Assembly (NCBI RefSeq): GCF_013155125.1
Contig: NZ_CP053564.1
Coordinates: forward strand, 3,417,501 to 3,481,500
Direction of reading: 5' to 3'
From: Pseudonocardia broussonetiae
GTDB taxonomy: Bacteria > Actinomycetota > Actinomycetes > Mycobacteriales > Pseudonocardiaceae
Length of the DNA stretch: 64,000 nt
The position numbers and the translations under genes are program-made. Each line of letters opens with the position of its first letter. Position 1 is the first letter of the stretch. Under the pieces are notes generated by a model. It had not been told where the DNA came from. It made no database searches and saw only the letters and a list, made by a program, of their open reading frames with translations. Positions 1 through 64,000 of this stretch are shown here, piece by piece.

Positions 1-467
1 CCCAGCACCGCCGCGTAGGTCCCGCAGCAGGCAGAGATCGAGGCCACGAGCCCGACGCGCTCGGCCGGCAGCGAGAGCACGGCCTCCGCGGCCGCCCGCG
101 CCGACGCCGTGACGGCGGCGCGCAGGGCGGGCAGGTCGGCGACGGCGGGGGCAGCGGGCGGGGGAGCGGCGGGGGCGGCGGGCGCGGTGTCGCCTGCCAG
201 GCGGGCGATCTCGGCGTCGAGGCGGGCCGCGTGCGCGGTGCGGGCGTCGACCAGGGGGTTCACGCGCTCGGCCAGGTCGGGGTCGGCGGCGACCAGGGCG
301 GCGGCCAGTGCGGCGTCGGAGCGGGCGGCGCCGGCGAGCCCGATCAGCGGGTCGGGGCCGTCGTCGCGGACCGCGGCGCACCCGGAGAGCAGGCCGGGGG
401 ACAGGGCGACCGGAGCCAGCGCGAGCGCGGCGAGCACCCGGCGGCGCGGGACGGCGTCGACCCGCAC
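1..467 (-). CDS. Ferritin-like (DUF4439-type) Tat lipoprotein, 3' end beyond window
   Basis: Read on the minus strand from a GTG at 467-465, preceded by a good AGGAGG six bases upstream. The product starts with a twin-arginine-like stretch (PRRRV), a hydrophobic segment and a lipobox ending LLSGC at about residue 30, so it should be exported and lipidated at the membrane. The mature part is Ala-rich and helical, with a Pro/Ala linker and a Cys-Cys near the visible end. About 155 residues are visible; the C-terminus lies off the left edge. A ferritin-like lipoprotein gene of this kind commonly sits divergent from rimP in actinobacteria, and that synteny is the main basis for the family name. 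Molecular function is unknown. Confidence 0.7.
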   Translation of the reverse strand, partial: MRVDAVPRRRVLAALALAPVALSPGLLSGCAAVRDDGPDPLIGLAGAARSDAALAAALVAADPDLAERVNPLVDARTAHAARLDAEIARLAGDTAPAAPAAPPPAAPAVADLPALRAAVTASARAAAEAVLSLPAERVGLVASISACCGTYAAVL

Positions 468-598
468 GAGCCCTCCTGGCACGACCCCTCCTCGACGCCC
501 GCCACCGGTCCTCGGCCGGGCGGGCGCCCATCCTGCCAGGCCGCCCGGGGCGTCCCGCCGCCGGAGCGCTGGCGGCCGTGGGGTTGCGGGCGGCGCGC

Positions 599-604
599 TA
601 CCCT
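599..604 (+). promoter_or_regulatory. Putative -10 of the rimP-nusA operon
   Basis: TACCCT in the divergent gap between the lipoprotein gene and rimP. It predicts a start about 611 and a 5' leader of roughly 60 nt containing a CCCGCC/GGGCGGG hairpin before the rimP ribosome site. No convincing -35 was seen. Confidence 0.4.
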
Positions 605-671
605 TGCGGGCCCGTCCGGCCGTGCCGACGGACCCCGCCCCGGGCGGGACACTCGACGATCAGGAGAGCGC

Positions 672-1244
672 ATGTCCACCCACCGCCCCGCGCAGGAGGG
701 CAGCCCGCTGCACGGCGTGCTGGAGCCCGTCGTGCGCGCCGCGGGGTTCGAGCTCGACGAGCTCGACGTGCACACCGTGGGCAGGCGGCACACCGTGCGC
801 CTCGTGGTGGACGCCGACTCCGGGGTGGGCCTGGACGACATCGCGCGGGTCTCCCGGGCGGCGTCGGCCGAGCTCGAGGAGCACGAGGACCTGATCGCCG
901 GGTCCTACACCCTCGAGGTCACCTCGCCCGGCGTCGACCGGCCGCTCACCCTGCCCCGGCACTGGCGCCGCGCCCACCTGCGGCAGGCGCTCGTCCGCAC
1001 CACCGACGGCCGCACCCTGACGGTGCGCGTCGGGGACGCCGGCGACGAGTCGGTCACCGTGCTCGTCGACGGCGCGCTGCGCGAGCTGCGCTACGCCGAC
1101 GTGGCGCACGCGGCCGTGCAGGTCGAGTTCCGCAAGCCGCCCGCCGCGGAGATCACGAAGCTCGGCGGACCCGCCCCCGGAGCGGACCACGACGCGGACC
1201 ACGACACAGAAACAACTGAAGACGACGAAGAGGACCTGGCATGA
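672..1244 (+). CDS. rimP: Ribosome maturation factor RimP
   Basis: 190-residue RimP, a cytoplasmic 30S assembly factor with an alpha/beta N-domain and an Sm-like C-domain. The family pattern is clear: LHGVLEPVV near the N-terminus, FELDELDV, the strand pair VRLVVDAD and the conserved [12 protein letters not shown] around residues 75-90. The ATG at 672 is chosen because AGGAG lies 7 nt upstream and because the conserved domain starts a few residues later. The tail is acidic. The stop overlaps the nusA start (ATGA), so the two genes are translationally coupled at the head of the transcription/translation operon. Confidence 0.95.
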
Positions 1245-2278
1245 ACGTCGACATCGCCGCCCTGCGCGCCATCGAGCGCGACAAGGACATCCCGTTCGAG
1301 ACGGTGATCGAGGCCATCGAGACCGCACTGCTCACCGCGTACAAGCACACCGACGGCCACGAGCCGCACGCCCGCATCGACATCGACCGCAAGTCCGGCC
1401 TGGTCCGCGTGATGGCGCAGGAGCTGGGCGAGGGCGGCGCCGTCGACCGCGAGTGGGACGACACCCCCGAGGGCTTCGGCCGGATCGCGGCCACCACCGC
1501 GCGGCAGGTCATCCTGCAGCGCCTGCGCGACGCCGAGCACGAGCGCACCTACGGCGAGTTCGCCACCAAGGAGGGCGAGATCGTCTCGGGCATCGTCTCG
1601 CGCGACGCCCGCGCCAACGCCCGCGGCGTCGTCATCGTCTCCCTGGGCGGGCAGACCGAGGGCGTGCTGCCCGCGGCCGAGCAGGTGCCGGGGGAGACCT
1701 ACCAGCACGGCGAGCGCATCCGCTGCTACGTCGTCGGCGTGACGCGCGGGATGCGCGGCACGCAGATCACCCTGAGCCGCACGCACCCCAACCTCGTGCG
1801 CAAGCTGTTCGCGTTCGAGGTGCCCGAGCTCGTCGACGGCACGGTGGAGATCGTCGCCGTGGCCCGCGAGGCCGGGCACCGCTCCAAGATCGCGGTCCGC
1901 TCGACCGTGCCCGGCGTCAACCCCAAGGGCAGCTGCATCGGCCCGATGGGGCAGCGCGTCCGCGGCGTGATGAGCGAGCTGGCCGGCGAGAAGATCGACA
2001 TCATCGACTGGGACCCGGACCCCGCCACGTTCGTCGGCAACGCGCTGTCCCCGTCGAAGGTGGTGTCGGTCACGGTGATCGACGCCGCCACGCGCTCGGC
2101 GCGCGTGGTCGTGCCGGACTTCCAGCTCTCCCTCGCCATCGGCAAGGAGGGGCAGAACGCGCGGCTCGCGGCCCGTCTCACCGGCTGGCGGATCGACATC
2201 CGCAGCGACGCCGACCCCCGCGGCGCGGGCGACGCGCCGGCCCGCCCGGCGGGCTCGGAGTCGGAGTCGGTCGGCTGA
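1241..2278 (+). CDS. nusA: Transcription termination/antitermination protein NusA
   Basis: 345 residues, the compact actinobacterial form without the C-terminal acidic repeats of E. coli. The order is an N-terminal RNA-polymerase-binding domain, an S1 domain at about 110-180 ([12 protein letters not shown]) and two KH domains at about 230-340 ([20 protein letters not shown] and [14 protein letters not shown]). It binds RNA polymerase and nascent RNA to modulate pausing and termination. It starts inside the rimP stop (ATGA). The last codons overlap the only plausible initiation site of ylxR. Confidence 0.96.
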
Positions 2279-2688
2279 GCGGCTCCCGCCGTGGCGACCA
2301 CCCGCCGGGTGGTGGGCTACACTCAGCAACGGCCCACGACCCGGGCCCGGTCGCCGCACGGCGCGCCCCGGAGAACTCTCCGGTCCGCACCTGCGTCGGG
2401 TGCCGGACGCGGTCGCAGGCCGACGATCTGCTGCGGGTCGTCGCGGAGCACGGGGCCCTGGTCCCGGACCCGCGACGACGGTTCCCCGGCCGAGGTGCCT
2501 GGCTGCACCCCGATCCGGAGTGCCTCCACCGTGCCGAGCGGCGCTCGGCGTTCCCGCGGGCGCTCCGCGTCCCGGGACCGCTGGACACCACCGCGGTCCG
2601 GGCGCATCTAGCCGGCGCCGGAGCAGTCACCGGGGCCCGGGACACACCCGGGTCCGTCATCGAGGAGAGCAAGGTCGACCCGTCATGA
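2275..2688 (+). CDS. ylxR: YlxR/DUF448 family nucleic-acid-binding protein; start unclear
   Basis: The conserved YlxR signature (PVRTCVGCR near the start, then [21 protein letters not shown]) is obvious between nusA and infB, the standard location. The family is small, basic and thought to bind RNA or DNA; it has also been linked to RNase P in some bacteria. The odd point is initiation: this frame has no ATG, GTG or TTG between the nusA end and the conserved domain. The start given is a CTG at 2275 that overlaps the nusA TGA and has GGAG 8 nt upstream. Initiation further downstream at another non-standard codon cannot be excluded. Gene identity is sure; the start is not. Confidence 0.8.
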
Positions 2689-2781
2689 GCCAGTCGTGAA
2701 GATCGCACCATGAACGTGCTTCGACACTAGGTTCGAGGTCGAGCGGGACCAGCCGCCGGCCTCCGAGTAACAGGGAGTGCA

Positions 2782-5700
2782 GTGGCAGGCAAGGCCCGTG
2801 TGCACGAGCTCGCGAAAGAGCTCGGCATCTCCAGCAAGCAGGTCCTGAGCAAGTTGCAGGACCTCGGCGAGTACGTGAAGTCGCCGTCCTCCACCGTCGA
2901 GGCCCCGGTCGCCCGCAAGCTGCGGGAGTCCGTGTCCGGTGGTGGCAACGGCGGCGGTCGCCCCCGTGGCGGCGCGTCGTCCCCCTCCGCCGTTCCCGGC
3001 CCCCCGCGGTCCGGTGGCGTCCCGGGACCCCGTCCCGGCCCGCGTCCGCCCGCGCCCGCGCCGGCGGCCCCCGCCGAGGCGGCGGCCCCCGCGGCCCCGT
3101 CCCGTCCGGCCGCTCCGGCCCAGCCCGAGCGCCCGGCGGCCCAGCAGCGCACCGACGAGTCCGCTCGTCCGAGCGGCCCGCGTCCCGGCCCGCGTCCGGG
3201 CCCGGCCGCCAAGCCGGAGCCGATCCGCGCCGAGGCTCCCGTGGCCGAGCGCGCCCCGGCGCCGCAGGCCGGCCGTCCCGGCCCGCAGGCGCGCCCCGAC
3301 CAGGGCCGTCCCGAGCCGGTGCAGCCCGCCGCGGCCGACGCCGGTTCCGCCGTCGTCCCGCCGCGGACCTCGGGCCCGCGCCCGGGTCCGCGCACGCCGC
3401 GCGTCGGCAACAACCCGTTCGGCGTCGGCTCCGGGGCACCGCCCCGTCCGGCCGCGCCGCGCCCCGGCCCGCCGGCCCAGCCCGGTGGCGCCCCGTCCGG
3501 CCCGCCCGCACAGGGTGACCGGCCGGCCCCCGGCCAGGGCGGTCCCCGCCCCGGCGGTCCCGGTCAGGGCGGTCCCCGTCCGGCCGGCCCCCGTCCCGGT
3601 GGCCCGCGTCCGCCCAACCCGGGCAACATGCCCCCGCGCCCGAACCCCGGCATGATGCCGGCGCGTCCGGCCGGTGGGCGTCCCGCGCCCGGCGGCCGCG
3701 GCGGCCCCGGTGGACCCGGTGGACGTCCCGGTGGTCCGGGTGGACGCCCGGGCGGTCCCGGTGGTCGTCCCGGTGGCGGCGGCGGCGGAGGCTTCCGTCC
3801 CGGTGGCGGCGGTCCCGGTGGTGGCGGTGCCCCCGCCGGTGGCGGTTTCCGTCCCGGTGGCGGCGGCGGCGGTCGCCCCGGTGGCCCGCGCGGTCGCGGC
3901 GGTGCCGCGGGTGCGTTCGGCCGTCCCGGTGGGCCGGTGCGCAAGGGCCGCAAGTCGAAGCGCGCGAAGCGCCAGGAGTTCGAGTCGATGCAGGCCCCTT
4001 CGGCCGGCGGCGTCCGCCTGCCCCGGGGTAACGGCGAGACGATCAAGCTCGCCCGCGGCGCGTCGCTGACCGACTTCGCCGACAAGATCGGCGCCAACCC
4101 GGCGTCGCTCGTGCAGGTGCTGTTCCACCTCGGTGAGATGGTCACCAACACGCAGTCGGTGTCCGACGAGATCCTCGAGCTGCTCGGCAGCGAGATGAAC
4201 TACGTCGTGCAGGTCGTCAGCCCCGAGGAGGAGGACCGCGAGCTGCTCGACAGCTTCTCCATCTCCTACGGCGAGGACGCCGGCGGCGAGGAGGACCTGG
4301 TCGTGCGGCCCCCGGTCGTCACGGTCATGGGTCACGTCGACCACGGAAAGACGCGCCTGCTCGACACGATCCGCAAGGCGAACGTGATGGGCGGGGAGGC
4401 CGGTGGCATCACCCAGCACATCGGCGCCTACCAGGTCGTCACCGAGCTGGAGGGCTACGAGCGCCCGATCACCTTCATCGACACCCCGGGTCACGAGGCG
4501 TTCACCGCCATGCGTGCCCGTGGCGCGAAGTCCACGGACATCGCGGTGATCGTGGTCGCCGCCGACGACGGCGTCATGCCGCAGACGGTGGAGGCGATCA
4601 ACCACGCCCAGGCGGCCGACGTGCCGGTGGTCGTGGCGGTCAACAAGATCGACAAGGAGGGCGCGAACCCGGACAAGATCCGGCAGCAGCTCACCGAGTA
4701 CAACCTCGTGGCCGAGGAGTACGGCGGCGACACGATGTTCGTCGACATCTCCGCCAAGCAGGGCACCAACATCGACCAGCTGCTCGAGGCCATCCTCCTC
4801 ACGGCGGACGCCTCGCTGGACCTCCGGGCCAACCCGGACATGGAGGCCCAGGGCGTCGCGATCGAGGCCCACCTCGACCGCGGCCGCGGTCCGGTGGCCA
4901 CGGTGCTGGTGCAGCGCGGCACGCTGCGCGTCGGCGACTCGATCGTCGCGGGCGACGCCTCCGGGCGCGTCCGGCGGATGTTCGACGAGCACGGCGAGGA
5001 CATCGTCGAGGCCTACCCGTCGCGTCCCGTGGCGGTCGTCGGCTTCACGTCGGTGCCCGGCGCGGGCGACACGTTCCTCGTCGTCGACGAGGACCGCGTG
5101 GCCCGGCAGATCGCCGACCGGCGCCGCGCCCGCGAGCGCAACGCCGAGCTGGCGAGCCGTCGCAAGCGCGTGTCGCTCGAGGACCTCGACGCCGCGCTGA
5201 AGGAGACCAACCAGCTCAACCTGATCATCAAGGGTGACAACTCGGGAACCGTCGAGGCTCTCGAGGACGCGCTCATGAAGATCGAGGTCGGCGACGACGT
5301 CGAGCTGCGCGTGATCCACCGCGGTGTCGGTGGCATCACCGAGGGCGACGTCAACCTCGCCATCGCCGACAACGTCATCGTCCTGGGCTTCAACGTCCGG
5401 GCCGAGGGCAAGGCGACGGAGCTGGCCAACCGCGAGGGCGTGGAGATCCGGTACTACTCGGTGATCTACCAGGCGATCGACGAGATCGAGCAGGCGCTCA
5501 AGGGCCTGCTCAAGCCCGAGTTCGAGGAGGTCGTCCTCGGCCACGCGGAGGTCCGCCAGGTCTTCCGCTCCTCGCGCTTCGGCTCGATCGCCGGCTGCCT
5601 GGTCATGGACGGGATCATCCGTCGCAACGCCAAGGCCCGCCTGCTGCGCGACAGCGTCGTGGTGGCCGAGAACCTGTCGATCAACTCGCTCCGGCGGGTC

Positions 5701-5823
5701 AAGGACGACGTGGTCGAGGTCCGCGAGGGCTTCGAGTGCGGTCTGACGCTCGGCAGCTTCAACGACGTCAAGGACGGCGACATGATCGAGACCTACGAGC
5801 TGCGCGAGAAGCCCCGCGCCTGA
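2782..5823 (+). CDS. infB: Translation initiation factor IF-2
   Basis: 1013 residues. An N-terminal IF2-N helix ([17 protein letters not shown]) is followed by a very long Pro/Gly/Ala/Arg linker (about 55-395), with a near-homopolymeric GGRPGGPGG stretch encoded at 3690-3945. The G-domain follows, with the P-loop GHVDHGKT at 517-524 and NKID near 620, then the beta-barrel and C-terminal fMet-tRNA-binding domains. It is the GTPase that places initiator tRNA on the 30S subunit. GTG start with AGGGAG 4 nt upstream. The long antisense frames across the linker are compositional shadows. A perfect palindrome follows six bases after the stop. Confidence 0.97.
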
Positions 5824-5828
5824 CCCCT

Positions 5829-5870
5829 CGTGAGCGGATACCGGTGCTCCGGCACCGGTATCCGCTCACG
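5829..5870. repeat. 42-nt perfect palindrome, copy 1 of a dispersed family
   Basis: 19-bp arms (CGTGAGCGGATACCGGTGC) around a TCCG loop closed by C-G, a UNCG-type tetraloop if transcribed. It begins 6 nt after the infB stop. Two further copies at 36658-36699 and 37412-37453 differ only by paired, stem-preserving changes. It could work as a terminator for infB; no U-tract follows. Confidence 0.9.
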
Positions 5871-5884
5871 GGCCGCGGAGCGGC

Positions 5885-6178
5885 ATGTACGTGGGAGTGC
5901 TGGAGCTGGACGTCCTCCTCGGGGACGTCCACTCCCTCAAGGAGAAGCGTTCGCTGGTGCGGCCCCTGGTGGCCGAGCTGCGGCGGCGCTTCGAGGTGGC
6001 CGCCGCCGAGGCGGGCCACCTGGACCTGCACCGGCGCGCACTGGTCGGGGTGTCCGTCGTGGCGCCCGACCACGCCCACGCGACCGAGGTCCTGGACCGG
6101 TGCGAGCGGCTCGTCGCCGCCCGCCCCGAGATCGAACTGCTCTCGGCCCGGCACCGGATGCTGGGCCCCGACGACTAG
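5885..6178 (+). CDS. DUF503 (YlxP-like) protein
   Basis: 97-residue single-domain protein with the DUF503 signature [12 protein letters not shown]...[20 protein letters not shown] and [14 protein letters not shown]. It sits between infB and rbfA, as in most Gram-positive genomes, and is thought to be cytoplasmic and linked to ribosome or RNA metabolism without a proven reaction. ATG start 61 bp after infB, beyond the palindrome, so its transcription depends on read-through or on a promoter not recognised here. Confidence 0.9.
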
Positions 6179-6237
6179 CCCTACCTGCCCCCGGGCCTCC
6201 TTCCTCGGCCCTTCCATCCCCTACGAGGAGTACCCAG

Positions 6238-6687
6238 ATGGTGGACCAGGCGCGCTCCCGGCGGCTCGCGAAGCGCATCTCGCAGATCGTGGCCGCCGCG
6301 CTGGAGAGCGAGATCAAGGACCCGCGGCTCAAGATGGTGACGATCACCGACACCCGCGTCACGGGCGACCTGCAGGAGGCCACGGTCTTCTACACGGTCA
6401 TCGGCGACACCGTCGACGAGGACCCGGACACCGCGGGGGTGGCCGCCGCGCTGACCAGCGCCACCGGGGTGCTGCGCACCCTCGTGGGCGCGGGCACCGG
6501 CGTCCGGCGCACGCCGTCGCTGACGTTCGTGGCCGACGTGGTGCCCACCGAGTCCCGCCGCATGGAGGAGCTCCTCGCGCGCACCCGCGAGTCCGACGCC
6601 GAGGTGGCGCGCCTCGCCGCCACGGCCAGCCCGGCGGGCGAGGCCGACCCGTACCGGGTGCCGCGGGAGCGCGACGACGAGGAGTGA
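6238..6687 (+). CDS. rbfA: 30S ribosome-binding factor RbfA
   Basis: 149 residues with a KH-like fold. Characteristic stretches are [23 protein letters not shown] and [22 protein letters not shown], then [21 protein letters not shown]. It helps mature the 16S 5' end and the 30S subunit. ATG at 6238 with GAGGAG 7 nt upstream; a longer frame extends upstream but lacks RbfA similarity. The C-terminus is a short acidic tail (ERDDEE). Confidence 0.95.
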
Positions 6688-6713
6688 CAGAGGTCAACGG
6701 AGAGTGGTATCAC

Positions 6714-6729
6714 CCACCCGGAAGGGTGG
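6714..6729 (+). terminator. Small hairpin after rbfA
   Basis: CCACCC / GGGTGG, 6-bp stem with a GGAA loop, 26 nt past the rbfA stop and upstream of the putative nrnA promoter. It is short and without a U-tract, so any terminator function is tentative. Confidence 0.3.
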
Positions 6730-6759
6730 TGGGATGCAGTCAGATCGGGTGAACGCGGC

Positions 6760-6765
6760 TACCCT
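6760..6765 (+). promoter_or_regulatory. Putative -10 for the DHH phosphoesterase gene
   Basis: TACCCT about 41 nt before the GTG start. It would give a short leader containing the AGGAAGG ribosome site. No clear -35. Confidence 0.35.
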
Positions 6766-6805
6766 CCGTTGCTGTACATCTGTCCGGACCAGGAAGGACC
6801 CGCAC

Positions 6806-7792
6806 GTGGTCGCCGATCCCGTCCGCTCGGCCGCCGCGTTGCTCACCGATGCTCGTGACGTGACCCTGCTGGCGCACGTCCAGCCCGACGCCGACTCGCT
6901 GGGCAGCGCGCTCGCCCTCGGCATCGCGCTGCGCCGCCGCGGCGCGGTCGTCCGCGTCTCCTTCGCGACGCCCGACTCCGTGCCCGAGACGCTGCGCCCG
7001 CTCGACGTCCTCGGCCTGGTCGTGCCGCCGTCGGAGGTCCCCGCGCGGCCCGAGCTGCTGGTCGCCTGCGACGCCGCCGAGCCGTCGCGGCTGGGGAGCC
7101 TGCGCCACCTGCTCGACGCCGCCGGCACCACCGTGATGATCGACCACCACCGCTCCAACCCCGGCTTCGGCGACGTCCGCGTGCTCGACCCGCACGCCGA
7201 GGCCACGGTCGTGCTGGCCCACCGCGTGCTGCGGGCGATGAGCGTGCCGCTCGACCCCGACGTCGCCCGCTGCCTCTACGCGGGTCTGGTCACCGACACC
7301 CGCGGGTTCCGCACCGCGGGCGCCGACGCGCACCGCATGGCGGCCGAGCTGATCGAGGCGGGCGTCGATCCCGAGGGCCTCATCCGCCCGATCATGGACA
7401 CCCACCCGTTCGACTGGCTCGCAGCGCTCGGGTCGGTGCTCGCCCGCAGCGTCCTGGAGCCCGCGGAGGCCGGGGGGCTCGGGCTGGTGCACACGCGGGT
7501 GGAGGCCCGCGACGTCGCACGCTTCCGCACGGAGGAGGTCGACCGGATCGTCGACGTCATCCGGACCACCGCGGAGGCCGAGGTCGCCGTGGCGCTCAAG
7601 CAGGTCGGCGACCGGCGCTGGTCGGTGTCGCTGCGCTCCAAGGGCGCCGTCGACGTCGCCGCGGCGGCGGGGCTGGTCGGCGGCGGCGGCCACAGCGCGG
7701 CCGCGGGGGCCACCCTCGACGGCACGGCCGACGAGGTCCTCGACGCCCTGCGCGCCGCCCTCGCCCCGGCGACGGCGGCCCGCGCCGGCTGA
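6806..7792 (+). CDS. DHH/DHHA1 bifunctional oligoribonuclease/pAp phosphatase (NrnA-type)
   Basis: 328 residues. The DHH catalytic motifs are present: DADSLGSA near residue 24 and the name-giving DHH in MIDHHRSNP at about 112-114. A DHHA1 domain with a glycine-rich GGGGHSAAAG signature lies near the C-terminus. The family degrades nanoRNAs and dephosphorylates pAp; actinobacterial members also hydrolyse cyclic dinucleotides. GTG 6806 is preferred because AGGAAGG is 8 nt upstream and the upstream in-frame residues are not conserved-looking. The location after rbfA matches other actinobacteria. Confidence 0.92.
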   Translation: MVADPVRSAAALLTDARDVTLLAHVQPDADSLGSALALGIALRRRGAVVRVSFATPDSVPETLRPLDVLGLVVPPSEVPARPELLVACDAAEPSRLGSLRHLLDAAGTTVMIDHHRSNPGFGDVRVLDPHAEATVVLAHRVLRAMSVPLDPDVARCLYAGLVTDTRGFRTAGADAHRMAAELIEAGVDPEGLIRPIMDTHPFDWLAALGSVLARSVLEPAEAGGLGLVHTRVEARDVARFRTEEVDRIVDVIRTTAEAEVAVALKQVGDRRWSVSLRSKGAVDVAAAAGLVGGGGHSAAAGATLDGTADEVLDALRAALAPATAARAG

Positions 7793-7796
7793 CGGT

Positions 7797-7802
7797 TACG
7801 GT
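7797..7802 (+). promoter_or_regulatory. -10 hexamer for a leaderless methyltransferase mRNA
   Basis: TACGGT ends 6 nt before the GTG at 7809 and no ribosome site intervenes. This matches the TAnnnT-N6/7-start arrangement repeated through the window. Confidence 0.55.
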
Positions 7803-7808
7803 GCACCG

Positions 7809-8438
7809 GTGAGCTCCGACGCACCCTCCCGGTCCGCAGCACCCTCCCGGTCCGAGGCCCTGGGGGCCTTCTTCTCCGCGTTCCTGCGCCGCCCCGGGAC
7901 GATGGGGGCCGTCGCCCCCAGCTCGGCGCGGCTGGCGTCGGTGCTGTCGTCGGTGGTGCCCCGCGCGGGCGCCCCGGTCGTCGTCGAGCTCGGCCCCGGC
8001 ACCGGCGCGGTGAGCGCGGTGATCGCGCAGCGGCTGCCCGCGGGCGGGCGCCACCTCGCCGTCGAGCTCGACCCCGACATGGTCGCCTACCTGCGCCGCA
8101 CGCGCCCGGGCCTGGAGGTCGTGCCCGGCGACGCCCGCGAGCTCGGAAAGCTGCTGGCCGAGCACGGCGTCGACCGGGTCGACGCGATCATCTGCGGCCT
8201 GCCGTGGGCGCTGTTCGACGACACCGTGCAGAGCGAGGTGCTGGCCGAGATCGGCCGCGCGATCGGCGACACCGGCGCGTTCACGAGGTTCGCCTACGTC
8301 CAGGGCATGGCGCTGCCCGCCGCGCACCGCTTCCGGGCCAAGCTGCGCGGCGCGTTCGAGGAGGTGCTCGTCAGCTCCACGGTGTGGCGCAACGTGCCGC
8401 CCGCCTTCGTCTACGTGTGCCGCCGCCCCCTCGGGTGA
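7809..8438 (+). CDS. Class I SAM-dependent methyltransferase (phospholipid N-methyltransferase-like)
   Basis: 209 residues with motif I VVELGPGTGAVS, the post-I acid VELD and VVPGDARELGKLL as the motif II region. The overall pattern FLRRPGTMGAVAPSSARLA...GLPWALFDD resembles PmtA/KsgA-like phospholipid methyltransferases. Substrate is unknown. Its stop overlaps the start of the MATE gene (GTGA), so the two are likely co-expressed. Confidence 0.75.
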   Translation: MSSDAPSRSAAPSRSEALGAFFSAFLRRPGTMGAVAPSSARLASVLSSVVPRAGAPVVVELGPGTGAVSAVIAQRLPAGGRHLAVELDPDMVAYLRRTRPGLEVVPGDARELGKLLAEHGVDRVDAIICGLPWALFDDTVQSEVLAEIGRAIGDTGAFTRFAYVQGMALPAAHRFRAKLRGAFEEVLVSSTVWRNVPPAFVYVCRRPLG

Positions 8439-9766
8439 GCGCCGACCGCGTCCCGCTCCGCGAGGTCCTGCGCCTAGCGGCCCCGGCCCTGCCCGTGCTG
8501 GCCGCCGAGCCGCTCTACCTGCTCGTCGACACCGCCGTGGTCGGGCGCCTGGGCGTCGTCCCGCTGGCCGGGCTGGCGATCGCGGGGGTGCTGTTCGCGC
8601 AGGTCACGAGCCAGCTGAACTTCCTGTCCTACGGCACCACCGCCCGCGCCGCCCGCCTGCACGGAGCGGGTCGCCGGGCCGACGCCGTGGCGGAGGGCGG
8701 GCAGGCGACGTGGCTCGCGCTCGCCGTCGGGCTGGCGCTGCTCGTCGTCGGGCAGGTGGTCGCCCGGCCGGTGGCCGAGGCGTTCGCGGGCAGCCCGGGG
8801 ACGGGTGGCGGCGAGATCGCCGACGCCGCCGTCTCGTGGCTGCGGATCGCGCTGTTCGGCGCCCCGCTGATCCTCGTCACCCTCGCCGGCAACGGCTGGA
8901 TGCGCGGCGTGCAGGACACCGTGCGCCCGCTGCGCTACGTCCTCGCGGGCAACGGCCTGTCCGCCGTCCTGTGCCCGGTGCTGGTGCACGGCGCCGGGTG
9001 GGGCCTGCCCGGATCGGCCGCGGCCAACGTCACCGGCCAGGCGCTGGGCGCGGGGCTGTTCCTGCTCGCGCTGCGCCGCGAGCGCGGCTTCGGGCGACCC
9101 GACGTCGCGACGATGCGCGCGCAGCTCGTCCTCGGCCGCGACCTCATCGCCCGCAGCCTCGCCTTCCAGGCCTGCTTCCTCTCGGCGGCCGCGGTGGCCG
9201 CGCGGTTCGGGGCGGCGGCCGTCGCGGCGCACCAGATCGTGCTGCAGCTGTGGTTCTTCATGGCGCTCGTCCTCGACGCCGTCGCGATCGCGGCCCAGTC
9301 GCTGGTCGGGGCGGCGCTGGGTGCGGGCGCGGCCGGGGCGGGGCGGGCGCGGGCGCTGGCCGGGCAGGTCACGCGGTACGGCCTGGTGCTCGGCGTCGGG
9401 TTCGGGGTGCTGTTCGCCGCGCTCGTCGGCGTCCTGCCCCCGGTGTTCACCGGCGACGCCGCGGTGCTCGCGCTCGTGCCCGTGGCCTGGTGGTTCTTCG
9501 TGGCGATGCAGCCGGTGGCGGGGGTGGTGTTCGCCCTCGACGGCGTGCTGCTCGGCGCCGGTGACGCCGCGTTCCTGCGCACCACGACCCTCGGCGCGGC
9601 CGTCCTCGGCTTCCTGCCGCTGATCTGGGCGTCGCTGGTGTTCGGCTGGGGCCTGGCCGGGATCTGGACGGGGCTCACGGTGTTCATGCTGCTGCGGCTG
9701 GTCGCCGTGGGGCTGCGGACGCGGTCGGGGCGCTGGGTCGTGACGGGTGCGGTGCGGCCGGGCTGA
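8435..9766 (+). CDS. MATE-family efflux protein (DinF-like)
   Basis: 443 residues, about 12 hydrophobic segments, with the MATE N-terminal pattern LAAPALPVLAAEPLYLLVDTAVVGRLG. These are Na+- or H+-driven exporters of drugs or cationic metabolites in the inner membrane. GTG 8435 overlaps the methyltransferase stop by four bases, which fixes the start; the longer frame upstream is only open read-through. It converges with an ABC exporter pair, 16 bp away. Confidence 0.9.
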   Translation: MSADRVPLREVLRLAAPALPVLAAEPLYLLVDTAVVGRLGVVPLAGLAIAGVLFAQVTSQLNFLSYGTTARAARLHGAGRRADAVAEGGQATWLALAVGLALLVVGQVVARPVAEAFAGSPGTGGGEIADAAVSWLRIALFGAPLILVTLAGNGWMRGVQDTVRPLRYVLAGNGLSAVLCPVLVHGAGWGLPGSAAANVTGQALGAGLFLLALRRERGFGRPDVATMRAQLVLGRDLIARSLAFQACFLSAAAVAARFGAAAVAAHQIVLQLWFFMALVLDAVAIAAQSLVGAALGAGAAGAGRARALAGQVTRYGLVLGVGFGVLFAALVGVLPPVFTGDAAVLALVPVAWWFFVAMQPVAGVVFALDGVLLGAGDAAFLRTTTLGAAVLGFLPLIWASLVFGWGLAGIWTGLTVFMLLRLVAVGLRTRSGRWVVTGAVRPG

Positions 9767-9782
9767 TCGTCCATCGCGCTGA

Positions 9783-11506
9783 TCACCCGCGCGGGCTCGA
9801 CCACGCCTTCCACAGCTCCGCGTACGGCCCGCCCCGCTCCACGAGCTCGTCGTGCGGGCCGCTCTCGACGACCCGGCCCTTGTCGAGCATGACGACCCGG
9901 TCGGCCGCCCGCGCCTGGGTGAGCCGGTGCGCGACGACGACGGACGTGCGCCCGGCCAGCACGGCGTCGGCGGCGACCTCCAGCACGCGCGCGCCCGCGC
10001 TGCCCGCCTCCGCGGTGGCCTCGTCGAGCACGGCGACGGCCGGGTCGGCCAGCAGCAGCCGGGCCAGCGCGAGCAGCTGGGCCTGGGTGGCGCCGATCTC
10101 GCCGCCGCCGTCGCCGACCACGTCGCCGGGCGCGAGCGGGGCGCCGACGCGGGCCAGCGCGTCGACGAGCTCGCCGTCGGTGGCGTCCGGGCGGGCCAGG
10201 CGCAGGTTGTCGGCGACGGTCCCGGCGAACACGTGCACCTCCTGCGTCACGACGGCGACGTGCCGCCGCGGCCGGTCCAGCTCGGCCAGGGGCACCCCGC
10301 CGATCTCCACCGACCCCGCGGTGGGCGCGTGCACGCCGGCCAGCACGGCCCCGAGCGTCGTCTTGCCCGCGCCGCTGGGCCCGACCACCGCGACGCGCTC
10401 GCCCGGCGCGATCTCCAGGTCGACGCCGTGCAGCACCTCCGGCCCGCCGTCGTAGGAGTGCCGGACGCCGGTCAGGCGCACGCCGCCGTCGCGCGGCTCG
10501 CGGGGGGCCTGCGGGGCGGGCGGCACCGGCATGTCGGTGACGCCGACGAGCCGGGCCAGCGCCGCGCCCGCCGACTGCGCCTCGTCGAGCAGGAACAGCA
10601 CGGCACCGATGGGGTCGAACAGCCGCAGGAAGTACAGCGCGGCCGCGGTGGCCGCGCCGACCGTCACCGCGTCCGCCCGGACCAGCCAGAACCCGACGAC
10701 GAGGATCGCGAGCACGCCCGTCATCTCGGCGCCGTTGAGGACCGCGCCGAACCGGGACTGCGCGGTCATCGCCCGCATCGACGCGGCCACCGCCTGCGCC
10801 GAGTGCCCGTCGATCCGCGCCGTGACCGGGGCGCGCAGCCGGTGGGCGCGCACGGTGGCCGCGCCGCCGACGCCCGCGAGCAGCGACTGCGTGCGGTCGC
10901 CCTCGGCCACCCGCTCGGCGGCGTAGAGGGGGCCGGAGACGCGCGCGTACCAGCGGGTCGCGAGGATCCAGATCGGCAGCGGGACGAGCCCGGCCAGCGC
11001 GAGGCGCCAGTCGAGCAGGGCCAGGCCGACGAGGGTGAGCACGACGTCGAGACCGGCGATGACCAGCATCGGGACGGCCTGGCGGACGGCTTCGGAGATC
11101 ACCGAGATGTCGCCGCCGACGCGCTGGAGGAGGTCGCCCGACCCGGCCCGCTCGACGTCGGCGAGGCGGACCTGCAGCGCGCGCTCCACCACGCGCTCGC
11201 GCAGCCCGGCCAGCACCTGCTCGCCCAGGCGCGCCACCAGCACCCCGGCGACGGCGGCGAGCAGCGCCCGCAGGACGAGCGCGACGAGGATGCCCAGCGC
11301 CGGGCCGTCGACGGAGCCGGTGCCGGCGATCGCGATGTCGACGATCCGGCCCAGCAGCGGCGGCACCGCCAGCAGGGCCACGGCCGCGGCGACGAGGGTG
11401 AGCACGGTCCCGGCCGACAGCAGCCGGTGCGGGCGGACGAGCCCGGCGACGGCGCCGCGGGTGCGGGCGCCCGTCGCGATGGGGAGGAGGTTCACAGCCG
11501 GACCCG

Positions 11507-11510
<4 letters not shown>
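9783..11510 (-). CDS. ABC exporter subunit, membrane + NBD fusion with intact Walker A
   Basis: 575 residues, an N-terminal six-helix membrane domain then an ATPase domain. Walker A is GPSGAGKT and Walker B is VAVLDEATA with the catalytic Glu; the H-loop is VVAHR. The signature that should read LSGGQ is degenerate (EIGATQAQ). Its start overlaps the stop of 11507-13126 by 4 bp (ATGA), so the two half-transporters are made together. With the partner's defects this predicts one working and one dead ATP site. Substrate is unknown. Confidence 0.88.
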
Positions 11511-13126
<1,616 letters not shown>

Positions 13127-13133
13127 GCAGGGG

Positions 13134-13139
13134 AGGCTA
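13134..13139 (-). promoter_or_regulatory. -10 (TAGCCT) within a half iron-box-like sequence
   Basis: On the minus strand GGTTAGCCT, the left half of the DtxR/IdeR consensus, ends 7 nt before the exporter GTG. The right half is poor (12 of 19 matches to the consensus by eye). The -10 assignment is reasonable; iron control is speculative. Confidence 0.4.
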
Positions 13140-13158
13140 ACCGTTCCTCCCGAACGAT

Positions 13159-13398
13159 CTAGCCGATATCGGGTCCGGCCGTCCGCGGCCGGAAGGTCCG
13201 CCGCGGCTCGACGGCCGCCACGCCGTCCAGCGCGCCGAGCGCGGCCCGCAGCTCGCCCGTGCCGATGGAGCCGGTGATCACCCCGAGCGGGGCGAGCACC
13301 TGCTGCACGTCCATCCCGGCGGCCCGCAGGCGCTCGGCCACCTCCTGGATCCGCGCCACGTGGGCGTCGTCGACGGAGATCGTCACGTGCTCGGTCAT
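13159..13398 (-). CDS. Small propeptide/inhibitor I9-like protein
   Basis: 79 residues with an alternating strand-helix pattern (VTISVDD, VARIQEVAERLRAAGM, VITGSIGTGELRAALGALDGVAAVEP) that resembles subtilisin propeptides and stand-alone I9 inhibitors. It lies 9 bp downstream of the subtilase gene on the same strand, so the pair is an operon. A role as a chaperone or inhibitor in trans is an inference. No signal peptide, like the protease. Confidence 0.6.
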   Translation of the reverse strand: MTEHVTISVDDAHVARIQEVAERLRAAGMDVQQVLAPLGVITGSIGTGELRAALGALDGVAAVEPRRTFRPRTAGPDIG

Positions 13399-13407
13399 GG
13401 CTGCTCC

Positions 13408-14655
13408 TCAGACCACCGGCGGTGCCTGCACGAGCCCGGCGCCCACGTCGTCGGACGGGAGCGGCAGACGGCTCGCACCGCGCACCAGCGCCCCCCAGAG
13501 TGCCTCACCGCGGGCCCCGCTGCGCTGCGCCCAGAGCGCCGCGATGCCGGCGACGTGCGGCGTCGCCATGCTGGTGCCGGAGATGGTGGTGTAGCGCTCG
13601 GGCATCGGCCAGGACGAGTAGACGTCGACGCCGGGCCCGGCGACGTCGACCTGCCCGCCCTCCACGCCCGAGCTGCGCGCCGAGAACGGCGCGATGTCCA
13701 GCGCGTTGTCGACCGCGGCCACCGCCATGATCGACGGGCTGTTGGCCGGGATGCCGACGAAGCCCGGGTCGCCCGACGCGCGGTCCGCGTTGTTGCCCGC
13801 CGCGGCGATGACGAGCACGCCCGCGGCCAGGGCGCGCCGCCCGACCGTCTCGTACACCGTCGAGACCTCGTCGACGTCGGCGCCCAGCGACATCGAGATG
13901 ACGTGCGCGCCGTTCTCGATCGCCCACGCCATGCCGGCCAGGATCTCGGCGTCGGTGCCCGAGCCCGCGTCGCTCAGCACCTTGCCCGCGAGGATCCGGG
14001 CCTCGTGCGCCACGCCGTAGCGGCGCCCGGTGCCGGGCAGCAGCGCGCCGCACGAGGTGCCGGCGCAGTGCGTGCCGTGGCCGTTGCCGTCCTGCGCGGT
14101 CTCGCCCTCGACGAAGGACTCGGCGAGGACGTCGCGGCCGGCGAAGTCGGGGTGCTCGAGGTCGAGGCCGGTGTCGAGGATCGCGACGGTGATGCCCGCG
14201 CCGCTCTCCGCGACCGTGGCCGCGTTGGTGACCTGCAGGCCCCACGTCAGCTCGTCGGTGTCCTCGGCGACGGGCCCGGCGGCCTCCTCGACGGGCGGGT
14301 CCACGGCCTGGCCGTGCAGGAACGCCGCCGCGTCGGCGAACCCGCGCAGGTACTCCTCCGACAGCGCGCCGCGCACGTGGTGCACGCGCTCCGGCTCGGC
14401 CGCGACGATCCGCCGGTCGGCGATCATCGCCGTGACGGCGTCGGTGTCGGTGGCCTCGACCGGCAGGACGGCGATCCCGAGGCGCGGGAACAGCAGCGAC
14501 CCGTCCGCGGTCCCCTCCTCGGCTGCCCCGGTCACCTCGGCGAGCGCGGTGCGGGCGGCGTCGGGGTCGGCGTGGAGGTCGTCGGACAGGACGAGGACCA
14601 GTCGCCCCGTCAGCTGGTCGGGCCAGGTGGTCGGACCGTCGGTGCGCAGCTGCAT
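13408..14655 (-). CDS. Subtilisin-like serine protease (S8), intracellular type
   Basis: 415 residues. An N-terminal region of about 110 residues looks like a propeptide. The S8 catalytic domain has Asp in AILDTGLDLEHPDF (about 160), His in DGNGHGTHCAG (about 194), oxyanion Asn in AAAGNN and Ser in GTSMATPHVAG (about 360). No signal peptide is visible, so it may act in the cytoplasm or leave by another route. ATG 14655 is chosen as the first start after the weak GGAAGGG; upstream codons are antisense to truB. Divergent from truB by 64 bp. Confidence 0.88.
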   Translation of the reverse strand: MQLRTDGPTTWPDQLTGRLVLVLSDDLHADPDAARTALAEVTGAAEEGTADGSLLFPRLGIAVLPVEATDTDAVTAMIADRRIVAAEPERVHHVRGALSEEYLRGFADAAAFLHGQAVDPPVEEAAGPVAEDTDELTWGLQVTNAATVAESGAGITVAILDTGLDLEHPDFAGRDVLAESFVEGETAQDGNGHGTHCAGTSCGALLPGTGRRYGVAHEARILAGKVLSDAGSGTDAEILAGMAWAIENGAHVISMSLGADVDEVSTVYETVGRRALAAGVLVIAAAGNNADRASGDPGFVGIPANSPSIMAVAAVDNALDIAPFSARSSGVEGGQVDVAGPGVDVYSSWPMPERYTTISGTSMATPHVAGIAALWAQRSGARGEALWGALVRGASRLPLPSDDVGAGLVQAPPVV

Positions 14656-14719
14656 GACCGCAGACCCTTCCGCACCCGGGCGCCGGTGTCCCGCCGGGAC
14701 CGGGGCAGAATCGGCGCGC

Positions 14720-15616
14720 GTGACCCCCGCACCGCCCTCCGGGCTCGTCGTCGTCGACAAGCCCGGCGGCCTGACCTCGCACGACGTCGTCGGCCGCCTG
14801 CGCCGCATCCTGCGCACGCGCAAGGTCGGGCACGCGGGCACGCTCGACCCGATGGCCACCGGTGTCCTGGTCTGCGGGATCGGGCGCGGCACCAAGCTGC
14901 TCGGCCACCTCGCGCTCGACACGAAGGCCTACACCGCGACGATCCGGCTCGGCGCCGCCACGACCACCGACGACGCCGAGGGGGAGGTCGTCTCGACGGC
15001 CGACGCGTCGACGGTCACGGACGAGGCGGTCGCGGCGGGGATCGCCGCGCTCACCGGCGACATCGCGCAGGTCCCGAGCTCGGTCAGCGCGATCAAGGTC
15101 GACGGGCAGCGGGCGTACAAGAGGGTGCGGGCGGGGGAGGAGGTCGTGCTGGCGGCCCGGCCGGTCACGGTCTCGGCGTTCACGCTGCTCGCCCGGCGCG
15201 GCGACGACCTCGACGTCCTCGTCGAGTGCACCTCGGGCACCTACGTCCGGGCGCTGGCCCGCGACCTCGGCGCCGGCCTGCTCGTCGACGGCCGCGGCGT
15301 GGGCGGGCACCTCACCGCGCTGCGGCGCACCCGCGTCGGCCCGTTCGACCTCGGGCACGCCCGGACCCTCGAGCAGCTCGAGGCCGACCCGACCCTGTCC
15401 CTGCCGCTCGACGACGCCGTCTCCGTCGCCTTCCCGCGCCGCGACCTCGACGAGGACGCCACCACCGACATCCGCCACGGCCGCCCCCTCCCCGCCGACG
15501 GCCGCGCCGGCACGTACGGGGTGTTCAGCCCCGAGGGCCGCGCCCTGGCCCTGGTGCGGGAGGCCGACGGCGGCCCCGCCCGCCCCCTCGTGGTGCTGGC
15601 GCCGGCGGGGGACTGA
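14720..15616 (+). CDS. truB: tRNA pseudouridine(55) synthase TruB
   Basis: 298 residues. Motif I GLVVVDKPGGLTSHDVV and the catalytic block KVGHAGTLDPMATGVLVCGIGRGTK contain the nucleophilic Asp. SGTYVRALARDLG is the third conserved block. It isomerises U55 in the T-loop of tRNAs. GTG at 14720 is the first start before motif I; the open frame upstream lies antisense to the protease. In many actinobacteria truB is followed directly by ribF; here a 1.47-kb repeat island separates them. Confidence 0.95.
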   Translation: MTPAPPSGLVVVDKPGGLTSHDVVGRLRRILRTRKVGHAGTLDPMATGVLVCGIGRGTKLLGHLALDTKAYTATIRLGAATTTDDAEGEVVSTADASTVTDEAVAAGIAALTGDIAQVPSSVSAIKVDGQRAYKRVRAGEEVVLAARPVTVSAFTLLARRGDDLDVLVECTSGTYVRALARDLGAGLLVDGRGVGGHLTALRRTRVGPFDLGHARTLEQLEADPTLSLPLDDAVSVAFPRRDLDEDATTDIRHGRPLPADGRAGTYGVFSPEGRALALVREADGGPARPLVVLAPAGD

Positions 15617-15632
15617 GGGACTGCCCTCCCTC

Positions 15633-16985
15633 CCGCCGCCACGGCCCCTCTTTCGACCCTGGCGTCACACTTCCGACGATCACCGGCTCGATCTCGGCAG
15701 GAGTGCGTCCTCACGGTCGCCTGGGGGGCCGTGGTGTCACGGTTCCGACGATCACCGCGCGGCCGGGGCCGCAGGGGCAGGGGCGGGGCGGCGGACCGAT
15801 CGGCCGGCAGGTTGGTGGCGGGGCCGGTGGGTGATCGTCGGGAGTGGTCGGATCCGGCCACGGGTGACCGCCTGGCACCACTCACCGCGATCACCGGCTG
15901 GCTCGCGGCAGGAGTGCGTCCTCGCGGTCTCCCGCGGGACCGTGTGGTCACAGTCCCGACGATCACCGCGCCGGCCGGCCGCCAGGGCGTGGGCGCGGCG
16001 GGCCGGTCGGCCGGTGGTGCGGCCGGTGGGTGATCGCCAGGAGTGGTCGGATCAGGCCACCGGTGACCGCAAGGCCAGATGGCGTCGTGACCATGATCGC
16101 CGGAACCGCACCACCACGGCCCCTCCAAGGACCGTGGTGTCGCACTCGTGGCGATCACCGGGTCGAATTCGCCAGGAGTGCGCCCTCACGGTCGCCCGGG
16201 AGACCGTGGTGTCACAGTCCCGATGATCATTGCGCCGGGGCGGGGCATCGGGGCAGGGGCGCGGGTGGGCACGGGCACGGGCGGGGGCGGGGGCGTGGCT
16301 GGGCAGGGGCGCGGCCGGGCGGCGGGCCGTCGACCGGTGGCGGGGCCACGTAGGTGCCGCCCCCGCCGCGGGACACGGCCACGGACACGGATCCGCCGCC
16401 CCCGGCCGGGTGGGTGATCGCCAGGAGTGGTCGGATCAGGCCACCGGTGACCGCCTCGCACCACTCTCCGCGATCAAGGCCACACGGCGTCGTGACCATG
16501 ATCGTCGGGACCGCACCGCCACGGCCCCGCCGACGACCGTGGCGTCGCACTCCCGGTGATCACCGGCTGGCTCACGCCAGGAGTGCGCCCTCACGGTCGC
16601 CCGGGAGACCGTGAGGTCACAGTTCCGACGATCACCGCCTCGCACCACTCTCCGCGATCAAGGCCAGATGGCGTCGTAACCGTGATCGTCGGGACCGCAC
16701 CGCCACGGCCCCGCCGACGACCGTGGCGTCGCACTCCCGGTGATCACCGGCTGGCTCACGGCAGGAGTGCGCCCTCACGGTCGCCCGGGGGACCGTGGTG
16801 TCACAGTTCAGACGATCACCGCACCGCCCAGGGCGGAGCAGGGGCGCGCCGGAGCAGAGGCGCGCGAAGGCAGGGGCGCGGCGGAGCGGTGTGTCGGCGG
16901 GCCCGTGGGTGCGGGCCGGTGGGGATCGCCAGGAGTGGTCGCAGGGCCCACCCGTGACAGCCCCACACCACTCCCCGCGATCACG
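15633..16985. repeat. Mosaic hairpin-repeat island (A, B and C units joined at GATC)
   Basis: The 1472-bp gap between truB and ribF holds no credible gene. It is built from three unit types. A: 81 bp, at 15678-15758, 15889-15969, 16153-16233, 16558-16638 and 16742-16822. B: about 64 bp, at 15831-15894, 16030-about 16069 (3' half deleted), 16414-16476 and about 16923-16984. C: 64 bp, at 16094-16157, 16499-16562 and 16683-16746, with a partial C/A at the left edge. Neighbouring units share GATCAC or TGATC boundaries. B and C fold on themselves over nearly full length (for example GAGTGGT with ACCACTC; CGCCACGG with CCGTGGCG). A contains CACGGTC with GACCGTG. G-rich spacers of 60-180 bp separate B-C-A blocks. 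By eye there are about 25 GATC sites, many more than base composition predicts. Confidence 0.9.
16453..16822. repeat. 184-bp tandem duplication inside the repeat island
   Basis: The block starting GCCTCGCACCACTC at 16453 recurs at 16637, a period of 184 bp, with only scattered differences (for example CACACGG versus CAGATGG). Each copy has the 3' half of a B unit, then one C, then one A. The near identity implies recent unequal exchange or slippage. Confidence 0.85.
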
Positions 16986-17075
16986 ACCACCCGACATCGC
17001 GCCGGGTGCGCCGCACAGGCCCCCCGCCGGCGCGGGGCGGGCGGGGGGTGGGAGGCGGGGCCGGGAGGCGGACCG

Positions 17076-17081
17076 TAGGCT
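17076..17081 (+). promoter_or_regulatory. -10 hexamer for leaderless ribF
   Basis: TAGGCT followed by exactly 7 nt and the GTG at 17089. No ribosome site lies between them. ribF therefore appears to have its own promoter downstream of the repeat island. Confidence 0.6.
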
Positions 17082-17088
17082 CCGGGGC

Positions 17089-18012
17089 GTGGAGCGCTGG
17101 CGGGGGCTGGAGGGCGTGCCGACGGGGTGGGGACGCAGCGTCGTGACCGTCGGCGTCTTCGACGGCATGCACCGCGGCCACCAGCAGCTCGTGGCCCGCG
17201 CGGTGGCGCGGGGGAGCGAGCGGGGCCTGCCCGCGGTGCTCGTGACGTTCGACCCGCACCCCGCCGAGCTGGTGCGCCCCGGCAGCCACCCGGCGATGCT
17301 CACCACCCTGCGCCGCCGGGCCGACCTGGCCGCCGAGCTGGGCATCGACGCGTTCTGCGTCCTCCCGTTCACCCCCGAGCTCGCCCGCACCGAGCCGGCC
17401 GCGTTCGCCCACCACGTGCTGGTGGAGCGGCTGCACACGGCCACCGTGGTGGTCGGGCGGAACTTCCGGTTCGGGCACCGGGCGGCGGGCGACGTCGCGC
17501 TGCTCGGGGAGCTGGGCCAGCGCTTCGGGTTCGCGGTGGAGGGCCTCGACCTCACCGGCGACGACGGCGTCACCTTCTCCTCCACCTACATCCGCGCCTG
17601 CATCGACGCGGGCGACGTCGAGGCGGCCGCGGCCGCGCTGGGCCGCCCGCACCGCGTCGAGGGCGTGGTCGTGCACGGCGCCCGCCGCGGCCGCGACCTC
17701 GGCTTCCCGACCGCCAACATCGCCTCACCGCCCTACAGCGCCCTGCCCGCCGACGGCGTCTACGCGGGCCGGTTCGCGATCGGCGACCGCCTGCTGCCCA
17801 CGGCCATCTCGGTCGGCACCAACCCCACGTTCTCCGGCCGGGAGCGGACGCTCGAGGCCTACGTGCTCGACGTCGACGAGGACTTCTACGGCCACGAGGT
17901 CGCCGTCGACATCACCCACCGCCTGCGCGGCCAGGAGCACTACGCCGACGTCGACGCGCTCGTCGAGCAGATGCACCGCGACGTGGCCCGCACGCGCGAG
18001 CTCGTCGGATAG
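17089..18012 (+). CDS. ribF: Bifunctional riboflavin kinase/FAD synthetase
   Basis: 307 residues. The N-terminal FMN adenylyltransferase domain has the nucleotidyl-transfer motif FDGMHRGHQQL (HxGH) near residue 25 and VVVGRNFRFGH. The C-terminal riboflavin kinase domain has RGRDLGFPTANI near 205 and ISVGTNPTF. It makes FMN and then FAD in the cytoplasm. The GTG at 17089 fits both the leaderless promoter and family length; the upstream open frame comes from the repeats. Confidence 0.95.
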   Translation: MERWRGLEGVPTGWGRSVVTVGVFDGMHRGHQQLVARAVARGSERGLPAVLVTFDPHPAELVRPGSHPAMLTTLRRRADLAAELGIDAFCVLPFTPELARTEPAAFAHHVLVERLHTATVVVGRNFRFGHRAAGDVALLGELGQRFGFAVEGLDLTGDDGVTFSSTYIRACIDAGDVEAAAAALGRPHRVEGVVVHGARRGRDLGFPTANIASPPYSALPADGVYAGRFAIGDRLLPTAISVGTNPTFSGRERTLEAYVLDVDEDFYGHEVAVDITHRLRGQEHYADVDALVEQMHRDVARTRELVG

Positions 18013-18071
18013 GCGCGACGAGTTCTCCCGTTCGCCCACGGGGAGCGGGGTCCGGGTGCCAGCATCGGCCC

Positions 18072-18581
18072 ATGACCGGTGCCGACGACTTCGCCGCGAA
18101 CCGCGCCCGCCAGGCCGCGCTCTACGGCGCCCCGCTGGGCGACCGGGTCCGCACCCTCGTCACGGTGCTCGGCATCTCGCAGGCGCGGCTGGCGCGCACC
18201 CTGGGCATGAGCCCGGCGATGCTGAGCCAGCTCGCCAGCGGGCGCCGCGTCAAGATCGGGAGCCCGGCGGTGCTGGCCCGGCTGCAGATGCTCGACCACC
18301 GGTGCGCGGCGGTCGCCCGGCCGCTCCCGCCGGCCGCGGTCGAGGCGCTGCTGGCGGAGGTCGCGCGGGCGCAGCTGCGCTGGTCGCCGGCCGCGGCGGG
18401 CGCCCCCGCGCCCCGTCCGCGCCCGCCCGCCCCGGGCCCGGGGGCGTCGCGCGGGTCGGCCGCCGACGCGCTGCGCCGGGTCGCCGCACCGGCGCGGCTC
18501 GCGGCCGCGGCGGCCGCGCTGGGGCCGGGCTTCCCCGAGCTGGCCGAGGTGCTGCGCCAGGCCGCGGGCCGACCGGGCTGA
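18072..18581 (+). CDS. XRE-type helix-turn-helix DNA-binding protein
   Basis: 169 residues. The N-terminal half has the HTH pattern LVTVLGISQARLARTLGMSPAMLSQLASGRRVKIGSP (about 30-66). The C-terminal half is Ala/Pro-rich and of unknown role. ATG 18072 is the first start in a frame that otherwise lies antisense to nothing conserved. It sits between ribF and rpsO. Target is unknown. Confidence 0.75.
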   Translation: MTGADDFAANRARQAALYGAPLGDRVRTLVTVLGISQARLARTLGMSPAMLSQLASGRRVKIGSPAVLARLQMLDHRCAAVARPLPPAAVEALLAEVARAQLRWSPAAAGAPAPRPRPPAPGPGASRGSAADALRRVAAPARLAAAAAALGPGFPELAEVLRQAAGRPG

Positions 18582-18605
18582 CCGGGGCGGACGGATCGCC
18601 CCTGG

Positions 18606-18611
18606 TAAACT
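18606..18611 (+). promoter_or_regulatory. -10 of rpsO
   Basis: TAAACT just after the upstream stop; predicted start about 18618. The resulting leader of about 97 nt can pair GACGGG (about 18616) with CCCGTC (about 18656), a possible site for S15 feedback. No convincing -35. Confidence 0.5.
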
Positions 18612-18714
18612 CGCTGACGGGTCCGGCTGCAGTCCGTGGCGGCCGTGACCGTCTCCCGTCGCCGCGAACCGTCCGGCGCCGGCCTCACGGCACAGCAACG
18701 GAAGAGGACAGACC

Positions 18715-18984
18715 GTGGCTCTCGACGCCGCACAGAAGAAGACCGTGCTCGACCAGTACGCCACCCACGAGGGTGACACCGGTTCCCCCGAGGCCCAGAT
18801 CGCCCTGCTGACCAAGCGGATCGTCGACCTCACCGAGCACCTGAAGATGCACAAGCACGACCACCACTCCCGCCGCGGACTGCTGCTGCTCGTCGGTCGC
18901 CGTCGCCGGCTCATCAAGTACCTCCGCGAGGTCGACGTCGCGCGCTACCGGTCGCTCATCGAGCGCCTCGGCATCCGCCGCTGA
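18715..18984 (+). CDS. rpsO: 30S ribosomal protein S15
   Basis: 89 residues, the usual length. Conserved stretches are [49 protein letters not shown] and [13 protein letters not shown]15 binds the 16S central domain early in 30S assembly. GTG start with GAAGAGGA upstream. It is followed by a strong terminator and then pnp, the common rpsO-pnp order. Confidence 0.98.
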
Positions 18985-18991
18985 CCCGCCA

Positions 18992-19020
18992 GGGCCGGGC
19001 CGCCTGACGCGGCCCGGCCC
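18992..19020 (+). terminator. rpsO terminator hairpin
   Basis: 12-bp perfect GC stem GGGCCGGGCCGC / GCGGCCCGGCCC with a CTGAC loop, 8 nt past the rpsO stop. No U-tract, as usual in actinobacteria. It would separate rpsO from pnp transcription or act as a processing site. Confidence 0.75.
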
Positions 19021-19188
19021 GCCCCACAACTCCACCGCACCCCCGCGCCCGGCAGCAGATCCGCCGGTCCTCGGTAGTGGCCCCCGGGAGCCGAGACGAA
19101 CCGACACGGCGTCCCGAGGGCTTCGATCGAAGGCCGGCCCGACGAGGATCACCGGGGCAGGGGCTGACATCTCACGAGGAGATGCACC

Positions 19189-21426
19189 TTGACCGACCCC
19201 ATCGACGACGCTGTCCACGAGACGACCGCCGTCATCGACAACGGGAGCTTCGGCTCCCGCACCGTCCGGTTCGAGACCGGGCGCCTCGCGCGCCAGGCCG
19301 CCGGCTCCGTCGTCGCCTACCTCGACGACGAGACCATGCTGCTGTCGGCCACCACGGCGTCGAAGCACCCCAAGGAGCACTTCGACTTCTTCCCCCTCAC
19401 GGTGGACGTCGAGGAGCGCATGTACGCGATCGGCAAGATCCCCGGCTCGTTCTTCCGCCGCGAGGGTCGCCCCAGCACCGACGCGATCCTGACCTGCCGC
19501 CTGATCGACCGGCCGCTGCGCCCGTCGTTCGTCGACGGCCTGCGCAACGAGATCCAGATCGTCGTCACGGTGATGAGCCTGGACCCGCAGGACCCCTACG
19601 ACGCCCTGGCGATCAACGCCGCGTCGGCGTCCACGCAGCTGTCCGGCCTGCCGTTCTCGGGCCCGATCGGTGGCGTGCGCATCGCCCTGATCGACGGCCA
19701 GTGGATCGCGTTCCCGCAGCACGACGACCTCAAGCGTGCCGTGTTCGACATGGTCGTCGCGGGCCGCATCGTCGGTGATGACGTCGCGATCATGATGGTC
19801 GAGGCCGAGGCCACCGTCGAGACCAACAACCTCGTCGCCGAGGGTGCCCAGGCGCCCACCGAGGAGGTCGTCGCGGCCGGACTGGAGGCGGCGAAGCCGT
19901 TCATCCGCAGCCTGTGCGTGGCGCAGCAGCAGCTCGCCGACGTGGCCGCCAAGCCCACGCGCGAGTTCCCGACGTTCCCGGCCTACCAGCCCGACGTCTT
20001 CGACGCCGTCGAGGCCCAGGGCGGGTCCGACCTCGCCGCCGCGCTGACGATCGGCGGCAAGCAGGAGCGCGAGGCCAAGCTCGACGAGGTCAAGCTCTCC
20101 GTGCTCTCCGCCCTCGAGGGCAAGTTCGAGGGCCGCGAGAAGGAGCTCGGCGCGGCGTTCCGCTCGCTGAACAAGAAGCTCGTGCGCCAGCGCATCCTGC
20201 GCGACCAGGTCCGCATCGACGGCCGCGGCATCACCGACATCCGGCCGCTCTCGGCCGAGGTCGAGGTCATCCCGCGCGCCCACGGCTCGGCGCTGTTCGA
20301 GCGCGGCGAGACCCAGATCATGGGCGTCACCACGCTCAACATGCTGCGCATGGAGCAGCAGATCGACTCGCTGGGGCCGGAGACGCACAAGCGCTACCTG
20401 CACCACTACAACTTCCCGCCGTACTCGACCGGTGAGACCGGTCGCGTCGGGTCGCCGAAGCGCCGCGAGATCGGCCACGGCGCGCTGGCCGAGCGGGCGC
20501 TGCTGCCCGTGCTGCCCACGCGCGAGGAGTTCCCGTACGCGATCCGCCAGGTCTCCGAGGCGCTGGGCTCCAACGGCTCCACGTCGATGGGCTCGGTCTG
20601 CGCCTCCACGATGTCGCTCTACAACGCCGGCGTGCCGCTCAAGGCGCCGGTCGCGGGCATCGCGATGGGCCTGGTCACCGACACCGTCGACGGCGAGACG
20701 CGCTACGTCGCCCTGACCGACATCCTCGGTGCCGAGGACGCGTTCGGCGACATGGACTTCAAGGTCGCGGGCACGCCGGAGTTCGTCACGGCGCTGCAGC
20801 TCGACACGAAGCTCGACGGCATCCCGTCGGCGGTCCTGGCCGGGGCGCTGTCCCAGGCCAAGGACGCCCGCATGACGATCCTCGAGGTCATCGGCGAGGC
20901 GATCGACCGCCCCGACGAGATGAGCCGGTTCGCGCCGCGCGTCATCGCGATCAAGATCCCGGTCGACAAGATCGGCGAGCTGATCGGCCCGAAGGGCAAG
21001 ATGATCAACTCGATCACCGAGCAGACCGGTGCCGACATCTCGATCGACGACGACGGCACCGTCTACGTCGGCGCCTCCGACGGCGAGTCGGCGGACGCCG
21101 CGATCGGCATGGTCAACGCCATCGCCAACCCGCAGCTGCCGAAGATCGGCGAGCGCTTCCTGGGCACGGTCGTCAAGACCGCCGCCTTCGGCGCGTTCGT
21201 CTCGCTGGTGCCCGGCAAGGACGGCCTCGTCCACATCTCGAAGCTGGGCAACGGCAAGCGGATCAACAAGGTCGAGGACGTCGTGAACGTCGGCGACAAG
21301 ATCCGCGTCGAGGTCTCCGACATCGACAACCGCGGCAAGATCAGCCTGCTGCCGGTCGTCGAGGACGCCGCCCCCGCGGGCGACGTCACCGTGCCGGCCG
21401 AGCCCGCCGAGGTCACGTCCTCTTGA
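19189..21426 (+). CDS. pnp: Polyribonucleotide nucleotidyltransferase (PNPase)
   Basis: 745 residues: two RNase PH domains separated by an alpha-helical domain, then KH ([25 protein letters not shown], about 600-625) and S1 ([30 protein letters not shown]). It degrades RNA 3' to 5' with phosphate; actinobacterial forms also have been described as guanosine pentaphosphate synthetases. TTG start at 19189 with GAGGAG 8 nt upstream; the nearby ATG at 19182 is in another frame. The stop overlaps the M16 protease start. Confidence 0.97.
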
Positions 21427-22751
21427 CCGACCTGGTCACGCCGGGAACGGGGCTCGTCCCCGTTCCCGGCGTTTCTCGTTCCCACCTCGGCGGCGGCCTG
21501 CGGGTCGTCTCCGAGGCGGTGCCCGGCGTGCGCTCGGTGTCGATCGGCGTGTGGATCGGCGTCGGCTCGCGCGACGAGTCCGAGACGCAGGCGGGCGCGG
21601 CGCACTACCTCGAGCACCTGCTGTTCAAGGGCACGTCGACGCGGACGGCCGCGCAGATCGCCGAGGACGTCGACGCCGTCGGCGGGGAGCTCAACGCGTT
21701 CACCGCGAAGGAGCACACCTGCTACTACGCGCAGGTCCTCGACACCGACCTGGCACTGGCCGTGGACGTGCTCGCCGGGGTCGTCACCGACGCCGTGATG
21801 GCGCCGGCCGACGTCGAGGTCGAGCGCAGCGTGGTGCTCGAGGAGATCGCGATCCGCGACGACGACCCCGAGGACCTGCTCGGCGAGCTGTTCGACGAGA
21901 CGCTGTTCGGCGGGCACCCGCTGGGGCGCCCGGTGATCGGGTCCGAGGAGTCGATCACGGGGATGCGGCGCGAGACGCTGCACGACTTCTGGCGCGGGGA
22001 GTACACGACGCCGCGGATGGTCGTCGCGGCCGCGGGCAACCTCGACCACGACGTGCTGGTCGCGCTCGTGGAGGAGGCCTTCGCGGCGGCCGCGGCGCGG
22101 GCGGGGTCGGTGCCGCCGGTGCCGCCGCGCGCGTCCGGCGTCGCCGTGCTGGAGAGCGGCCCGCGGCTGGTGCTGCGGGGCGAGGACACCGAGCAGGCGC
22201 ACGTCATGCTCGGCGTCCCCGGGATCTCGCGGCACGACCCGCGGCGCAGCGCACTGGGCGTGCTCAACACCGCGCTCGGCGGCGGGCCCAGCTCCCGGCT
22301 GTTCCAGCAGGTCCGCGAGCAGCGCGGGCTCGCGTACTCGGTGTACTCCGGGCTGTCGAGCTACACCGACGCCGGCATCCTCAGCGTCTACGCCGGGTGC
22401 GCGCCGGAGCGGCTCGACGAGGTCACGACCGTGATCCGCGACGTCCTCGCCGACGTCGCCGCGCACGGCCTCTCCCCGGTCGAGGTCGCGCGCGCCCAGG
22501 GCAACCTGCGCGGCGGGCTCGTCCTCGGGCTGGAGGACACGCCGTCGCGGATGAACCGCCTCGGCCGCGCCGAGCTCGACCACGGCCGCCAGCGCAGCAT
22601 CGCCGAGAGCCTCGACCGGATCGCCGCGGTCACCCCCGAGCAGGTGTCGGAGGTGGCGCGCGACCTGCTGTCGGTGCCGCTGACGGCCGCGGTCGTGGGT
22701 CCGTACGACGAGGAGTCCGACCTCCCCGACGTGCTGCGCGCGCTGGCCTGA
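21423..22751 (+). CDS. M16 family zinc protease (processing-peptidase-like)
   Basis: 442 residues. The inverted zinc motif [11 protein letters not shown] (HxxEH, residues 61-65) is followed by the downstream zinc ligand region [13 protein letters not shown]. This is the active half of the pitrilysin/MPP family, commonly next to pnp. TTG start overlaps the pnp TGA. Substrates are unknown. It converges on the AraC gene 3 bp away. Confidence 0.93.
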
Positions 22752-22754
22752 CCG

Positions 22755-23519
22755 CTACCGGCCGCCCCGGGCGTACGCGCCCGGGCTGCGGCCGAAGTGG
22801 CGGCGGAACGCGTCGACGAACCCCGCCCGTGACGAGAACCCGGCGCGGCGCCCGGCGCTGGCCACCGGCAGGCCGTCGGCCAGCATCGGCAGCGCCGCGC
22901 GCAGCCGCACCTGCGTGCGCCAGTCGGTGAACGTCATCCCCGTGCCCGCCACGAACGCCCGCCGCAGCGTGCTGACGCTCGTGCTGAGCTGGGCGGCCCA
23001 GTCCTCCAGCGTGCGCGGGTCGGCGGGTGCGGCCACGAGGTGCACGGCGACCACGCGGGCGCGCGGGTCGTCGGGCATCGGCACGGCGACGCCCGGGTCG
23101 GGCACCTGCCGCACCAGCGCGAAGAACAGGCTGCGCGCCTGCTCCTCGACCTCGGCGTGCACGCCCGCCCCGGCGAGGGCCAGCGTGAGCTCGCGCAGCA
23201 GCGGGGTCATGTCGAGCACCGTCGGCTCGGTCCAGTCCAGCGGGCAGGCCTCGGGGCGGACGTAGACGCAGTGCAGCGCCGACGGCGGCCGGTTGCGCGT
23301 GTCGTGCGGGACGCCGCCGGGAACGAACAGCGCCCGGGTCGGCGGGAGCACGTAGGTGCGGTCGCCGGCGACGGCGGTCGTGCGCCCGTCGCCGACCCAG
23401 ATGATCTGGTGCTCGCGGTGGTGGTGCAGCCCCCAGCCGCCGGGCTCGTCGCGGCCGAAGCGGCAGACCCACATGTCGAGCTCGTCGGTGTCCTCGTGGA
23501 CGTCGAGCGCCGAGGTCAT
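22755..23519 (-). CDS. AraC-family regulator with cupin sensor
   Basis: 254 residues. The N-terminal cupin-like half has WGLHHHREHQIIWVGDGRTTAV; the C-terminal half has two HTH motifs (LEDWAAQLSTSVSTLRRAF and VASAGRRAGFSSRAGFVDAFRRHFGRSPGAYA). ATG start with GGGAGG 4 nt upstream. It is divergent from the iron-siderophore lipoprotein gene, so it may regulate that gene or itself. The effector is unknown. Confidence 0.88.
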   Translation of the reverse strand: MTSALDVHEDTDELDMWVCRFGRDEPGGWGLHHHREHQIIWVGDGRTTAVAGDRTYVLPPTRALFVPGGVPHDTRNRPPSALHCVYVRPEACPLDWTEPTVLDMTPLLRELTLALAGAGVHAEVEEQARSLFFALVRQVPDPGVAVPMPDDPRARVVAVHLVAAPADPRTLEDWAAQLSTSVSTLRRAFVAGTGMTFTDWRTQVRLRAALPMLADGLPVASAGRRAGFSSRAGFVDAFRRHFGRSPGAYARGGR

Positions 23520-23540
23520 CCGGCCTCCCTGCGGTGACCG

Positions 23541-23566
23541 CCGAGCGGTCCGGGGTGAACGCTCGG
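23541..23566. promoter_or_regulatory. Inverted repeat between araC-type regulator and iron transporter gene
   Basis: CCGAGCG / CGCTCGG, 7-bp arms 12 bp apart, in the 87-bp divergent gap. It is a candidate AraC operator. Assignment rests on position and symmetry only. Confidence 0.35.
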
Positions 23567-23587
23567 CGGGTCGATCCGAGCTGGTGG

Positions 23588-23606
23588 TGAGGTTAGCCTA
23601 ACCGTC
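23588..23606 (+). promoter_or_regulatory. Iron box (DtxR/IdeR-type) over a leaderless -10
   Basis: TGAGGTTAGCCTAACCGTC matches the DtxR consensus at 15 of 19 positions, with a perfect GGTTAGCCTAACC core. The -10 TAGCCT (23594-23599) lies inside it, 7 nt before the GTG, so a bound repressor would block the promoter. This predicts repression by iron. Confidence 0.8.
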
Positions 23607-24623
23607 GTGTCCGTCCTGACGAGAACGTCCTGCGCGCTGGTGCTGCTCGCCGCCGTGGCCTGCGCCCCCGCCGCCCCCGCCCCCGAGGCCGCCGCCCCCG
23701 CCGCCGGGGCCTTCCCGGTCACCGTCACGCACGCGTTCGGAGAGACGGTCGTGCCGGCCGAGCCGGTGCGCGTCGTGACCGCCGGGCTCACCGAGCAGGA
23801 CGTCGTGCTGGCACTGGGCGTCACGCCCGTCGGGGTCACCGAGTGGTACGGCGACCAGCCCTACGCCACCTGGCCCTGGGCCCAGGACGAGCTCGGCGGT
23901 GCGACGCCCGAGGTGCTGTCGGTCGCCGACACCTTCGAGTACGAGAAGATCGCCGGTCTGGCCCCCGACCTCATCGTCGCCGTCAACGCCGGTCTCGACC
24001 AGGCGTCCTACGACCGGCTCTCGGCCATCGCGCCGACCGTCGCGCAGCCCACCGACGGCCCGTCGAACTTCGCGCCCTGGGACGCGCAGACACTGATCGT
24101 CGGGCAGGCGCTGGGCCGCGCCGACGAGGCGCAGGCGCTGATCACCGGTATCAAGGACCGGTTCGCGGCCGAGGCGGCCGCGCACCCGCAGTTCGCCGGC
24201 GTCCCCGCCGTGTTCCTGCAGGCGCCCTACTACGACGGCTCCGCGATCGCCTACCAGGACGGGCTGAGCACCGAGTTCCTCACCGACCTCGGCTTCGTGG
24301 TGCCGTCGGAGATCGACCGGTTCGCGCCGGAGGGGGACACCGCGCAGGCCTACATCCCGCTGGAGAACCTCGGCGTCCTCGACAGCGCCGACGTCCTGCT
24401 CTGGGCCACCGAGGACACCACCGCCCGCGCCGAGCTGGAGGCGCAGCCCCTCTACCGCCAGCTCGCCGCCGTGCGCGGGGGCAACCTGGTCTTCACCTAC
24501 GGCGAGCTCGCCGGGGCGATCTACTTCGCCACCCCGCTGAGCCTGCCGTACGTGCTCGACCGGCTGGTGCCGCTGCTGGACCGGGCCGTGGCGGGCGACC
24601 CGGAGACCGTGCCCGCGCCCTGA
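23607..24623 (+). CDS. Iron-siderophore ABC transporter substrate-binding lipoprotein
   Basis: 338 residues. Signal peptide with lipobox LLAAVAC (Cys near residue 19) and an Ala/Pro linker, then a FecB/TroA-type fold (VRVVTAGLTEQDVVLALGVTPVGVTEWYG, FEYEKIAGLAPDLIVAVNAG, YRQLAAVRGGNLVFTYGELA). It should capture ferric siderophore at the outer face of the membrane. No permease or ATPase gene is adjacent, so it must work with components encoded elsewhere. Preceded by an iron box. Confidence 0.92.
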   Translation: MSVLTRTSCALVLLAAVACAPAAPAPEAAAPAAGAFPVTVTHAFGETVVPAEPVRVVTAGLTEQDVVLALGVTPVGVTEWYGDQPYATWPWAQDELGGATPEVLSVADTFEYEKIAGLAPDLIVAVNAGLDQASYDRLSAIAPTVAQPTDGPSNFAPWDAQTLIVGQALGRADEAQALITGIKDRFAAEAAAHPQFAGVPAVFLQAPYYDGSAIAYQDGLSTEFLTDLGFVVPSEIDRFAPEGDTAQAYIPLENLGVLDSADVLLWATEDTTARAELEAQPLYRQLAAVRGGNLVFTYGELAGAIYFATPLSLPYVLDRLVPLLDRAVAGDPETVPAP

Positions 24624-25895
<1,272 letters not shown>

Positions 25896-25905
25896 GCAGC
25901 GGTCC

Positions 25906-26445
25906 CTAGCCCAGCTCGAGGTCCAGCGAACCCGTCATGCGGATCTCGCGGAGCGTGCCGGCACCGGTGTCGAGCGCGCGCACGCCGCCGTCGGCCTCCC
26001 AGCCGGCGCGGGCGTAGAACCGGCGCGACGCCTCGTCGGGCTCGGGCACCCAGGCCAGCCCGTACAGGGCGCCCGCCCCGCGCAGGTGCTCGGCCGCCGT
26101 GGCGAGCAGGCGCCCCGCGTGCCCGCGGCGGCCCCACCGCGGCTCCACCAGCAGCGCGCCGATCTCGCCCCAGGCCTGCTCGGGCGTCGCGGCCCCCTCG
26201 GGCGGCAGGGCGGCGGCGGCCGCGCAGAACCCGACGGTCCACTCGCCCTCGGTGGCCACGAGCACGTGCCCGTCCCCACCCTCGACGGCGGCGGTCCACG
26301 CGGCGCGCGCGCCCGGCCCGCGCAGCTGCGCGAGCGCCTCGGCCGGGACGAACGCGGAGTACGCGGCCTCCCAGGTGTCGCCCTGGATGCGCACGATCTC
26401 GGCGACGTCGGCGGGCGTGGCGGCACGGACCGCGGCGATGGCCAT
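25906..26445 (-). CDS. GNAT-family N-acetyltransferase
   Basis: 179 residues from the ATG at 26445 (MAIAAVRAATPADVAEIV). The acetyl-CoA site motif is ALLVEPRWGRRGHAGRLLATAAEHLR, followed by FYARAGWEADGG. Substrate is unknown. A start 33 bases upstream is possible but adds unconserved residues. It converges with dapB and diverges from the EamA transporter. Confidence 0.82.
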   Translation of the reverse strand: MAIAAVRAATPADVAEIVRIQGDTWEAAYSAFVPAEALAQLRGPGARAAWTAAVEGGDGHVLVATEGEWTVGFCAAAAALPPEGAATPEQAWGEIGALLVEPRWGRRGHAGRLLATAAEHLRGAGALYGLAWVPEPDEASRRFYARAGWEADGGVRALDTGAGTLREIRMTGSLDLELG

Positions 26446-26513
26446 GGCGCATGGATACCCCACCGGACCGCCCGGCACGGCAGGGGGTCGGCGGCCGTGG
26501 CACCGTCGCGGGG

Positions 26514-27419
26514 GTGTCGAGCCGTCGCGTCGCCTGGGCCGCCCTCGGGGTGGTCTACGTCCTGTGGGGATCGACCTACCTGGCCAACCGCCTGATCATC
26601 ACCGACGTCCCGCCGCTGCTGTCGGGCGGTGTGCGGTTCGCGGTCGGCGGGGGGCTGCTGGCCGTGGTCGTCGCCGTGGTGGCGGGGCCCTCGGCGCTGC
26701 GGATGACGCGCGCCCAGTTCGGCACCACCGCGCTGTCGGGGGTCCTGCTGCCCGCGTGGGGCAACGGGATCGTGACGCTCGGGCAGCAGCACGTGTCGTC
26801 GGGCCTCGCGGCGCTGCTGATCGCGGCCGTGCCGCTCTACATCGTCGTGCTCCGCGCGCTCACCGGCGACCGCCCGCGCCCGGCGACCGTCGGCGGCGTC
26901 GCCGTCGGGGTGGTGGGCCTCGCGCTGCTCGTGCTGACCGGGTCGTCGGGGTCGGGCGGCACCGTCGGCAGCGCCTGGTGGGGGCCGTGGCTGATCCTGC
27001 TGGCCGGCCTGGGCTGGGCGACGGGCACGTTCGCGACGACCCGGCTGCCCGTGCCGCCCAATCCGTTCGCGCTGGCCGCGGTGCAGATGCTCGTCGGCGG
27101 TGCGGTGCTGCTGGCCGTCAGCCTGGGCAAGGGCGACCGCCTGGACCCCGCCGCCGTCTCGCCCGTCGCCTGGTGGGCGTGGGCGTACATGATGGTCGTC
27201 GTGTCGCTGGGCGCGTTCAGCGCCTACGCCTACGCGCTGGCGTCGCTGCCGGTGTCGACCGTCGCGACCTACGCCTACGTCAACCCGGTCATCGCCGTGC
27301 TGCTCGGCGTGCTGGTGGTGGGGGAGCGGTTCACGGCGCTGCAGCTCGTCGGCGGGGCGGTGGTGGTGTGCTCCGTGGTGCTGGTCATCGCGGCGGAGCG
27401 CGTGGCCTCACGCGTGTAG
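26514..27419 (+). CDS. EamA/DMT-family transporter
   Basis: 301 residues from GTG 26514 (SRRVAWAALGVVYVLWGSTYLANRL), ten hydrophobic segments in two five-helix EamA repeats (second: YAYVNPVIAVLLGVLVVGERF). It is a probable metabolite exporter. A start at 26451 is open in frame but would leave only 5 bp to the divergent GNAT start, so the internal GTG is preferred. Confidence 0.82.
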   Translation: MSSRRVAWAALGVVYVLWGSTYLANRLIITDVPPLLSGGVRFAVGGGLLAVVVAVVAGPSALRMTRAQFGTTALSGVLLPAWGNGIVTLGQQHVSSGLAALLIAAVPLYIVVLRALTGDRPRPATVGGVAVGVVGLALLVLTGSSGSGGTVGSAWWGPWLILLAGLGWATGTFATTRLPVPPNPFALAAVQMLVGGAVLLAVSLGKGDRLDPAAVSPVAWWAWAYMMVVVSLGAFSAYAYALASLPVSTVATYAYVNPVIAVLLGVLVVGERFTALQLVGGAVVVCSVVLVIAAERVASRV

Positions 27420-27433
27420 CCCGAATGGCCTAG

Positions 27434-27439
27434 TACGCT
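27434..27439 (+). promoter_or_regulatory. Putative -10 for the secreted hydrolase
   Basis: TACGCT about 47 nt before the ATG; a leader of about 40 nt carries a GAGGAG ribosome site. Confidence 0.4.
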
Positions 27440-27485
27440 CCGCGTCAGCCCCCCCTCCCCAGGGCTCGACGAGGAGACCTCCCCC

Positions 27486-28532
27486 ATGCGCAGAACCCCC
27501 CTGATCGCCGCCGTGTGCGCCGTCGCCGCCACGGTGCTGGCGGCCGTCCCGGCCGTCGCGTCGGCCTCGCCGTCGAAGTCCGACGTCGTCGAGCTCCCGA
27601 TCTCCTTCGAGGTCGCCAACACCAACCGCACCGCCGTGCCCTGCGCCTCCGACGGCGCCACGCACACCGTGCGGGGCACGCTCGTCGCCCCGCGCGAGGC
27701 CCTGGAGAGCGGCGACGCCGCCACGCTGTACCTGCACGCCGTGACGTGGGGCGAGTACTACTGGCGCTTCCAGGAGGTCCCCGGCTACGACGCCGCGCAC
27801 CAGCTGGCCGAGGAGGGCCACGTCTCCGTCACGATCGACCGCCTGGGCTACGGCGACAGCGACCGCCCGGCGGGCTACGGCACCTGCATCGGGTCCGAGG
27901 CCGACGTCGCAGGGCAGATGGTCGACGCGCTGCGCTCGGGCGACTACGCGCTCGACGGGGCGGAGCCCGCGGCGTTCGACGACGTCTTCCTCGCCGGGTC
28001 GTCGGTGGGCGCGCTGATCGCGCACACGACGGCGTACACCTTCGGCAACGTCGACGGCGTGCTCAACATGTCGTGGGGCGACTTCGCGGCCTCGCCGTTC
28101 ACCGGCGCCGCGCTGACCGACGTGCTGGCCCGCTGCGCGCTGGGCGGTGACCCCGGCGCCGACCCCGGCTACGCGGCGATCTTCCGCGGGCAGCAGGACC
28201 GGTTCTACTTCTCCAGCGCCACGCCGGACGTCCGCGCGGTCGTGCCCGCGCTGAACCCCGACCCGTGCGGCCAGCTCGCGTCGATCCCGGCCGCGGTCGC
28301 CCTCGACGTCGCGAACCTCGCCCGCATCGACGTGCCGGTGCTGGTGGTGTTCGGCGACGCCGACTCCGTGTTCCTGCCGCCGGCCGCCGCCCAGCAGTCG
28401 CTGCGCTACCTCGGCAGCCCCGAGGTCACGACGGTGACGATCGCGGACGCCTCGCACTTCCCGCTGGTCGAGGCGAACCACCTCGACGCCGTCGCCGCGC
28501 TCGACGAGTGGCTCGACCGCAACGGCGGCTGA
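27486..28532 (+). CDS. Secreted alpha/beta hydrolase
   Basis: 348 residues with a Sec signal peptide (RRTPLIAAVCAVAATVLA, cleavage near ASA-SPS). The nucleophile elbow GSSVG is in DVFLAGSSVGALIAHT, and the catalytic His is probably in IADASHFPLVEANHLD near the C-terminus with the acid in VVFGDADSVF. DRLGYGDSDRP is a typical oxyanion-side loop. Four Cys may form disulfides. Substrate is unknown. Confidence 0.83.
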   Translation: MRRTPLIAAVCAVAATVLAAVPAVASASPSKSDVVELPISFEVANTNRTAVPCASDGATHTVRGTLVAPREALESGDAATLYLHAVTWGEYYWRFQEVPGYDAAHQLAEEGHVSVTIDRLGYGDSDRPAGYGTCIGSEADVAGQMVDALRSGDYALDGAEPAAFDDVFLAGSSVGALIAHTTAYTFGNVDGVLNMSWGDFAASPFTGAALTDVLARCALGGDPGADPGYAAIFRGQQDRFYFSSATPDVRAVVPALNPDPCGQLASIPAAVALDVANLARIDVPVLVVFGDADSVFLPPAAAQQSLRYLGSPEVTTVTIADASHFPLVEANHLDAVAALDEWLDRNGG

Positions 28533-28563
28533 CCGTCGGGGGTCGGTGGCACGATCACCGGTC

Positions 28564-29790
28564 GTGAGCATCGAGACGATCGGAGCCCCGGCCGCCCGCC
28601 GGGCGGCACTGGCCGCCCAGGGCTTCACCGACCCGGCCCCGGGCGGCCCGGTCACGCGCCGGCACCTGCAGCGGGTGCTCGACCGCGTGCGGCTGCTCCA
28701 GCTCGACTCCGTCAACGTGGCCGTGCGGGCGCACTACATGCCGGTGTTCAGCCGGCTCGGCCCGTACGCCCGGCCGCTGCTCGACGAGGCGGCGTGGTCG
28801 CACTCGGCGCGGCGGCCGCGGATGCTCGTGGAGTACTGGGCGCACGAGGCGAGCCTGCTGCCGGTGGCCGACTGGCCGCTGCTGCAGTCCGGGGCCAAGC
28901 GCAGCGGCTGGTGGCGGCACTACGGGGCGCTGGTGGAGGCCAACCCCGGCCTGGTCGACGACGTGCTGGCCGCCGTGCGCGAGCTCGGGCCGGTCGGGGC
29001 GGGGGAGCTGGAGGCCGTGCTGGGCGGCAGCTCGCGCCGCCGCCCGCCGGGGGCCACGTGGTGGGAGCGCTCCGACGTCAAGCGGATCTGCGAGTACCTG
29101 TTCGGCACCGGCGCGCTCACCACCGGCACGCGCCGCCACTTCCAGCGGCTCTACGACCTGCCCGAGCGCGTCCTGCCGCCGGAGGTGCTGGCCGCCGGGC
29201 CCGCCGACCCGGAGCAGTCGGCGCGCACGCTGGTGCTGCGCTCGGCGTCGGCGCTGGGGGTGGCCACCGAGCCCGAGCTGCGCGACTACTACCGCCTCGG
29301 GCCCACCACGTCGCAGCGGGCGGTGGCCCAGCTCGTCGACGCGGGCGCGCTGGCCCCGGTGGCGGTGCGCGGCTGGAACCGCCCGGCCTACCGGCTGCCC
29401 GGCGCGAAGGTCCCGCGCAAGGTCACCGGACGGGCGCTGCTCTGCCCGTTCGACCCCCTGATCTGGGAGCGCGAGCGCACCGAGCGGATCTTCGGCTTCC
29501 GCTACCGCATCGAGATCTACGTGCCGGAGGCGAAGCGGGAGTTCGGCTACTACGTCTTCCCGTTCCTGCTCGACGGCGAGCTGGTGGCGCGCGTCGACCT
29601 CAAGGCCGACCGCGCCGCGGGCGTCCTGCGGGTGCCCGGCGCGTTCGCGGAGCCCGGGGTCGACGAGCCGCGGGTGGTGGCCGAGCTGGCCGGGGCGCTG
29701 CGGGAGATGGCGCAGTGGCTGGAGCTCGACGGCGTGGTGGTGGGGGAGCGGGGCGGGCTGGCGGGGGGGCTGGCGGCGGCCCTGCGGTGA
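28564..29790 (+). CDS. YcaQ/AlkX-like winged-helix DNA glycosylase (HTH_42)
   Basis: 408 residues. The HTH_42 family includes the interstrand-crosslink glycosylases AlkZ (catalytic Q-x-Q) and YcaQ/AlkX (Q-x-D). Here RVRLLQLDSVNV carries Gln-Leu-Asp at the right place near the N-terminus, indicating the AlkX branch. Other family blocks are ARRPRMLVEYWAHEASLLP, SDVKRICEYLFGTGAL and PFDPLIWERERTERIFGFRYRIEIYVPE. GTG 28564 is chosen; a GTG six codons upstream is also open. Likely role is repair of alkylated or crosslinked DNA. Confidence 0.8.
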   Translation: MSIETIGAPAARRAALAAQGFTDPAPGGPVTRRHLQRVLDRVRLLQLDSVNVAVRAHYMPVFSRLGPYARPLLDEAAWSHSARRPRMLVEYWAHEASLLPVADWPLLQSGAKRSGWWRHYGALVEANPGLVDDVLAAVRELGPVGAGELEAVLGGSSRRRPPGATWWERSDVKRICEYLFGTGALTTGTRRHFQRLYDLPERVLPPEVLAAGPADPEQSARTLVLRSASALGVATEPELRDYYRLGPTTSQRAVAQLVDAGALAPVAVRGWNRPAYRLPGAKVPRKVTGRALLCPFDPLIWERERTERIFGFRYRIEIYVPEAKREFGYYVFPFLLDGELVARVDLKADRAAGVLRVPGAFAEPGVDEPRVVAELAGALREMAQWLELDGVVVGERGGLAGGLAAALR

Positions 29791-29837
29791 GCGAACGGCA
29801 CTCCCGCCCAACCCGGTCGGGTGAGAGTGCCGTTCGC
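29791..29837. terminator. 13-bp perfect inverted repeat at convergent gene ends
   Basis: GCGAACGGCACTC / GAGTGCCGTTCGC with a 21-nt GC-rich loop, directly after the AlkX-like stop and before the converging DUF4097 gene. It is probably a bidirectional terminator; its sequence is unrelated to the 42-nt palindrome family. Confidence 0.65.
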
Positions 29838-29859
29838 GCGGGAGGTCAGACCGGAGCTG

Positions 29860-30810
29860 TCAGACCGGGACCGCTGCCCGCGTCACCAGCACGTCACCGC
29901 TGCCGGTGCGGCCGCGGACGGTGAGCGAGCCGGCGTCGGCGGGGGGCACGGCCCCGACCTCGAGCTCGCTGCGGGCCCGCCCGGAGCCCGACGTCAGGTC
30001 GAGCTTCGCCGCGACCCCGCCGTGCACGCCGACGCGCAGGTCGCCCGAGCCGGTGGTGAGGTCGAGGCTCCCGGCGCGGGCGTCGCGCACGGAGACCCCG
30101 CCGGAGCCGGTGCGCACGCCCAGGTCGGCGGCCACCTCCAGCACCTCGACGTCGCCGCTGCTGGCTCGGACCTCGGTGGAGCCGCGCACGGCGGCGATCC
30201 GGACGCCGCCCGAACCGGTGCGGACGCGCCCGCGCCCGGCCACCGCGCCGACCTCGACGTCGCCGGAGCCGGTGGTGACGTCGGCGTCGCCGTCGACGGG
30301 GCCCAGCTCGACCCGGCCCGAGCCGGTGCGGACCGCGGCCCACCCGGCGGTGCCGCCGACCGTGACGTCACCGGAGCCGGTGCGGGCCGCCAGCCGCGAG
30401 CCCTCCGGGGCCGTGACCGTGACCGCCAGCGGCACGACCCGCAGCGGCAGCTCCTGCGAGGAGCGCACCACGAGCCGCCTGCCGCTCTCGGACCAGGTGA
30501 TCTCCGCGGCCCGGACGGCGTCGACGATGAGCTGGTCGGGGTCGATCCCGAACCCGGCGCCGCCGGTGCCGAGCCAGCTCATCAGCCCGCCGATGCCCTG
30601 GGCGACGGCGCCGCCCGCGTGCGGGTCGTGGCGGACCTCGACGCGCACCTCGTCGCCGGTGACGAGGTCGACGCGGATCCGGCCGACGTCGATCGTCAGC
30701 TCCAGCTCCGCGGGCCGGTCGCACGGCCAGGACTGCTGGCGGACCGTGGGCTCGGACGGGCCGTCGTCCGGGAAGTGGTCCTTCGTGAAGTCGATCACGT
30801 CGTCGTTCAT
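29860..30810 (-). CDS. DUF4097 beta-repeat protein
   Basis: 316 residues. The C-terminal two-thirds are about nine imperfect repeats of [RT]TGSGDVxVx spaced roughly 19-20 residues (RTGSGDVTVGG, RTGSGRVELGP, TTGSGDVEVGA and so on), expected to stack as a beta-helix. There is no signal peptide. ATG at 30810 overlaps the stop of the RHH gene (ATGA), so the two are one operon. A second ATG lies 12 bases upstream. Function unknown; the family often accompanies regulators or anti-sigma systems. Confidence 0.85.
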   Translation of the reverse strand: MNDDVIDFTKDHFPDDGPSEPTVRQQSWPCDRPAELELTIDVGRIRVDLVTGDEVRVEVRHDPHAGGAVAQGIGGLMSWLGTGGAGFGIDPDQLIVDAVRAAEITWSESGRRLVVRSSQELPLRVVPLAVTVTAPEGSRLAARTGSGDVTVGGTAGWAAVRTGSGRVELGPVDGDADVTTGSGDVEVGAVAGRGRVRTGSGGVRIAAVRGSTEVRASSGDVEVLEVAADLGVRTGSGGVSVRDARAGSLDLTTGSGDLRVGVHGGVAAKLDLTSGSGRARSELEVGAVPPADAGSLTVRGRTGSGDVLVTRAAVPV

Positions 30811-31304
30811 CCCTGCACCCATCCCTGGATCCGGTTGCCGTCGCGGCCGCCCTTGCGGGAGCCCCGGTCCTGCCCGTGCAGCGCGCCCTGCACGGCCTGC
30901 GCCACCCAGGAGTTGAGCGACACCCCCTGCGTGGCGGCGGCCTGCTCGGCCTGGCTCTTGATCTGCTCGACGAGCCGCAGCGTGATGCGGCTGATGTCGC
31001 CGGCGTCGGCGCCGCCGAAGCCGCGGAAGGACGGCTGCGGCTCGGGCTCCGGGGCCGGGGTGGTGTCGGGCGAGACGACGACGCGGACGTCGCGCCCGTC
31101 GAGCCGGACGTCGACGGTGCGGTCGCCGAGCGCCGCGGTGACCTCCGCGGCCAGGTCGGCGAGGGCGTTCATCATCGCGAGCCGCGCCGCGGGCTCGACG
31201 GCGGCGCCGAGCAGGGCGGCGGTGCGCTGCGTCTGCTCGTCACCGGCCGCGGCGGCCGACGCGAGGTCCTCGCGCAGCCGGGTGACGTACTGGCTGATGT
31301 CCAT
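30807..31304 (-). CDS. HicB-like ribbon-helix-helix regulator
   Basis: 165 residues. A helical N-terminal half (MDISQYVTRLREDLASAAAAG), an acidic/Pro linker, then an RHH/Arc-type segment RITLRLVEQIKSQAEQAAATQGVSLNSWVAQAVQGAL near 110-145 and a basic C-terminus. Automatic annotation often calls such proteins HicB-family antitoxin, but no HicA toxin is next to it; the partner is the DUF4097 protein. It probably autoregulates through ATGAC boxes in its promoter. Confidence 0.75.
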   Translation of the reverse strand: MDISQYVTRLREDLASAAAAGDEQTQRTAALLGAAVEPAARLAMMNALADLAAEVTAALGDRTVDVRLDGRDVRVVVSPDTTPAPEPEPQPSFRGFGGADAGDISRITLRLVEQIKSQAEQAAATQGVSLNSWVAQAVQGALHGQDRGSRKGGRDGNRIQGWVQG

Positions 31305-31357
31305 GACACCACCATGACGTCACTCATGACGCCAGTCAAGGAATCCGGTGATGTCAT
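31303..31357 (-). promoter_or_regulatory. RHH-operon promoter with repeated ATGAC boxes
   Basis: Minus strand: -35 TTGACT (31339-31334), 17-bp spacer, -10 CATGGT (31316-31311), then 6 nt to the ATG. On the plus strand ATGAC occurs at 31303, 31314 and 31326 (ATGACACC, ATGACGTC, ATGACGCC), and an inverted copy TGATGTCAT at 31349-31357. Short repeats across a promoter are typical RHH operators. Confidence 0.6.
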
Positions 31358-31380
31358 CCGGGGCCGTCGGTGGCCCCGGT

Positions 31381-31386
31381 TACGCT
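31381..31386 (+). promoter_or_regulatory. -10 of leaderless thyX
   Basis: TACGCT, 6 nt, ATG at 31393. It is divergent from the RHH operon, so the ATGAC boxes lie just upstream of this promoter too. Confidence 0.6.
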
Positions 31387-31392
31387 GCCGCC

Positions 31393-32145
31393 ATGCCCGA
31401 GACCGTGCCGCTCACCGTCCAGCTCGTGGCCAAGACGGAGTTCACGGCCCCTCCGGACGTGCCCTGGAGCACCGACGCCGACGGCGGCCAGGCGCTGGCC
31501 GAGTTCGCCGGCCGCGCCTGCTACCAGTCGTGGGGCAAGCCCAACCCGGCCACGGCCACCAACGAGGGCTACCTGCGCCACATCCTCGAGGTCGGCCACC
31601 TGTCGGTCCTGGAGCACGGGTCGGTGAGCTTCTACCTCACCGGCGTCTCGCGCAGCCTCACCCACGAGCTGATCCGCCACCGCCACTTCTCCTACAGCCA
31701 GCTCTCGCAGCGCTACGTGCCCGAGCGCGACGCGTCGATGGTCGAGCCCGAGGTGATCGCGGCCGACCCGGAGCTGCACGAGCTGTTCGCGCGGGCCACC
31801 GCCGCATCGGCGCAGGCCTACGAGGAGCTGCTGGAGGGGCTGGAGAAGCGCTTCGCCGACGTCCCGAACGCCACGCTGCGCCGCAAGCAGGCCCGGCAGG
31901 CGGCGCGGGCGATCCTGCCCAACGCCACCGAGACGCGGATCGTCGTCACGGGCAACTACCGCGCCTGGCGCCACTTCATCGCGATGCGCGCCACCGAGCA
32001 CGCCGACGTCGAGATCCGCGCGCTGGCCATCGAGTGCCTGCGCCAGCTGCACCGCGAGGTGCCCAACGTGTTCCGCGACTTCGAGATCGCCGCTCTCGAG
32101 GACGGCACCGAGATCGCGTCCAGCCCGTTCGTGGCCGAGGGCTGA
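31393..32145 (+). CDS. thyX: Flavin-dependent thymidylate synthase
   Basis: 250 residues. The ThyX motif [13 protein letters not shown] (residues 95-107) is intact, as are the FAD-site stretches [23 protein letters not shown] and the C-terminal [22 protein letters not shown]. It converts dUMP to dTMP with FAD and methylene-tetrahydrofolate. Location near dapB/dapA is usual for actinobacteria. Confidence 0.97.
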
Positions 32146-32173
32146 GCGGGGCCGGGGGAACGGGGCCACGGAC

Positions 32174-33151
32174 GTGGTCGGGCACCGGGAGCGCACTCCC
32201 GAGGCGGGCCGCGGGCGCTCGGGCGCCGTCGCGCTGACGGTGCTGGTCGCGGCGCTGCCGTGGCTGTGGTTCGCCGTGCGCGACGCGGGCACGGCCGCCG
32301 ACGTCGTCGCGATCGCGATGCCGCTGCTGGTCGCGGGCATCGTGCTGGTGGCCCTGGTCGCCGCGCTGGTGCCCGGCTCCCGGGTGCGGCGCACGCGCGC
32401 CGGGGTGTTCGGGCTGTCCGCGCTGCTGGTCGGCGTCGTCGCCGTCGCCGGGCCGTGGCTGCCCGCCGACACCGGCGCGGTGGCGGGCACCGGCGTCGGC
32501 GTCCTGGGCGGCAACGTCGACTTCCAGGACACCCCCACCCCGGCGATGATCGACGTCGGCGCCGACGTGGTGGTCGCCGCCGAGCTCGCGCCCGACACCG
32601 CGGAGGACTTCGGCGAGGAGTACCCGCACTCGGTCGTCGGCGGGCCGCAGAACTCGCCCGTCGGGGTGTTCAGCCGCTACCCGGCGCGGCTGCTGGAGGA
32701 CGCCGGGCCCGACCTGCCCGGGATGCGCGTGCTCGTCGACGGGCCCGACGGGGAGTTCGTGCTCTACGCGCTGCACGTCCCGCGTCCCTGGTTCGGCGCG
32801 AGCGAGGAGGGCTACGAGGTCTCGGTGCCCGAGCACTACGCGCTCGCCGCGGCGGTGGCCGACCGGGTCCGGGCCGAGTCGCTGCCGGTGGTGCTGGTCG
32901 GCGACCTCAACAGCACCGACCGCGGGCGCGACTACCGCGTGCTCACCGACGTGCTCCCCGACGCCATGCGCGAGACCACCGGCGGGCCCACGTCGGTCGG
33001 CAAGTGGCTGCCGCTGCTGGGTCGCATCGACCACGTCCTCGTCGCCCCGGGCTGGTGCGGCGACGGCGCGCGCCGCGAGGAGCTGCCCGGTTCCTCGCAC
33101 CGCGGGGTGGCCGTCACCGTCGGACCGTGCGCCGCGGCGGGGGATCAGTAG
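32174..33151 (+). CDS. Membrane-anchored endonuclease/exonuclease/phosphatase-family protein
   Basis: 325 residues. Three N-terminal hydrophobic helices (about 20-110) precede an EEP domain with VGDLNSTDRGRDYR, GRIDHVLV and SSHRGVAV, which hold the metal and catalytic Asp/His. The domain is predicted outside the membrane. The canonical Glu of the N-terminal motif may be AAELAPDTAEDF. Substrate (phosphodiester or phosphoester) is unknown. GTG start. Confidence 0.78.
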   Translation: MVGHRERTPEAGRGRSGAVALTVLVAALPWLWFAVRDAGTAADVVAIAMPLLVAGIVLVALVAALVPGSRVRRTRAGVFGLSALLVGVVAVAGPWLPADTGAVAGTGVGVLGGNVDFQDTPTPAMIDVGADVVVAAELAPDTAEDFGEEYPHSVVGGPQNSPVGVFSRYPARLLEDAGPDLPGMRVLVDGPDGEFVLYALHVPRPWFGASEEGYEVSVPEHYALAAAVADRVRAESLPVVLVGDLNSTDRGRDYRVLTDVLPDAMRETTGGPTSVGKWLPLLGRIDHVLVAPGWCGDGARREELPGSSHRGVAVTVGPCAAAGDQ

Positions 33152-33154
33152 TGT
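33149..33154 (+). promoter_or_regulatory. -10 of a leaderless TIGR03085-type gene
   Basis: TAGTGT overlapping the preceding stop codon, 7 nt, then the ATG at 33162. Confidence 0.5.
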
Positions 33155-33161
33155 CGGCCGC

Positions 33162-33788
33162 ATGAGTCTGGCCTCCGACGAGCGTGCGGCGATCTGCGAC
33201 GAGTTCGAGCGGGTCGGTGACGACCGGCCCACGCTGTCCGGCGACTGGAAGACCCGCGACCTGCTCGCCCACCTCCTGGTCCGCGAGCGCAAGCCGTGGG
33301 CCGCCCCGGGCATCCTCGTCGCCGCGCTCGCCCCGCTGGCCGACCGCGCCATGGCCTCCTACGCCGACACGCCGTGGGGGCAGATGGTCGACCAGCTGCG
33401 CGGCGGCGCCCCGGTCTGGTCGCCCTACCGCATCCCCGCCGTCGACGACCTGGCCAACGGCGCCGAGTTCTTCGTCCACCACGAGGACGTGCGCCGCGGC
33501 GCGCCCGGGTGGGAGCCGCGCCCGGCCGACGCCACGCGCGACGCCCAGCTCTGGGCCCTGCTGCTCAAGACGGGCCGCTTCCTGCACCGCGGCAGCCCCA
33601 CCGGGGTCGTCGTGCGGCGGCCGACGGGGGAGCAGCACGTGCTGCGCACCGGGTCGGGCGTGGTGACGATCGTCGGCGAGCCGGGCGAGCTCGTGCTGCA
33701 CGCGTTCGGCCGCGACGCCGTCCGCGTCGAGCTGGAGGGCGCGCCGGCCGACGTCGCGGCGCTCGCCGGCAGCTCCCGCGGCATCTGA
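33162..33788 (+). CDS. DinB-like/maleylpyruvate-isomerase-fold protein (TIGR03085-type)
   Basis: 208 residues. The N-terminal pattern DLLAHLLVRERKPWAAPGI and NGAEFFVHHEDVRRGAPGWEPR matches actinobacterial members of the mycothiol-dependent isomerase fold, with metal-ligand His residues in LAHL and FVHHED. A conserved lipid-binding-like C-terminal half follows. The reaction is unknown. Confidence 0.75.
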   Translation: MSLASDERAAICDEFERVGDDRPTLSGDWKTRDLLAHLLVRERKPWAAPGILVAALAPLADRAMASYADTPWGQMVDQLRGGAPVWSPYRIPAVDDLANGAEFFVHHEDVRRGAPGWEPRPADATRDAQLWALLLKTGRFLHRGSPTGVVVRRPTGEQHVLRTGSGVVTIVGEPGELVLHAFGRDAVRVELEGAPADVAALAGSSRGI

Positions 33789-33825
33789 CGGGGCCGCGGG
33801 GGCGGGGCCCGTCGGACCGGGGCGG

Positions 33826-33831
33826 TACCGT
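33826..33831 (+). promoter_or_regulatory. -10 of leaderless dapA
   Basis: TACCGT, 6 nt, ATG at 33838; no ribosome site. Confidence 0.6.
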
Positions 33832-33837
33832 CGACCC

Positions 33838-34836
33838 ATGAGCCCCGAATCCGCGCGCACGCCGGGACGCCCGTTCGGTCGGGTGCTCACGGCCATGGTC
33901 ACGCCCTTCGACGCCGAGGGTCGTCTCGACCTCGACACGGCGCAGGAGCTGGCCACCCGGCTGGTCGACCTCGGCAACGACGGCCTGGTCGTCAACGGCA
34001 CCACCGGCGAGGGCCCCACCACCACCGACGAGGAGAAGTCGGCGCTGGTCCGGGCCGTCGTCGCGGCGGTGGGCGACCGCGCCACGGTCGTCGCCGGGGC
34101 CGGCACGTACGACACCGCGCACAGCATCCACCTGGCCCGCGCCGCCGAGGAGGCGGGCGCCCACGGGCTGCTGCTGGTCACGCCGTACTACTCGCGGCCG
34201 CCGCAGAGCGGGCTCGTGCTGCACTTCTCGGCCATCGCCGACGCCACCGGGCTGCCGGTCATGCTCTACGACATCCCGCCGCGCAGCGTCATCCCGATCG
34301 ACCTGGAGACGCTGCAGCGCCTGGCCCAGCACCCGCGGATCGTCGCGGTGAAGGACGCGCGCAACGACCTGCGCGTCGGCACCGAGATCATCGCCACCAC
34401 CACGCTCGCCTACTACTCCGGCGACGACCCGGTGAACCTGCCGTGGCTCTCGGTCGGGGCCGTGGGCGTGGTGAGCGTCACCGGGCACGTCGTCGCCGAC
34501 CGGTTGAAGGCGATGATCGACGCGTTCGACGCCGGCCAGACCGACCGCGCCCGCAACCTCAACGCCTCGATGCTGCCGGTGCTGCGCGCGATGGGTCGCG
34601 TCGGCGGTGCGGTGTTCGCCAAGACGGCGATGCGCCTGCGCGGCCTCGACGTGGGCGACCCGCGCCTGCCGCTGCCGCCGGCCACCGACGCCGAGGTGGC
34701 CGCGATCGTCGCCGACCTCGACGCCGCCGGCGTCGCGCTCGACCCGGGGGCCCGCTCGGGCCGCCGTTCCCGTGGCCACGGCGCGCTGGGCGCCCGGGCC
34801 TCCGTCGACCTCGGGGCCGAGGTCGCCTACCGCTGA
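33838..34836 (+). CDS. dapA: 4-hydroxy-tetrahydrodipicolinate synthase
   Basis: 332 residues, a TIM-barrel aldolase. Schiff-base Lys is K172 in AVKDARND, the proton-relay Tyr is Y144 in MLYDIPPR, and VNGTTGEGPTTT and GVVSVTGHVV are family blocks. It condenses pyruvate with aspartate semialdehyde in the lysine/DAP pathway. About 35 extra C-terminal residues (RSGRRSRGHGALG) go beyond the usual length. dapB is 8 kb upstream; rnj follows at 33 bp. Confidence 0.96.
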   Translation: MSPESARTPGRPFGRVLTAMVTPFDAEGRLDLDTAQELATRLVDLGNDGLVVNGTTGEGPTTTDEEKSALVRAVVAAVGDRATVVAGAGTYDTAHSIHLARAAEEAGAHGLLLVTPYYSRPPQSGLVLHFSAIADATGLPVMLYDIPPRSVIPIDLETLQRLAQHPRIVAVKDARNDLRVGTEIIATTTLAYYSGDDPVNLPWLSVGAVGVVSVTGHVVADRLKAMIDAFDAGQTDRARNLNASMLPVLRAMGRVGGAVFAKTAMRLRGLDVGDPRLPLPPATDAEVAAIVADLDAAGVALDPGARSGRRSRGHGALGARASVDLGAEVAYR

Positions 34837-34869
34837 TGCACGTGCAGTCCACCTGATCCGAGGAGATCC

Positions 34870-36654
34870 TTGAGCCGTCCCCCTGCACGGTCCGACCGCA
34901 ACAGGTCCGACCGTCGGTCCCGCCCGCCCCGGCGCGACCAGAACCGACCCCCGGCCGTCGTCGAAGCCACCCAGCCCGGCCTGCCCACGCAACCCCCGGG
35001 CCCGCTGCCCGAGGGCGCGCTGCGCGTGCTCACCCTGGGCGGCATCGGCGAGATCGGCCGCAACATGACCGTCTTCGAGTACGACGGCCGCCTGCTCGTC
35101 GTCGACTCCGGGGTGCTGTTCCCCGACGCCGACGCCCCCGGCGTCGACCTGATCCTGCCCGACTTCCGCCCCATCCTCGACCGCCTCGGCGACATCGACG
35201 CGCTCGTGCTCACCCACGGCCACGAGGACCACATCGGCGCGGTGCCGTTCCTGCTGCGCCAGCGCCCCGACCTGCTGATCGTCGGGTCGCCGTTCACGCT
35301 CGCGCTGGTGGCGGCCAAGTGCAAGGAGCACCGCCTCACCCCGCACATGCTGGTCGTCAACGAGGGCGACCGCCTGCGCCACGGCACGTTCGAGTGCGAG
35401 TACTTCGCCGTCGCGCACTCGATCCCGCAGTGCCTCGCGGTCGCGATCCGCACGCCGGCCGGCGTCGTCCTGCACACCGGCGACATCAAGCTCGACCAGC
35501 TCCCGCTCGACGGGCGCCTCACCGACCTGCCCGGCTTCTCGCGCCTGGGCGACGAGGGCGTCGACCTGTTCCTGTGCGACTCCACCAACGCCGACGTGCC
35601 CGGGGTGTCGCCCTCGGAGGCCTCGCTCGGCCCGGCCATCGCGCAGGCGATCGGCCAGGCGTCGGGGCGTGCGTTCGTGGCGTGCTTCGCCTCCAACGTG
35701 CACCGCGTGCAGCAGATCATCGACGGCGCGGTGCTCCACGGCCGTCGCGTGTGCCTGATCGGGCGCTCGATGCTGCGCAACATGGAGATCGCCACCGACC
35801 TCGAGCTGCTGTCGGTGCCCGAGGGCGTCATGGTCGCGCTCGACGACGTCGAGGAGGTGCCCGAGGACAAGCTGCTCGTCGTGTGCACCGGGTCGCAGGG
35901 CGAGCCGATGGCGGCGCTGTCGCGGATCGCGCGCGGCGAGCACCGCACGTTCCAGATGCGCTCGACCGACACCGTCATCCTGTCCAGCTCGCTCATCCCG
36001 GGCAACGAGCACGCCGTGTTCGGCGTGGTCAACCGGCTGCGCCGCGCGGGCATCCAGGTGATCGACAACCGCAACGCCAACGTGCACGTCTCCGGGCACG
36101 CGTTCGCGGGGGAGCTGCTGTTCCTCTACAACGCGGTGCGCCCGAGCAACGTCATGCCGGTGCACGGCGAGTGGCGCCACCTGCGCGCCAACGCCGCGCT
36201 GGCCGAGAAGACCGGTGTCGCGCACGACGCCGTCGTCGTCACCGAGAACGGGATCACCGTCGACCTCGTCGACGGCCGCGCCGTGATCTCCGGGCGCGTC
36301 GAGGTGGGCCGGGCCTACGTCGACGGCGTCGCCACCGGCGACATCGAGCAGCCCACGCTGGCCGACCGCATCGTGCTGGGCGAGGGCGGCTTCATCTCCA
36401 TCACCGTGGCCATCGACGCCACCACCGGCCGGGCCGTCGCCCCGCCGACGCTGTCCGGGCGCGGGTTCTCCGAGGACCCGAAGGCGCTGGAGGCCGTGCT
36501 GCCGATCGTCGAGCAGGAGCTGGCCCGCACCGGCAGCGACGGGATCGTCGACACCCACCGCGTGGCCCAGCAGGTGCGCCGGGTCGTCGGGAAGTGGGTG
36601 GGGGAGACCTACCGCCGCCGCCCGATGATCGTGCCCACGGTCATCGCCGTCTGA
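34870..36654 (+). CDS. rnj: Ribonuclease J
   Basis: 594 residues. A basic/Pro-rich N-terminus of about 50 residues is followed by a metallo-beta-lactamase/beta-CASP core with LTHGHEDHIGAVPFLL (HxHxDH), HTGDIKLDQ and CDSTNAD, and the C-terminal PVHGEWRHLRANAALA and SGHAFAGELL. It is an endo/5'-exonuclease in RNA turnover. TTG start with GAGGAG 5 nt upstream. The dapA-rnj-(ftsK) order is common in actinobacteria; here a toxin-antitoxin/lat/SBP56 block intervenes before ftsK. Confidence 0.95.
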   Translation: MSRPPARSDRNRSDRRSRPPRRDQNRPPAVVEATQPGLPTQPPGPLPEGALRVLTLGGIGEIGRNMTVFEYDGRLLVVDSGVLFPDADAPGVDLILPDFRPILDRLGDIDALVLTHGHEDHIGAVPFLLRQRPDLLIVGSPFTLALVAAKCKEHRLTPHMLVVNEGDRLRHGTFECEYFAVAHSIPQCLAVAIRTPAGVVLHTGDIKLDQLPLDGRLTDLPGFSRLGDEGVDLFLCDSTNADVPGVSPSEASLGPAIAQAIGQASGRAFVACFASNVHRVQQIIDGAVLHGRRVCLIGRSMLRNMEIATDLELLSVPEGVMVALDDVEEVPEDKLLVVCTGSQGEPMAALSRIARGEHRTFQMRSTDTVILSSSLIPGNEHAVFGVVNRLRRAGIQVIDNRNANVHVSGHAFAGELLFLYNAVRPSNVMPVHGEWRHLRANAALAEKTGVAHDAVVVTENGITVDLVDGRAVISGRVEVGRAYVDGVATGDIEQPTLADRIVLGEGGFISITVAIDATTGRAVAPPTLSGRGFSEDPKALEAVLPIVEQELARTGSDGIVDTHRVAQQVRRVVGKWVGETYRRRPMIVPTVIAV

Positions 36655-36657
36655 CCC

Positions 36658-36699
36658 CGTGAGTGGATACGGGTGCTCCGGCACCCGTATCCACTCACG
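36658..36699. repeat. 42-nt palindrome, copy 2
   Basis: CGTGAGTGGATACGGGTGC / GCACCCGTATCCACTCACG with a TCCG loop. It begins 3 nt after the rnj stop, and its right arm contains the hepT stop on the other strand, so both convergent genes end in it. Outer pairing extends to 36656-36701. It differs from copy 1 at two stem positions, each compensated on the other arm. Confidence 0.9.
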
Positions 36700-37057
36700 G
36701 GTCAGGCTGTTCCGCGTCCGCAGTGAGTACGGCGAGCACCTCGACCAGCCCGACGACGAAGCCGTCGAGCTGATCGGTGGCGGTGGTGTGCAGGAGCGCG
36801 ACGTCGACCGACCAGTACCCGTGCACGACGCGGTTGCGCAGACGCACCGGGTTGCGCCACGGCAGCGCGGGGAAGCGGGCCTTCGTCTCGTCGGAGACCA
36901 GGGTGGCGGCCTCGCCGAGGACGGTGGAGTTCCCGAGCAGCGCGTCGCGCCGCAGCCGGTCATCAGCGACCTCCGTGACAGTGCGGCCCGCGACGATGCT
37001 GCGCGCCTGCTCGGCGGCGTCGATCATCTCGCGCAGCAGGAGCAGATCACGCTGCAC
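36695..37057 (-). CDS. hepT: HepT-like HEPN toxin (DUF86)
   Basis: 120 residues, all-helical HEPN RNase. The Rx4HxY motif RNRVVHGY (about 82-89) gives the catalytic Arg/His and the Tyr that MntA AMPylates in characterised systems. GTG start at 37057 overlaps the mntA 3' end by 11 bp, typical of this TA type. The last codon and stop lie in palindrome copy 2. Confidence 0.85.
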   Translation of the reverse strand: MQRDLLLLREMIDAAEQARSIVAGRTVTEVADDRLRRDALLGNSTVLGEAATLVSDETKARFPALPWRNPVRLRNRVVHGYWSVDVALLHTTATDQLDGFVVGLVEVLAVLTADAEQPDP

Positions 37058-37349
37058 AGATCGGCCTGGCGTCGTGCAGGACCGTGCTGCGGAGCATCGG
37101 GTGGAGCGCGGATCGGGCCACCAGATCGACCGGCCGGCCGAAGAGCGCGGCCAGCGCGTCGGTGAGGTCCTCGATCTCCCAGCCGAGACGGGCACCGGGA
37201 ACGAGTTCGTAGAGCAGGTCGAGGTCGCTGTCGGGCCCCGACTCGCCGCGGGCGGCGGAGCCGAACACCTCGAGGGCCGCGATCCCGTAGCGCCGGCAGA
37301 CCGCGTCGAGGCGGTCGGCGTCCACCTCGGCCCACACCTCGTCCTGCAT
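37047..37349 (-). CDS. mntA: MntA-like minimal nucleotidyltransferase antitoxin
   Basis: 100 residues. The nucleotidyltransferase motif GSAARGESGPDSDLDLL (GSx9-10DxD, about 37-53) is complete. MntA proteins neutralise HepT by transferring AMP to its Tyr. ATG at 37349; a longer frame runs upstream into palindrome copy 3 and is not used. It lies upstream of and overlaps hepT. The pair is enclosed by palindrome copies 2 and 3. Confidence 0.87.
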   Translation of the reverse strand: MQDEVWAEVDADRLDAVCRRYGIAALEVFGSAARGESGPDSDLDLLYELVPGARLGWEIEDLTDALAALFGRPVDLVARSALHPMLRSTVLHDARPICAA

Positions 37350-37411
37350 GGCTGCTCCCGTCGCCGTCCGGTCTCGCCGTGATGATCCCACGGGCCGGGC
37401 GGACGTCAGGT

Positions 37412-37453
37412 CGTGAGTGGATACCGGTGCTCCAGCACCGGTATCCACTCACG
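37412..37453. repeat. 42-nt palindrome, copy 3
   Basis: CGTGAGTGGATACCGGTGC / GCACCGGTATCCACTCACG with loop TCCA. It starts 3 nt past the lat stop (minus strand). Compared with copy 1 it has one compensated pair change (C-G to T-A), and the loop has lost the UNCG form. Confidence 0.9.
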
Positions 37454-37455
37454 GG

Positions 37456-38760
37456 TCAGGCTGCCGCCGCCGCCCCGCCCGTCGCCGCCACCGCCCGGGC
37501 CAGGGCCGCCACCGCGAGGTCCAGCTCCTCGGCGGTGATCGTCAGCGCCGGGCGGAAGCGCACCGAACGGTCCCCACTGCCCAGCATCAGCACGTGCTCC
37601 TCGCGCCGCAGGTGGGCCAGGACGGCGTCGCGGGCGGCGGGGGTGGGGAGGTCGGCCGCGCAGAACAGGCCCCGGCCCCGCACCGACGCGAGGCCGGGCA
37701 CGGCGGACAGGGCGTCGCGCAGGTGCGTCCCGAGCGCCGCGGCCCGCGCGAACAGGCCGTCGGACTCCATCACCTCCAGGTAGCGCCGCGCCCGGACCAT
37801 GTCGGTGAGATTGCCGCCCCACGTCGAGTTGATCCGCGACGAGGTCCGGAACACGTTGTCGGGCACCTCGTCGACGCGGCCCCCGGCCATCACGCCGCAC
37901 ACCTGCAGCTTCTTGCCGAACGCGACGACGTCGGGCGCCACCCCGAGCTGCTGGTAGGCCCACGCGGTGCCGGTCATCCCGCCGCCGGTCTGCACCTCGT
38001 CGAGGACGAACAGCGCGTCGTGCTCCACGCACAGCGCCTGCACCGCCTGCAGGAACTCCGGGCGCAGGTGGTTGTCGCCGCCCTCGCCCTGGATCGGCTC
38101 GGCGACGAAGCACGCGATGTCGTGCGGGTGCGCCGCGAACGCCGCGCGGGCCTGCTCCAGCGCGCGGGCCTCGGCGAGCCGGACGTCGCCGGGGAAGTGG
38201 GTGGCCGGCACGTCGATGCGGGGCCAGTCGAAGACCGGGTACAGCGCGGTCTTCACCGGGTCGGTGTTGGTGAGCGAGAGCGAGTAGCCGCCGCGGCCGT
38301 GGAACGCGCGGGTCAGGTGCAGCACCCGCGTCCCGAGGTGCGCGGGCCGCCCGTGCGCCGCGTTGTGGCGCCGCTTCCAGTCGAACGCCGTCTTCAGCGC
38401 GTTCTCGACGGCCGGCCCGCCGCCCTCGACGAAGAACAGGTGCGGCAGCGCCGGGTCCCCGACGACGCGCGCGAACACCTCGACGAACCGCGCCATCGCG
38501 ACGGTGTAGACGTCGGAGTTCGACGGCTTGTTCACCGCCACCTCGGTGAGCTCGGCGAGGAACGCCGGGTCGTCGACGAGCGCGGGCGGGTTCATCCCGA
38601 GCGGCGCGGAGGCGAAGAAGCTGAACAGGTCGAGGTAGCGGGTGCCGTCGCGGGCGTCCACGATCCAGGAGCCGTGGGAGGCGCGCGTGTCGAGCACGAG
38701 GTCGAAGCCGTCGACGAGCAGGTGGCGGCGCAGGGTGTCGTGGACGTCCTCCGGGTTCAT
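37456..38760 (-). CDS. lat: L-lysine 6-transaminase
   Basis: 434 residues, class III PLP aminotransferase. PLP Lys in VVAFGKKLQVCGVMAGGR (about 283); other blocks are FFVEGGGPAVENALKTAFDWKRRHN, CFVAEPIQGEGGDNHLRPEFL and FVLDEVQTGGGMTG, matching mycobacterial Lat. It moves the epsilon-amino group of lysine to 2-oxoglutarate. ATG 38760 fits family length; the frame runs on upstream only by chance. Divergent from an Lrp-type regulator, as with lat/lrpA in mycobacteria. Confidence 0.93.
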   Translation of the reverse strand: MNPEDVHDTLRRHLLVDGFDLVLDTRASHGSWIVDARDGTRYLDLFSFFASAPLGMNPPALVDDPAFLAELTEVAVNKPSNSDVYTVAMARFVEVFARVVGDPALPHLFFVEGGGPAVENALKTAFDWKRRHNAAHGRPAHLGTRVLHLTRAFHGRGGYSLSLTNTDPVKTALYPVFDWPRIDVPATHFPGDVRLAEARALEQARAAFAAHPHDIACFVAEPIQGEGGDNHLRPEFLQAVQALCVEHDALFVLDEVQTGGGMTGTAWAYQQLGVAPDVVAFGKKLQVCGVMAGGRVDEVPDNVFRTSSRINSTWGGNLTDMVRARRYLEVMESDGLFARAAALGTHLRDALSAVPGLASVRGRGLFCAADLPTPAARDAVLAHLRREEHVLMLGSGDRSVRFRPALTITAEELDLAVAALARAVAATGGAAAAA

Positions 38761-38832
38761 GGGAGAAGTGTCCTGAGCCACCGGCCCGCAGGCACGACGC
38801 CGACCGTCGGGATGCGGTGACGACCTGCCACG

Positions 38833-39282
38833 ATGTCGGTCGTGCCACCGACGGATCGTCAGCCCGACGACCTGGACCGCCGCCTGCTCGCCCTCCTGCA
38901 GGACGACGCCCGCGCGACGATGGCCGACCTCGGCCGCGCGGTCGGCCTGTCCCGCACCGCCGTGCTCGCCCGCGTCCAGCGCCTGGAGCGCGACGGCGTG
39001 CTGCGCGGCTACCACGCCGACGTCGCGCTGCCCGACGTCGCGGCGGCGCACCGGGCGCGGGTCGGCGTCGTCGTCCGCACGACCGACGTCGCCGCCTACG
39101 CCGCCCGCCTCGCGGAGCTCCCCGGCTGCGCGGAGATCGAGGCGGTGACGGGGGAGTACGACCTCGTCGTGCTCCTGACCGCCCCCACGGCGGTGCAGCT
39201 CGACGCGCTGCTCGACCGCGTGCACGGCTGGCGCGAGACCGTCCGCACGACGACCTGGGTGGTGCTGCGGCGGTACCGCTGA
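38833..39282 (+). CDS. Lrp/AsnC-family regulator (LrpA-like)
   Basis: 149 residues. An N-terminal HTH (DDLDRRLLALLQDDARATMADLGRAVGLSRTAVLARVQRLERDGVL) is followed by a RAM ligand domain (VVVRTTDVAAYAARLAELPGCAEIEAVTGEYDLVVLL). It is divergent from lat and probably controls it in response to amino acids. The GTG at 38842, with CACGAT 6 nt before it, is an equally plausible leaderless start. Confidence 0.88.
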   Translation: MSVVPPTDRQPDDLDRRLLALLQDDARATMADLGRAVGLSRTAVLARVQRLERDGVLRGYHADVALPDVAAAHRARVGVVVRTTDVAAYAARLAELPGCAEIEAVTGEYDLVVLLTAPTAVQLDALLDRVHGWRETVRTTTWVVLRRYR

Positions 39283-39399
39283 ACGGGAACAGCGCCACGG
39301 ACGGGTGATGGAGTCCGGACCTTTCTCGGGCCGCTCCCAGACAACGATCATGTTCGGCCCGGCTCGCACCCACCGGACGGAGCAGCGCGTTGACCGGAT

Positions 39400-39489
39400 G
39401 TGCCGATCGTCCTGCTCGAGGTCTTCTGGGTGACCCGTCGCCAGAACTCCTTCGACGAGCTGTGTCCGCGGGTGTCCGACCCCCGCTGA
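39400..39489 (+). CDS. Mini-ORF 1, candidate 29-residue peptide
   Basis: GTG at 39400, the first start after an in-frame stop at 39391, ending TGA 39487-39489. The peptide starts MP and contains LE-V-FW-VT-RR-QNS-FD-EL-C, with one Cys at position 22. It is clearly related, with no gap, to the second mini-ORF 32 bp downstream. No good ribosome site: GGAG is 17 nt upstream. It could be a leader peptide, a peptide precursor or a small protein. The case rests on the paralogy; expression is unproven. Confidence 0.45.
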   Translation: MPIVLLEVFWVTRRQNSFDELCPRVSDPR

Positions 39490-39521
39490 CCCGTCGACCG
39501 CACATCCCCCTCCGGAGCCCC

Positions 39522-39596
39522 GTGCCCCCGCTCGAACCGTTCTGGACCGGCCGTCGCGCCGGCCTGTTCGACCAGTGGTGTCGCCCGGTCGCGTGA
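39522..39596 (+). CDS. Mini-ORF 2, candidate 24-residue peptide
   Basis: GTG at 39522 with GGAG 4 nt upstream; stop TGA 39594-39596. It starts MPP and contains LE-P-FW-TG-RR-AGL-FD-QW-C, with one Cys at position 18. Nine of 17 aligned residues are identical to mini-ORF 1 at the same spacing. It is followed by a GC hairpin (39613-39636) and then the SBP56-like gene. A 68-codon TTG frame (39390) includes it, but the short GTG form aligns best with its paralogue. Confidence 0.5.
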   Translation: MPPLEPFWTGRRAGLFDQWCRPVA

Positions 39597-39612
39597 CCCG
39601 TCGCCTCGTGAA

Positions 39613-39636
39613 CCCCCCGTGCCCGGCACCGGGGGG
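39613..39636 (+). terminator. Hairpin between mini-ORF 2 and the SBP56-like gene
   Basis: CCCCCCG / CGGGGGG stem around TGCCCGGCAC, 17 nt after the mini-ORF 2 stop and about 65 nt before the next start. It could be an attenuator or partial terminator that raises peptide-gene expression relative to the downstream genes. Confidence 0.5.
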
Positions 39637-39700
39637 AGGCGGCCGTGCGCGCGGCCGTGCCCGCCCCCGATCCGCTCCCCCTGCTCCCCAGGAGAACCGC

Positions 39701-41536
39701 TTGTCCCCCCTGCACACCCGACGACGGCGCTGGACCGCCGTCGCCGTGGCCGTCCCGCTCGTCGCGGGCGCCACGGCGCTGGCCGGCCAGGCCACCGCCG
39801 ACTCCCCGATCCACACCGTCACCTCCGAGTTCCACGACAGCGTCGGCACGCTGTTCACCGCGACGAACCACCTCGTCGACCTGCCGGGCGTCGTCCCGGT
39901 GGGGGAGCCCGGCCACGAGGGCAAGGAGTACCTCGTCGTCTGGGCCGGTGACGAGAACGTCGCCGACACCAGCGGCCAGGACATCGCCGACACCCCGCTC
40001 GCGGTCGGCGCGGTCAAGGAGCTCTCCGAGCTGCCCACCGACCTGCCCGGCCAGGACTTCCTCGCCGTCATCGACGCCGACGCCGACTCGCCGACCTACG
40101 GGAAGGTCGTCAACACGGTCACGCTCGGCCCGGTGCCGGAGAACGAGCCGCACCACATGCAGTACATCCACACGGCGGGCGACAGCATCTACGCCGGCGG
40201 CCTGTTCTCCGACATCACCTACGTCTTCGACACCGCGAAGCTCCCGCTGCTGGAGCTCTCGGGAGTCAGCAACCCGGTCGACACCCCCTGCGGCTCGGTG
40301 CCCGACGCCTACTGGGTGCTCGACGACGGCACCGCCTACGGCACCTACATGGGCGGGCCGGACGTCCCGGGGCCGTGCCGGTACACCAACGGCGAGGTCC
40401 GCGTCGGCAACGGCTTCGCCGGCAGCCCCGGCTCGGTCGTGCGGCTGGACCAGCAGGGCCGCACGCTGGCCGAGGTCCCGGCCGCGCTCCCGACCGCGGA
40501 GTTCCCGGAGGACTGCCACAACCTCCCGGCACTCCCGGTCCCGACCTGCGCGAACCCGCACGGCATCCAGGTCCGCGAGGACCTGGACACGATGGTCACG
40601 AGCGACTACTGCGAGCCGCGCAACATCATCCTCGACCCGGTGAAGGCGCCCGACCACAAGCTGTGCCGGCCGACGATCCGCACCTGGGACATCTCCGACC
40701 GGAACAACCCGCAGGTCGTCTCCGTCGCCAAGCTGCCCGACGGTCCGCGCCGCGAGACCAACCCGGCGCACGAGGAGAACCAGGCGATCATGGAGACGAC
40801 GGTGACGAACCTGCCGGAGCACCGGGGGGCGTTCGCCGAGTCCATGTGCGGCGGCGCGATCTTCTACGCGCCCGACATCACCGTGCCGGAGCCGGCGTGG
40901 CGCGAGGTCTTCGACAACACGACCGCGGCGCTGTCGGTGGACCCCGACGTCATCGAGGGCGGCGGCTGCGACGGCGGCGGCTGGGTGCAGACCTCGCTGG
41001 ACGACAGGTACCTCTACCACGCGGTGATCGGCCGCGGCCCGGGCGCGCAGTTCCCGGAGGACCAGGGCACCACCAAGATGATCTACACGCTGGACATCCG
41101 GGCCCTGCTCGCCGCCGGTGACTCGCCCGACTGCAGCATCGACACGATCCTCGAGGTCGCCGAGGGCGGCGAGGAGGCCGACTGCCCGGCGCTGGTCGAC
41201 GTGCTCGAGGTGACCGACACGACGTCGGGCGGCCCGCACTGGGGCGCGCTGGACAACTACGCCGCCAACGGCGACGGCACCTACAGCGAGACCACGGACG
41301 TCACCCGCATCGCGTACTCGAACTACTTCGTGGCGCGCACGGGGATCGACGGCAACCACCGGGTCTGCCTCGCCGACGTGCAGGACGGCGTGATGACCGT
41401 CGACGAGGACTTCCGCGACGAGGCCCGCGGCGGCACCTGCGTCGACTTCAACCGCCTGGCCTGGCCGCACGGCGAGACCGGCAACGCCAAGCCGCACTCG
41501 ATGATCTTCGCGGTGGCCGGTGGCGACGTCCGCTGA
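39701..41536 (+). CDS. Secreted SBP56/methanethiol-oxidase-like beta-propeller protein
   Basis: 611 residues. A Tat/Sec-like signal (RRRRWTAVAVAVPLVAGATALA) cleaves near ATA-DS. Similarity to SBP56 (human SELENBP1, bacterial MtoX) is by pattern: FLAVIDADADSPTYGKVVN, ENEPHHMQYIHTAGDSIYAGG (His-His metal-site block), NPHGIQVREDLDTMVTSDY, GGWVQTSLDDRYLYHAV. Known members oxidise methanethiol with copper. Unusual for the family, this one has about 12 Cys in its mature part, suggesting disulfides outside the cell. TTG start with AGGAG 6 nt upstream. The stop overlaps the next gene by 17 bp. Confidence 0.72.
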   Translation: MSPLHTRRRRWTAVAVAVPLVAGATALAGQATADSPIHTVTSEFHDSVGTLFTATNHLVDLPGVVPVGEPGHEGKEYLVVWAGDENVADTSGQDIADTPLAVGAVKELSELPTDLPGQDFLAVIDADADSPTYGKVVNTVTLGPVPENEPHHMQYIHTAGDSIYAGGLFSDITYVFDTAKLPLLELSGVSNPVDTPCGSVPDAYWVLDDGTAYGTYMGGPDVPGPCRYTNGEVRVGNGFAGSPGSVVRLDQQGRTLAEVPAALPTAEFPEDCHNLPALPVPTCANPHGIQVREDLDTMVTSDYCEPRNIILDPVKAPDHKLCRPTIRTWDISDRNNPQVVSVAKLPDGPRRETNPAHEENQAIMETTVTNLPEHRGAFAESMCGGAIFYAPDITVPEPAWREVFDNTTAALSVDPDVIEGGGCDGGGWVQTSLDDRYLYHAVIGRGPGAQFPEDQGTTKMIYTLDIRALLAAGDSPDCSIDTILEVAEGGEEADCPALVDVLEVTDTTSGGPHWGALDNYAANGDGTYSETTDVTRIAYSNYFVARTGIDGNHRVCLADVQDGVMTVDEDFRDEARGGTCVDFNRLAWPHGETGNAKPHSMIFAVAGGDVR

Positions 41537-43355
41537 CGGCGTCACGGACCGGGGGGCGGGCCCGACGCGGCCCGCCCTCCGGGGCGCCGCCCCCCTGCTC
41601 GGCCTGCTCGTCACGGGGGCGGCCTCGCCGCTCCCGGACGGGCACGGCCACCTGTCCGGCGGCGAGGCCGCCTCCTTCCTCACCGCGCCGTTGGCCGCGG
41701 CGCTCGGGATCACCGGGCTCCTCGCCGCGGCGCTCGTCGCCGGGACCGCGCTGCTCCGCGGCGCGGACGCCCCCACCCGCCGGACCGCGATCGCCGCCGA
41801 GGCGGGCGCGGGGTACGCCGTCGCCGTGCTGGCCCTGGGCTGGCTCGGCGGCGGGGCGGGCGCGCTCGCGTCCGTGCCCCGCACCCTCGCGGTCGTCGCG
41901 GCGGCGGTGCTCGTGGCCCGCGCCCGGCGCGTCCCGACCGTGGCCGCGGGCGTCCTGCTCGCCGGGCTGCTCGCCGTCGAGACCCTCCTGACCTTCGGCC
42001 CCGCCGCGGCCGGCCTCGTCGTGTCCGTCGTCGCCGGGCTGGGCGTGCTGGCCGCTGTGGCCTGCGCCGACGACCCCGTCGCCGAGCTGCGCCGCCGCAC
42101 CCCGCTCGCCGCGGTGGCGCTCGTCGGTGCGGCGGCCGCGGCCGCCGCCGGCGCCGTCGTCGACGGCCTGCGCCCCGACGCCGTCTCGGCGACGTCCGGG
42201 GCGGGCGTCGTGCTCGTCACGGGACTCCTGCTGCTCGCCGTCACGGCGGCGGGCTGGGTGCGCGGCCGCGACCCGGCGCACCGCCGGGCAGCGGCAGGCG
42301 CCGCCGCGGCGGGTTCGGTCGCGCTCGTCTCCCTCACCGCGCTGCTCGCGCTGCCCGCCCCGGTCGCCCTGCCCGACGAGGGCCGCCCGCTGCTGCGGAC
42401 GGTCGCGCTCGGCGGCCTCACCGTGCCCGTCGCCGTCGTCCCGCAGCGGCCCGGCCCGAACCTGGTCTTCGTCGGTGACCCGCCCGGCACCGCACCCACC
42501 GGTCCCGCTCCCGTCACGGACGTCACCGCCGGGGGAGTCCCGGCGGCGGCCCGCGACGGCGCCCCCGGGCACTGGGCGGTCGTCGACCTCCCGGCGGGTG
42601 CGGGCGAGCTCGTCGTCACCTCCGGCGCGCACCGCGCGGTCCTGCGGCTGCGCACCGGCGCGGACCCGGCCCCCGCGGACCTCGTCGCCGGGCTGACCGG
42701 CCCGGACGGCCCGGAGTGCCTCAGCGCCGTGGTCGGCGCGCTGGTGCGCGAGGGCGCCGAGGTCCCGGCGGCCTGCCCGGCGGGCGCGCTCACCGACACC
42801 GACGCGGCGACGCTGCGGTCCACGGTGCGCTTCCTCGCCGACCGGGACGCCCCCTCGCTGCACGTCGTCGACGACGGCTCGCCCCGCTCGACGGCGGCCG
42901 CCGCCGTGGCGCGCGACGCCGCGGCCGCCCACGGGCTGCCGCTCTCGGACGGCGTCGCGACGTCGGGGGCCGTGCTCGTCGTCGCCGGCTGGGAGACCGG
43001 GGGCCGGCGGCTGGTCGACGAGGCGCTGGGCCTGTCGACGGTCTTCGGCACCTACGCCGCGCCGTGGCTGGCCACCGGACCGGTGCTGGGGCGCCAGACC
43101 GGGGCGGTCACCGCGCTCACGGTCGACCCGCGCGCCGAACCCGCACAGCGCTACGTCGCCGACCTGCGCGCGTCCGGGGTCACCGGGCTCGCCTCGCCCG
43201 CGGGCCTCGCGGCCTGGGGCGCGACCGCCGACGGGGGGCCGCGGATCTTCACGGCCGTGCAGGTCTCGGTCATGCCGGGGGACCACGCGCACGCCACCGA
43301 CACGTGGCTGCCGGGGGGCACGTTCACGGCGGTGACGCCCCCGCTCCCGGTGTGA
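41520..43355 (+). CDS. Membrane protein with extracytoplasmic sensor-like domains
   Basis: 611 residues. About eight hydrophobic helices fill residues 1-285. At about 290-380 is a small beta domain whose VPVAVVPQRPGPNLVFVG resembles the FixH/YtkA-like tail of copper proteins. Residues 395-595 resemble a type I periplasmic binding domain (STVRFLADRDAPSLHVVDDG, AVLVVAGWETGGRRLVDEAL, GTYAAPWL). His motifs DGHGHLSGG and MPGDHAHATDTW are at the ends. It overlaps the SBP56-like gene by 17 bp, so the products probably act together, perhaps in copper loading or sensing. I do not recognise the whole architecture. Confidence 0.6.
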   Translation: MATSADGVTDRGAGPTRPALRGAAPLLGLLVTGAASPLPDGHGHLSGGEAASFLTAPLAAALGITGLLAAALVAGTALLRGADAPTRRTAIAAEAGAGYAVAVLALGWLGGGAGALASVPRTLAVVAAAVLVARARRVPTVAAGVLLAGLLAVETLLTFGPAAAGLVVSVVAGLGVLAAVACADDPVAELRRRTPLAAVALVGAAAAAAAGAVVDGLRPDAVSATSGAGVVLVTGLLLLAVTAAGWVRGRDPAHRRAAAGAAAAGSVALVSLTALLALPAPVALPDEGRPLLRTVALGGLTVPVAVVPQRPGPNLVFVGDPPGTAPTGPAPVTDVTAGGVPAAARDGAPGHWAVVDLPAGAGELVVTSGAHRAVLRLRTGADPAPADLVAGLTGPDGPECLSAVVGALVREGAEVPAACPAGALTDTDAATLRSTVRFLADRDAPSLHVVDDGSPRSTAAAAVARDAAAAHGLPLSDGVATSGAVLVVAGWETGGRRLVDEALGLSTVFGTYAAPWLATGPVLGRQTGAVTALTVDPRAEPAQRYVADLRASGVTGLASPAGLAAWGATADGGPRIFTAVQVSVMPGDHAHATDTWLPGGTFTAVTPPLPV

Positions 43356-43403
43356 CCTCCGGGCGGGGGTGCGTCGGTCACCGGATCATGGTCTGCCGCC
43401 CGA

Positions 43404-43409
43404 TACCGT
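43404..43409 (+). promoter_or_regulatory. -10 of leaderless ftsK
   Basis: TACCGT, 6 nt, ATG at 43416; no ribosome site between. Confidence 0.6.
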
Positions 43410-43415
43410 GGATCC

Positions 43416-45944
43416 ATGGCAGGACGGACGACGACCAGCAGCACGGCGCGCGCGTCGTCCCCCCGCAAGCGCCCGTCGTCGACGCGCCGGGCCCCCGCGC
43501 GGCGGCCCCCGGCCCGCAAGGCGCCCCCGCGCCGCGACCTGCTCGACAAGGCCATCGACGCCACCGGCCGCGGCATGGCCCGCCTCGGGCGCGCCACCGG
43601 CAAGGCCGTCGGGCGCACCCGCGAGATCGACCCGGCCCACCGCCGCGACGGCCTCGGCGTCGCCCTGCTCGTGCTCGCCGTCGTCACCGCGGCGGGCGTG
43701 TGGTGGGGCGCGGGCGGGCCGGTGGGGCAGTGGCTCTCCGGCGCCGTCGGCTCGGTCATCGGGCGCGGCGCGTACCTGCTGCCGCTGATCCTGCTCGTCG
43801 TCGGCATCGTGCTGGTGGCCACCGAGCCGCAGCCCGACTCGCGCCCGCGCGTCGCCGTCGGGACGCTGCTGCTCGCCCTCGGCGGGCTCGGGCTCGTGCA
43901 CCTGGTGTCCGGCTCGCCCGTCGAGCCCGCGCTGTGGGCCACCGGAGGAGGGGCCGTCGGCTACCTCGCGGCCACGCCGCTCGCCACCGGGCTCACGGCC
44001 TGGGTCGCCGCGCCCGTGCTCGTCCTGCTCACCGGGTACGCGTTCCTCGTGCTCACCGCCACGCCGGTCCGCGCGGTGCCCGACCGCGTCCGGCGCCTGC
44101 TCGGCCGGGCCGTCGAGCCGGCCGAGGGCGAGACCGGGTCCGAGGGCGGCGAGGCCGAGGAGATCGTCCCCGACCCCGTCATCGAGGCGGAGACGGCGCT
44201 GCGCCGCCCGGCGCGCCGCCGGCAGGCCAGGGTCGCCGACGTCGTCCGCGACGAGCTGGGCGAGCCGCCCGTCGTCATCGACCAGGAGGACGTCCCGCTC
44301 CCCGACGAGCCGCCGATGGAGGAGCCCCCGCCGCCGGTGCGCCGCCGCCCGCCGGCCGCGATCGTCGCCACGCCGCCCGTCGTCGACGAGCCGGACGGCC
44401 CCGTCGGCGAGCAGCTGCGCCTCACCGTGCCCGACCGCGAGGGCGAGCCGCCCTACGTCCTGCCGCCCGCCGACCTGCTGCCCACCGGGCCCGTCCCGAA
44501 GACCCGCAGCAGCGCGAACGACGCCATGATCGAGCGGATCACCGGCGTGCTGGAGCAGTTCTCCATCGACGCGCAGGTCACCGGCTTCACGCGCGGCCCG
44601 ACCGTCACCCGCTACGAGATCGAGCTGGGCCCGGCCGTCAAGGTCGAGAAGATCACCCAGCTGACGAAGAACATCTCCTACGCCGTCGCCACCGACAACG
44701 TGCGCATCCTGGCGCCGATCCCGGGCAAGTCGGCCGTCGGCATCGAGGTGCCCAACACCGACCGCGAGATGGTCCGCCTGGGCGACGTCCTGCGCAGCGG
44801 CACCGCGCGCGCCGAGCAGCACCCGCTCGTCGTCGGGCTGGGCAAGGACATCGAGGGCCACTTCCTCACCGCGAACCTCGCGAAGATGCCCCACCTGCTG
44901 GTCGCGGGCTCCACCGGCTCGGGCAAGTCGAGCTTCGTCAACTCCATGCTCGTGTCGCTGCTGAGCCGGGCCACGCCCGACGAGGTCCGGATGATCCTCA
45001 TCGACCCCAAGATGGTCGAGCTGACGCCCTACGAGGGCATCCCGCACCTCATCACGCCCATCATCACCCAGCCCAAGAAGGCGGCGTCCGCGCTGGCCTG
45101 GCTGGTGGAGGAGATGGAGCAGCGCTACCAGGACATGCAGGTCAACAAGGTCCGCCACGTCGACGAGTTCAACCGCAAGGTGCGCAACGGCGAGATCACC
45201 GCGCCGCTGGGCTCCGAGCGCGTCTACCGGCCCTACCCCTACATCCTGTGCATCGTCGACGAGCTCGCCGACCTCATGATGACCGCCCCCCGCGACGTCG
45301 AGGACGCCGTCGTGCGGATCACGCAGAAGGCCCGCGCCGCCGGCATCCACCTGGTGCTCGCGACGCAGCGGCCCTCCGTCGACGTCGTCACCGGCCTGAT
45401 CAAGACCAACGTGCCCTCGCGCCTGGCGTTCGCCACCTCGTCGCTCACCGACAGCCGCGTCATCCTCGACCAGCCCGGCGCCGAGAAGCTCATCGGCATG
45501 GGCGACGCGCTGTACCTGCCGATGGGCATGAGCAAGCCCGTCCGCATGCAGGGCGCGTTCGTCGACGACGACGAGATCTCCGCCGTCGTCGCGTTCACCA
45601 AGGACCAGGCCGAGCCCACCTACACCGAGGGTGTCACCGCGCAGAAGGCCGGCGAGGCCAAGGAGGTCGACCCGGAGATCGGCGACGACCTGGAGCTGCT
45701 CGTCCAGGCCACCGAGCTGATCGTCACCTCGCAGTTCGGCTCGACGTCGATGCTGCAGCGCAAGCTGCGCGTCGGGTTCGCGAAGGCGGGCCGCCTGATG
45801 GACCTGCTGGAGACGCGCGGGGTCGTCGGGCCGTCGGAGGGGTCGAAGGCGCGCGACGTCCTCATCAAGCCCGACGAGCTCGACGGTGTGATCTGGCTCA
45901 TGCGCGGCGGCGGCGGAAGCGAGCCGGAGGAGCCGGACGAATGA
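43416..45944 (+). CDS. ftsK: DNA translocase FtsK
   Basis: 842 residues. A basic N-terminal tail, four TM helices (about 80-215), an acidic/Pro linker, then the motor with VAGSTGSGKSSFVNSMLVSLL (Walker A, about 500) and LCIVDELADLMM (Walker B), and the gamma DNA-reading domain at the C-terminus (TELIVTSQFGSTSMLQRKLRVGFAKAGRLMDLLETRGVVGPSEGSKARDVL). It pumps DNA at the septum and helps resolve chromosome dimers. Confidence 0.97.
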   Translation: MAGRTTTSSTARASSPRKRPSSTRRAPARRPPARKAPPRRDLLDKAIDATGRGMARLGRATGKAVGRTREIDPAHRRDGLGVALLVLAVVTAAGVWWGAGGPVGQWLSGAVGSVIGRGAYLLPLILLVVGIVLVATEPQPDSRPRVAVGTLLLALGGLGLVHLVSGSPVEPALWATGGGAVGYLAATPLATGLTAWVAAPVLVLLTGYAFLVLTATPVRAVPDRVRRLLGRAVEPAEGETGSEGGEAEEIVPDPVIEAETALRRPARRRQARVADVVRDELGEPPVVIDQEDVPLPDEPPMEEPPPPVRRRPPAAIVATPPVVDEPDGPVGEQLRLTVPDREGEPPYVLPPADLLPTGPVPKTRSSANDAMIERITGVLEQFSIDAQVTGFTRGPTVTRYEIELGPAVKVEKITQLTKNISYAVATDNVRILAPIPGKSAVGIEVPNTDREMVRLGDVLRSGTARAEQHPLVVGLGKDIEGHFLTANLAKMPHLLVAGSTGSGKSSFVNSMLVSLLSRATPDEVRMILIDPKMVELTPYEGIPHLITPIITQPKKAASALAWLVEEMEQRYQDMQVNKVRHVDEFNRKVRNGEITAPLGSERVYRPYPYILCIVDELADLMMTAPRDVEDAVVRITQKARAAGIHLVLATQRPSVDVVTGLIKTNVPSRLAFATSSLTDSRVILDQPGAEKLIGMGDALYLPMGMSKPVRMQGAFVDDDEISAVVAFTKDQAEPTYTEGVTAQKAGEAKEVDPEIGDDLELLVQATELIVTSQFGSTSMLQRKLRVGFAKAGRLMDLLETRGVVGPSEGSKARDVLIKPDELDGVIWLMRGGGGSEPEEPDE

Positions 45945-45949
45945 CGGCC

Positions 45950-45970
45950 GTCCGTCGCGCGGCGACGGAC
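45950..45970 (+). terminator. ftsK terminator hairpin
   Basis: GTCCGTCGC / GCGACGGAC, 9-bp stem with a 3-nt loop, 5 nt after the ftsK stop. No U-tract. Confidence 0.6.
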
Positions 45971-46054
45971 CGTCACCGCGCTCGTCCGTTGCGGGCAGGC
46001 GGTGCCGCGGGGACCCGTGACACGATGAGGGTGTCTACGAGTCGGAGGGTCGGC

Positions 46055-46936
46055 ATGTTCTGGAGCAAGCGCGGTCGGGGTAACGGCCGGTCGCAGGGGA
46101 GCGGTGGCGCCCGGCAGGCCGTCATGCCCATCCCGTTGACCGGCGGACTGCTCTCCGGTGAGGTCCGTGACGTCGACGGGAAGCCGCTGGCGGGCGCGGA
46201 GATCTCCGTGTTCGACCGGTCCAGCAAGCGCGTCGCGCACTCCGACACCGACGCCTACGGCTTCTTCGCCCACGCCGTGCAGCCCGGTGACTACCGCATC
46301 CGCGCCGAGGCGGGCGGCTACCAGAGCCTGCACGAGCGGGCGGCCGTCGAGTGGGGCGCGCACCACGCCGTCGGACAGCTCACGCTCGTCCCCGACGAGA
46401 CGCTGACGACCCCGGTCCCCGGCGTCTACGAGATCGACCCCGACCACTCCGCCGTCCGCTTCGTGGCCCGCCACATCGCGATGTCGCGGGTGTACGGCCA
46501 GTTCCAGGAGTTCTCCGGGCAGGTCCGCATCGCCGAGGAGTTCGAGGACTCGCACGTCGAGGTGCTGATCGACGCGGCCAGCGTGTTCACCAACGTCGAG
46601 AAGCGCGACGAGCACCTGCGCTCGGCCGACTTCCTCGACGTCGCGCGCTTCCCCAAGCTGCACTTCACCAGCCACCGCTTCGCCCGCGCGGGCGGCAACC
46701 GCTGGCTGATCGACGGCGAGCTGACGCTGCACGGCATGACCAGCGACGTGCAGCTCGACACGACCTACCTGGGCATGCAGGAGTGGAACGGCCTGCGCGC
46801 GGGCTGCCTCGCCACCACGCAGCTGCACCGCGAGCACTTCACCGTCAACTGGCAGCAGATGCTGGCCCGCGGGGTGCCGGTCGTCGGCTCGACGATCGAG
46901 ATCACCCTCGACGTGCAGGGCGTGCTGCAGCAGTAG
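46055..46936 (+). CDS. YceI-family protein with N-terminal carboxypeptidase-regulatory-like domain
   Basis: 293 residues. After a basic N-terminus, residues about 30-105 form a carboxypeptidase-D regulatory-like beta sandwich (LLSGEVRDVDGKPLAGAEISVFD...PGDYRIRAEAGGYQ). Residues about 120-290 are a YceI lipocalin-like domain (YEIDPDHSAVRFVARHIAMSRVYGQF, RDEHLRSADFLDVARFPKLHFTS, LTLHGMTSDV). YceI proteins bind isoprenoid-type lipids. No signal peptide, so it appears cytoplasmic. ATG 46055 with GGAGG 6 nt upstream. Confidence 0.85.
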   Translation: MFWSKRGRGNGRSQGSGGARQAVMPIPLTGGLLSGEVRDVDGKPLAGAEISVFDRSSKRVAHSDTDAYGFFAHAVQPGDYRIRAEAGGYQSLHERAAVEWGAHHAVGQLTLVPDETLTTPVPGVYEIDPDHSAVRFVARHIAMSRVYGQFQEFSGQVRIAEEFEDSHVEVLIDAASVFTNVEKRDEHLRSADFLDVARFPKLHFTSHRFARAGGNRWLIDGELTLHGMTSDVQLDTTYLGMQEWNGLRAGCLATTQLHREHFTVNWQQMLARGVPVVGSTIEITLDVQGVLQQ

Positions 46937-46939
46937 GCC

Positions 46940-47338
46940 TCACTCGTACCAGGTGCCGAAGCTCCACACGTTGCCCTCGGGGTCGCGGACGACGAACTGG
47001 CGGCTGCCGTAGTCGGTGTTCTCGATGGGGCGCAGCACCACCGCCCCGGCGGCCACGGCGCGGTCGTAGAGGTCGTCCGGCGCGGTCACCACGACGTGCA
47101 CCGAGGCCCCTCCGGGCGGCTGCCCGCACGGGTCGTCGGGCCGGTGCTGGCCGAACATCACCCCGCCCGCGGGGGCGCCGTCCGGGCCGTCCCAGACGAG
47201 CTCGGCGTGCTCCACCACGCCCTCGTCGGTGTGCACCGCGCGCTCGGTGAAGCCGAAGGCGTCGACGAGGAACCGCAGCTGGGCGTGGGGGTCGCGGCAG
47301 ACGAAGGTGGGCCAGACGGTCGGGACGGTGGTCGTCAT
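46940..47338 (-). CDS. VOC (glyoxalase/bleomycin-resistance fold) protein
   Basis: 132 residues, a single VOC domain pair (TFVCRDPHAQLRFLVDAFGFTERAV; HVVVTAPDDLYDRAVAAGAVVLRPIENTDYGSRQFVVRDPEGNVWSFGTW). The HTDEGVVEHAELVW strand carries probable metal ligands. The reaction is unknown. It is likely controlled by, and co-transcribed with, the AraC gene 71 bp upstream on the same strand. Confidence 0.85.
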   Translation of the reverse strand: MTTTVPTVWPTFVCRDPHAQLRFLVDAFGFTERAVHTDEGVVEHAELVWDGPDGAPAGGVMFGQHRPDDPCGQPPGGASVHVVVTAPDDLYDRAVAAGAVVLRPIENTDYGSRQFVVRDPEGNVWSFGTWYE

Positions 47339-47409
47339 GGCGTCGATGCTGCCCGGGTGGGGCGGCGGTGTCGTGGAGGAAACGGACCCCGGCCCCGGTC
47401 GCGCGCGCG

Positions 47410-48216
47410 TCAGTCGTGGGCCGTCAGCAGCTCGCCGCGCCACTGCGTGGCGGTGAGGCCGGCGAGGTCGCGGAAGTCGCGCGAGAGGTGGGCCTGGTCG
47501 ACGTAGCCGCAGTCGGCGGCCACGGCGGACAGCGGGGCGTCGGTGAAGCGCAGGCGGTCGCACGCCCGCTCGAACCGGATCACGCGGGCGGCCGCCTTCG
47601 GGGCGAGGCCGGTCTCGCGGCGGAGCTGGTCGGCGAGGTGGCGCCGGCTCCACCCGACCTCGTCGGCGAGGTCGGCGATGCGCAGCGTGCCGCCGGTGGC
47701 CACCAGGCGGTCCCAGGCGTAGGACACCTCGGGGCGGACGCCGGCGTCGGCGTCATCGGCGGCGTCGGCGGCCAGCCCGGCCAGCGCCGCGTCGAGCCGG
47801 GCGAAGCGCTCGGGCCAGGTGCCGGGCTCGGCGAGGCGGTCGAGCAGCGGACCGGTGCGGGCGCCGAGCAGCGCGGCGAGGTCGACGGTGTCGCCCGCGA
47901 GCTCGCCGGCGGGCACCCCGAGCAGCGCGCGCGTGCCGCGCCAGCTCAGCCGCAGCTGCATGCCCGTCTGGGCCGGGCCGGTCGCGATGGTGGCCGGGCC
48001 GTCGTGCAGGCCCGCGACCATCGCGGTGAACCTGCCGGGCGGCCGCGCCGGATCGGGGTTGGCGAGGATCTCGACCTGCCCGTCGAGGCAGAGCAGGAAC
48101 GTCAGGTGGGCCGAGGGGACGCCCTGGTGGACCCCGGGCGGGCCCGCGTTCATCCGGTAGCCCGTGTAGGCGCCCACCCATCGCCGCAGCGCAGGTGCCG
48201 GGCGCGCCCAGAACAT
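47410..48216 (-). CDS. AraC-family regulator
   Basis: 268 residues. The N-terminal sensing half has RRWVGAYTGYRMNAGPPGVHQGVPSAHLTFLLCLDG; the C-terminal HTH pair is LRIADLADEVGWSRRHLADQLRRETGLAPKAAARVIRFERA and LSAVAADCGYVDQAHLSRDFRDLAGLTATQW. It lies upstream of the VOC gene on the same strand and 22 bp after argA. Confidence 0.88.
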   Translation of the reverse strand: MFWARPAPALRRWVGAYTGYRMNAGPPGVHQGVPSAHLTFLLCLDGQVEILANPDPARPPGRFTAMVAGLHDGPATIATGPAQTGMQLRLSWRGTRALLGVPAGELAGDTVDLAALLGARTGPLLDRLAEPGTWPERFARLDAALAGLAADAADDADAGVRPEVSYAWDRLVATGGTLRIADLADEVGWSRRHLADQLRRETGLAPKAAARVIRFERACDRLRFTDAPLSAVAADCGYVDQAHLSRDFRDLAGLTATQWRGELLTAHD

Positions 48217-48238
48217 GGGGCCGAGGCTACCGCCGCGA

Positions 48239-48739
48239 TCAGGTCAGGCGCAGCAGCATCCGCACGTTGCCCAGCGTGTTGGGCTTGACGTGTGCGAGGT
48301 CGAGGAACTCGGCCACACCGGCGTCGTAGGAGCGCAGCATCGCGGCGAAGACGTCGGGCTCGACCGGGGTGCCGTCGATCTCGGCGAACCCGTGCCGGGA
48401 GAAGAACTGCTTCTCGAACGTCAGCACGAACAGCCGCTGCAGCCCGAGCTCGCGCGCCCCCGCGATCAGGCCGCGGACCAGCGCGTGCCCGACGCCGCGC
48501 CCGAGGACCCGGGGGTGCACGGCCACCGTGCGGATCTCGCCCAGGTCCTCCCACAGCACGTGCAGCGCGCCGCAGCCGACCACCTGCCCGTCGACCTCCG
48601 CGACGAGGAACTCCGGCACCGCCTCGTAGAGGGTGACGATCTCCTTGGCGAGCAGGACGCGCCCCGCGTACTCGTCGACGAGGTCCTTGATGGTGGTCAC
48701 GTCGGACGTGCGCGCCCGCCGGACGACAACGGCCGTCAT
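48239..48739 (-). CDS. argA: Amino-acid N-acetyltransferase (short NAGS, ArgA-type)
   Basis: 166 residues, GNAT fold with EIRTVAVHPRVLGRGVGHALVRGLIAGARELGLQRLFVLTFEKQFFSRHGFAEID. This is the short stand-alone N-acetylglutamate synthase seen in actinobacteria (mycobacterial Rv2747 type), first step of arginine synthesis. It is next to rimO/ftsK as in Mycobacterium. TAGGGT lies 8 nt before the ATG (48753-48748, minus), a possible leaderless promoter. Confidence 0.88.
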   Translation of the reverse strand: MTAVVVRRARTSDVTTIKDLVDEYAGRVLLAKEIVTLYEAVPEFLVAEVDGQVVGCGALHVLWEDLGEIRTVAVHPRVLGRGVGHALVRGLIAGARELGLQRLFVLTFEKQFFSRHGFAEIDGTPVEPDVFAAMLRSYDAGVAEFLDLAHVKPNTLGNVRMLLRLT

Positions 48740-48769
48740 GGCCCGTCACCCTAGCGGCGGGCCGCGCCG

Positions 48770-48775
48770 TACTCT
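48770..48775 (+). promoter_or_regulatory. -10 of leaderless rimO
   Basis: TACTCT, 6 nt, GTG at 48782; divergent from argA. Confidence 0.6.
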
Positions 48776-48781
48776 GGCCCC

Positions 48782-50245
48782 GTGTCAACCCCACGTCGCG
48801 CCGCCCTGCTCACCCTGGGCTGTGCCCGCAACGAGGTCGACTCGGAGGAGATCGCCGGCCGGCTGACCGACAGCGGGTGGGAGCTCGTCGACGCCGACGA
48901 CGGCGCCGACGTGATCCTGGTCAACACGTGCGGCTTCGTCGAGCAGGCCAAGAAGGACTCCATCGACACGCTGCTCGCCGCGTCGGACTCCGCGCAGGAG
49001 AGCGGCGCGAAGGTCGTCGCCGTCGGGTGCCTGGCCGAGCGCTACGGCAAGGAGCTCGCCGACCAGCTCCCCGAGGCCGACGCCGTGCTCGGCTTCGACG
49101 CCTACCCCGACCTCGCCGAGCGCCTGGGCGACGTCCTCGGCGGCCACGCGCCCGCCGCGCACGTCCCCGTCGACCGCCGCACGCTGCTGCCGATCTCCCC
49201 GGTCGAGCGGCCCGCCGCGTCCGCCGACGTCGCCGTCCCCGGGCACGCCTGGGTTCCCAACCTCGCCCGCACCCGCCTCACCGAGGGCCCGGTCGCCAAC
49301 CTCAAGCTCGCCTCGGGCTGCGACCGCCGCTGCACCTTCTGCGCCATCCCGTCCTTCCGCGGCTCGTTCGTCTCGCGCCCGGCCGACGACGTCGTCGCCG
49401 AGGCGGCGTGGCTGGGCATGGAGGGCGTGCGCGAGCTGTACCTCGTCAGCGAGAACTCCACGTCCTACGGCAAGGACCTGCCCGGCGGCACGCGCGCGCT
49501 GGTCCGGCTGCTGCCGCGGCTCACGCAGGTGCCCGGCATCGACCGCGTCCGCGTCAGCTACCTGCAGCCCGCCGAGATGCGCCCCGACCTCATCGAGGTG
49601 ATCGCCTCGACGCCCGGCGTCGCGCCGTACTTCGACCTGTCGTTCCAGCACGCCGCGCCCACGCTGCTGCGCCGGATGCGCCGCTTCGGCTCGCGCGCCG
49701 ACTTCCTCGACCTGTGCGCACGCATCCGCGCCCTCGCCCCCGAGGCGGGGATCCGCAGCAACTTCATCGTCGGGTTCCCGGGGGAGACCGACGAGGAGTT
49801 CGCCGAGCTGGAGGCGTTCCTGTCCGAGGCCCGGCTCGACGCGGTGGGCCTGTTCGGCTACTCCGACGAGGACGGCACCGAGGCCCTCTCGCTGCCCGAC
49901 AAGGTGCCGGCCGAGGTGATCACCGAGCGCCTGGCGCGGCTGTCGTCGCTGGTCGAGGAGCTGATGAGCCAGCGGGCCGAGGAGCGGATCGGCACCGAGG
50001 TCGAGGTGCTCGTCGAGGTCGCCGAGGACGAGGACTTCGAGTGCACCGGGCGGGCCGCGCACCAGGCGCCCGACGTCGACGGGGAGTGCGTGTTCGAGCG
50101 CGGCTCCGGGCTGGCGGTCGGCGACCTGGTGAAGGCGGTCGTCGTCGGCACCGAGGGGGCCGACCTGGTCGTCTCCGCACGGGAGCAGGTCCCGCGCAGC
50201 ACCCTGGCGCGCGCCACGGCGGGCGTGTCGGGGAGCGGGGGGTGA
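48782..50245 (+). CDS. rimO: Ribosomal protein S12 methylthiotransferase RimO
   Basis: 487 residues. The N-terminal UPF0004 domain has cluster Cys in [27 protein letters not shown] and VGCLAERY. The radical-SAM motif is C180-x3-C184-x2-C187 ([19 protein letters not shown]), and a TRAM domain lies at the C-terminus. It adds a methylthio group to Asp of S12. The stop overlaps pgsA (GTGA). Confidence 0.96.
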
Positions 50246-50835
50246 CCTCGCGGCCGACGGGTCCGCCGCCGGTGCTCAACATCGCCAACGTGCTCACCGG
50301 CATCCGGCTGCTGCTCGTTCCGGTGTTCCTCGCCGCGCTGCTCACCGACGACGGCCGGAGCACCACCTGGCGGCTCACCGCGTTCGGCGTGTTCGCGCTC
50401 GCGTCGTTCACCGACAGCCTCGACGGCGACATCGCCCGCCGCCGCGGCCTCGTCACCGCGTTCGGCACGATCGCCGACCCGATCGCCGACAAGGCGCTCA
50501 CCGGGTCCGCGCTGATCGGGCTGTCGGTGCTGGGCATCGTCCCGTGGTGGGTCACCGTCGTGATCATGGGCCGGGAGCTGGGCGTCACGCTGCTGCGGCT
50601 GCTCGTGCTGCGCCACGGCGTCATCCCGGCCAGCCGCGGCGGCAAGGCCAAGACGGCCCTGCAGACGCTCGCGATCGGGCTCTACCTGCTGCCGCTGACG
50701 GAGCTGCTCGGGCCGTCCACGACCATCGACGTCGTGCGGTGGGCGGTGCTCGCGGCAGCCGTCGTGCTCACCGTCGTCACCGGTCTGGACTACGTGCTGC
50801 GGGCCGCGCGGCTGCGGGCGGCGTCCGCGTCCTGA
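50242..50835 (+). CDS. pgsA: CDP-diacylglycerol-glycerol-3-phosphate 3-phosphatidyltransferase
   Basis: 197 residues, about five TM helices. The CDP-alcohol phosphotransferase motif [24 protein letters not shown] (DGx2ARx8Gx3Dx3D) is complete at about residue 55. It makes phosphatidylglycerol phosphate at the membrane. GTG start overlaps the rimO stop. The rimO-pgsA-clgR-pspA order matches other actinobacteria. Confidence 0.94.
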
Positions 50836-50851
50836 GCCGGACGGGTGCCGT

Positions 50852-50868
50852 GTTCGCCGTGGGCGGAC
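50852..50868 (+). promoter_or_regulatory. Candidate ClgR box upstream of clgR
   Basis: GTTCGCCGTGGGCGGAC fits GTTCGC-N5-GCG, the motif described for Streptomyces ClgR, and is a near-perfect 7-3-7 palindrome. It lies 45 bp before the putative clgR -10 (TACGGT, 50913-50918). It would mean autoregulation. Confidence 0.5.
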
Positions 50869-50912
50869 GCGACGCCGCCGTTCGGGTCGAGGCGTGCGAG
50901 CCCCGGACTGGG

Positions 50913-50918
50913 TACGGT
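50913..50918 (+). promoter_or_regulatory. Putative -10 of clgR
   Basis: TACGGT, start near 50925, giving a leader of about 50 nt that contains a GGCCGG/CCGGCC hairpin and the GGAGG ribosome site. Confidence 0.45.
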
Positions 50919-50973
50919 TGACCCACGGCCGGACACCGGCCGTGCGTTCGTGGTTCGTCGATCGGAGGATGCC

Positions 50974-51363
50974 GTGCTGATGCGAGAGGCGATCGGTGGC
51001 AGCCTCCGCCGGGCCCGTACGGGCCGGCGGCGCACCCTGCGCGACGTGTCGCGGCGGGCGCGCGTGAGCCTCGGATACCTCTCCGAGGTCGAGCGCGGGC
51101 GCAAGGAGCCCTCCAGCGAGCTGCTCGCCGCGATCTGCGACGCCCTCGACATCACGCTGTCCGACCTCCTGGGCGACGCCGCCGAGGCGCTGTCCGCCGC
51201 CGCGCTCGACGTCGTCGGCCGCCGCCCGGTGGGTCTGCGCCACACCGACCTCCGCATCGCCGGCGTCGACGAGCCCGCCACGGTCGCCGCGCCCGCGGGC
51301 ATGCCGCTGGCCCCCGTCGCGCCCGTCCCGCTGCCGCAGCCGGTGGCCCGCGCCGCCGCCTGA
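50974..51363 (+). CDS. clgR: ClgR-type XRE transcriptional regulator
   Basis: 129 residues. The HTH region [49 protein letters not shown] (about 18-66) is diagnostic of ClgR, the activator of clp proteases and, in mycobacteria, of the psp operon. The C-terminus ends PQPVARAAA; small Ala-rich ends of this kind can act as Clp degrons in the family. GTG 50974 is preferred (GGAGG 5 nt upstream) over ATG 50980. Confidence 0.92.
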
Positions 51364-51573
51364 TCGCGCGGTCCACCCCGAGTACGGGCGCCCGCGCCCC
51401 CGGGCCGCTAGCCTGGATCTCGGGGAGCGCCCCGACACCGAGGTCGGGATCTTCCCGGATATCGTCGGCGCCCGGTGGAAGCCGGGCGGTGTGCAGTGCC
51501 ACGATGGGGCGCAGCAGCGCACCGGCGGCCGGATCGGACAGCGCGTAGACGGCACCCGGAGGTAGCGGAAGAG
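51364..51573 (+). promoter_or_regulatory. pspA promoter and structured leader
   Basis: TAGCCT at 51409-51414 predicts a start near 51421 and a leader of about 150 nt. The leader can form GGGG-AGCG-CCCC, CCGAC/GTCGG and CCCGG/CCGGG hairpins before the GGAGG ribosome site. No ORF was seen in this gap. Confidence 0.45.
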
Positions 51574-52380
51574 ATGGCCAACCCGTTCGTGAAGTCCTGG
51601 AAGTACCTCATGGCGCTGTTCTCGTCGAAGGTCGACGAGTACGCCGACCCGAAGGTGCAGATCCAGCAGGCCATCGAGGACGCCCAGCGCCAGCACCAGG
51701 CGCTGTCGCAGCAGGCGGCGGCCGTCATCGGCAACCAGCGCCAGCTGGAGATGAAGCTCAACCGCCAGCTCGGCGACATCGAGAAGCTGCAGGCCTCGGC
51801 CCGCCAGGCCCTCGTGCTCGCCGACCAGGCCCGCGCGGCCGGGGACGAGGTGAAGGCCGGGCAGTACGAGCAGTCCGCCCAGGCGTTCGCCACGCAGCTC
51901 GTCACCGCGGAGCAGTCCGTCGAGGACATGAAGACGCTGCACGACCAGTCGATCCAGGCCGCGGGCCAGGCGAAGCAGGCGGTCGAGCGCAACGCGATGA
52001 TGCTGCAGCAGAAGATCGCCGAGCGCACGAAGCTGCTCAGCCAGCTCGAGCAGGCGAAGATGCAGGAGCAGGCCGCGGCGTCGCTGCGGCAGATGAGCGA
52101 GCTGGCCGCCCCGGGCAACACCCCCTCGCTGGAAGAGGTCCGGGAGAAGATCGAGCGGCGCTACGCCAACGCCCTCGGTGCGGGCGAGCTGGCGCAGAAC
52201 TCGGTGCAGGGCCGCATGCTCGAGGTGCAGGCCTCCACGGCCGACATGGCCGGGGCGAGCCGCCTGGAGCAGATCCGGGCGTCGCTGCACGGCACGCCGG
52301 TGGCCGGTGAGGTCACGGCGGCCCCGACCCCCGCCTCCACCCCCCAGCTCGACAAGCAGCAGCAGCCCGGCACGGCCTGA
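51574..52380 (+). CDS. pspA: PspA/IM30 phage-shock protein
   Basis: 268 residues. An amphipathic N-terminal helix ([24 protein letters not shown]) is followed by long coiled coils (about 25-225) with many Gln/Glu/Ala, then a Pro-rich tail. It is an ESCRT-III-like membrane-maintenance protein. It follows clgR, its known activator in mycobacteria. ATG start with GGAGG about 10 nt upstream. Confidence 0.94.
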
Positions 52381-53674
52381 CGTCCCGCGCTCGACGACGC
52401 CGCCCTCCCTGACGGGAGGGCGGCGTCCTGCGTTCCGGCCCCCTGTGTCCCGCGCCCTCTCTGTTGCAGGAAGGCCACCTTGTGGACGGTTCACGGCATG
52501 AAGGTGGCCTTCCTGCAACGGGGTGGGGGCTGGGGGCTGGGCGACGGGATCCGCGCGAGTTCGCCGCGCCGCGCGAGTTCGCCGCCGCTGCCCGGGGAGT
52601 TCGCCGCTGTCGCCCGGCGAGTTCGCCGCTGAGCCGCGCGAGTTCGTCGCTGGTGTCCGGCGAGTTCGCCGCCGGCGTCCGGGGAGTCGCCGCGGCCCCG
52701 GCGGTCGGTGATCGCCACTTCGGCGCGTTCGGGGACGCATGTGGCCGGGAACGTGCCGAGCCGGTGATCTCCGGTCCTGCGGGCGGAGGTCGTACGCGAT
52801 CGGCCAACACCCCGTGCCCGATCCGCAAACTCGGCGGGAGGGTCAGCGGCGGCGGGGGGCGCGGCGGGGGGTGGGGGGCCGGGGCGGGGCCGGGCTGGCA
52901 CACCGGGCACCAGTAGGACAGGCGGGCGTAGACGCTCTCGCCCTGCTCGGCCACGCGGATCCGGGTGCCGCACCGGCGGCAGCGCTGGCCGCCGCGCTCG
53001 AAGACCCAGTGCTGGTTGCGGCCGAGGTCGCCGGTGGTGGACTGCTCGGGGCGGTCGGCGTTGCGCAGCAGCAGCTCGCGGGACAGGGCGATGACGGCCG
53101 CGGGGTCGGGGACGTCGCGGGTGAGCGTCCACGGCGAGATCCCGCGCAGGAAGCAGACCTCGGTCTTGTAGAGGTTGCCGACGCCCGCCATCACCCGCTG
53201 CTCCAGCAGCACCGGCCCGATCTCGGAGTCGCCGCGCGCGGTGAGGCGGCGCAGGGCCTCGGCGGCGTGGGCGTCGGACCAGTCGGGGTCGAGCAGGTCG
53301 GGGCCGAGGTGCCCGACCAGCCGCGACTCGTCGGCGGTGGGCAGCAGCTCCATGTCGTGCAGCGCGAACCCGACGGCGACGCGCTCCGCGGTCGCCAGGA
53401 CCGCCCGCGCCTCGTACGCCGGACGCTGCCACGACATGCCGGGCCGGTAGAGGTGCCACGAGCCGTCCATGCGGAAGTGGCTGTGCAGGCTGCGGCCGTC
53501 GTCGAAGCGGGTGAACAGGTGCTTGCCCACCGACGCGACGCCCGTGACGGTCCGGCCGGTGAGGTCGTGCTCGGCGAGGCGGGGGTGGCGCAGCTCCCCG
53601 CGCACGAGCGTCTCGCCGGTGAGCGCGGCCCGCAGGCGCTTCCCGGCCAGGTAGACGGTGTCACCCTCAGGCAC
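52313..53674 (-). CDS. Nei/Fpg-family DNA glycosylase with runaway C-terminal frame
   Basis: The first about 258 residues (53674 down to about 52900) are a complete Nei2-type glycosylase: catalytic PEGD at the N-terminus, H2TH block [27 protein letters not shown] and zinc finger [14 protein letters not shown]...YWCPVC. It excises oxidised bases and cleaves the strand. Instead of stopping, the frame runs another 195 codons through a Pro-rich stretch, the 22-bp array and the inverted repeat, into antisense pspA. That tail is probably accidental; the family ends near the zinc finger. A 22-bp minisatellite lies in the promoter region. Confidence 0.85.
52396..52427 (+). terminator. pspA terminator hairpin
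   Basis: Perfect 14-bp stem GACGCCGCCCTCCC / GGGAGGGCGGCGTC with a TGAC loop, 15 nt past the stop. Confidence 0.8.
52463..52519. repeat. 19-bp perfect inverted repeat
   Basis: GTTGCAGGAAGGCCACCTT / AAGGTGGCCTTCCTGCAAC with a 19-nt loop, just behind the pspA terminator and facing the converging nei-type gene. It is markedly less GC-rich than its surroundings and may serve as terminator for the minus strand. Confidence 0.8.
52557..52671. repeat. Six-copy GAGTTCGCCG array, about 22-bp period
   Basis: GAGTTCGCCG (one copy GAGTTCGTCG) starts at 52557, 52575, 52597, 52619, 52640 and 52662. Spacings are 18, 22, 22, 21 and 22 bp, and a decayed copy lies near 52684. The period is not a multiple of three, so it is a DNA-level array even though the extended nei-type frame runs through it. 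Confidence 0.8.
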
Positions 53675-53722
53675 GGACCGAACCTAGTCCGGGCGGCGCC
53701 GGCCCGCCCGGCTCGCGCGCGA

Positions 53723-53802
53723 CGAGACCCCGACTCACGCGCAGCGAGAGCCCGACTCGCGCGCCACGAGACCCCGACTCGCGCACAACGAGAGCCCGAC
53801 TC
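53723..53802. repeat. 22-bp minisatellite, four copies with 44-bp alternation
   Basis: CGAGA[C/G]CCCGACTC at 53723, 53745, 53767 and 53789, exactly 22 bp apart, with C, G, C, G alternating at the sixth base, so the higher-order unit is 44 bp. It occupies the 222-bp divergent gap between the nei-type gene and the ABC operon, where both promoters should be. Confidence 0.85.
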
Positions 53803-53896
53803 GCGGGGAGGTGAGGTGCGGGGTCCACCGATCGGTTGACCGGCCCCGCCTCCGCGGTCGATCCGCCCGGCGCCGCGGCCGCGCAGGATCGTTCCC

Positions 53897-54817
53897 ATGG
53901 CCGTCATCGAGGTGCAGGACCTGCACAAGCGCTACCGCGACCACGTCGCCGTGCACGACGTGTCCTTCACCGTCGAGGAGGGCGAGGTCTTCGGCGTGCT
54001 CGGGCCGAACGGGGCCGGGAAGACCACGACCGTCGAGTGCGTCGGCGGGCTCCGCCGCCCCGACGGCGGCCGCGTCTCGGTGTGCGGGCTCGACCCCCGC
54101 CGCGACCGCGCCGCCGTCCGCGAGATCCTCGGCATCCAGCTCCAGGCGAGCGAGCTGCCCGACAAGCTGCGGGTGCGCGAGGCCGTCGAGCTGTTCGCGT
54201 CGTTCTACCCGGCCCCCGCCGACCCCGGCACGCTCATCGAGCGCTGGGGCCTCGCGGACAAGCGCGAGACCCCCTTCGGCCAGCTGTCGGGCGGGCAGAA
54301 GCAGCGGCTGTCGATCGTGCTGGCGCTCGTCGGCAACCCGCGCGTCGCCATCCTCGACGAGCTCACCACCGGCCTCGACCCGCAGGCCCGCCGCGACACC
54401 TGGGACGCGATCGAGCAGATCCGCGACTCCGGCGTCACGGTCGTGCTCGTCACGCACTTCATGGAGGAGGCCGAGCGCCTCTGCGACCGCCTCGCCGTGA
54501 TCGACGGGGGCCGCGTCGTCGCGCTCGACACCCCGTCCGGGCTGGTCGCCGCCCTGCCCGCGGGCCAGACCCTGCGCTTCCGCGCCGACGTCGACGACCC
54601 GGACGACCGGTTCGACGCCGTGCTCACCGCGCTGCCGCAGGTGCGCACGGTCACCCGCCGCGGCGCCCGGATCGAGGTCACCGGCCACGGCGACCTGCTC
54701 ACGGCCGTCACCTCCGCCCTCGCCGCCCGCGGGGTCGTCCCCGTCGACCTGCGCCTGGAGCAGGCCGACCTCGACGACGCCTTCCTGGCGCTCACCGGCA
54801 CGAAGGGAACCCGATGA
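53897..54817 (+). CDS. ABC transporter ATPase (ABC-2 drug/lipid exporter type)
   Basis: 306 residues. Walker A GPNGAGKTT, signature LSGGQKQRLSI, Walker B VAILDELTTGLDP, switch His in VLVTHFMEEAERL. A C-terminal extension of about 80 residues (LRFRADVDD...LEQADLDDAFLALTG) is the DrrA/DUF4162-like domain. It pairs with the permease whose start overlaps its stop (ATGA), and heads a four-gene operon with a two-component system. Confidence 0.93.
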   Translation: MAVIEVQDLHKRYRDHVAVHDVSFTVEEGEVFGVLGPNGAGKTTTVECVGGLRRPDGGRVSVCGLDPRRDRAAVREILGIQLQASELPDKLRVREAVELFASFYPAPADPGTLIERWGLADKRETPFGQLSGGQKQRLSIVLALVGNPRVAILDELTTGLDPQARRDTWDAIEQIRDSGVTVVLVTHFMEEAERLCDRLAVIDGGRVVALDTPSGLVAALPAGQTLRFRADVDDPDDRFDAVLTALPQVRTVTRRGARIEVTGHGDLLTAVTSALAARGVVPVDLRLEQADLDDAFLALTGTKGTR

Positions 54818-55542
54818 CCACCGTCCTCGCCCGCACCGAGCTGCGCCTGTTCCTGCGGGACCCGGCCACCACGCTGTTCGGGATCCTGCTGCCGGCCGCG
54901 ATCCTCACCGGCCTGGGTTCGATCCCGGCGCTGCGGGAGCCGGCGGAGGTGTTCGGCGGTCTGCGGTTCACCGAGTACTTCGCGCCGTCGCTGCTGGCCG
55001 TCAGCATCGCCGTGCTCGGCCTGCAGACCCTGCCGGTCGGGCTCGCGACCTACCGCGAGAAGGGCGTGCTGCGCCGCCTGTCGACGACGCCGGTGCGCCC
55101 ACAGGCCGTGATCGTCGCGCAGCTGCTCATCAACCTGGTGACGGCGGCGGCGGGCTCGCTGCTCATGGTCGCGGTCGCCGTCGGCGTGTTCGACGTGCCC
55201 GCGCCCCGGCACCCGCTCGGCTTCGCGGCGGCGTTCCTGCTGGGGACCTCGGCGGTGTTCGCGCTCGGGCTGGTCGTCGCCGGGGTCGCGCCGCGCGCCC
55301 GCACCGCGACGGCGATCGGCACGGTCCTGTTCATGCTCACCCAGTTCTTCGCGGGGGTGTACCTGCCGAAGTTCCTGCTGCCCGAGCCCGTCGTGGCGAT
55401 CGGGGCGTACGTGCCGCCGGGCATCACGGCCTTCCAGGACGCCTGGACCGGCGCCGGTCCGCAGCCGGTGCAGCTCCTCGTGATGGCGCTCGTGGCCGTT
55501 GCGGCGACCGCGGTCGCGGCTAGGTTCTTCCGGTGGGAGTGA
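54814..55542 (+). CDS. ABC-2 type permease
   Basis: 242 residues with six TM helices and the ABC-2 signature region VLFMLTQFFAGVYLPKFLLPEPVVAIGAYVPPG. It forms the membrane channel for the preceding ATPase. ATG overlaps the ATPase stop; its own end overlaps the histidine kinase start. Confidence 0.92.
   Translation: MTTVLARTELRLFLRDPATTLFGILLPAAILTGLGSIPALREPAEVFGGLRFTEYFAPSLLAVSIAVLGLQTLPVGLATYREKGVLRRLSTTPVRPQAVIVAQLLINLVTAAAGSLLMVAVAVGVFDVPAPRHPLGFAAAFLLGTSAVFALGLVVAGVAPRARTATAIGTVLFMLTQFFAGVYLPKFLLPEPVVAIGAYVPPGITAFQDAWTGAGPQPVQLLVMALVAVAATAVAARFFRWE
55521..55526 (+). promoter_or_regulatory. Possible internal -10 for the histidine kinase
   Basis: TAGGTT inside the permease 3' end, 6 nt before the GTG at 55533. 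It could give a leaderless kinase-regulator transcript independent of the transporter. Confidence 0.45.
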
Positions 55543-56822
55543 CCACGGAGCCCGAACCCGTCGACATCGGCGCCCGCGTCGAGTGGGCGATCGGCCGCTA
55601 CGGGCCGTTCGCCGGCCTGGCGATCGGCAGCGCGATCACCGCGGCCACGCAGACCGTGAGCGGCCCCGCGGCGAGGCCGCTCGCGGCGCTGGTGGCGGCC
55701 GCCGCGGTCTGGGCGTACGTGCTGGCGTTCCGGACGAGCGCACCGGCGGCGGGCGACTGCGGTCGGCCGCGCGTGCGGGCGTCGGACCCGCGGGTGGGTC
55801 CCGTCTACGTCGTGGTCCTCCTCCTGCTGACCGCCGCGCTGGTGCACCTCTCGCCCTGGTTCGCCTTCCTGGCCCTCGCCGGGTACGCCCACTCCTACGA
55901 GTACCTGCGCGGACGCTGGCGCTACGTCGGCATCGCCGCGATGGCGGTGCTGCACGCCTACGGAACCATCGGGGGCGGCCTGAACGAGCTCGGTCCGCTC
56001 CTGGTCGTCGCGTGGGCGGTCATCACGGTGCTGATCGCCACCGTCGCGACCACCTTCACCGTGATGGGCGCCCGGACCGCCGAGCTGTCGCAGCGCCGGG
56101 CCCGGACCATCGCGGACCTCAACGAGACCAACCGGCGCCTCGCCGAGAGCCTCGACGAGAACGCCGAGCTGCACACCCGGCTGCTCGCCCAGGCTCGCGA
56201 GGCCGGCGTCTCCGACGAGCGGGCGCGGATGGCGCGCGAGATCCACGACACCCTCGCCCAGGGCCTGACCGGCATCGTCACGCAGCTGGAGGCGGCCGAC
56301 AGCGCCGACGAGGCGGCGCGGCGCCGGCACGTCGACACCGCCCGCGCGCTCGCCCGCGAGAGCCTGACCGAGGCCCGCCGCTCCGTCGACGCGCTGGCCC
56401 CCGGCCGCCTCGCCGGGGCCCGCCTGCCCGACGCGATCACCGACATGGCCAAGGAGTGGGCGGAGACGGCGGAGGTGGGCGTGCACGTGGAGGTCACGGG
56501 CGACCCGGTGCCGCTGCTGCCCGACATCGAGGTGACGCTCTACCGCGTGGCGCAGGAGTCGCTGGCCAACGTGGGCAGGCACGCGGGCGCGACCCGCGCC
56601 GGGCTGACGCTGTCCTACATGGACGACGTCGTGGTGCTCGACGTGCGTGACGACGGCACCGGCTTCGATCCCACCGCCGCCAGGACCGGGTTCGGCCTCA
56701 CCGCGATGGAGCAGCGGGTCCGGCGGGTGTCGGGCACGTTCACGGTCGAGAGCGCGCCGGGCGACGGCACGGCGATCAGCGCGAGCGTGCCGGCGATCCC
56801 GGCGGAACGGGGCGAGGCGTGA
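55533..56822 (+). CDS. NarL-type sensor histidine kinase
   Basis: 429 residues. Five or six TM helices (about 20-180) without a large outer domain, a coiled-coil linker, HisKA_3 with MAREIHDTLAQGLTGIV (phospho-His about 238), and HATPase boxes QESLANVGRHAGA, DVRDDGTGFD and GFGLTAMEQRV. Few extracellular residues suggests intramembrane sensing, as for cell-envelope stress. A second GTG lies two codons downstream. The stop overlaps the regulator start. Confidence 0.92.
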   Translation: MGVTTEPEPVDIGARVEWAIGRYGPFAGLAIGSAITAATQTVSGPAARPLAALVAAAAVWAYVLAFRTSAPAAGDCGRPRVRASDPRVGPVYVVVLLLLTAALVHLSPWFAFLALAGYAHSYEYLRGRWRYVGIAAMAVLHAYGTIGGGLNELGPLLVVAWAVITVLIATVATTFTVMGARTAELSQRRARTIADLNETNRRLAESLDENAELHTRLLAQAREAGVSDERARMAREIHDTLAQGLTGIVTQLEAADSADEAARRRHVDTARALARESLTEARRSVDALAPGRLAGARLPDAITDMAKEWAETAEVGVHVEVTGDPVPLLPDIEVTLYRVAQESLANVGRHAGATRAGLTLSYMDDVVVLDVRDDGTGFDPTAARTGFGLTAMEQRVRRVSGTFTVESAPGDGTAISASVPAIPAERGEA

Positions 56823-57466
56823 TCCGCGTGATGGTCGTCGACGACCACCCGGTGGTCCGCGACGGACTGCGCGGGGTGCTCGACGCGGAGCCGGACATGG
56901 AGGTCGTCGGCGAGGCCGGGCACGGGGCGGAGGCGCTGGCCCGCGTCGCCGCCGCCGCGCCCGACGTCGTCCTCATGGACCTGCGGATGCCGGTGATGGG
57001 CGGCGTCGACGCCATCCGGGAGCTGCGCCGCGCGGCCCCGGCGGTGCGCGTCCTGGTGCTCACGACGTTCGACACCGACCGTGACGTCCTGCCCGCCGTC
57101 GAGGCCGGCGCCACCGGCTACCTCCTCAAGGACACCCCGCGCGACGAGCTCCTGCGCGCCGTCCGCGCCGCGCACCGGGGCGAGGCCGTGCTCTCGCCCG
57201 CCGTCGCCGGGCGCCTGATGGGGCAGGTCCGTGGGGTCGGGCGGGGTGGCGGCACCGCCGACGCCCTGAGCGCGCGCGAGATGGAGGTGCTGCGGTTCGT
57301 GGCGGCCGGGTCCACCAACCGCGAGACCGCCCGCGCCCTGTTCATCAGCGAGGCGACGGTGAAGACCCACCTGCTTCACGTCTACGCGAAGCTGGAGGTG
57401 CGGGACCGGGCCTCGGCGGTGGCCGCGGCGTACCAGCGGGGCCTGCTGAGGGCGGACCAGGAGTAG
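56819..57466 (+). CDS. NarL/FixJ-family response regulator
   Basis: 215 residues. The receiver domain has D54 in VVLMDLRMPVMGG; the LuxR-type HTH is DALSAREMEVLRFVAAGSTNRETARALFISEATVKTHLLHVYAKLEVRDRASAV. Partner of the overlapping kinase; the ABC-2 exporter genes are the obvious target. It is the last gene before a C-rich region and a 24-bp palindrome. Confidence 0.94.
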   Translation: MIRVMVVDDHPVVRDGLRGVLDAEPDMEVVGEAGHGAEALARVAAAAPDVVLMDLRMPVMGGVDAIRELRRAAPAVRVLVLTTFDTDRDVLPAVEAGATGYLLKDTPRDELLRAVRAAHRGEAVLSPAVAGRLMGQVRGVGRGGGTADALSAREMEVLRFVAAGSTNRETARALFISEATVKTHLLHVYAKLEVRDRASAVAAAYQRGLLRADQE

Positions 57467-57585
57467 CGGCCCGCCCCGGCCTCGCCCGCCCCGCCCCGCC
57501 CCCCGCCCCCCGCGCCGCCCCCCGCCCGCCCCGCCGCCCTGCCCCGCCCCGCCCCGCCCCGCCCCGCCCCGCCCCCCCCCCTGCG
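57467..57585. repeat. C-rich tract with (GCCCC)n tandem repeats
   Basis: 119 bp directly after the response regulator, almost only C and G on the plus strand, including about seven consecutive GCCCC units (about 57536-57575) and a run of ten or more C. The minus strand would favour G-quadruplexes. Confidence 0.8.
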
Positions 57586-57644
57586 AGTGACAGTGGAGTG
57601 GCTTTACTGGCGTCCAGTGGCAGTAAAGCCACTCCACTGTCACT
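57586..57644. terminator. 24-bp perfect palindrome at convergent gene ends
   Basis: AGTGACAGTGGAGTGGCTTTACTG and its exact complement at 57621-57644 around an 11-nt loop. GC content is about 50%, far below the surroundings. It lies between the response regulator and the converging GNAT gene; probable bidirectional terminator. Confidence 0.8.
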
Positions 57645-57867
57645 TGGACGGGGGCGCGTGGGCGAGTGGGCGGGGGCGGAGGGCGCGGGCCGGGCGCGCG
57701 GGGAGCGCGGGAGGGCGCGCGAGGAGGGCGCGCGAGGAGGGCGCGCGAGGAGGGCGGGCGGAGGCGCGTGGGGGAGGGCGAAGTGCGGCGGTGGGTGGGT
57801 TTGGCAAGGGCTCGGGGTGGGGCGGGGGCGGTCGGCGGGCGCGCGCGGGTGCGGAGGCGGCGGGCGG
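57645..57867. repeat. G-rich tract with 13-bp tandem repeats
   Basis: Mirror of the C-rich tract: many G runs on the plus strand, and GGCGCGCGAGGAG repeated in tandem at about 57714-57757 (three copies plus a decayed one). No gene was seen. Together with the C-rich side it surrounds the palindrome. Confidence 0.75.
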
Positions 57868-58614
57868 TCAGTCCGGCACCGGCACCCCCAGGGCGTGCAG
57901 CACCCCCTCCCCGACCCCCACGAACCCCAGCCGCGCCGCCACCGCCCGGCTCGCGAGGTTGGGCGGGGAGGTGGTCCAGGTCGGTGTCCGCCCCCGCGCG
58001 CGGACGTCGTGCACCACCGCGGCCGCGCAGGCCGTCGACAGCCCCCGCCCCCGGAACGCCGGATCGGTGACGACGCCGATGTCCTCGTAGCGCTCGCCCC
58101 GGTAGAACGGGACGGCCACCGACACCGCCCGCCCGTCCACGACGACCGCCCGCGCCACCCCGGCCGCCGCGAGCGCCGCCGCCCCGCCCCAGGTGTCGTG
58201 GATCCAGGCGCTGCCGGGGTCGAGCGCGGCGAGGGCATCGACGTCGGCGGGGCCCAGCAACCGGGCGTCGGACCGGGGGACCGGCACCGACGCGGGGAGC
58301 TCGGCGAACAGCCGGCGCCACGTCCCGACGTGCGGGTCGGCGCCGGTCAGGAGCGGTCGCCAGTGCCCGGGGGCGTCGACGAACCCGGCGACGCCGGCGA
58401 GGTCGTCGGGGGTGAGGGCGTCGGGATCGCCGCCCAGGGCGTGGTTGCCGCCGGGCAGCGTGACGAGCGCGGCGCGCGGGTCCGGCCACCGGTCGACCCG
58501 CGCGCACCCGACGCCGGTGGCCGCGGCGTGGGCGTGGATCAGGGGCCCGGGTCGCTCGGGCGGGAACAGCGGCGCGAGGAGGCGGACGTCGGGCGCGGTG
58601 AGCACGCGCGCCAC
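57868..58614 (-). CDS. GNAT-family N-acetyltransferase
   Basis: 248 residues. The acetyl-CoA motif is EDIGVVTDPAFRGRGLSTACAAAVVHDVRARG near 195-225, followed by NLASRAVAARLGFVGVGEG. The N-terminal half is a separate, less conserved domain (LIHAHAAATGVGCARVD). GTG start; no ribosome site recognised. Substrate is unknown. Confidence 0.8.
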   Translation of the reverse strand: MARVLTAPDVRLLAPLFPPERPGPLIHAHAAATGVGCARVDRWPDPRAALVTLPGGNHALGGDPDALTPDDLAGVAGFVDAPGHWRPLLTGADPHVGTWRRLFAELPASVPVPRSDARLLGPADVDALAALDPGSAWIHDTWGGAAALAAAGVARAVVVDGRAVSVAVPFYRGERYEDIGVVTDPAFRGRGLSTACAAAVVHDVRARGRTPTWTTSPPNLASRAVAARLGFVGVGEGVLHALGVPVPD

Positions 58615-58664
58615 CGTGCCCCGCCGCCGTGCCGCAGGCCAGCCGTTTCCCGCCCACGCCGGGG

Positions 58665-58670
58665 TACCGT
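58665..58670 (+). promoter_or_regulatory. -10 of leaderless small membrane protein gene
   Basis: TACCGT, 6 nt, ATG at 58677; 62 bp from the divergent GNAT start. Confidence 0.55.
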
Positions 58671-58676
58671 GGCCGC

Positions 58677-59003
58677 ATGCGGGACGCGCGGGCGCGGGTG
58701 GGCGGGTCGGTCCTGCTCCTGTGCGCGCTGCTGTTCTCCGTCCTGCTCGACGCCGGGCTCCTCGACGCGGGCCCCGACGGCGGCGGCTCGTCGCTCGTGC
58801 TCGGCGCGGTCGGCGCGCTGCTGCTGGCCTGGGGGGTCGCGCACCCCGCGGTGCCGCCGTCGGCGCTGGTCACCGGACCGGCCGTCGCCGCCCGCGAGCG
58901 CCGCCGTGCGCTGGCCCGCCGCGCCGTGCCCCGCCAGCGCGACCCCGACGCCGCGGGCCGCACCCGTTCACGCGCCCCGGCGGACCCGTTCCCGGCGGTG
59001 TAG
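58677..59003 (+). CDS. Small membrane protein, DUF6412-like
   Basis: 108 residues: two hydrophobic helices (SVLLLCALLFSVLLDAGLL and SLVLGAVGALLLAWGVA), then a basic, Arg-rich cytoplasmic tail. Such a protein accompanies a second YidC in several actinobacteria; here the yidC-type gene follows at 60 bp. Function is unknown; assistance to the insertase is a guess from context. Confidence 0.6.
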   Translation: MRDARARVGGSVLLLCALLFSVLLDAGLLDAGPDGGGSSLVLGAVGALLLAWGVAHPAVPPSALVTGPAVAARERRRALARRAVPRQRDPDAAGRTRSRAPADPFPAV

Positions 59004-59063
59004 CTGCTCGACGCTCCTGCCGGACACGCGTCCCCCGTCCCGGCTGCCCCCGGAGTGTCTCCC

Positions 59064-60002
59064 GTGCTCGATCCGATCTACTACGCCGTGTCCGCCGTCA
59101 TGTGGGCGTGGCACCAGCTCTTCGCCCTGCTGCTCGGCCCGTCCAGCGGCCTGGGCTGGGCGCTGTCCGTCGTCTTCCTCGTCCTCACCCTGCGCGCCGT
59201 CATGATCAAACCGTTCCTCGCGTCGGTGCGGTCGGGGCGCGCGATGCGCGCGCTGGCCCCGCGGATGGCCGAGCTGAAGACCCGCCACGGCGACGACCGC
59301 GCCGCGCTCGCCCGCGCCACCCAGGACCTCCAGCGGGAGCACGGGGTGAGCGCCCTCGGCGGCTGCCTGCCCGCGCTGCTGCAGATCCCCGTGTTCGTCG
59401 GCCTGCTGCACGTGCTGCACGGCTTCAACCGCGCCGGCCTGTCGTTCGAGCAGAACGCCGCGATCGCCAACTACGTCTTCCCGCCCGGCGACGTCCGCTC
59501 GTTCCTGGAGGCGCGGCTGTTCGGCGCGCCGCTGTCGTCCTACCTGTCGATGCCGCAGGACCTGCTCGACTCCTTCGGCGCCCACGTCGACCGCTGGGAG
59601 GTCGCGGCCGTCGCGCTGCCGCTGATGGTGGTCGCGGCGGTCGCCACGCACGTCACGGCCCGGCACTCGCTCGCGCGCCAGACCGCGCCCACCGGCCCCG
59701 CCGCGTCGGTCCTGCGCCTGACGCCGTGGATCTTCCCGCTCGGCGCGCTGGTCGGCGGCCTGTTCTTCCCGTTCCCGGTCGCGATCCTGCTGTACTGGCT
59801 GACCAACAACGTGTGGACGCTCGTGCAGCAGCACGTCGTCCTCACCCGCCTCGACGCCGCCGGCCCGCCGGTGCCGGTCGCCCCCGCCCCCGCCCCGGCA
59901 CCCGCGCCGATCCCGGGCCCGAAGCCGATCAGGCGGGCCGCGCCCCGCAGGCACCCCTCGGGCCACCGGCCCAGCCGCAAGCGGGGCCGCGCCCGGGCCT
60001 GA
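59064..60002 (+). CDS. YidC/Oxa1-family membrane protein insertase (second type)
   Basis: 312 residues. Five TM helices with the YidC pattern LGWALSVVFLVLTLRAVMIKPFLASVRSGRAM (conserved Arg in the groove), ALGGCLPALLQIPVFVGLLHVL and FPFPVAILLYWLTNNVWTLVQQ. The tail is Pro/Ala-rich then strongly basic (RRHPSGHRPSRKRGRARA), suitable for ribosome contact. GTG 59064 (GGAG 8 nt upstream) is preferred over GTG 59055. Not in the usual rnpA-yidC-jag context, so a specialised paralogue. Confidence 0.85.
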   Translation: MLDPIYYAVSAVMWAWHQLFALLLGPSSGLGWALSVVFLVLTLRAVMIKPFLASVRSGRAMRALAPRMAELKTRHGDDRAALARATQDLQREHGVSALGGCLPALLQIPVFVGLLHVLHGFNRAGLSFEQNAAIANYVFPPGDVRSFLEARLFGAPLSSYLSMPQDLLDSFGAHVDRWEVAAVALPLMVVAAVATHVTARHSLARQTAPTGPAASVLRLTPWIFPLGALVGGLFFPFPVAILLYWLTNNVWTLVQQHVVLTRLDAAGPPVPVAPAPAPAPAPIPGPKPIRRAAPRRHPSGHRPSRKRGRARA

Positions 60003-60030
60003 GCGGGTTCCCGCGACGACCGGCGCGCCG

Positions 60031-60036
60031 TAGCGT
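60031..60036 (+). promoter_or_regulatory. -10 of leaderless PucR-like regulator gene
   Basis: TAGCGT, 7 nt, ATG at 60044. Confidence 0.5.
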
Positions 60037-60043
60037 CGCCGCG

Positions 60044-61072
60044 ATGGAGGGTCTGCTGCTGCGCCTGTCCGCCGTCGACGCCGACGCGGAGGCCGCGGTG
60101 CGCGTCATCGCCTGGTTCGACGCCCTGGTGGAGCGGGGTGCGACGCTGCCCGCACTGGTCCGGGCCACGGCCGCGCTCGCGGAGTGCCCGGCCGCGCTCG
60201 TGCGGCCCGCCGAGCCGGTCCTGCGCTCCGGTCCGGACGGGCGGCCGGTCGCCGAGGCCGCGGCGTCGGGGGAGGTGGCGCTGCCCGGCGGCGGCTCGGT
60301 CCGCCTGGAGCGCGACGGTCCGCCCGGCCCGTTCGACGAGCTGGTGCTGGAGCGGTTCGCGCTGTCCGCGCGCCTGCTCGGCGCCGTCCCCGCGGCCCCG
60401 CACCTCGCCGACCCAGCGCTCGTCGAGCTGGTGCTCTCGGGGCGGGAGGCCGAGGAGGACCGCTCCCGCGCGCTGCACCTGCTGGGCCTGGAGCCCGGGC
60501 GGCCGCTGCGCGTCGCGGCCCTGGAGCCCGGGGCCGACCTGCGCGCGCTCGCCACCGGCACCGGGCACGCCGTCCGCGCCGCGGAGGTCGGCGGGGTCGT
60601 CGCCGCGCTGCTGCAGGCCCGGGGCGGCACCGGCACCGTCGACGCCCTGCGCGCGGCGCTCGACGGCGGCCCCCGCGGCGGGCTGGGCGGGGCGGTCGCG
60701 GCGCTGGACGCCGGGACCTCCTGGCGTCAGGCCCGCCTGGCCCTGCGCTTCGCCGACGCCCCCGGCGAGCTCGTCGACCACGACGCGCTCGGCGCCCCGG
60801 CGCTGCTCGCCGAGGTCCCGTCCGCCGTGCTGGCGGCCCACCCCGACGTCGTGGCGCTCGCCGCGCTGCCCGCCCTCGACCTCGCGACGCTCGACGCCTT
60901 CTGCCGCACCGGCTCCCTGCGCGGCGCCGCCGCGGCGCTGCACCTGCACCACAGCTCCGTGGCGGGCCGCCTCGCGCACGTCCAGGCCGCCGTCGGCTGG
61001 ACCCTCGACGACCCCGCCGGCCGGTTCCGCGCCCGCTGCGCGCTGCTGGCGCACCGGCTCGCGCGCGCCTGA
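60044..61072 (+). CDS. PucR/CdaR-type helix-turn-helix regulator
   Basis: 342 residues. A GAF-like N-terminal half is followed by the PucR C-terminal HTH: LDLATLDAFCRTGSLRGAAAALHLHHSSVAGRLAHVQAAVGWTLDDPAGRFRARCALLAHRLA. ATG start fixed by the leaderless promoter; the frame upstream is open but antisense to the GNAT gene. It converges on the esterase gene, 1 bp apart. Effector is unknown. Confidence 0.78.
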   Translation: MEGLLLRLSAVDADAEAAVRVIAWFDALVERGATLPALVRATAALAECPAALVRPAEPVLRSGPDGRPVAEAAASGEVALPGGGSVRLERDGPPGPFDELVLERFALSARLLGAVPAAPHLADPALVELVLSGREAEEDRSRALHLLGLEPGRPLRVAALEPGADLRALATGTGHAVRAAEVGGVVAALLQARGGTGTVDALRAALDGGPRGGLGGAVAALDAGTSWRQARLALRFADAPGELVDHDALGAPALLAEVPSAVLAAHPDVVALAALPALDLATLDAFCRTGSLRGAAAALHLHHSSVAGRLAHVQAAVGWTLDDPAGRFRARCALLAHRLARA

Positions 61073-61073
61073 G

Positions 61074-62015
61074 CTAGAGACCCAACCCCCGCGCCAGCAC
61101 GGTCGTCTCCTCGGCGTGCTCGCGCTGCGACACGGCCGCGTGCCGGGCCAGCCCCGACCCGTGGAACGTGCCGGGGAACAGGTGCAGCTCGACGGTCACG
61201 CCCGCGGCGAGCAGGGCCAAGGCGTAGGCGATGCCCTCGTCGCGCAGCGGGTCGAAGTGCATCGCCGACACGTACGCCGGGGGCAGCCCGGACAGGTCGG
61301 TGGCCCGGGCCGGAGCGGCGTAGGGCGACACGCCGTCGGTCCCGGGCACGCCGGCGCCGAGGTAGGAGGTCCAGCTGACGACGGCGCGGGCACGGTTCCA
61401 GATCGGGGTGTCGGTGAACGCGGTCATCGACGGCGTCGTCAGGCGGTCGTCGACCTCGGGGACGCCGAGGTACTGGAACGCGATCGACGGGCCGCCGCGG
61501 TCGCGCGCCAGCAGGGTCAGCCCCGCGGCGAGCCCGCCGCCCGCGCTCACCCCGTGCACGGCGATGCGCTCCGGGTCGACGCCCAGCTCCGCGGCGTTCT
61601 TCGCGGTCCACACCAGCCCGGCGTAGACGTCCTCGAGCGGGCCGGGAAACGGGGTCTCCGGCGCGAGCCGGTAGTCCACCGACACCACGACGACGCCGAG
61701 CTCGCGGGCGATCTCCAGGTTGCGGGCGTGGTCGGTCTCGAGGTCGCCGAGGACGAAGCCCCCGCCGTGCACGTCGTAGACGGCCGCCGGCGCGGCGACG
61801 CGCTCGGGCCGGTACACGCGCAGGCGGACGTCGGGCGCCCCCTCCGGCCCGGGCGCCGACACCTCCTCGACCCGCACGCCGGTCGCGTCCGGCGCGCCGA
61901 GCTGGGCCACCAGGGCCGTCATGCTCGCGCGGGCGGAGGGCAGGTCGGTCAGGTCGAGCTGCGGGAGCATCGGCACGACGGCGGCGAGCTCCGGGTCGAT
62001 CGCGTGGCTGGTCAT
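61074..62015 (-). CDS. HSL-family (family IV) alpha/beta hydrolase/esterase
   Basis: 313 residues. Oxyanion motif HGGGF in YDVHGGGFVLGD; nucleophile GVSAG in AVHGVSAGGGLAAGL; acid/His probably in HFDPLRDEG and PGTFHGSG. It hydrolyses small esters. ATG 62015; a longer frame covers the monooxygenase antisense region only by chance. It lies 32 bp after the Baeyer-Villiger-type monooxygenase, so an ester made there could be the substrate. Confidence 0.9.
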   Translation of the reverse strand: MTSHAIDPELAAVVPMLPQLDLTDLPSARASMTALVAQLGAPDATGVRVEEVSAPGPEGAPDVRLRVYRPERVAAPAAVYDVHGGGFVLGDLETDHARNLEIARELGVVVVSVDYRLAPETPFPGPLEDVYAGLVWTAKNAAELGVDPERIAVHGVSAGGGLAAGLTLLARDRGGPSIAFQYLGVPEVDDRLTTPSMTAFTDTPIWNRARAVVSWTSYLGAGVPGTDGVSPYAAPARATDLSGLPPAYVSAMHFDPLRDEGIAYALALLAAGVTVELHLFPGTFHGSGLARHAAVSQREHAEETTVLARGLGL

Positions 62016-62047
62016 GCCCTGATCCTGCGCGACGGCGGTGACCGCGG

Positions 62048-63991
62048 TCACCCGCCGGGCGTCGGGTGTCCGGGCGCGTGCACCCGACTCCTGCGCGGCT
62101 CGACCACCAGCTCGGACCAGTCGACCTCGCGCGTCATCCGCCAGTAGTCGACGATCCGCCACGGCATGGCGCAGACGACCCGGCCCGCGGGGTTGCGGTA
62201 CCAGTTCCGCATGCCGGGGTGCGTCCAGATCATGGCGTCGTGCGCGGCGTCGTGGCGGGCGGCGTAGTCGGCGTGCGCCTCGGGCGTGATCTCGACGGTG
62301 CCGTAGCCGCGCTCGGCCATCGTCGTGATCGCGTCGACGATCCACCGCACCTGGCACTCGGCGACGGTGATGTAGCTGCCGCCGTGGCCCAGCACGGTGC
62401 CCGGGCCGCAGGTCAGGAACAGGTTGGGGAACCCGGCGACGGTGATCCCGAGGTGCGCGTCGGCGTCGTCGGGGCCCCAGACGTCGGCCAGGACGGCGCC
62501 GTCGCGGCCGCGGACGTCCATCGGCCAGAGCTGTCGCGTCGTCTCGAACCCGGTGCACAGCACGATCACGTCGGCCTCGACCTCGGTGCCGTCGGCGGCG
62601 CGCAGGCCCGTGGCAGTGACCGCCGCGACCGGCTGCGTCACCAGGTCGACGTCGTCGCGGCGCAGGGCGGCGAACCAGCCGTTGTCGAGCAGCATCCGCT
62701 TGCCGAACGGCGGGTAGTCGGGCAGCGCGCGCTCCAGCAGGTCCTCGCGCCCGTCGAGCTCGGACTGCAGGTAGCGGGTGAACACGCGGCGGTGGCCGTC
62801 GTTGACCGCGTTGACCGAGCGCTCGGGGTGCTCCCAGTCGGGGTCGACCTGCAGCGCCGGGTGCACGCGGTCCCCGGTGTTCCAGGACAGCCGCGTGCGG
62901 TACCAGCGGCGGTAGAACGGCACGTGCGCGAGCAGCAGCCGCGCACCTTCGGCGACCTCGGAGAAGTAGACGTCGTTCGGTGCGGCCCACTGCGCGGAGC
63001 GCTGGAACACCGTGACGTGCCCGGCCCTCCCGGCGATCGCGGGCACGATCTGCATCGCGCTCGCCCCGGTGCCGACGACGGCGACGCGCTTGCCGGTGAC
63101 GTCGAGGTCCTCGGGCCAGCGCGCGGAGTGGAACAGCGGTCCGCGGAACTCCGCGAGCCCGGGCAGGTCGGGCACCTTCGGCCGGTTGAGCTGGCCCACC
63201 GCCGTGATGACGACGTCGGCCTCGAGCACCTCGCCCGCCGTCGTCGTCACCGTCCAGCCCTGGTCGTGCTGGTGCGCGCTCGCCACCTCGACGCCGAAGC
63301 GGACGGTGCGGCGCAGGTCGTGCGCGTCGGCGACGGAGCGCAGGTAGTCGAGCACCTCGTCGCGCTTGCCGAAGTGCGTCGACCACTGCCGCGGCGCGAA
63401 GGAGTACGAGTACAGGTGGCTCGGGGTGTCGACGCCCGCGCCGGGGTAGGCGTTCTCCAGCCAGGTGCCGCCGACGTCGAGGTTCTTCTCGAGCACGACC
63501 GGCTCGATCCCGGCCTCGCGCAGCTTGATCGCGGCGAGCATCCCGGAGACGCCCGCCCCGATGACGACGACGCGCAGGTCGGTGTCGACGCGGCGCGGGG
63601 GCTCGTCGCGGAAGCCCATGTCGGCCGCGGTCATCGGCTCGTACTCCGCGCCGACCTCCTCCCCGACGGCCAGGCTCATCAGCGCGACGAGGTCGTCACC
63701 GGTCGGGGCGGGCACGGCGGGCGGGCGGCCGGCGGCCCAGTCGAGCACCGCCTCGACGGCCGCCGCGCGGATCTGCTCCTGGACCTCCGGCGGGAAGCCC
63801 CCGGAGTCGTTGTCCTCCATGCCGCGGCTGCGCGTCGGGCGGTAGGGGTCGGCGAGCCAGCGCGGGTCGCCGGTGAGCTGGAAGAGCACGGCCACCAGCG
63901 TCGGCAGGTTGGCGTCGAGCATCGCGGCGGCGAGCGCCTCGCGCCCGGGCACGGCGGACGGCACGGGCTCGGTCAGGGCGTCGTCGCTCAC
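62048..63991 (-). CDS. Flavin-binding Baeyer-Villiger-type monooxygenase
   Basis: 647 residues. After an N-terminal helical region of about 135 residues, the FAD Rossmann GAGVSGM leads to LEKNLDVGGTWLENAYPGAGVDTPSHLYSYSF. The BVMO fingerprint FRGPLFHSARWPED (FxGxxxHxxxWP) is near 275, and the NADPH Rossmann VGTGASA follows. It likely inserts oxygen next to a ketone. GTG start 9 bp from the window edge, so a longer N-terminus is not excluded. Operon with an esterase. Confidence 0.9.
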   Translation of the reverse strand: MSDDALTEPVPSAVPGREALAAAMLDANLPTLVAVLFQLTGDPRWLADPYRPTRSRGMEDNDSGGFPPEVQEQIRAAAVEAVLDWAAGRPPAVPAPTGDDLVALMSLAVGEEVGAEYEPMTAADMGFRDEPPRRVDTDLRVVVIGAGVSGMLAAIKLREAGIEPVVLEKNLDVGGTWLENAYPGAGVDTPSHLYSYSFAPRQWSTHFGKRDEVLDYLRSVADAHDLRRTVRFGVEVASAHQHDQGWTVTTTAGEVLEADVVITAVGQLNRPKVPDLPGLAEFRGPLFHSARWPEDLDVTGKRVAVVGTGASAMQIVPAIAGRAGHVTVFQRSAQWAAPNDVYFSEVAEGARLLLAHVPFYRRWYRTRLSWNTGDRVHPALQVDPDWEHPERSVNAVNDGHRRVFTRYLQSELDGREDLLERALPDYPPFGKRMLLDNGWFAALRRDDVDLVTQPVAAVTATGLRAADGTEVEADVIVLCTGFETTRQLWPMDVRGRDGAVLADVWGPDDADAHLGITVAGFPNLFLTCGPGTVLGHGGSYITVAECQVRWIVDAITTMAERGYGTVEITPEAHADYAARHDAAHDAMIWTHPGMRNWYRNPAGRVVCAMPWRIVDYWRMTREVDWSELVVEPRRSRVHAPGHPTPGG

Positions 63992-64000
63992 CCGACCGAG

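Follow-up and report, generated by a model that had tools for sequence, protein, structure and literature searches.

The spacer between truB and ribF in the present Pseudonocardia genome is filled with repeated near-palindromes joined at TGATC/GATCA (positions 15640-16983 of the window, that is, of the whole 64-kb stretch of DNA analysed). We give roughly even odds (about 0.5) to the reading that this island consists of locally amplified, non-autonomous copies of a REP-like palindromic element, which also has a form carrying an AbiEi-DUF559 gene. What we observe directly is a dispersed repeat family of fixed length that relatives lack in this gap, together with AbiEi-DUF559 genes that have flanking palindromes of one family. 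The initial annotation had offered three explanations: a palindromic mobile element family, a structured RNA array and a protein-binding array. The first of these is the best supported, by the dispersal, by the gap in relatives and by the flanked gene-carrying versions; a protein-binding array is possible and compatible with the mobile-element reading.

Units and layout of the truB-ribF island

Cutting the sequence at GATC and scanning it with a position-weight model both confirm the near-palindromic repeats meeting at GATC that had been reported in this gap. There are 26 GATC sites in 15633-16985, against 403 across the whole window. The position-weight scan resolves eight units of one 64-bp family, scoring 31.2 to 96.4 bits (two 10-kb control stretches reach -31.0 at best), of which three are intact and five are worn at the left end (Table 1; strand calls for the worn copies are unreliable). 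Three of the five worn units come 8 bp after an intact one, giving a 72-bp pitch. A second family, B, is a separate palindrome of 61-62 bp. The three unit types originally proposed therefore reduce to two: B stands apart, whereas A and C belong to the same 64-bp family, arranged in tandem at the 72-bp pitch with an 8-bp spacer. Likewise, the five equal A units are recovered by the scan, but at 64 bp rather than 81 bp, the longer figure probably having also counted the adjoining unit's GATCA together with the spacer and the next four bases.

The array begins with a truncated unit and its blocks are set apart by G-rich spacers. At 16571-16660 a B fragment is fused to an A unit, indicating deletions and duplications between short homologies. 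Two other descriptions of the island were considered. A composite C+A hairpin was rejected as the true unit, since C and A recur separately and both fit one 64-bp model. The island is probably not a coding repeat either: neither the unit length of 64 nor pitches like 184 can be divided by three, and the gene caller found no gene in the gap.

Table 1. Features of the truB-ribF island and related features in the window
Feature	Position	Strand	Basis or remark
truB	14720-15616		gene caller
truncated 64-bp-family unit, right part only	15640..15682	-	by eye; overlaps detected repeat family D1
64-bp unit A1, worn left end	15691..15754	+	PWM 55.3 bits
B-family palindrome, 62 bp	15832..15893	.	repeat, GATC-spacing and PWM scans
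64-bp unit A2, worn left end	15902..15965	+	PWM 31.2 bits
truncated B unit, without right part	16031..16070	.	
intact 64-bp unit C1, TGATC...GATCA	16094..16157	-	85.2 bits
64-bp unit A3, worn left end, 8-bp spacer from C1	16166..16229	+	PWM 56.3 bits
B-family palindrome, 62 bp	16415..16476	.	
intact 64-bp unit C2	16499..16562	-	96.4 bits
64-bp unit A4, worn left end	16571..16634	-	PWM 42.9 bits
B-unit 3' fragment joined to A4	16635..16660	.	query 38-68 at 100%
intact 64-bp unit C3, same sequence as C2	16683..16746	-	96.4 bits
64-bp unit A5, worn left end	16755..16818	+	PWM 39.8 bits
last B-family unit, 61 bp, GGATC left end	16923..16983	.	
ribF	17089-18012		gene caller
HepT-like and nucleotidyltransferase genes	36695-37349	-	toxin-antitoxin-like cassette

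Dispersal, orientation and pairing of the repeats

The repeats exceed chance by two measures. First, among 1,807 distances between consecutive GATCs in 33 sources (loci L069-L100 and the window), a gap of 58 bp occurs 158 times, against only 4 to 23 times for each of the neighbouring distances 55-57 and 59-61. Second, the pattern TGATC-N54-GATCA, which demands no pairing, occurs 247 times in the present genome (G000), compared with 7 times for a 67-bp control (N57) that keeps the codon phase. The C+A stretch used as a query gave 150 matches in about 34 hand-counted clusters, and a covariance model gave at least 150 matches, each with E below 1e-16. A genome-wide search for the units had been proposed at the outset, and the 247 exact patterns place them well outside the island. 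Sampled arrays lie between called genes. In one locus (L076), two large arrays of opposite orientation (2644-3532 and 13659-14397) are separated by about 10 kb, with genes that look ordinary by translation between them.

RibF assigns the genome to Pseudonocardia, and P. hydrocarbonoxydans is the closest named species record, at 92%. Units of this kind extend through the genus at very uneven copy number. The covariance model finds a match at E 0.001 in 31 of 36 genus-sample genomes, and the exact 64-bp pattern reaches at least 30 copies in 21 of 62 same-genus genomes (control N57 at most 13 in every one), ranging from 1 to 247 copies from species to species. Most of 58 genomes outside Pseudonocardia are without a 64-bp excess, the clearest exceptions, pattern against control, being G057 (34 vs 2), G087 (19 vs 4) and G044 (16 vs 3). 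The palindrome arms vary among species and inside one genome; G061, by eye, holds several unrelated palindrome families of equal length.

The array might instead serve to organise or replicate the chromosome, as a set of oriented signals or nucleoid-protein sites, and the orientation of the units bears on this. In 27 of 33 sources all units share one direction (two of the 27 hold a single unit), and neighbouring arrays agree in 27 of 45 cases against a shuffled mean of 22.0 (p 0.09). However, a link between orientation and replichores was rejected (Fisher p 0.14), the replichores being inferred from coding-strand bias only (origin near 2.1 Mb, terminus near 5.8 Mb; a DnaA_N search gave no match). 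With the interspecies range in copy number also against it, we regard this explanation as very unlikely.

The truB-ribF gap could be measured at 26 of 29 ribF loci in relatives, the other three giving no measurable gap. It spans 10-237 bp in 24 of the 26, 313 bp in G019 and 950 bp in G004, and an array like that of the island is absent from all 26. GATC pairs at unit distance are likewise missing from these gaps, save for two pairs in G004. The island thus belongs to the present lineage, and this comparison, also suggested by the initial annotation, fits a mobile family. By eye, the 950-bp gap of G004 (L144) resembles a reading frame, not an array. Also by eye, the gaps of G006, G007, G018 and G030 (L138, L139, L142 and L145) carry palindromic or tandem insertions that differ by species, as if the truB-ribF spacer were a favoured landing place; the palindrome in the G007 gap belongs by eye to the family GTTGCAGCAAGGCCACCTT, the same family as the palindrome at L182 in the present genome. 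A TAGGCT box lies just 5' of ribF in most gaps inspected.

The stems had been described as carrying paired differences. In 90 oriented units of the 64-bp family, however, stem pairing is no better than in column shuffles (83.2% vs 83.8%), and the within-family covariation score was matched by 498 of 500 shuffles. Across families the picture differs: among 15 representatives with less than 62% identity (at least two of which look like chance matches, and some of which come from loci found with a paired model, favouring pairing), inner pairs are Watson-Crick in 54.5% of cases against 34.7% for shuffled columns (maximum of 1,000, 41.2%). Swapping of arms made no change within G018 (11.4 vs 11.3) and gave 15.0 vs 10.0 in G061, where families are mixed. 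By these comparisons the palindrome is kept across families, and pairing within one family is not actively maintained.

The lack of within-family covariation leaves a structured RNA unsupported, and we consider it highly improbable that the units act as structured RNAs or as hairpins for RNA processing. The features that might point to RNA are the G.T-rich stems (913 G.T and 142 A.C among 4,212 consensus-oriented stem cells), which only hint that one strand is the folded one because orientation was set from the same consensus, and the folding of C+A, which beats all 200 shuffles (z -4.08). Folding of B, on the other hand, is weak (z -1.55), an Rfam scan returned two weak matches, both far below their gathering scores, and a hand count gave no link between array orientation and the strand of flanking genes. 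A strand link to transcription was rejected on the 14 codirectional spacers, that of the window included, which divide into 5 same, 8 opposite and 1 mixed.

AbiEi-DUF559 genes and their flanking palindromes

One gene of the present genome (L070, G000:C1:129771-130655) has three units of the 64-bp family 36-219 bp upstream; downstream, one unit covers the stop codon, which lies in the unit's TTGATC, and another follows 180 bp on. The units match the intact units of the window at 39 to 51 of 64 positions, and those on the two sides were assigned opposite orientations, on the left by just a small difference in score. Among 2,444 called proteins an iterated profile gathered nine related genes including L070, and in five of the nine (L070, L384, L102, L109 and L353, loci that were fetched because of such units) 62-64-bp GATC-ended units stand on both sides. 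For example, the palindromes lie 69 and 8 bp from the gene at L384 (G061), and at L102 (G006) other TGATC palindromes of 62-64 bp flank it; the gene at L109 (G004) is flanked likewise, but its reading frame is broken. At L180 three units lie on one side only, and the genes at L182 and L363, both in G000, are enclosed by palindromes of other families. Another DUF559 gene of the present genome, L072, has no adjoining palindrome, and an additional 520 kb of G000 held no further such gene. L353 comes from G057, a member of another family of the order, with units on both sides of its AbiEi-DUF559-like gene; both transfer and a second origin are possible for these palindromes and gene.

Protein searches of a plasmid collection, whose records here appear to be chromosome pieces, extended the observation to Tsukamurella tyrosinosolvens, in which all four genes found have same-family repeats on both sides. 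The repeats are 64 bp and abut the gene at L395, 60 bp at L396 (between purC and purB) and 42 bp at L394; at L398 they comprise a 72-bp inverted repeat and two small hairpins, not a simple palindrome. In Arthrobacter (L400), palindromes of 50 and 69 bp from one family lie on opposite sides of the gene. L399 has a palindrome on one side and L397 and L401 have none, gene ends in these three being estimates. Taking together the 11 genes that were not chosen by their flanks (L180, L182, L363 and L394-L401), same-family repeats stand on both sides of seven, from Pseudonocardia, Tsukamurella and Arthrobacter, three of the seven being atypical (L182 and L363 are only remotely DUF559-like, and the L398 repeats are unusual). 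Four further loci, two with AbiE pairs and two with lone DUF559 domains (L402-L405), show no comparable flank similarity.

Comparison with other genes gives a measure of this association. In the 1,247 genes compared from G000 and G061, a flank-similarity score of at least 17 was reached by two of three AbiEi-DUF559 genes and by 6 of 1,244 others. A stricter test for hairpins on both sides gave a poorer separation: the lowest threshold was passed by two of three such genes and 11 of 1,260 others, and the next threshold by one of three and 4 of 1,260, the top gene not being DUF559. TGATC ends track no single clade of a small protein tree, in which the L109 row is misread.

The L070 protein matches DUF559 in Pfam at 34.2 bits (cut-off 20.6) and, below cut-off, MTES_1575, which is named there as a family of restriction endonucleases. 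DUF559 is above cut-off in seven of nine further such proteins, a scan that left out L102, L109, L353 and L400; it has no Pfam match in the L182 and L363 proteins, nor in the sets of 27 homologues aligned for each. In profile comparison both families nevertheless align with the L070 family, L363 over 266 and L182 over 282 columns (hhalign 97% and 89%), and the L363 family has R at the position of motif E. AbiEi models from PADLOC match all five proteins scanned, and there is a distant match to the solved endonuclease-like protein 3hrl (E 8.1e-5). For one query, 1,565 of 8,000 scored candidates were homologues at E 1e-10; among the best 120 of these, the ones that bear a name are called DUF559, endonuclease domain, very-short-patch-repair endonuclease or hypothetical protein. 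Nine distant DUF559 matches were seen in viral contigs.

AbiEi is described in PMC7319586 as binding inverted repeats of 23 bp with 3 bp between them, and the related Rv2827c as binding pairs with a 13-bp gap. By our own sum these sites span 49 and 59 bp, which falls inside the 42-72 bp range of the repeats here and by analogy makes it plausible that the enclosed protein binds its palindrome. The same likeness in span, and the location of AbiEi sites in the proteins' own promoters, would also suit palindromes that serve as operators for AbiEi-type proteins, autoregulatory near the gene and a regulon or decoys elsewhere. We consider this unlikely: the L070 copies flank both sides of the gene, one of them over the stop codon, of the spacers that hold arrays 13 are convergent, 14 codirectional and 7 divergent (counted by hand, with the window), and the copies number in the hundreds.

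We postulate that the AbiEi-DUF559 protein binds, cuts and so moves the palindrome copies. The element would be an imperfect 64-bp palindrome whose TGATC/GATCA ends are fixed and whose arms differ from family to family, and in its gene-carrying form palindromes of one family would flank a gene whose product combines an N-terminal AbiEi-like part with a C-terminal DUF559/Vsr-like nuclease domain. The AbiEi part would bind the cognate palindrome and the nuclease part would nick or cut it, perhaps as a hairpin or cruciform. Repair or replication could then put new copies into intergenic spacers, where tandem blocks would expand through ordinary recombination. More tentatively, and with somewhat less confidence than in the mobile element itself, AbiEi-DUF559 proteins may be nucleases that recognise particular structures or palindromes and so scatter, as solo copies, the palindromes flanking their own genes. 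These would be a mobile palindrome class of Actinomycetota with a RAYT-like life style achieved through a restriction-enzyme-like domain, without an HUH transposase. If this is true, it would supply a cause for intergenic palindrome families in genomes without RAYT and a role for the many proteins that carry the annotation very-short-patch-repair endonuclease, and the spread of palindromic repeats would become testable in a second, unrelated protein family. In the literature searched, with subscription papers largely outside its coverage, we found no account of such an Actinomycetota palindrome class, nothing linking DUF559 to palindromic or inverted repeats, and nothing on Pseudonocardia intergenic palindromes. 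Nor did it yield work on REP-associated tyrosine transposases and palindromes in actinobacteria, or on REP sequences and endonucleases in that group.

The proposed element has points in common with several known systems. MITEs of classical insertion sequences are short and non-autonomous, with inverted repeats and TG...CA ends, all features shared by the units here. In contrast to MITEs, the present units are palindromic over nearly their full length and combine a fixed length with unrelated arms. Spacers and flank profiles gave no signal of a target duplication, and the 8-bp spacers vary between arrays. A search for a parent insertion sequence, limited to PF01797, found none.

REP/BIME elements with RAYT, including REPtrons, are palindromes with an associated transposase gene (PMC2817692, PMC8266576). 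The resemblance extends to high-copy extragenic palindromes with species-specific arms and a conserved short tag, to composite arrays, and to one gene flanked by two copies. Units here, however, are 62-64 bp with TGATC at both ends, whereas REP are 20-40 bp and carry GTAG/CGTC (for repeats so tagged see also PMC3733652), and the gene here is AbiEi-DUF559 in place of a Y1 HUH transposase. The REP-associated transposase sought at the suggestion of the initial annotation was not found: PF01797 (Y1/RAYT) has no match in the present genome, which is 98% complete, and matches in 5 of 36 genus genomes. RAYT was accordingly rejected as the mover, and despite the shared palindromic, extragenic, high-copy and species-specific character, ordinary REP/BIME elements moved by RAYT are an extremely improbable account of the island, one that would require this genome to have lost its RAYT.

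Turning to the protein, the C-terminal DUF559/MTES_1575 family is shared with Vsr-like nucleases, DUF559 being linked to Vsr in PMC12907096; here it comes together with an AbiEi-like part, and palindromes stand at either end. The AbiEi-like part and the binding of inverted repeats by AbiEi are shared with AbiE type IV toxin-antitoxin systems (PMC7319586; see also PMC3985639), whereas here no AbiEii partner is annotated beside the four Tsukamurella genes.

Solo copies and other palindrome-bounded genes

Palindromes of the gene-enclosing families also occur alone. In 1.44 Mb of G000 loci, solo copies of the L182 family are found at 9 places and of the L363 family at 13, three of them in the window. 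The L395 family occupies 20 places in 8 Tsukamurella records, both strands apparently being counted, and the L396 family 11 places in 9 records.

Palindrome pairs can enclose other genes as well. In the window, L363-family palindromes CCCGTGAGTGGATAC... at 36656-36701 and 37412-37453 enclose genes identified by Pfam as HepT-like and nucleotidyltransferase (Table 1), and this cassette directly follows the stop codon of a gene ending at 36654. The DUF559 gene may thus be cargo. Some other enzyme, or recombination, would then spread the palindromes, and AbiEi-DUF559 genes would be passengers or defence genes in palindrome-bounded cassettes, as the R in place of motif E in the L363 family and the palindrome-free L072 gene could also suggest. 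Against this, two of the three gene-enclosing same-family palindrome pairs detected in 81 loci (by a detector that missed the L384 pair) surround AbiEi-DUF559-like genes, which are rare there (four among roughly 1,250 called genes), and flanking palindromes recur in three genera. We hold the passenger explanation to be possible though doubtful, and retain the AbiEi-DUF559 protein as the candidate mover.

The window contains two further palindromes of other kinds. One is a solo GTTGCAG...GGCCACCTT palindrome of the L182 family at 52464-52519. The other, 190 bp past it at 52708-52770, measures 62 bp, runs TGATC...GATCT and represents a further family.
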